Source: Apostichopus japonicus (Eukaryota > Echinodermata > Holothuroidea > Aspidochirotida > Stichopodidae). Taken from it: DNA of 64,000 nucleotides. This document shows positions 1-64,000 of the stretch, one piece after another. The number at the start of each line of letters is the position of its first letter. Within the stretch, counting starts at the first letter, position 1. The DNA lies in NCBI RefSeq assembly GCF_037975245.1, contig NC_092562.1, forward strand, positions 28,285,554 to 28,349,553, in the 5' to 3' direction. The notes under the pieces were generated by a model. The model was not told the origin of the DNA and made no database searches. It saw nothing but the letters and a program-made list of their open reading frames with translations. The position numbers and the translations under genes are program-made.

Positions 1-998
1 AAACATGTTCAAATCATATTTTGCGCGAAAAACGTCTTGAATCTTACACAATTTAGCATTGAACTTTGTCTTCACTCTTCAACAACATGGCTTATTTTCC
101 AACGATGAGCCGCGCCTGTAAACGTTCTCTCTATTACATATATGCAATTCATGTATAAAGGTCACGTCAGTTTGCCCCCATTAATGAGCATTACCTGTGA
201 AATTTCTGGATAACTGTAACAGTGTGTATGTAATCAAGAAAATTAAGAAAAGTCATATATAAAGCTCATTTGATAGGCCAATACGGTGTGCGTACAACAA
301 GAGCGAACGTTCATTAACAAGAGGACTGTATGACATTATACAACGATATAACCATAACAAATATTAAAGGAGTGTCGTTATTCATTGCGTCAGATCTGCT
401 TGAGTCTTTACACCACCAGGACTTGATTGTTTATACTAAAGTCAACATCCAAGCATTGAAATAATAACTGAAAAATATGCAAAATTTTATGCATATATTT
501 AAGACTGTGCGTCATTTTTGTAACCTTTTGGTGGAAGTTTATTAATCTAATTACGGTCTATAGCACCTAGAAAATTTATCTTTTTATAATACAAGTATAG
601 TGTGCATCCACCTTGCGTCTCTACATGCGAGTTTCATGTCAAACGATATGAAGAGGAGATCAAGTATACCGTACATTTATCCTACCGTTCTGAAAACATG
701 ACAGTCGCTGGATATGGTGCCCCACCCCCCCCCCCCCGCCTCAAAATTATGGCATTTCTTCGGCCCAGTCGGCTACTGTTAACAAACCTGATGGCCCTCT
801 GCCACCAATGTGCCAGTGATATGCACTTTACGCAGGTCCATTTCTGCACTTTCCAAATGTTTACACACCCTAAGCTGTTTCCTTGTCATCTACTCCCCCC
901 CCCCCCCCCCAACTCTGGAAATGTTGTTGCCGCCACGTGATAATCATAACAACTGTAACTTATGTTATATCCAACTACTATTTTATACTTTATTTCAG
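1..998. other. Intron or upstream flank of the first gene, no exon seen
   Basis: AT-rich sequence with no supported exon. It ends in a good 3' splice site (pyrimidine-rich stretch then AG at 997-998), so it is most likely the last intron of the gene whose terminal exon follows. Two poly(C) runs (near 721-737 and 895-910) create proline-rich open frames that are artefacts of the homopolymers. Confidence 0.55.
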
Positions 999-1383
999 GG
1001 ATAACCCAAACAGTTCGGTTCCGTATCACTATTATAATAATAATAATCAAAGCGGCAAAATAAAGAAAGAATGTGAGTACTACATGAAGAGCGAGCGAAA
1101 ATTACACGGCGGACATCTTTTCGTCACCGAGAAGTTTATCTTTGGCAGATGGGCAAGGAATTACAATATTACCTTCCGGCATCCCGAATGGAGCAAGAAG
1201 AATTACAGTCGATCTTCTATTGACACTCCCTTCATGAAACTATTCCGTCAAAAGCATCCTCAAAATTCTACCTCTAATGAGACTGACAACTTTTGGGAAA
1301 ACAAAACATCTTTGCAAGATTCTGTAAATTCGTACAAGGCGGAGAGTAATGGAGATTTCATGGTAGTTTGGAGAGGGCGGTAG
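999..1383 (+). CDS. Terminal exon of an unrecognised, heavily N-glycosylatable protein (partial gene)
   Basis: This open exon begins directly after a splice acceptor and enters in phase 2 (the first G completes a codon). It runs 128 codons to TAG at 1381-1383. The visible protein starts DNPNSSVPYHYYNNNN, is rich in Asn, Lys, Arg and Tyr, and has one cysteine. It holds about six N-glycosylation sequons (NSS, NIT, NYS, NST, NET, NKT), which suggests a lumenal or extracellular C-terminal domain. No transmembrane segment or catalytic motif was recognised. The 5' part of the gene lies outside the window. Another possibility is a fortuitous open frame, but its length, codon use unlike its flanks and the good acceptor argue for a real exon. 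The function is unknown. Confidence 0.6.
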
Positions 1384-3851
<2,468 letters not shown>

Positions 3852-6800
3852 TTAACTAATAATTTCAAGATATGCCGGTATACTCTTAGTCCTGTTTACA
3901 CCGGGACCAGACGGTTCCTCGATGTTTTGCGCATGGACATCGTTACCGTTATCAGCAGGTACATCGGCATATGTATAGTAAGTATCGTTGTTTTTTCCTA
4001 CGACCGCGGTGTCTGTTCTCGCCGGTGGTCGCGGTGGCGGTTTCTGAGGCACTTCCTCTGAGATTCTGTTCGGTCTCGGTGCGGTCTGCGCGGTGTAAGT
4101 ATTCCCACTGTGTTTCTTGTTCGGTAATTGGTCTCGTTTGGCTTTCTTTGCGATATGTCGGCTGTAGAGACATAATAGAGGGCGATGTTTTAGAATGGCG
4201 TATGTGTATTTTATTCCTTCTTTTCTGTAGACTTGTCATAAGTAGAAACCAACAGTTATACAATTACCTATACGGTGTGATCTGAAATTTAGGTCAACAC
4301 TTAGGCTACAGTTGACATTTGACCTGAATCAATCGCTACGTGACGTCAGAATCTTTATCGCCTTCTTTAGTTACGCCTTGCATAACTAAATGTGTGCCTT
4401 TTTTTATTTATCGGTCTTTGAAATTGCTGCAAAATCTTCGCTTACACCGAAACGAATCTAATACTAGGGAGTACGTTACGTACTAGAATGGTCAATGTAA
4501 TAATTCTTGCGCATATGATTGAAAGGTCAATGGATAACCAATCCTACACCCCCCGTTAAATAACATTTATTTTCTATTGGTTCGTTAAGTTTATCCTTCC
4601 AACGTTGTTGTTCCTTTTCAGAAAACTTAATTTTATTGTAATGAAATCTTACCTCCGGCAGCACCAAGCGATGAAAAATATGATGATTACTCCTTCTAAT
4701 GTCCAAAAGACTGCCAAAACAATAATTGCTGCACGCTCATCTGAGAAGGAGTGAAAATAAGAAGCATATAAGGGTACAACAAGGTGTTGCTTCCAAAGAC
4801 ATTTGAGAGGCATCAGATCGCAAGATACCACTAAATTGTAGCAATAAACACAAAATGTGGATATAAACAGTATGTGTGATCATAGATACACTTAGTTTAT
4901 ACGTGTTTCATCATTGGTATCTTAGACTTCTGTTTAATTCTTTTCCCAATTATGGTGAAACACAACTTTCATTTCCTACTTGACAACATTAGAACCATAA
5001 CATATTCAGCCCGGTACATCATGTAACCAGCAAGGGCGAATGTGTTATCTAGATCATAACGGACTTGGGATTCGCTCAAATCCTGGATACATGTTGGTGA
5101 CGTCAAGGGTAATTTTCTTTCCTTGGAAGGAAAGAGAGAGACCAGAGAGAGGGGGCAGGTGTAGGGGAGGGGCTGGGGTGAGTATATGGCTGCAGCTCTC
5201 TACCAAAGAAATCTATTAACGTTAAATGTCACTACGACCAATTTAACAGAGTTGCCAGACAGCGAGGTTATATTACGTGGATTTATAGAATACTCTGCAT
5301 ACCTTCTGAGACGATGACAGGATGGGTCAGGTGGGGTTACAGCCCAGGGCATCAGAGAATATAAAGAGTAGGCCAATGTATTCTAATACGTCTATGAATG
5401 TAAGATGACTCTATGAAAATTTCAAATGGGAAGGGGAGAGGGGGAGGGGGGCATGATTGTCCGACCTGGCTCTCGAATCCCTTGCTTACCTTGGCATTGA
5501 TCAGTAACTGCTGCTGAGGAATGGAAAGGAAAAGGAAAATTATAAAATAAATAATCCTTGAACCAATTTACATATTAGCTTTAAAGTTGAATGAAAAAAC
5601 ATGAATATTCAGATGTTGTTCTCGTTGTAAATGAAATTGTTGAAAAAACAGTTGTGAATGTTCGAATGGCACTCAACAGACTTTTTTTCAGAGGGTCCTG
5701 TATACTGATTAATGAATCAAAGAAGCACGATCGCACAGAATTGCTTATCAACATGCGAATACGCAGGATGTACTTGTATACAAACATGCTGGGTGATTGA
5801 CTAGGTGAAGGTTTCACTTGTGCTGTTTAGCTGAATAACAAAAAGTTACTTTAGAAAACACAAGTTTTAAGGTGCTTAAACCAATTAAGTTTGACTTGAA
5901 ACTTCGAAAATGTGTTTCAAAGATCTCTTCTTCAATAGTACGAACAAATTGTATATAAACTACTAGTAATTAACTCACGTTACTGTAATGAATTGCGTTC
6001 AGCTACTGCAGCTTGTAAAGTTTCGCGGAACTGGGTTGAACAGATACGACATCGTTCATTTTGGGCATTTTGAGCCCCATTGGGCAAACGTGTTGCATGT
6101 AGTAACAGGTATAAACTTAAATACAGCCTTTACAAGTATTACCACTCCTGGTTATCTCAATGAAATATTTCAAGTGCGTTTATCGAACAATTTAGCCACT
6201 CATCCTATAATACATTGATCTTATCATTAAAGTGTACGATGATGTCCCTACAGCAGTTACCATTTGTAAAAGTTTACGCTGATATGCCAATAAACAATTC
6301 AACAAGTTGCTGTCTACACGGATGATATTCTACACCAACAGTTTATTATCCAAATTAACAGATTGCAAACAACCACAAAACTTAAACACTAATTTACAAA
6401 CCGAGATTACACTTGTAACACGAGGGTTAAACTTTTACACCCAGGTCTTGTTTCGAATGGGTATATATAGGTATCATACCATATTAACAGTAATGTACAT
6501 TCAATGAAAAGGTTAACAATTGTCGACAAAAAAAAGAGACCTAAACAGAACTAAGGCTGTGGTTGGTTTTGGCATTTTTTTCAGTCCTATTATCATTTTT
6601 TTCTGCCTTCTTGTGAAAGAGCATCAATGAAAGTTATACAGATGATGAGAAATAAGTTACATTGAAGGCGATTTAAAGTATTTCAAAAATTCCTTGATTA
6701 AATGTGGCTATTTTATCCCGCGCGAGCAGCCGGAAGAGCAAAGGTTCAGTATGCTAAATTTACTCCTCTTTTAGATCAAAACGGTCATAATATGGAAATT

Positions 6801-9800
6801 AACAGGTGTCATGATTGGCCAAGCCGTCAGCTACCATGAGGTGGATATAGGGTATGCCATTTGAAAACATCTATCTATGCTTTAAGGGGCTTGGAAAATG
6901 ACGAATTTAGTGTGTGAGTCAATAGAACGATTAATCGCGGTACACCGTAATATACTTACATGTACTTCTGCATTGAAGGTCTTGGTTACCGGTCCAGTTT
7001 CCATCATGGCACCTAGCATAAGCTATATTTGTACCTACGGCATTGTAATATCCCTCTCTACATAAGTATAAGATTTCCATGCCGTGGTAGAAGCTATCTT
7101 CATTTCGATCGACCACAGAAGTAAAGTTTCCTTCCATGTAGATGGCGTTTGCATTAGGAATAGATGGCGCTGTCCCACAATTTTCTGAGATGAAGAAGAA
7201 GGACAATTAAACTGCACGTGGCTGTTCACAATAAAATGATTGGATATATACACATTTTCGTTCGTATTTGTACAGATTTTCGTATATTTCATTGTTATTA
7301 TTACAATAAGAGCCAGTGTTTTACTCTTTACATAGAGACCTAGAATATTACTAGCTGGCCACAACCTACTGTACATCATTCTGCCACGTAATGCCATATA
7401 TTTGACAAAGTAATTTCATATTAATTGTTACTGTACTGTCAATGTTTTCAACGACACAAAACTTTAATAAAGGAGGGGATGCAATTTCCAGTTTTTCTGC
7501 AAAGGGATTTAAAGATAAAAATTAAAATAAAAAAAAAGTTTTTGTTGGTTCATTAGATGGTAAGAATAAGGCATTCAATTTAATACAGCAGTTTCATTTG
7601 AAATTTCGGAAGCAGACACCAAATCTTGGTTTGAAGACAGATATTGCATCTAGCGAAGATGGGAGTCGCTGTCTTTACCTTCCCCATTAGCCTACCAGGC
7701 AAGGGCGTAGAAACCGGGGGGTGGGGGCGCCAGCCCCCCCAGTGAAAAATATGGGGGGCGGAAGTATCATTCCGCCCCCCCCCCGCTCCGCGAGTCAGAA
7801 AACCCCTTTTTCATTTCCAAATGAGAAAAAAATCTCATTTGGAGCACCAAATTGCATCTATAAGGCCAGGTGAAAATGCAAAATTATTTACAAAATGGAT
7901 TGGGTGTTGAAGTGTGCTATATTGCACCAAATTGCATCTGAGGTCACCTGGAAATGCAAAAAAAATCCAAAGGGGAGGGGGACATCCCCTCCCCTTAGAC
8001 CCCTCCCCCAGGCCGGCCATCAGTCTTCAGCCCCCCCCCCACTCAAAAGTACCTTCCTACGCCACTGCTACCAGGGAAGTGATCGCAATTGTATATGCTT
8101 AGGCTAATAAGTCATTCCCATAGGTAACATTAATGTTGGCACGAATATTTCAAAAATTCTTGAATTTTTTCCCCTCGAATCATTCAAATAACGCTATACT
8201 CGAAATATCGTACGTGTATATTGGACAGTCGCTACTGTACAAAAAACTAAAGATATATGACTCAAAAGTTCAGCGTCTATACTTTTAAAGGGCGCGTCTT
8301 ATTTGATAATTATACTTGACTACACACATAGACTACACAAGTTGTAGACACATTTGAGTGCACCCTTGTCATACAGAGGACATGATCAATCTTGAGAGGA
8401 CCCGATCAATCATGACAATGTTTCGTTAAGAGATATAAGGAGATTCTGGAGTGTTTACAAAGTTAGTAAAACTGAAACAAGTTCAGAGTATTTGAACAGT
8501 GTCTTTAGTTTTCTCCTGTCCTGAAAGGATAAATCGATTGGTATCAAGCATTGTTTTAAGTGGGGGGGGGGCGGGGGGGGGGCATTTGTTGACTCAAATT
8601 TACAGAGAGTAACAAGTAAATAATTCATAGATTAGAGCCTCTGCATCTTCATGACGTTGCGAACTTGTGTTCAATTATCTCAGGCAATTCCATAGTATTT
8701 GAATAATGTCATACATAATCAAAACATAACATCGCATTTTCCAATTTGCTCGCTTCGTTAATTTTTAACCGTCATCACTGCTATCTGAATAATATTACAC
8801 ACCCGCACACACACGCATACATCACACCAGATATGTACACACACACGCTTACATAAATTTTGCATACACCACTACACTAAAGGTATAGGACAGTTGGGGT
8901 AGGGTGGGGGAGGGGTTTGCGTGACTGAATATATAGTCACAACTTCGCCTCTTCTATCCTGCAATCTCCCTCCCCTCTCTTGTATATATGCTCAAGGTGC
9001 ACTTACCTAAACAGTAGGGTTCCGTGTGAAAAATACCAGGCATCCATTCTCCATCTATGCAGTAACTTTGATCTAACATGTTATGATAATTACCAGAGGC
9101 GTTGCATGTTAATACTGCGCGTGGTGTGCAATCGCCAAGGTAGTCAACACTCCAAAACTCACGCGAGTTGTTTGAGGGTATGTTGCATAACACTATAGAT
9201 ATGAAAATGGGTATAAATAGGGGTAAAGTGATAATTATAAAATAAAATTGCTACAGTAGCCTATATTTTTAAACGATTGCCTTGGGTATACAAGACACCG
9301 TTAGGGGAATTGCATAAACGGCGCTCCAAAGCGTTACATGACAACATGCATCAGTTACTGTACATAACAGTGCTAATACTCTTTTCGGAGAGTAGGGGGG
9401 GGGGTATACCCAGACGTCGATGAATGTTATAGTATATATTTTTCATTCAGGCGAAAGAGTTTGAAAACGGCTGTCAAATGTTTGTTGATTGTTTGGTAAA
9501 TGAGTGACCATTAGGCTATTTGACTTCTCTAGCATATTTGTGGGCAATACTGAATTCCTATGAGGAAGCGGTTTCACTGGTAATGTATTGCACCGTAAAA
9601 GTGAATCCTTGGAATAAACAAAGAAATAATGACGTGACAACGGTGACATGCAATCAATATTAATGATCAATAAAGAAAATATCACCAATCAGTCAACATG
9701 TGTATATGGAGGCTGTACATCGTACGCAGAGGGTACGGAAATGGTCGGACAACATTTACCATAAATATTTGTCTTAGGCCAAATTAAACACCGGTACTCA

Positions 9801-9984
9801 AGAAGTGTCATGTATCAATGTAATGGATGTACTCACATGGTTGGCATTCAGCTTGAATACTTGTCCCGAAAGGTTCAAGTAATGAGGTTGTGCTTATTTG
9901 TCCACGAGTTGCCCCTAGCAACACCAAACTTAAACTCGTCCAGAGAAGTGACCCAAGGCCGCAAAGTTTGCAGTGGACATCCAT
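3852..9984 (-). CDS. Type I membrane protein with two Sushi/CCP-type modules and a Tyr/Pro-rich cytoplasmic tail
   Basis: Six coding exons: 9984-9837, 9192-9007, 7184-6960, 5513-5490, 4740-4653 and 4161-3852. They total 981 nt (326 aa plus stop), and every junction phase matches. Exon 1 begins at the first ATG and encodes a hydrophobic signal peptide (about residues 6-28). Exon 2 encodes a Cys-rich CCP-like module. Exon 3 is a classical Sushi module (NCG start, LYLCREGYY, CHDGNW, closing Cys). Exon 4 is a 24-nt microexon with a strong pyrimidine tract. Exon 5 encodes the transmembrane helix (AAIIVLAVFWTLEGVIIIFF). Exon 6 encodes a basic stop-transfer segment and a 100-residue tail with Tyr clusters (TYYTYADVP, AYLEII) and an SH3-ligand-like KPPPRPPAR. 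Inference: a cell-surface recognition or adhesion receptor that could recruit SH2/SH3 proteins. The ligand is unknown. The 5' UTR is not defined. Confidence 0.8.
5514..6959. other. Intron of the Sushi receptor gene
   Basis: Intron between the second Sushi exon and the 24-nt microexon. It holds only short fortuitous open frames, and no exon or complete transposon was recognised. The large introns at 7185-9006 and 9193-9836 are similar, apart from the miniature transposon at 7700-8067. Confidence 0.6.
7700..8067. mobile_element. hAT-like miniature element (copy 1 of the CAAGGGCGTAG family)
   Basis: A 368-bp element with imperfect terminal inverted repeats (CAAGGGCGTAG at the left; the right end reads CTACGCCACTG). 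A perfect 8-bp target-site duplication, ctaccagg, lies at 7692-7699 and 8068-8075. It has no transposase. The GC-rich ends carry G/C runs. It sits in an intron of the Sushi receptor gene and is an inverted relative of the element at 35817-36191. Confidence 0.88.
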
Positions 9985-11658
9985 TTGCAGTTTGTTGTTT
10001 TTCCTTTCTTCAACCGATTTCCTTGTGGCACGTACTGAGTGAACGCTGATAAGAATTATTATTAAATTGATCGCCACTCATTTATGCATCCACCATTTCC
10101 TCGTACTGGTCAAAGAAACCGAATAGAAAAAGCTATAAAGTTCTCTAGTGGTCTTCTACAAGGAATTCTGGGTAGTCCGTAAAACACTAGAATCTGTCAA
10201 CAGAACGCTGACCGTATGAGAGGGTTTTTTGACGTCTTTTGTAAAAGTTAATCACAGAAATCCAATTGAAACGGCAACAATGATTCTGATTGGCTTCTGG
10301 ACAGGATGACGTCACAATAAATAAAATAATGAACTGGATGATTTGGATGTGATGATTAATTAGTTTTTCATAAAAGATAATTTCCTGACATCTTAGCGTC
10401 TTCAGGAAGTTGATGAGGATCGTCAAAATATTTTCTGCAATGATGATGATCAATGATAAAAATACATTAAATAATAATATTTGAATTTTATAATAAAATT
10501 TAATGACACATTTTTTGATATATTAGCTTTCATTGCGTCTTTTCCACTTGTCAGCAATCACTCAAAATGAATTGATAAGGAAGAACTAATTCAAGTCAAC
10601 GATGATGGACTTAAAAATGAATAGACGAAACCATAAACTCTGTAAAAAGCAACAGAAGTTTGTAAAATATGAAATACGCCAAAAACTAAAGCGTAGCACG
10701 CTATGGTTGTTTACTTTATCGATTTCGCGGAATAGGTCTAATACAATTGTTGTATATTAATATATTTTAAAGTCATCAATATTTACTTCAACCTTATAAG
10801 AACTTTTTCTTTTCATAAGTGTGTTTTTGTTCTAGTTTAATTAGTTTAGTTTTCTTTTATTCTATTGTTCTTTTACGGTACGTATTATTAAGTTACATAA
10901 TAATGCCATGAATATTGCTTCAGTAAAATTTTTAAATGTTACCAATTTCTAACACCTCTAAGAGGATATAAAGAGAATATCAATGATATTGAATATTCTC
11001 CCAAAATATGCTAGAAAGTGACAAATCTGGTCAGTCCTATTCAACTTCTATATAAGCTTGTGGTACTCACGACCCTTATAGCATTTGCCTCATACCAATA
11101 ACTCATATCATTCCATTAAGTTAACTTGAATAACTCCAGTTAAAGAACGATTATAAAAAGGAACGAAGACACACACAAGCAAAATAGGAAAGAAAAATGT
11201 TATTATAAACAAATCATTGGAAACAAAAAATAACTGGCTATTGTTACACACCTCAGAAGCTGGGATCATTTGGAAAATGAGAGTCAATTTATACTGCTCA
11301 GTAATTGCTTAACGGTTGTAAAACGTATGAAAAACATAATGACCATTTTTTTTTGTATCACTGAAGACGATTTCTCCATCATTTTCCGTCCATTCATCAT
11401 CACCTAACATAAAATTGAAGATTAAAACATACGGCGTTTCCTCTCAGGACGATACGCGGCTCTATATATAGTGCGTGATAATAGGCATACTTCTATATTT
11501 TCACACGCATATCTGTATAAACGTCCCGCTGTGACCGAAGTAATTCAAGATCACTATATATGCACGTATATGATGTCACACAACTGTCACCTTTATACAC
11601 GTCATCTCGTTATCATAACCTCACCAAAACATAAAATATGGTTTCAAAGAAACTTCCT
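9985..11658. other. Upstream flank of the Sushi receptor gene, no gene seen
   Basis: AT-rich sequence with only short open frames. It should contain the promoter and 5' UTR of the minus-strand Sushi gene, but no clear TATA box or initiator could be identified. Confidence 0.5.
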
Positions 11659-11928
11659 CAGGCGCGTAGCCAAGGGGGGGGGGTGAAGGGGAGACTGCCC
11701 CCCACCTTGAATATATTTAAAAAAAAAATTATTATATCGCTAGTAATTTCAATATAAAAAATGCTCAGCTGCAACTTTCAAGGCCTGGGAAGTGCCATTT
11801 CCAGCGATCTGGGTGGCATTTTCGGCCAAAATTTTCTTATACGCTTCGTGCCAACTTATGGTGGCGCTACGCTTATAGTTTGCCTACAGACTTCGCCCTC
11901 CCTTGGAAAATTCCTCGCTACGCCCCTG
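11659..11928. mobile_element. hAT-like miniature element (CAGGCGCGTAGC family)
   Basis: A 270-bp element beginning CAGGCGCGTAGCC and ending CTACGCCCCTG. It is flanked by 8-bp near-identical duplications (aacttcct at 11651-11658, aacctcct at 11929-11936). Its core (from about 11761) is shared with the elements at 16274-16534 and 36575-36964. A plus-strand open frame inside it is not a gene. Confidence 0.82.
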
Positions 11929-11941
11929 AACCTCCTGAAAG

Positions 11942-12115
11942 CAGGGGTGTAGCGAGACTTTGTTTTAATGGGTGCCCAATGCTTTTCTAGGCATGACATT
12001 TTTAAAAAGAATTGTGTGTTTGTGTATGTGGGGTGGGGGAAGGGGATCTGACATATAGGCTATTTAGTGAACTTAGGCCTTCCGCTCCCCCTCCCAGTAG
12101 CTTCGCAACTGCCTG
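11942..12115. mobile_element. Possible second short hAT-like element
   Basis: Starts CAGGGGTGTAGCGA and ends TTCGCAACTGCCTG, which are imperfectly inverted. It abuts the duplication of the preceding element. No target-site duplication was found, so the call is weak. Confidence 0.3.
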
Positions 12116-13429
12116 AACTTATCACACCTTGACCGCGATAAAACCATAGATCCGTGGCATGATGGCAATTTCACCTTCTTGAATTAAGAGCATTAATTCG
12201 CTTACTAATTCGATAATCGATATTGCGGGAAGGAGTGCGGGGGGGGGGGGGGTGCGGGTGTTGATGTGCGGTTTTCTATAGTTTATTTACCTTCGAATTT
12301 CTCGTGCCAAACACCAATTGTCGGTCACTATTGGGGGAGATGGTAGGGAAGGGATACCTTCGGGCGCACTCCATTACGAAGACGCCTTCAAATAGAAAAA
12401 GAGTTTACGCCTATATAGTTATGTAACATGGGGATATGATGTGAAGGGAAAAGAGCGGAGACGCGGGCGGGATGAAGGTGTGAGTTGCACCTGGTACATA
12501 TTTTAGGGAGTTACCAATTAAAAAGAAAAAAAATAAGAAGAGGTCAAGTGACTTGGTCTTCGGCTCAATATTCATTTCAGGACAAAAACCCTGCAAGGAT
12601 TGACACATTATAATCATTAGAAGTAACAAACGAAACCATTTTCTTTAACCTTCCTGATAGCTAGTGATGTTTACATTGTGTACAAGCCACAAACAGTGTA
12701 GAGATACGGTGTGAGAGATATCACGGATTGGTTTCTATGTTATTTCACCAAAGAAGATTTAAGAGACTTGATCAAGTCTAAAAATAAGATATTAAAATAT
12801 CCATTTTACTAATGAAGTCTTATAATTGAGGTAGGCCTATGGATCTGTTTTTGCAGTCACAAATACGCGCACTTCACAACAAGATGATGAATTTGGAGGA
12901 AAACGACCTCTTCCAACAGACTATAGCAGATATGATACTTGGCAGAACTTGAAGGAAAACACAGGACACACACACAAAACATGCTATACAGAGAGACAGA
13001 CACATGAGAATTGTTATATAATAATTATTATAACAATAAACAGAATATGATAACCTAATATTATATGCATAAGAGAGACAATCCTGAAATCTCAATTGTC
13101 TTATGGAAACTATATAACTTTAAATTTGAAATTTAAAGATGTTTTCTAATATTGTACACACAACATTCATTATACACCAGTAGCTACAGTAAATAGCTTA
13201 TGCTATATGAAACTACGCGCTTTGTCCATTAATATATCGAAGCCACGTTAAGATATCAGATGTGTACACATTGATAACAAAAAACAAAACTCAAAGATCA
13301 ATTGATTAAAACCAACAAGATATATGAATAAGAAAAAGATGAAGAAAAAGTAAAGGCTATCCTGATATAGGTCAACAACAAGGAAGTAAATTAAGGTAGC
13401 CACCATGAAACACCGTATTCTAGCCATTC

Positions 13430-13464
<35 letters not shown>

Positions 13465-16273
13465 CGTTTCAATGATGAGACTATAGGATAGCTTCTTAGT
13501 GAGACCACTGTAACGTACACTTAAGTATCATTTTGGTCGAAAACTCAAAAGTGTAATTTTTGAACAATATATAAGAAACACTAAAACGCCATACCTTTAT
13601 TGAGATCTGCCTGTCTGTTCGTATATCTGTCTGTCGGTATGCTGCATATAATGCGGTACATTCCTACAATTGGAACTCACAGTTCATGTAACGCGTCTGA
13701 CTAAACAACTGCAGCATAGGCTATTGTGGGCTCGAGAAGATACTATGTCCGTACAATACAATAACCAGTGACGTAGGCAGTCCTTTTGTGTAGATAAGTC
13801 ACGGTGCAAGGTTTGTGAGCTGATTCACTGTCCTCTCGTGATGCTATAGGGACTAGAGAAGATATGTTCAGTGAAGTATTACTAAAAGGATCAATACAAA
13901 CTTTAACCTTTGCTGTGTTATCGGATAATCCTTTGGTAAATAACAATCTTTGTGGCACTCGTGCAAGGATACAGCTTGTGTCACAGTGGACGACGCATAG
14001 TGGTATATATTTATTTATTTCGCTGACTTCATTCAACCAAAAAGATTTTTTTTACGGTCAAAAATTAAGAAAGGTGCACAATAATTTTTTATGACTGATG
14101 ACTTTTCCAAGATTAAGTAGCTGTAATTTTTAATTCTTTAAGGATTATACGGAGGATTTACCAAAGGCCACTCTTTAATGGGGAAAATATTTGATTTGAA
14201 GACTGTTTGTCAACTAACAGACTTGGGGAAGTTTTAATGAGAATTAATATCCTCAACTTTTAATTGGTTTTAAGTCCTTAGAATTGCGGCCATGGCTCCT
14301 TCAATCGGTGGCTTATATTGAAAGAAGAAAATAAATATCGGTGACGTCACCACTCTGAAATAATCTTGTGATATGCGTAATCGTATAGTTTACCTAACAA
14401 CCTTATCAGTTTCGTGGTCTTTCATGCAGGAATTAACATTCGGTAGGACTGCTGCGAGCTTTACTGTATGATACACTGTGAAGGTTCCAATCTTTTCTTT
14501 GTTGGGTCTTCTAGCTGGTATTTGATACATTCCTTCATCACTTAGCAAAGAAGCTACTATACTTCAACCATGGAGCTATAAACAGAGCTCCATGCTTCAA
14601 CTAACATGTTTTTTCCTCGTGAGCTATACATGTTGTTACACAGAGATTGGACAGCGTGTAAACCTGAAGAACTTGTACAAAGACTAAACCGAAACCAAAG
14701 ATATTTCACCTTTTTCGGATATCTTTGACCGAAACCGAGAGAAGAAAACAAAACACAAACAAAGTCCCGGTAACGTGACTTGTGACGTCATAGTCTGTGT
14801 TGAAGATAACAGCAAGAGTGGCGGCTATACAAGTTGCGCAATAATTTTCGCAGTCTTTTGCGCGGAGATGAGGAAAATTGTGACGGTATCGGAATAGGAT
14901 GACAATTGCAATGGGGGCTGGGGAAGGGAGGGGAGGGAGAGCAGCCAGATTCTCAAGATATTTCGAACTATCTATAGAGAAGAGCACACAGCACATCCGA
15001 TGAAACAGGCCTTATTTTTTGGATACGTGCTGAATAGAGCTATGCATTTTGTATTACTATATCTGCATATGTTAAAGGACCTTCGGGAGGCTTGTCTGCA
15101 TTTTAAATAATCCCATGCACACCCCCCCCCCTCCTCATCGTCTGCGGTCAGAGCAAGGTATACAATGGCCAAGTTGTCAGAGGGCTAGTCGGAAGAGGCG
15201 GGTGGGGGGGGGGGCGATGCAAGTCATTCTTTTACTAACATTTGGCAAAATGTTGCCACCGTCGTCCGACGACTTGGACATACGAGTACAAGGAAGTTAG
15301 GAAGTAAGCAAAGATGGTTCAACATGGTGGTTGGGGGGGGGGGGGGGCTGGGGGATTACAATAGAATGACAGGGTGCCGCTTAACTTAATTTGAAGAAGC
15401 AAACGGCAACTACAAAAGTAACCATTCATATTCCGACTTACGACACCTATGCTGTGTTTACTAAACTCGTCATCACACTGTCTTTTAGTAATGGTTGTCG
15501 GGGTATTAATTGGATTAAAATATCATTATAGACGATTTCCTTGGGAGGGGGGTCTCTTTCAATTTGTAGGGGATTGCCTACAGTTCTTTCTAGTATAGAT
15601 GACCAACCGTGTTAAAATGTTTTCACCGATCTGAGACGACCTTTGATGTACCTAAGACAATGTCGTTCATCAGTCCATCAGGTACATTCACATTAGCATT
15701 AACATAATTATAACATACTGTATGAGGCGTGGTAGCCTACATCCACATACTTAATATGAGACATTTTTCATGTTTCACTTTTTAAGATCATGCGAAGCTC
15801 TCAGTTCTGATCACATCCATGTTCCCCTTTTGACTGTAGATAACCTTAGACCTCCACGAAAAGCAACACGCTTCAGTCGCTTCTTGTAATCCCAGTGGGG
15901 AATTAACAGGGCTCCATTTATGGTTATTAAATATGATCCATTTTTCTATTTTTGTCAGTAAAAATGTGCCACTTAGCTTATTGAAAAGCTACCACCCAAA
16001 ACATTTAGTAGATGTAGAAATTACCCAGACTTTTCTGTCCCACTACCTCAATGGCACCTAGCATTTTCTAAATCCATCCTGAAAAACGGGAAATGGTGGA
16101 TATACTGTGTGAAGTTCGGGAAATTGAAGCAAAGATATGAAGACCTCATAATGACCCACTCACATTACGGACCTTGTTTTCGCAGCTAGAAATTAGACCC
16201 TGAACAAGAAAACCAAGAGGTTTTGAGATTCCTTGGCATCAAATATTACTGAAGGTTCGTTGTGTACACTTGG
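12116..16273. other. Gene-poor intergenic DNA
   Basis: No supported gene. It contains G/C homopolymer runs (near 12240, 15121, 15207 and 15331), an (AT)n tract at about 13433-13460, and many short open frames on both strands without splice context or recognisable domains. Confidence 0.55.
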
Positions 16274-16534
16274 CAGGCGCGTAGCATATTTGAGCATATT
16301 TCTTTTTTTAATTTTTAATGTTTTTATGATATCGCTAGTATTTTCAAAAGAGAAAATGCTAAAATGCAACTTACAAGGCCTGGGATGTGCCATTTCCAGC
16401 GATCTGGGAGGCATTTACAGCCAAAATTTTCTTGTACGCTTCGCGCCAAACATGGTGGCGCTCCGCTTAGATAGTTTGCAATGCCGAATCTACAGTTTCG
16501 CCCCTCCCTTGGCAAATTCCTGGCTACGCGCCTG
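16274..16534. mobile_element. hAT-like miniature element with perfect 8-bp TSD
   Basis: A 261-bp element with the 12-bp terminal inverted repeat CAGGCGCGTAGC / GCTACGCGCCTG. The perfect 8-bp duplication acacttgg lies at 16266-16273 and 16535-16542. The internal core is shared with the 11659-11928 element. The well-preserved ends and duplication suggest a fairly recent insertion. Confidence 0.93.
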
Positions 16535-16742
16535 ACACTTGGTTCCGACCTTTTATGAGTATTAATGTAGCATCAACACAAATGTTGTTCCTTGCTATCA
16601 GCTTAAGTTTGATGAACAAATTCATATTTTCAAGAATTTGCTTTAAGCTCTATCACTCATTAATATTCATGCCCCCTCATTAATAGTATTGGAGTAGAAT
16701 TCCGACTTGCAGCTGGAAGGTTAGGGCATTACGAGCAAGTTT

Positions 16743-17350
16743 TGCGAAAAATAACACTTAGCTTTAGCCCCGCCCCTCACTAATAATAATGAGATTGGAC
16801 AAACTGTCACCACAGCCATATAGAGGACTTTATTCCTGTACCACCAAACCAAGTTTGATGAAAATCGAACTTACAGTTGCGGTGATATTGACATTTTGAG
16901 GAATTCGCATCTAAGCTCCGCCCACTCATAAATGTTCATGATATTGGCACCAAAATTAATAGGGATCGTCTACTCATGATGGGTAACCTATGTACCAAGT
17001 ATGACATCAATCCCCCTTGGGATTGCTGAGAAAACCTAATTTCAAGCTTTTTTTGCGAAAAACAACACTTAGTCCCGCCCCTCACTAATAATAATGAGAT
17101 TGGACAAACTGTCACCAAAGCCATATAGAGAACTTTACTCCCGTACCACCAAACCAAGTTCAATGATAATTGAACTTACGGTTGCGAAGATATTGCTATA
17201 TGTTGAAAATCACTCTAAGCCCCGCCCATTCATTAATATTCATGATATTAGCACCAAAACAAATAGGGATCGTCTACTCATGATCGGTAACCTTTGTACC
17301 AAGAATGAGATCAATCCACCTTGGGATTGATGAGAAAACCTAATTTCAAG
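16743..17350 (+). repeat. Direct tandem duplication, unit about 300 bp
   Basis: Two adjacent, similar copies (about 16743-17049 and 17055-17350) share blocks such as cgcccctcactaataataat and gggatcgtctactcatgat. A more diverged partial copy lies just upstream (about 16600-16740). No coding potential was recognised, and the identity of the repeat is unknown. Confidence 0.75.
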
Positions 17351-17401
17351 CTTGGTGTCACACACACAAACACAGACACGCATACATGTTTGTGTTTCAT
17401 T

Positions 17402-17551
17402 CAGACCGAGGACCCATTGTATTTTCCATTGTTCAAATCCACGTACCCTAACCTTAACAATACCCCAAACAATAGAATTCTTCCGAGGACGTGGTGATTC
17501 TTTAGAAATCACAACCGAGGACCTGGAATTCTTTTGTTCAAGTCCTCGGTA
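17402..17551 (+). mobile_element. CCGAGGAC miniature inverted-repeat element, copy 1
   Basis: About 150 bp bounded by GACCGAGGAC on the left and its inverse GTCCTCGGT on the right. It has internal CCGAGGAC motifs and a small hairpin (gtgatt...aaatcac). It is embedded in CA-rich DNA. Three further copies lie at 26379, 41706 and 41903. Confidence 0.75.
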
Positions 17552-17857
17552 TAGAAAAACAAACGCACACGCACACGCAAACATGCACACACACACACAC
17601 ATATATATATATTTTTTTTGACTGCAATTTCTGATGTCATTTCTGATGTCTGATGTCTAACGTCATATCAAGTCTTACGTTCTGTACAAAGTCATCGTTC
17701 AATACTTTCCCTTGCTTGACGTTCTTTTAGGGAGAGAGGGGAGGGTAGGGTAAGGGGTGGGGCTGAGGAATGAGAACGAGGGTGGGAGAGGAGGGGGAGG
17801 GGAGGACCTTGTATGTGCGACCTTCTGTGTTAGTTATATCTGTTGGGATTCTTTGCG

Positions 17858-18843
17858 CAGGGGCGGCGGAACGGGAAAATTATTGGGGGGGCTAATTTGT
17901 GGAGACTATCTAAGCGGAGCGCCACCATCGGTTGGCGCGGAGCGTACAAGAAAATTTTGGGTTTTTCAAACCCCCAGATGGCCGGAAACGGCACTTCCCG
18001 AGTGTTATGCTGCGAATACCTAGCCCTAAAATATGGGTCTCAAGCCTGCAATTTCTCAGATTTCACGTAAAAATCTGTAAAAACATTGTAATTTGTATAT
18101 TGGATGGTGTAAGTTAAGAGAGTAGCTATTGCTCGTAGTGTACTCGCAAAGACGTTTTTGAGTGTAGTAAATTACTATTTGCAATTAAATGCAATAATTA
18201 TATAAATGTCATAAGAAAAAACTGAAAGCATTTCTTAATGTCAACAAATGGGTAATTCCAAAACCATGTGCAGTTGCCAACAAATTTCTATGAACGAAGC
18301 ACTGTCACGAATGCATGTACCCTATACAGTACAGGTGAAATGCTAATAATGTGTTTTTGTTATCACACTTAAGGCACTTTAGAAGGATATACCCTACGAA
18401 AGATACATCTCCAATTAGAAGGAAATGTCCCTGAAGGATATATCCATGGGAAATGTGCTACCATTGGAAGGATATATCCTTCAGGGGATGTTGGAGAACT
18501 GGCTGAAATGAGGCAAGTCATTGGCCTAAGACGAAGTTGTGTTGCGCTTACCGGTACTCACACTCACTGCTTCCACTTTTCACAGGGCGTGAAGACGAGG
18601 TTGGGGTGACAATGTGGTCTATAGCCAGGGGACGGGCCGAGGGTCCCCCAGCGATTACTAAAATTATTACACCTATATAGTATCCGTGTGCATCGGACAG
18701 ATCGACAAGTATGCATTGAAAAATGGGCAGATGCACGTTTCGGAGTCTTGGTAAATATTGGGGGGGCTAATCATGGATTTGCCCCCTCAACTTTTTCATT
18801 GTTGGGCTGAGCCCCCCCAAGCCCCCCGGTTCCGCCGCCACTG
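17858..18843. mobile_element. Longer non-autonomous hAT-like element with perfect TSD
   Basis: A 986-bp element with terminal inverted repeats (CAGGGGCGGCGGAACGGG at the left; the right end reads GGTTCCGCCGCCACTG). The perfect 8-bp duplication tctttgcg lies at 17850-17857 and 18844-18851. It has no intact transposase. The interior contains an imperfect palindrome around 18385-18490 built on ggatatatcc. The left subterminal part shares sequence with the shorter CAGGCGCG elements. Confidence 0.92.
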
Positions 18844-18869
18844 TCTTTGCGCATTCCCCGTTTTCAACA

Positions 18870-20960
18870 TTTTTTTTTAATTTATTTTTTTAAACTTTAT
18901 TCGTAACCAGGGATCCTGTCAATGGTAAACCAGTGTTCTCCCCAGGATCCCTGCACATATAACACATACAAAATGAAACAAACAGAACACATTAATAAAT
19001 AAAGAATATAAATATAAAAAATAAATAAATATAAAAATCAAAATCAAATATCGATTTCAAAGATTCCAGAAAGCCAGGCCATTTCTAATTGCACATTTTA
19101 ATTTATTTTTAAAGGTATCAGTGTTATTGCACATACGAATATGCCGAGGCAGTGCATTCCATTCATTAACCCCATGGCAAGTTTGACGACGTCTCCCCCA
19201 AATAGTGTTGGAATGTGGAAGGCAGAAACCACCAGAGGTAGAAGCTCTTGTGGCAGATTCACTCGAGGAGACATGGACATACCTGTCACAGAGATAGTCA
19301 GGAGCAGCTGCTATGTGGATTATATGCATAAAAACCTGACGGTGATAATTCCATCTTTGCTTTATAGGGATCCAGGATAGAGCTGAAAGAACATCAGCTG
19401 TAGGTGCAGTCCCAGGAAGATCTCGAATAATCCGACCATCTCTTCCTTGCAGAGATACCAGACATTTTTTATACTTGGCACAGGTGTTATACCAGGTACA
19501 ACTAGCATAATCAAAGTGGGGGCTTATCAAACTATTGTACACCATAATCCTGTATTTGTGTGGAAGCTACTTCTTAACCCTCCCCAGCATCCCAAGACGG
19601 CAGGATATTTTCTTTCAAATCATAGATATATGGTCTTTGAAAGTTAAGGTACTGTCCAAAAGCACCCCAAGGTACCTAAAAACATGAACCTGTTCTATAT
19701 CATGTGAGTCATGATGGAGAATGAGAGGGTCAGCTCTCTTCATCATGGTTGGTGTGCCAAAAAGCATACTTTTGGTCTTTTTTACATTCAAGGTCAATGT
19801 GGTTTTGACTAGCCACTTGCCAATCTGATTAAGATCAGTACAGAACCTGCTGTATTTCACATATTTTCTCAGAGCTATACATAACAGCTGTGTCATCTGC
19901 ATATAACATTGCTTGGCTTTCACTTGTGGCAGATGGAAGATCATTTATGTAGATAGAGAATAGTAATGGCCCAATGATAGATCCCTGTGGAACGCCAAAT
20001 ACAATTCCCATCATATCTGAATACTGGTTCTCAATCTGAACAATCTGGTATCTGCCCGCAAGATAAGAGCCGAACCAATCCAATGCAGAGTCAACAACTC
20101 CATATGACCCAAGTGTCATGATCAACTGTATCAATAGCTTTTTTAAAGTCAAGGAACAAGATGCCAGTGTAGTTCTTTCTTCCACAGGCACCGTCCATGT
20201 TTGACAGAATATCATCAACCACATAGCTGAGAGCCGTAGTAGTGGAGTAACCAGGTCTGAAGCCTGATTGCCATTTGTTAAGGATCTTGTTACTAGTAAG
20301 ATACTGATACAGTTGATCAAGAACCACTCTTTCCAAGATTTTTGACACAGCTGGCAGAACTGAAATAGGTCTATAATTGTCGTCCTGACTGCGTGCCCCA
20401 TCTTTGAAAACTGGTGAGACCTTGGCAGTCTTCCAGTCAAAAGGGAAAACCCCATGAGAGAGTGAGAAGTTGATGATATAAGTAAGAGAAGGAGCAATGT
20501 GGGAGGCAGATAGCCTCAACAAACGAGCACTTATGTTGTCAAGGCCAGTGGCTTTCCCGGCAGACAGGCCCTTTAGTTGCTTCTCAATTGATTTAATGCT
20601 AACTGTCTGGAATCGGAAATTACATAAAGTATCATTTGTGGAAGGAGTGTGGGGTCTAGAATCGAATTTACTAGCTAACTCACTTCCAATGTTAGCGAAA
20701 AATTGTTGAAGACATTAGCAATTTCACACTTGTCATTAACAGCAATACCATTATCAATTATGTTAGCAATGTTACGGTGTTTGCTACTATGCATTGCTTC
20801 TTTAAGGGTAGACCATAATTTAGAGGAGTCATTTTTAGTGTCCTCAATTTTGGTTTTGAAGTACTCACATTTTAGTTGTGAAGCCAGTTTATTGAGTTTG
20901 TTTCTACATTTTTTTTATCTGGCCCAAGTGTCCAGTGAACCATTTCCATTTCCATTTCCT
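18870..20960 (-). mobile_element. Decayed CR1/jockey-type non-LTR retrotransposon (reverse transcriptase part)
   Basis: Minus-strand fragments in several frames spell a reverse transcriptase in order: an upstream region (NNFFANIGSELASKF), then VSPVFKDG, NYRPISVLP, QSGFRPGYSTTTAL, FLDFKKAIDTVDHD, GVPQGSIIGPLLF, the catalytic YADDT, and a C-terminal segment ending near 19057. Frameshifts break it between about 20497 and 19545. No endonuclease domain was found, so the copy is 5'-truncated and inactive. The A-rich and T-rich stretch near 18870-19040 marks its 3' end. Confidence 0.88.
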
Positions 20961-21519
20961 TTCAATTTACCCAATGAAGCATATATAAACTGTTTGATAT
21001 CCAAAATTTATAAGCTAGGCCTGTATTGAAACGACTGGAATTTATTGTGTCGTGAACTATTTGACTAATCTATCTTTAATCCCTATTGACAAAGGAGGAG
21101 GAAAAAATCTGCAATGAACAGGGTGTTTTTCCACTCGAAAATGCGGTTTGATTTCGACCTTGTACAGCCAACGGATCACTAATCATCAAAAGGCTTAAAA
21201 ACGCTTTGTCAGAGAGCCATTTATTGATACCCAGTTAATCCGTGTATTATTGGTTAAAGCCAAATCGTATGAAAAATGAAAGTACGAATGCTTTTATACT
21301 AGTACACAATCAAAATAGTAAGACCAAAAACAAAAACGTTGGGTATATTGACTTTACCTATGCGGCTTGTGACCTCAGTACAAAGCTCCACCCATCTCGA
21401 TTACCGATCAATTTATATAGTGGTCACTTTGATACGAAATATTATTCTCACTTACATATCGGGGAAGGTACCACTCCTAAGCTCCCCATCATTTGCAGAC
21501 TAGGAAAAGGGTCTCCGCT
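20961..21519 (+). promoter_or_regulatory. Upstream region of the EGF-like gene, possible TATA box near 21413-21419
   Basis: Non-coding sequence before the signal-peptide exon. A TTTATATAG sequence at about 21412-21420 lies roughly 100 bp before the ATG at 21520 and is a plausible TATA box. No transcript start is known, so this is tentative. Confidence 0.3.
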
Positions 21520-40869
<19,350 letters not shown>

Positions 40870-41705
40870 TTTTACTATTTTGTATTCCATTTGATTGGTG
40901 ACTAATTGATGATGGTCCAAATTGTATCGGATTTTTTGTTATGCAAATCTGATCAAACGTTTTCCTTCATTTAATTCAATTCGGTTTCTTGGTTTTTTAT
41001 TGTTTTTATTTCTTTATCGTTCTTTGGTTCTTGCTTATAGGAATAATATGTTTTGCATTTACAACGTCTTGTCTATTTACAGTTTTACCTAATTATTACT
41101 TATGACGTAATAATTGCGTTTTAACATAACGGATAGCAATTCTTTACAAAGACCTGGCAGATTTTGGAAGAATAGCTTTATTTCGCAACTCTATGCCTCC
41201 TTTAAGGCATGCAATTGACGACAAAGCATAACAATGCATATACATTTAAGTATTTGAAAACAAGCATTTATATTTTGGTGGCTGGTTTTATTCTTAAATT
41301 GACAATAATCATACGAGCAGCAATGAATTAATTCTCATTCGTTTATTTTCTTTTCCACTTGCCTTCATTATGTGAACGAAATTTATAACTTGCTCCTTTG
41401 CCCTCACAAATAAAAAACATTTGCCTTAACTAACAACAACATTTTTTCCACGTTTAAGTTATGCATTACTAAAGGTATCCCCTGATGGCTGGCTGAAATG
41501 AAATTTGTCTGCATCTGAACTTCAACACTGCATCCTCATAGTATTAGTGTGACGAACATGTGGTTTCTTCGAATTTCATAACACTTTCTGAATGAATCTG
41601 CATGGCAGCAGCAAAGTCAACAATGTTATATGGACAATTGAGGTGAAAATGCATTGGTTTCAATCATACACATACACACCCACCCACGCATGTTTGTATT
41701 ACATT
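40870..41705. other. 3' flank of the EGF-like gene
   Basis: AT-rich sequence following the stop codon of the proposed terminal exon. An AATAAA near 41409 is a candidate polyadenylation signal. No other gene was seen. Confidence 0.45.
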
Positions 41706-41857
41706 CAAACCGAGGACCCCATTGTATTTTCCATTGTTCAAATCCACATACCCTAACCCTAACAATACCCCATACAATAGAATTCTTCCGAGGACGTGGT
41801 GATTCTTTAGAAATCACAACCGAGAACCTGAAATTCTTTTGTTCAAGTCCTCGGTCA
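41706..41857 (+). mobile_element. CCGAGGAC miniature element, copy 3
   Basis: Same arrangement as copy 1: an ACCGAGGACC left end, an internal CCGAGGACG segment with the gtgatt/aatcac hairpin, and the right end GTCCTCGGTC, flanked by CA-rich repeats. Confidence 0.8.
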
Positions 41858-41902
41858 GATAGCAAACCAAACGCACACGCACGCACATGTTTGTATTACA
41901 TT

Positions 41903-42047
41903 CAGACCGAGGACCCCATTGTATACTAAAAATCCATGTACCGTAACATTAACAATACCCCCATACAATAGATTTCTTCCGAGGACGTGGTGATTCTTTA
42001 GAAATCACAACCGAGGACCTGAAATTCTTTTGTTCAAGTCCTCGGTC
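41903..42047 (+). mobile_element. CCGAGGAC miniature element, copy 4, in tandem with copy 3
   Basis: Direct tandem neighbour of copy 3, separated by a CA-rich spacer. It has a small internal deletion relative to copy 3 (near 41924-41935). Confidence 0.8.
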
Positions 42048-45000
42048 AGATAGCAAAACAAACGCACACACATACACGCATACACACGCAGTCATGACGG
42101 CATAGATTCCTTCGGCTACAGCCAAGGAATCAAAAAAGTAAACGGCCATTTTCAATAACTTTGTCAAAGTGCAAACAACTTTTATAAATTCTCAAATTGC
42201 ATAACGATTGAATCAATATCTTTTCTCATGCGCACTACACTTTTCACTTCAAGCTGGTCGCGATTGTCACTGCAGTACAACAATGCAAACAAGATGTAGG
42301 AAGAGAAATAAATGCCAAACTAAAAAATATATATAAAACAAAATGGAATGCAAAAAAATATCGACCGATATTCTCTATGGATGACTCTACCGAGAGAACG
42401 GATCCACATTCAATGATAAATTATTGCAAATTAGTAACAAAATACAAAAGAATAACAAAATGAAAAGCTTAAAAAAAGATTTAAAAAAATAACCAAATCA
42501 AACTGCGCTTGTCCACTTTGATGAGAAAAGCAGATGGCAAAACGTGTTTATTTACTTTCTCCTCTTTGCTGTGGACGGTTTCAATATCTTGATAACTATG
42601 AAATGAAAAAAAAAACAGACGAACATCTGGGAACGGATACAGTTTACCTCTTACGGATGACTTTCGATGACGCGTAAGAGATACTGCCCTTCCCACCCCT
42701 GCTCCCCCTCCCTCTGCACCCTACCCCACTCAAATCTAGGATAAAGAATATCAGCCGAAAGGGTATCGAATAGGGTATATGCATCACCATGCATGAGAAT
42801 GTTATAGTGGGTGCAGTGAATGTGACTGAAGGATGTAACATACGAAAGGAGTTAACATTTATTTCCATGATAACCAGAAAAAGGTTTTCTTTGTTGGTCC
42901 TCATTTTGGGTTTCAATATGGGATACGTTTGTTTAGCGATAGGAGAAAACGAACATTGATTCTTAAACTTTATTTCACTTGCGGACTCTTACCTCTCAGT
43001 AATTGGAAAACCTTTTGCTCCCACCCCCCCCCCCCCCATTCCCCCACAAACTGGCTATAGATGAACACTTTGCAATAAATGTTGTTGTTAAAGCCTACAG
43101 CTTTGCACCTTAAGGACTCATTCTTCACCCCCCCCCCCCCCCGGTTATATACCACAGTACTGCATTGGCATAAAGAATACACCTTCACGATTATATTATG
43201 AGACTACCAGTAACACATTGTTAGTCTTTATACATAGTCTTAATTCACTTATAAGGATGGACAATCATAATCTTCTCCTCCTAATAATAAAGTAAAACAT
43301 ATTGATGTGAAATAAAGTCTATAGAAGTCTTCATATTCTCCTAGTCTATTGCACCATGAGCCTAGATATAAGGAGTGGCTCTCAATATTACACACCCCAT
43401 ATATCTCCACCTGCTACACTGTTAGATTACTAGCAATACAAATGATGACTGTGTCATGTGCCTGTTCAGACCTTTCGTGTCCTGATACTGCCACCAAAAT
43501 AAATCTGAATGTTTGTAAGAAACTGATGATATATTTGAATATATTCTCATAGTAAAAAATAACATCATTACTTAGCATTGATAATAAAGGTGTTAACCAC
43601 CAATCATCAAAATGAATTATGTTTAACATTAGCTACTTAAATTATTTAAATACAACCTATGCTCTTGAATTCTCTAAATTGAACTTAACAGATCTTAACT
43701 ATACTGACCATAACTAATAATTACTAAACTTAACCATGTTTTCTTATCAATTTTTAGTTTTTAATAATCCTTTTGTAACTTTATCTCAAATGAAAGACCA
43801 ACCTGTTGTATATATTAACTGTAAAGCAAAAAAAAAAAATTTTAATTATAATAACTTTATGCATAAACACTTCATGTTTCTTTTGGACCTTACGTTTCAT
43901 GCAATTTTTCAGAACAAAGTGGAGAAAGTAAAATAGTATGATACTGCCACAGATTAAATCTGCCCTCTGTACAAAGCATGCAGTTGAATGTTTCCTAATG
44001 AAGAGCCGAACATCATACCAACTACACATACACAAACGATACCTGATGGGCCATAATCCTACACTGGCTTATCTTGTTCACAAAATTTTCACAATTGTTG
44101 ACTTAAATTTATTAAATATTTCACTTAGCTTATTTTAATATGACCTATCACTGCTCTTGAATGTATTTAAATAAATATCTTTCCATTAAAATCAACTTGT
44201 GCATAGCAAAGACATTTGTGGCTAAGAGTGAAATTCAAGCAAATGACCCAAGCATTTTGCAAATTCTGTACACTACCCAAGTGAGCTATGGAGCCCTTAG
44301 TTGGTGGCAAATCCCTATATAGCCATTTCTTTGGTTGGGGGTAGGGCACCAGTCAGAAGCCATCGTCCCGCACAATACCATACAATGGGGAACGGCACCT
44401 CCATTTCATTCGAAACAAACTACAGATAATAGAAAAAATAAATCAGAATAACTGATCATAAGAATAATAACCACTTATTATAGGCACATCGCTTGTAAAC
44501 TTTGGCAGTAAAGAATCTAAAACATTTTGGCTCATAGAGAATGTTTTAAGGGAACATGTATGTCCCTTTCTGCTTTATATATATATTAATATGTACATGA
44601 ATAATCATTGCGGCTTCATTGTGACCCAGTTGCATAATTATTTTATAGTTTAACGACAATGTTGAACATCTGCAACAGCTGCTAGTATACAGGCCATGTC
44701 TTCACATTATTTGTAATTTCACAAGTGTTTTGTAACATGCTAAACTTTGCAAAACTGTGGTAAGTTTGCCAATAAACATCAAAGCACAATTATATTGAGG
44801 ATTTCAAAGACTCTTAGCTAATAAGACATATCTTAATGACCACAGTTTGCGTTTCTTTGACCTAGCATACTGTGGGGTACAACACAGAATCACTTTAAAG
44901 AGAAAAATTCTGATTTCAATAACAAAACCAATTTGTTAAAACACAAATTTATGAAGAGAAAGTTTAACAAACTAATGGCTCAAGATAATGATGCAGTTGC

Positions 45001-45517
45001 AAGGTGACCTGAAGGTAAATGACCAGTATACATGTCGTCATGGTTACCACAGTTAAACTATAAGATTCAAGGTGATGTGACAGAAGTTATTCGGCCTACT
45101 GTCCGCAGAAAAGCCTCTGACATTTGGTAGAATAATAGTGGTATCGGTAAACCAAGCCATGTTGTAAAATACCTGGATTTTATCTAGAAACTGAGAGAGG
45201 AATTGACAGAAATCCAGCAACATGAATATTCATTAATACAGAAGAGTGTCACAAAAGCTATGCAAATATTTTCTTTGTTGGAGTGATTGTATCAGAAGCA
45301 GATGCTTTTTAAGTAATCATTTTCATAGTCCTAGACAATTTCCATGGCAACAGGATTGGCTGTTGCAGTACAACAAGATTCAAGACATATTACCCACAAT
45401 TCCTCACTCTGGTTAAACCATCCAAATCATGGCTTCTTGTACTTTAGGATGGAAGAATGGCCAAACAAGCTATGGTAAAAATTGGAGATTATAGATGCAG
45501 AGGTAGGACTGGTGGTC
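42048..45517. other. Intergenic region between convergent genes, no gene seen
   Basis: AT-rich DNA with short open frames and long poly(C) runs (43024-43038, 43129-43142). Its distal part must contain the 3' UTR of the GNAT-PARP gene on the minus strand. I found no splice-consistent exon or recognisable domain. Confidence 0.5.
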
Positions 45518-48500
45518 TCAACTACTCGTTTGATACTCTAACAGATAAAGAGGTAGTGCTTGTGAAGGGTGAAAGATGACATATTCTTGTTGCCTCGTCC
45601 GAACCGAGGATGAGGTCTCTTCATTGACCGGTAGTCTGCCTTGAGTCTAAACAGAAAATAAAAGCATCAGTTAGGCCAGGTTTAAGGTAGAATCTATCAC
45701 AATGATCAATATCAAACACTGAGTTGTATTGTCATTAGGTAGGGGGGGGGGGGGAGGGGATGGGTCCATAGTTTGTGATACAATACTGGGTATGATTTAT
45801 ATGCCATGCAAAAGCAAAGATGTATAGCATTTTTTGGAAACAGGAGCCCTAGAAATCTAAAAAAAAGTTCAGACCATTAAAACACAAAATTAACCCAATA
45901 AATTAATTTGCTGCAACATCATCATACAATTTAGTCTAATGTTAGGTCTCTTTCACACCCACTGTACAAGATTGAATTTGTCATTTATTGTAACTCTAAG
46001 TAGAACTTGGATTAATGGGACAAATGCAGACCAGAGACTGCCAAGATATGAAAAACAAGATCATCTAGTTTCACATACTATAGTATAGGTTTGTTATTTT
46101 CATAGTGGACTGTCAAAAATAAAATTCATTGTGTTTCATCATGATGTACTACAGCAGTACAACAGCATTGTAGCATTCTTGTGCTGTGAAAATTACATTT
46201 ATAAAAAACATAAAAATCTGCTCAGTCCATGAGCAGTCGATGGATATCTGCTTAGGATATTTCAGGATAAGGAAAACGGGGTTGGGATAATCCTGGTTTC
46301 ACTGTTCTACTGATAAATGACTGAATTGTACCACCCTCTAGATTTTAAGCCTACTGGAGGGTAAAGTAATCTGTGTTTTTAACAAACTCATGGGAAATGG
46401 ACTAGATATGTGAATCATAAAAAGCAACTCAAAATCTTAGCTAACAATTCTGAATGGTATCATCATGGTAATTTAGCCAGACAGGATAGGTAATAGCCAG
46501 TGTTTGTCTTACAATCATTGTAATTAGACTAGAAATGTATATATATCAAACACTGAAAATACCCTCTGTATACTACCTCTCCCATACATTTTAAATCTCT
46601 ACTCACAATGACTGAATCATATCCATGATATAGATTTAGTTGTAATATATTAATTGCTATCATACTAGTAATGTAGATCCAACCCACCCTCCTTATGCTA
46701 CCTCTTATGGCAAGCCACATGTGCAATACTTCGATAAACTGAGTTTATCGCGAAAAACACGGTTATCCATTTGATAAACTAAGTTTATAACAGAGTTTAA
46801 CAGCGATTAACTCGGTTTATCAAATTATTGCACATATGGCTTGCCATAACCTCTCCCATACAGTTTAAATCTCTACTCACAATGACTGAATCGTATCCTC
46901 TCGATGCCGCTGCTCTCATCCTATCAGCTTGTCTCATCGTCTCTGGGATTCCAATCGCAACCTCCGCCAGAATTATCTTTCCAAGCTGTTTGGACGGTAA
47001 AAGATGAGAGCAATCTGCCGTTTTGCTGGTTTTCGGTATTACATTAATCAATAATTTGACGTGGCCATAAATTGTTCATGAAAATATCATCAGATGTCGG
47101 GATATACAAATAACGCTTGCTACAAGTTTTTCTGGCTATGCATTATGCAAATGCACCAAAATTTATTTGTTGAGTTAAAATAGCATTCGTTAATGCCATC
47201 GCATGTACATGGAAACACACTCGCATGAACGTTCATTTGATCTTGTAAACGGAAGGAGAATGAAACACGACAACTTACAGCTGAGAAATGAGCAGCAGTA
47301 CTGGGATGTTGACTGAAGTAAAGACCCATTCCATAGTCACCGCAAGAAAAATCTGTTTTGGATCAAAGATTGATAAAACATATTCTTATATAATTCAACA
47401 CAGTTCCATGAACCAGTTTGGGAGAACAATTTGCATCCTTTGGTTTCACGCTGCAAAATTTAAAACGTTTTTTTACAGTAGGATGTAGGATAATATTATT
47501 ATATTAATCTATATGAAATAAATATGAGCTAATACATGGATTCTCACTTGGCAGGCTGAGTACAAAAATAACTCAAGTATGAGTAATCATTTCTCTGGTA
47601 TGATCTTAATTCTTACTTGGCAGTATTATAAATAACACACACTTACCCAAGGATGAGAATCCATTCTCAAGTATGTTATGAATTCTCTCCGGATGAAGGA
47701 GAGAACCGCAGAAATACATTTTGGTCTTCATGGACGGATCGTTCAGTTTGTCACACCATGAAGAATAAAGGGACAAGGTATGTGGAGTTGGCTGGGCCTG
47801 CAGAAATTATAAAAATAAAAAATAAAAAAAAATAAAAAAAACCAACAGATTCATAAGCTTTGACTTGAATTTTCATATAAGAAATAGATTTACAGGAAAG
47901 ACTGAAGGAAGAAACAGTCCATTTGTCCTTCTTTGCAATATTATAATAAAAAACAAAACAAAAATCATCCATTAATTAACACCACAAACAAGTCTTCTGT
48001 TCTTTTCTTTCAACATAAAATTTTCATCAAGTGTCAACCCAGGCAATAAATGATCCACATTTTACAGGAAAGAAAGAACAAGAACTATATATTTGGTCCA
48101 TGCAAGAATCCTAGGAATTATTAGTTGCCAGTGCTTGTTATGAAGGACAAATACAGATTGTATGTACTAGATACCCAGACAAATTAAAGGACAGAAGGAT
48201 ATACACAGTCTCAATATCGTCTTTTCCACTCTTTGAAACCAGCCCTGGGCCTTCTAAACTTTTCTAAACATAAAATTCCAACTAAGATTGATTTGAGTAA
48301 TTGAATATCCTCCTAGATAGAAAGATAAGTACAGGTATATTAAAATGTTTACGCTTCATTTATTGCCAATCTGTGATATTTGCACAGTATGGATATGATT
48401 AGTTTAATATGTATTCTAGAAAAGACACTCTTGCTGAGCTTCAAAACATAATTAAAAATTCAAAACATAATTCAGAGCCGCCCCACCTTCTTCGTTCTTG

Positions 48501-51500
48501 TGACAGAGAAGTTATCTCCGAGCAAAGAATCCTCTCTCATCGCAAAAGCAAACTCTTCTGCCACTGCCCAATCGATGGTTTCTTCGTCTCCTTCAATGTC
48601 ACTCTCTGAAAAATGGAAAAATAACCCAGAAAGACCTAAAAATAATAAAAAACAACTTTCAATGTATAATCATGATATGGTCATTTTAATTCATTTAACT
48701 AAAAGATAAAAAAGGGACAAATATTTTTTTTTTTTTTAATTAATAAAAAACAACTCTCAATGTAAAATCATGAAGTGGTCATTTTAATTCATTTATTTGT
48801 TTTACTAAAAGATAGCAAAAGGGACAAATAATATTTTTTTCAAAACCAACCCAAACCTCAACAAGCTAATGGTTGTATACAAAACGTTTGTAAATTTGTG
48901 TAGCGAAAGTAAAGATAGTCATTTACACAGACAAGAAATAGTAACTTGAAATAACAATATCACTCTTCCAATCCTTTATGCTCAGATTGATTTCCATTTT
49001 CAAACATACGTAGGTATTTTCGCCCCTTATTTGTAAAGATGATTGACTGACCTGTCCCCATATCTCTGACCCTCCTCTCTAGGTCCTGAATGATAGAGCT
49101 ACTGTCAAGGTTCGCCCCTTCTTCACCTCCTTCACAATCGTCCCATTCTATTAAAGGAAAAAAAGAAGGAAAAAAAATATAAACAATGAAAAAATTAAAG
49201 ATGAAGGGTTATACCAATAAGTCATGATACCTCAAAAGTTTTGGACGGATAATGAAACCTCCAAAAAGATGAGTGGTGAGATAAACAAAGAGATCAAATT
49301 CAGGATGAAATGTCAGATGTAAAAATGTTTGAAATTTGACACTCTACCTGAAGTAAGACACACACGTAAGAAGAAATATATTCATAGTTGACCTTAACCA
49401 AAGGAAGCCTGAGCCTTCTTTCATAAAAGTACGCTCTGATTACTTTCATGACATTGACAATAAAGTTTAATAAATGTGTATGACAATGGAACAGACAGAC
49501 ATAACCACAGATGGGTAGAGAGACATTTTTGAGGGATCGGCGAATTTAACAAATGGATACCAATTTAAGAAAAAAGACTGGATTTTAATAAATCAAATGC
49601 TAACTTCATTTAAACCAGAGTTCCACAGACTGGGAGTAACAAAGATAGAGAAAGAACATATACAGAAATATTAATTTGTTACCTTTTTGTTACAACCAAT
49701 GTGCACAATCATATTTATGTATTTGATGATAAATATAATCCATAAGTTGATCTAACAAAGCTATTTCCCCCTTTTGTATCATTCATTAAGCTTACAGGGT
49801 GGTGTCCAGAATTATTTTCATTGCTTTGTACATGTTTACTTTCACTGTACAAGAAACTGATAAAAAAGGCCAGTATTTGCACATTGGTAAAATAGCCAAG
49901 CACCATTAATTTTAACTTTTCAGTCAAGTCCATTTTCAAATATGTTGAAATTGCTACTGTGGTAGAAAACACAAGCTAAAATGTGCAGATTCCTATCACA
50001 GAATCTAAAATCCTTGTATAGTAAATCACCATGGTAACCAGTATCAGGTGTTTCTTCCAGGCCATCCAAGTCGATGCCAGCTTTGAGGGCAAAAACTCTT
50101 TGTAGTAAATTCTTCCTTTCTGCGAAGAGGGAAAGAATAAATAGTCTACATTAATAAAGGACGTGGATTAATTTCTTTCCAAAGAGGAAACAAACATGAT
50201 AAACCAACTGTCTTAATTTACTTTGTATTAAAGGATACACGATCCGCCATTTTGCTTAAACTTTATATCGATGAGTGGTTCCCATCAATGTCAGTTATGT
50301 TGAATATGTCACCTCCAACAAGCCTCTGATTGTTCCACTATCACAAGAACTGTCTTACCTGATCCACTTTTGTCAAAGAATAGCATAGAGTACTGAAAAA
50401 CCAGACAGCTTAGTGGATCAAAATATTAAAAAAAAAGTTCAGTATGATACTCCAAAACTAACCTATAAATAAGCCAAAATGAGCAAAACCTGTTTTACAC
50501 ACTGCTCTTCTACTCAGGGATGAGCCTGGGGTAAAAAAAAATATCACAGAACTTTGCAAAAATTGCGGTATAGGCTCCAGTTTGCATATGCTACAGTGTG
50601 TTAGGATAATAGTTTTTGTCCCGAGGTAGAACAGAAATCACGGATATTCCGCGAATTCGCGGAAAAGCTCATGCCTGTCTACTGGTGAAAGTAATAAATC
50701 GTTGCTTTTTTTTGGATGGAAACACACTTACCGAGATCCTGTTTTTCGGCATGAAGTACATCAACCTTGTTGGACAGAGAGGTAATTATATCTTGTTGGG
50801 AACTGACCTAAGGAAGGATAAAAACAATGGATCAGCATTATTTTTCAGCATTAAAAACAAAAGAGATATTGTTGGTAATTAGTAAAGGGAGATGAAGCAG
50901 GCAACTATTGTACCTCCTTCTCAAGTGAGAAAACGTGGAATTTTCTTGATTCCTCTCCACAGTTTTCCTGACATAGTTAACGTTTGATGAAAGGATCAGC
51001 TTATGATTAAACTATCCTGTTCCCCTCAAAACCAAATTGATAATAATTCTAATTGCTGCTCTGAATCCATCCTTAACCTTTAGAAGCTCAATCAGACTCT
51101 AATTATCATCTTTATATTTGGATGAGTATAATTAAAGTTGAGACCTACCAAGGCCCGCAGGGCGATGATTTCGTGACGGAATCTCATAAGGCAACTAAAC
51201 TGAGCTTGGTAGGCTTCTCTGCTCTTCTGCGTCCACTTCTGAAGTTCCAGTTCCATCGCTTTGAGGTCCAAAGATTCATCGGAGGAATGAAACATTGTTT
51301 GGCCTGAAAAGTACAAACCAGAAAGTAAGTCCAGTCAATGGTATCATTTTTTGGGGGTCGTTGTTCCCATTCACCCGTAAGGATTCATGAGATCATATTA
51401 ATCACAACATATCCTATTTTCCTTAAGTTTAAGTGGCTGGTTGTACCCCTTTACCAGTTGGAGTGTTAGCTCAATGGTTAACGACGGAGCCTTTCAATCA

Positions 51501-54500
51501 TAAGGTACCAAGATTAATGTATGTCGTCCAGTTACAGAGTTGTTGACAATTGACAATTCATAATCATGGACATTAAATATGAATCTAAGAGACTGACTTC
51601 GGTCAGCTTGCGGCTTTGATAAGCCAATGATGGCTTCTCCGCGAGTTCCTGCTTGCAGTAGGATCTAACATACATACATACCAGTTAACAACATTGTTTA
51701 TTATGTAGCTGCAAGATGCTGAATATCAAGTGGTTCTTTACCAGTAAATGGTGGAATGTAACACATTAATGTGCAATTGGTCCAGTTGTCGGCCAGCTCG
51801 GAATACTTGCTGTTCAGCACGATGTCGTCAGAGAAGCCGTACCCGGAGAAGAAATCAACAGCGGAGTGGTCTGCGTAGACGACCAGGTTATCAAAACGGC
51901 CAACCATGGATGGATCCTTTAATTTCTACAAGATAAAGAAAAAGAAAACAAAATAAAAACAAAAGAACAAGAATAGAAGAAGAAAATGAATACAAAGAAC
52001 AAAACAAATCAGAAACAGATAAAACGGAAGAAAGAATCAATTTATTTAATCTTGTAAAATATTTGGTTTTCTTTTCATCTCAGGATGTCGTAGCAGATCT
52101 ACTTTGCATTCCCATTTACTAATAAATCTTATTTAAAACAATAGGTAAAAAAAAAACTGTTGCTTCGTTTAAACCACTTGGGAAGAATATACCTTTTGAA
52201 AAACTAAAAGAAGAAATTTCATAACAGGCCTGAAGGCTACTTTAAAGGCTAACTTCATGTTGATTGTTTAAAACTGAGAATCAAAGATGATTAGACTAAA
52301 AAAAACATTTGAGTCAGCAACATAAAACATACTGGAGAGAGAATAAACGTGATTTGGTACCTGAATGAGGTATTTCCCGACACCTGATTTTCGGTATCTC
52401 CTTCTGACTGCTAGTAGATCAATCTGAATGGTATTTTCTCCAGGACACCTAGAGAGCAGGGAAAAACAGTAGGAGGATCATATGATAAACAGTGAGAACT
52501 CCCATCCCATTCCTCAGGGGAATAACAAAATTAATCTAAATGAGCTGTTCTGCAGGATATCTAGAAGCAACAATGAAATTAGGTTAACAATGTACAAATA
52601 ATATGAAGTCCATTGGCTATTCCCCCTCTCCCTACCCCAGAGCTTTGATACAAGTAGATTCACAGATCAATGTAAGTGAGATGCTTCTTTCCCACGCACA
52701 TACAGTATTAAAGTGATGCTACTAATCCACATACAGATATCTATATTCCACTTACTCACTCCTTTCCATTCTATAGGAAACCCATCATTAACATTTCATC
52801 TTCATCTCTCACACACTAACCTCTCATTTTCATCTCTCACACACAAACCTCTCATCTTCATCTCTCACACACTAACCTCTCATTTTCATCTCTCACACAC
52901 TAACCTCTCATCCTCATCTCTCACACACTAACCTCTCATTTTCATCTCTCACACACTAACCTCTCATCTTCATCTCTCACACACTAACCTCTCATCTTCA
53001 TCTCTCACACACTAACCTCTCATTTTCATCTCTCACACACTAACCTCTCATCTTCATCTCTCACACACTAACCTCTCATCTTCATCTCTCACACACTAAC
53101 CTCTCATTTTCATCTCTCACACACTAACCTCTCATCCTCATCTCTCACACACTAACCTCTCATTTTCATCTCTCACACACTAACCTCTCATCTTCATCTC
53201 TCACACACTAACCTCTCATTTTCATCTCTCACACACTAACCTCTCATTTTCATCTCTCACACACTAACCTCTCATCTTCATCTCTCACACACTAACCTCT
53301 CATTTTCATCTCTCACACACTAACCTCTCATCTTCATCTCTCACACACTAACCTCTCATTTTCATCTCTCACACACTAACCTCTCATTTTCATCTCTCAC
53401 ACACTAACCTCTCATCTTCATCTCTCACACACTAACCTCTCATTTTCATCTCTCACACACTAACCTCTCATCTTCATCTCTCACACACTAACCTCTCATC
53501 TTCATCTCTCACACACTAACCTCTCATCTTCATCTCTCACACACTAACCTCTCATCCTACATTCCTGTTATTCATGTTCAGCGGACAGATTTACATTTGC
53601 TTTTATTACAAAAACAACTAACAAATAGTACAAACTCTTGAGAATACAGCAAAACATACATTTCAATTAATACACTATATAGTCAGAAGCCTGAAACAAT
53701 CTAGCCAGAAGTGTCTGGTCTTGCAACCAACTAGAGGGTTTGTAAGAAGAAATTGTGACATGAACCAGTGTGCAACAAGTCTGTGATGGGATGGAAAATG
53801 TTTCCAACCATTTTGCCTTTGAGACCTAACAGTTTGTGAATGCAGTACTTACACATGTGACTTTTCCCAGGTAGCACAGCCAATCAGACGTGATTCTATA
53901 CCAATGTAAGATGATACATCTGATTCTGTTTCCAAAGCCTCCTTCCTCTTTTCTCTCCTCTCTCTCACCAGCTGGAGAAACAACTCGGCTCCTTGAGAGA
54001 AATCATGCTCATCCTCTTCATCACTGATCGAAGAGAACAAATAAGGGTCTTTACCATATAACCTCTTGCTTTCTATCAGCAGCACCCACCCGCCCCCACC
54101 CTCACCCACCTGCCTCCTACAGCAACCAAACCTCATGTTAGCCATCACTATTGAGGAACTTTAACCAATTGTGAAAATAAATGGTTGAATTTCGGCTTCT
54201 GAATCGTTTGATGCAATGTGGAGGATGACAATCTTCAAGTAAGTGAATTATTAATTAATTAATAAGATGAACTATTAATTACTTAATAAGATACATTATT
54301 TATAGAACTGCAGAAGACTTTTGATAGACTAATCTTTAGGGCCAAGTTAAAAGATAAACCAGATGAGACTAATTCTATTTTGCACACTTTTTTGGGGTTG
54401 TACAATGCTGGTTAAGATCCATCACTGAACATGAAGAAACTCTGTTAATTTCAGGCACACATCGATACTTGCTTTTGAAAGCAAGGTTCTCTCTAGCGAG

Positions 54501-57500
54501 AGGAGACCATATGTTGCGAAAATCAACCAGCCCACAATTAAGGCAGCTTTCTGAGCCGATTTTGATACCATGTATCTCTTGATATTGTTTAATACTAAAA
54601 AAAATCATATTAATAGATCTCACTAGCTTGACTAGCCAATTCTTATTTCAAATAGAGAGGAGCAATAGTTTAAATTTGTGAAATTTCAATGTAGTTCATT
54701 TATTTTTTACAAACTTGTACATGTTTGATATGCCACCAAGAAAAGTGTCCTGACAACAACATGTTGAGGGTTAAATCAAGCTCTTTAACTACATATCACT
54801 ATTCACTTATTCATTAATCTTTCTTTGGTGGACAAAATCTAGGAGATTTTAGTTTGATTTTAAAACTAAAACCTTATTAAGGGTACTTACCAGTACCTAC
54901 AGTAGGTTTGGGGGAAAAATGCTGTTTCAATGCCAACTGGTTAAAAAAAAAAAAAGGAAATGTTTTTTTACCTACTGGAGGAAGAATCACTCTCTGTGTC
55001 ACTGAAAACATCTGCAAATGTTCTCTTCTTGTCATCATTGTGTTTGTTAGGGCCCTCTTTAAGGATAGTATCATTGGCATCTTCCTCTTCAACTGAATCT
55101 TTCCTCTTGGCATCCAATGAATTCAGACCATCATCACAATTACAAGTATTTTCAAGGTCCTTGGTCTTTGGTCTGTTCTGTTCACACCTTCCGCACACAC
55201 CCTTGTCTTCTGTTGGACTTTCACAATCTGTTTTATCATTCACTGGGGTGGTCTGTTTGTTCTTTTGTGTTCCTATGGAAACATATGCTTTCAGACTATT
55301 GGCATTTCCGAGCACTTTAATGTTACAGTTTATATCCTGGGAATTAAAGTCCCCCGATGAGAATCTATTAACTGATGAGGTGCCTCCTGGAATGCCATTT
55401 AGTTGGTTGTACTCCATAGAATATAAGTCGTCGTAGGGGGATTTTAGGACTCCGTAATCCGAGGTCAATTCTGGGGATAGGCTGCCTCCAGTGAGAGTAT
55501 TATCATCACTGCTCTCAGGGACCTTGTAGTCATTGAGCACATCTATGATATCGAAGTTAAAACATCGTCATAATTACTGTACATTGTAAATTTAGTCAGG
55601 TGTCTGAGGAAAGACTTAAGAAAGCACACAAGGCATGACACTTAAAGTAAGACCAGACCAGACGTCCCTGATATCCCGGGAGCAGTCCTCAGATGTCATG
55701 TACCATCACCGGATTAAAAGTGTCCCCAGAATCCGTTTACTGTCTCAGGAATAACTTGGTATTTGTAAAAAGACCCTGAATATTTGAAATTAAATATGTT
55801 TGGCTGAACTATTTGTTGGGTCAGCTGGAACCTACAGCAAGTTGTGATTGTTCATGTTGACAAACTACAAACGAAAAATTTATTCATGGCTCAACGATTA
55901 AGGCAACCTCAATAGGCCGTAATTCACAAGGGAAGCATCATGGTGCACTTTGTGATGAATAATAAGATTCCAATTATCTTCAAGTTTCATTTACATGAGA
56001 TTTTCATATCGGACAAAATAATTGTCTCTTCTAAACTTTGGCATTTGACCAACATCCTACAGTACAATGAAGAAAGAACTCCCAAAATACAAAGAGACTG
56101 TCAAAATGCCAGCGGTATCCAGTCAAAACGTCCCTTTACCAAAACGTCCCCGCTTTTTTAAGACCAAAACGTCCCCGCTTTTTACCAAAACGTCCCCGCA
56201 GTCAAAACGTCCCTGTGAGTCAAAACATCCCCGCTTTTATAATCAGTTGGAATGCAAGTGTGGACTTTTTTCCTTCAAATCAAAGAGTAAGGATAAGTAT
56301 AGTTTAGGTCGAAAACACAGTTTTTAGGAGTGGGAAGTGCCGGTTATGAGGGCGGAAACATTTTGAGTACAATTTTTTGAGGTAAGATCATATAAATAGA
56401 AAAGGGAATGCAAGAGGGCTGTAGGGTAATAGGATTTTTTTAAACACGAGTTGGTTTCTGAATGAATATATACCATATTGAGGGAAGGGAATAAATATTT
56501 TTTGTTTTCCTTAATTCGTTAATTCACTGAAAAACATATAGCGTATACCTTTTTCATACCAATTATAATTAAACGGTATAGTCCTTCATGATTTATTTAG
56601 CGCCTGTAATCAAACTTGCATGCCGGTAACTTAGCCAAATTATTAATATTAATACATATTCACAACTGAGAATGAATGTGATAGACGGGGACGTTTTGAC
56701 TTACGGGGACGTTTTGACCAACAGGGACGTTTGACCAACCGGGACGTTTGATCAACGGGGACGTTTTGACCAAAAGCGGGGACGTTTTGGTACAGGGACC
56801 TTTTGGTAAAGGGACTTTTTGACTGGTGAGCATGCCAGCTACAGTACCCCACCCTTAAAACTTACATCGTTATAGCAACCAACTTTTTCTGATCATGCCA
56901 ATGGTCGTCATACTGTACATGTGATCCAAAAAATGGGGAAGGGGTATATGGGGAGGGGGTGCCCCTCGACTCAAAGAAGATGGAAATTTTAGACCCCCTA
57001 CATGCAAAATAGTGACACGCACATGTTATAAATTGCCTTAATCATGTATAATTTAGGATAACTTCAAAGAGTACATGCAAATCAGCCAGATCCAGATATA
57101 TGATGAGTACTGTATGTGTGGGTTGGCTAGATTGCAATGACAAATGCAGGTTTAACCTCCAAGTTGTGGGTCACTGAGGGGCTCTGCATTGTAGGCACTA
57201 ACCCTTTATTTCAACATGGGGGGCGGCGGGAGGGGGGAGGAATACAAAATTGACAACATAATGTCCATGGGATTCCTGGAAAGAAGGTGGTTACCTTATC
57301 ATAAATACGGTCAGGAGTAATCAAATCATTTAATGATTACAATTGTTAGAGATTCCAATTTGTGTCAGAAGGAAAAGAGAGAAAGAAACTTTTAATATGT
57401 TAGTAACCAATGAATTATGTACACATTGTTTTGGAATGCATGCTTAAAGTAACTCACCTTCAACATTTCTAACCAGAAGGACAGTTGTTGCCCACTTATC

Positions 57501-58292
57501 ACAAACAGTTGAGTACAATACTTCTGGAGTGATATCTGGTAGACAGTTATCATATAATGCTACTGTAGCATGAAGGAGATCTCTGTTGGAAACCTGAAGA
57601 AAAGGATGAAATAATACAGTAACGTAAGTAACATTTGGCTGTGTGGTGTGACTACCATTTACAGTCCACAAGAAAAGCTTACCAATCTTAAAATTCATGA
57701 AAAAGTAAAGTACTGGCAACACCTTAGACTCAAGTTAGAGGGTGACCACATGAACTGTGATTCTTTCCAATCAATGTCTGTTCGATATGTACAGTAAGAT
57801 GCACAACTTACAATTGAGTTTGCTGGTGGACTTAATATTTTTGATTAATTGAGGAGTAGCTATAGTATGAATATGATACTTGATACGAGGCTAAGAATAG
57901 AGTCAGGACATAGGCTACGCCAGGCCTACGTGTTTGGCCATGTGTAAAAATTGCCAATTCGAAGTCTTAAGTGGGCCATATGTCAACCCAAAATGTTATT
58001 ACTAAGTCATAATACTAGTACTGCTGATACTTTGGTTGCATACCCCTGGGATAGCGTTGATCGAATTGTACTTTGGGCTCAGCAGCAACCGTCTGAATTC
58101 AATGATGATAGGAGTGGAACAAAATCTGCGATCAGCCAAGTCACCGAACTCCCGAGACTTTCCTTTATGTTGTGTTTCACTTCCTACATTCTTTCTTATA
58201 AGACTTTTAGGTGGACTTTTTCGGTTTCGTTGGAAACAGACGGGAGAAAGTTTTGATGCAATTGGACTGTTTACATCCATGGAGGCAGCCAT
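45518..58292 (-). CDS. GNAT acetyltransferase - coiled linker - PARP fusion protein
   Basis: Exons: 58292-58275 (tentative), 57593-57458, 55542-54972, 54023-53853, 52448-52361, 51925-51742, 51303-51149, 50807-50732, 50119-50039, 49147-49052, 48605-48487, 47797-47647, 47352-47279, 46985-46881, 45646-45518. Total 2154 nt, 717 aa, every phase consistent. Residues 52-241 are acidic, Ser-rich and probably disordered. GNAT acetyl-CoA-binding motif A (RRRYRKSGVGKYL, about 314-326) and motif B (VVYADHSAVDFFSGYGF) follow; about 390-525 is helical, then an acidic segment. The C-terminus is a PARP fold (NILENGF, YGMGLYFS, ILAEVAIG, GYDSVI, QEYVIFHPSQALPLYL). Inference: a nuclear or cytosolic enzyme joining acetyl-CoA and NAD+ chemistry. 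The first triad residue is Cys, not His. Uncertain: exon 1 (another donor at 58188 would add residues) and the 3' end of exon 9 (50039 or 50030). Function and vertebrate counterpart not recognised. Confidence 0.85.
46573..46624 (-). repeat. Duplicate of an exon end and splice donor of the PARP block
   Basis: About 52 bp nearly identical (3-4 differences) to 46849-46900. That segment contains the last ~20 nt of the exon 46985-46881, its GTGAGT donor and about 30 nt of intron. The copy keeps the donor but lacks the rest of the exon, so it cannot replace it. Confidence 0.8.
46705..46849. mobile_element. Short palindromic miniature element
   Basis: 145 bp with near-perfect 24-bp inverted ends (TTATGGCAAGCCACATG / CATATGGCTTGCCATAA) and internal gataaac/gtttatc inverted motifs. 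It is flanked by acctct on both sides. It lies 31 bp downstream of the donor of the PARP exon 46985-46881. Confidence 0.8.
48487..51303 (-). other. Helical and acidic linker block of the fusion gene (five exons)
   Basis: These exons encode residues about 390-565 between the GNAT and PARP domains. The first two give a heptad-like helix (KAMELELQKWTQKSREAY ... NKVDVLHAEKQDL), a likely coiled coil for oligomerisation. The next are acidic (EWDDCEGGEEGANLD, ESDIEGDEETIDWAVAEEFA). The second acidic stretch loosely resembles a ubiquitin-interacting motif but lacks the usual Ser. The last donor is AAG/GTGGGG, weak but required by phase. Confidence 0.7.
51742..54023 (-). other. GNAT acetyltransferase domain block (three exons)
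   Basis: Exon 54023-53853 supplies a helix (GAELFLQLVRERREKRKEAL) and a beta strand (SRLIGCATWEKSHV). Exon 52448-52361 supplies strand IQIDLLAV and the pyrophosphate-binding loop RRYRKSGVGKYL (R-x-x-G-x-G type). Exon 51925-51742 supplies the GNAT motif B strand and helix (VVYADHSAVDFFSGYGF) followed by a C-terminal strand (CTLMCYIPPF). The order and spacing are typical of GNAT N-acetyltransferases. The acyl acceptor cannot be predicted. Confidence 0.85.
52797..53553. repeat. 28-bp minisatellite, 27 units, within the GNAT coding region's intron
   Basis: Tandem array of a 28-bp unit (core ctctcacacactaacctctcat). Units differ at two bases next to the catctc core, giving three variants (ttt, ctt, cct). 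The order shows blocks, including a five-unit pattern repeated twice. It lies in the intron between exons 53853 and 52448. Confidence 0.96.
54024..54971 (-). other. Intron of the fusion gene with a possible unused exon
   Basis: A minus-strand open stretch from 54601 to about 54375 follows a T-rich acceptor in a compatible phase and would encode a Cys-containing segment (SESCLNCGLVDF). Direct splicing of the flanking exons is in phase without it (DSSSS joined to SDEEDE), and no good donor was found, so it is left out of the model. Confidence 0.4.
56115..56830. mobile_element. Foldback element with caaaacgtcccc arms
   Basis: The left arm (about 56115-56235) and right arm (about 56683-56830) are inverted repeats built from repeated caaaacgtcccc / ggggacgttttg motifs, with ends CCAGTCAAAA and TTTTTGACTGG. 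The spacer of about 450 bp has no gene. The word atgccagc occurs near both outer edges but not directly adjacent to them. It lies in the intron between the second and third exons of the fusion gene; the rest of that intron (55543-57457) shows nothing else. Confidence 0.8.
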
Positions 58293-58873
58293 TTTTATTC
58301 AGATCAGGCTCGTACAAACACTTACGGTAGTTGTGAAATGTCATTCGATGAAAGTGTATTAAACCGATTTGAATGCAAAATGAAATCGTCAGTATTAAAT
58401 TCATTTAATCTTAGACTCCTGTGTTTATGAAAGATAACCATGAAAATAAAAACACAATTTTCTCCACTTCTCTGCTTATACTTACATTATTTTAGATTAA
58501 TTATCCCACGTTTTATGTAAATCCAAAGAAACTCTTGGAAATCAATTATGTAGTCATTGAATTAGTTATAAAATAGTCCCATTATATTAAAATACAAATA
58601 TTAATAAACGTTTGAAATTAACTCAATTACTATCTTCCTTATCGTTCTGTTGGTAAATCTATAAAAAAAAAAGTTCATCGAAGTTTCACATTTTAACCTA
58701 AGACACATAGCCTACACTGAAGGCTACAGTAGTACTGGGTCTTGTCATACTGTTATCTGTGTCGCCATTGATATTGGTAACACAACTATTCCCTTTGTCT
58801 AGTTTGGAATAGTGAGGTCAAACGGGGAAAAGTTTCCAGATAACTTGACACATTTCGACAGTCACTAGCGAAG
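58293..58873. promoter_or_regulatory. Putative bidirectional promoter between the GNAT-PARP gene and HDAC3
   Basis: 581 bp separate the two divergent start codons, with no other gene between. It must contain both transcription starts unless untranslated first exons lie elsewhere. No TATA box was identified. The sequence is AT-rich rather than CpG-rich, and no specific factor site is claimed. Confidence 0.5.

Positions 58874-64000
<5,127 letters not shown>

Follow-up and report, generated by a model that had tools for sequence, protein, structure and literature searches.

The window, i.e., the whole stretch of 64,000 nucleotides of Apostichopus japonicus DNA that was analyzed, carries a gene on its minus strand that runs from position 58292 to position 45518 and spans 12.8 kb. 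The original prediction had proposed 15 exons joining in phase, and this was confirmed, the introns being of the GT-AG type in the minus-strand reading. The spliced protein comprises 797 residues and combines a GNAT with a PARP domain; as detailed below, it is encoded by one gene and belongs to a family of animal proteins. The acceptor of exon 14 was set by hand at 46985. An additional exon of 54 nt (50967-50914) contained in our first model was discarded, as it can be removed in frame and had no counterpart in twelve relatives inspected by eye.

With regard to the distribution of the coding sequence, exon 1 (58044..58292) supplies the start methionine and the first strand and helix of the GNAT fold (TPIIIEFRRLL), while exon 2 (57458..57593) encodes GNAT alpha1-alpha2-beta2 (LLHATVALYDNCLPDITPEVLY...TTVLLVR). 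Exon 3 (54972..55542) corresponds to an insert inside the GNAT fold with a conserved FADVFSDTES motif at its end, and exon 4 (53853..54023) contributes the acidic end of this insert, a helix and GNAT beta3 (GIESRLIGCATWEKSH). GNAT motif A with the acetyl-CoA loop lies in exon 5 (52361..52448), motif B (VVYADHSAVDFF) and the last strand in exon 6 (51742..51925). A long helix begins in exon 7 (51149..51303), continues through exon 8 (50732..50807) and ends in exon 9 (50030..50119), from where a linker extends through exon 10 (49052..49147). The ART region starts in exon 11 (48487..48605) and is followed by PARP motif 1 (YFCGS) in exon 12 (47647..47797), PARP motif 2 (YGMGLYFS...STAAHFS) in exon 13 (47279..47352), the central PARP strands in exon 14 (46881..46985) and PARP motif 3 (QEYVIF), the C-terminus and the stop codon in exon 15 (45518..45646). 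All exons were assigned by splice reading, together with tblastn for exons 1-4, 6-11 and 14, Pfam and alignment for exons 5, 6, 12, 13 and 15, the fold of relatives for exons 1 and 2, a crinoid structure model for exon 4 and a starfish structure model for exons 7 and 8.

When proteins from six relatives were searched against the window with tblastn (matches with E < 1), they matched the exons in the same order and on the same strand. The Holothuria protein covers exons 3-15 with 40-84% identity, those from starfish, hemichordate, oyster and axolotl match subsets of exons on the GNAT and PARP sides, some of them weakly (E <= 0.53), and the axolotl protein gives one stray match at 25548-25252 (E 0.33). 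The annotated A. japonicus protein (P0001) shows 95% identity across 92% of the query region; it was rejected for modeling the GNAT half since that prediction omits part of the GNAT fold.

Several repetitive features were observed in the window. The intron separating exon 4 from exon 5 harbors a 28-bp minisatellite (52789-53556, 27.4 copies, 96% matches), and that between exons 2 and 3 contains tandem arrays of 16-21 bp (56135-56234 and 56685-56821) built from GGGACGTTTTGG and its reverse complement, for which an origin as mobile element ends is our guess. Outside the gene, on the minus strand at 19835-20714, remains of a reverse transcriptase (RVT_1) in two overlapping frames probably stem from a LINE-type element.

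Pfam analysis, performed on the first model of 815 residues that still included the 54-nt exon, placed both domains above their cut-offs, with 44.1 bits for PARP (PF00644; cut-off 26.7), 26.7 for Acetyltransf_1 (PF00583; cut-off 20.7) and 26.4 for Acetyltransf_10 (PF13673; cut-off 23.6), while Acetyltransf_7 (PF13508) stayed below its cut-off of 27 with 21.3. GNAT motifs A and B are present as had been predicted; the GNAT fold, however, begins earlier, its first half residing in exons 1 and 2. The distance of about 190 residues between the end of GNAT (467) and the start of PARP (655) is close to the earlier figure of about 200. A complete PARP-type C-terminus had also been proposed, which holds true for the fold, i.e., the ART fold of the PARP (PF00644) family, but not for the catalytic triad. 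Ankyrin, SAM, WWE, macro and zinc-finger domains are absent from the Pfam matches, as are, up to E 1, the bromodomain and the DUF3715 (PF12509) of TASOR-type pseudo-PARPs, the profile of which can miss distant relatives.

Protein searches yielded 90 relatives, including several isoforms or nearly identical copies, and their alignment with the window protein comprises 91 rows. They stem from Holothuria, starfish, brittle star, sea urchins, crinoid, hemichordates and amphioxus, from many bivalves and gastropods, a chiton, a brachiopod, nemerteans and an annelid, from corals and Nematostella as well as from sharks, chimaera, coelacanth, caecilian, salamanders and frogs, with paddlefish and sturgeon represented by GNAT-only records. 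None of the 90 carries an amniote name, in searches that required shared five-residue words and, in two out of three, scored only the best-sharing candidates. Both domains are present in 78 of the 91 rows and in many phyla when at least 80% of the GNAT columns and at least 75% of the PARP columns are demanded, thresholds that the other 13 rows miss. Among the 52 relatives subjected to Pfam analysis, PARP was detected in 48 (E 0.01) and Acetyltransf_10 in 49.

This distribution bears on the possibility that two adjacent genes were wrongly merged in our model. Records ending after GNAT and the long helix would be in line with such a merger; they come from two sea urchins, paddlefish, sturgeon and one contig (P0028, P0029, P0030, P0044, P0045 and P0085), and a crinoid record likewise ends there, keeping GNAT without PARP. 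They may represent isoforms, errors or cases in which PARP was truly lost; the one from sturgeon additionally contains an aminotransferase and has the look of a faulty join. On the other hand, both domains occur together in many phyla, and the exons lying between them are matched by the Holothuria protein. Furthermore, eight records are reading frames of 424-711 codons that occupy most of contigs of 1706-2876 bases (1.7-2.9 kb; longest contig listed in each case). Since the window gene extends over 12.8 kb and 15 exons, contigs this short would appear to be spliced transcripts. Seven of the eight hold both domains in one reading frame, and only P0085 (a contig of 1844 bases, source 'jgi') stops after the long helix without PARP. 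This largely answers the question whether transcripts end between the two domains, the finding that would speak for separate genes. Exon order in tblastn and the relatives with both domains led us to reject two separate genes, a reading we consider highly improbable, and the prediction of one protein with both domains is borne out by relatives in many phyla and seven of the eight short contigs.

In relatives, structure prediction yields both the GNAT and the PARP fold; the proteins modeled were those of starfish (P0003) and crinoid (P0033). In both models, the region matching the GNAT insert encoded by exon 3 mostly has pLDDT values below 50. Within this apparently disordered insert, 78 of the 91 rows share the motif F-x-x-[VA]-[FY]-[SN]-[DE] together with an acidic run, which we take to resemble acidic-aromatic histone-binding segments. 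In the starfish model, the long helix between the domains extends from residue 360 to residue 448 (89 residues); it probably forms a coiled coil.

Residue counts were based on non-redundant rows. For GNAT, three of the 91 rows were excluded and the remaining 88 thinned to 42 (at <85%); for PARP, 14 were excluded (13 with fewer than 110 of 143 columns, plus P0001) and the remaining 77 thinned to 46 (at <80% identity), the ten pocket positions being chosen after viewing the alignment. GNATs bind acetyl-CoA by a loop with the motif [R/Q]-x-x-G-x-[G/A], which is present as RKSGVG in the window protein. Among the 42 rows, the first position is R in 40 and Q in two, the first Gly is retained in 33 and differs mostly in gastropods, and the last position is Gly in 41 and Ala in one. 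The catalytic Glu of GCN5 strand 4, which we take to be Glu122 of Tetrahymena GCN5, is replaced by Gln384 in the window protein and is absent from 40 of the 42 rows (H in 23, Q in 15, K in two, E in two).

In the PARP pocket, the H-Y-E catalytic triad appears as C-Y-E (Cys675, Tyr707 and Glu776), and Ala715 and Phe718 occupy the positions of the nicotinamide-site Ser and the second Tyr, respectively. Of the 46 rows, 41 read C-Y-E, two C-H-E and one each A-Y-E, G-Y-E and C-Y-gap, the gap belonging to Nematostella. The triad His is thereby replaced in 46 of 46, as is the nicotinamide-site Ser, with Ala in nearly the whole family, while Glu is kept in 45 and Tyr in 44. The Gly-rich core is kept and the second tyrosine position is mostly aromatic. 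Three sacoglossan sea slugs (P0023, P0024 and P0069) have Ala instead of the triad Cys, which is therefore not strictly required. Conservation is among the highest at some positions of the acetyl-CoA loop and of the PARP pocket.

These substitutions set the family apart from the known enzymes. Unlike in GCN5/PCAF (KAT2A/KAT2B), 40 of 42 members carry His, Gln or Lys instead of the catalytic Glu, the fold is interrupted by an insert, no bromodomain appears among the Pfam matches and a PARP fold is attached. In comparison with tankyrase and the PARP catalytic domain (PF00644), Cys stands for His, Ala for Ser and Phe for the second Tyr, and the accessory ankyrin, SAM, WWE, macro and zinc-finger domains are lacking from the Pfam matches. 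As in PARP13 (ZC3HAV1), which is among the matches of the profile, and TASOR, a PARP-type fold is combined with replacement of the triad His (Table 1 in PMC7955679); Glu is lost in these two proteins (Y-Y-V and L-Y-Q, respectively), whereas the family described here keeps it. TASOR2 (V-T-E, activity given as not determined) likewise keeps Glu without His according to the same source. Most mono-ART PARPs listed in that table show the reverse, His being kept and Glu lost, while PARP3 and PARP4 keep both (PMC7955679).

The original prediction had envisaged a dual modifier. This function is not supported by a pocket that nearly family-wide has Cys for His and Ala for the nicotinamide-site Ser, nor by a GNAT half with Gln, His or Lys for the GCN5 Glu. 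On this reading, both domains would be active, an acetyltransferase and a Cys-Tyr-Glu mono-ADP-ribosyltransferase acting on the same substrate. GNATs other than GCN5 work without GCN5's Glu, the acetyl-CoA loop is largely kept, and so are the triad Tyr and Glu, the Gly-rich core and a mostly aromatic second tyrosine position. Against this, neither His nor the nicotinamide-site Ser remains in any of the 46 non-redundant members; the active PARPs in the table of human ARTs carry His, PARP9 excepted, and PARP13 and TASOR are given there as inactive (PMC7955679). Two active enzymes in one protein seem unlikely to us. Rather more credence, albeit still limited, may be given to the opposite case, a scaffold without catalysis or cofactor in which both folds serve as binding platforms only. 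Catalytic positions are substituted in GNAT as well as in PARP, and PARP13 and TASOR are precedents of PARP folds given as inactive in PMC7955679; a pure surface scaffold, on the other hand, would have no need for an acetyl-CoA loop and a PARP pocket as well conserved as these.

To address the descent of the family, separate GNAT and PARP trees were derived by a quick method from 32 hand-picked rows each. In each tree, the five animal groups can be accounted for by four changes, the minimum attainable, which fits one fusion before the cnidarian-bilaterian split followed by descent. Deep branches are weak in both trees; lophotrochozoans do not form one branch in the PARP tree, nor do echinoderms plus hemichordates, and deuterostomes are united in neither tree. 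The splits in the PARP tree and the non-united deuterostomes count against simple descent. The median end branch is shorter for GNAT (0.12) than for PARP (0.36). Because GNAT evolves more slowly and is retained in the PARP-less records that were inspected, we regard GNAT as the probable core, to which the PARP fold would be attached for regulation or targeting, in a set of relatives from searches that were not designed to recover PARP-only proteins.

Taken together, the explanation we tentatively favor is that of an old, uncharacterized animal family in which a GCN5-like GNAT core, split by a disordered acidic insert, is joined via a long helix to a PARP-fold domain that acts as a ligand-binding or regulatory module. 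The GNAT half would bind acetyl-CoA, with transfer or sensing as the core activity, the coiled coil may form a dimer or recruit a partner, and the acidic motif could dock a basic partner, e.g., histones. The C-Y-E pocket would bind NAD+, an ADP-ribose-type ligand or a protein and serve regulation or targeting; poly(ADP-ribose) would not be made in the usual way. Some observations run counter to this core-and-module arrangement: the GCN5 Glu is gone in 40 of 42 members, with the loop retaining its first Gly in no more than 33 of 42, so that the GNAT half may be inactive, and the triad Glu and Tyr are kept beyond the need of a dead enzyme, so that PARP catalysis is possible. A more far-reaching proposal, which we regard as doubtful, is a two-cofactor chromatin regulator predating the cnidarian-bilaterian split, in which GNAT would sense or transfer acetyl groups while the C-Y-E pocket would perform a non-canonical NAD+ reaction or read NAD+ or ADP-ribose, coupling acetyl-CoA and NAD+ status.

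GNAT and PARP folds are each well known. To our knowledge of the open-access literature, it is undescribed that a single conserved animal protein unites them and has a C-Y-E pocket, and in agreement with the original prediction no paper on this protein was found there. The main text of a survey of PARP evolution from 2010 contains no word starting with 'GNAT' or 'acetyltransf' (PMC2964712). In databases, the relatives are mostly labeled uncharacterized with Pfam domains attached, and the architecture is therefore already visible to automatic annotation. Acetyl-CoA and NAD+ are both major metabolic co-substrates when chromatin is modified, and an animal protein that carries both folds across phyla is a direct test case for a coupling between them. 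The C-Y-E pocket inverts the change usual in mono-ART PARPs and could thus reveal the role of the triad Glu without His. With records in corals, Nematostella, oysters, amphioxus and axolotl, the family can be studied in tractable animals.
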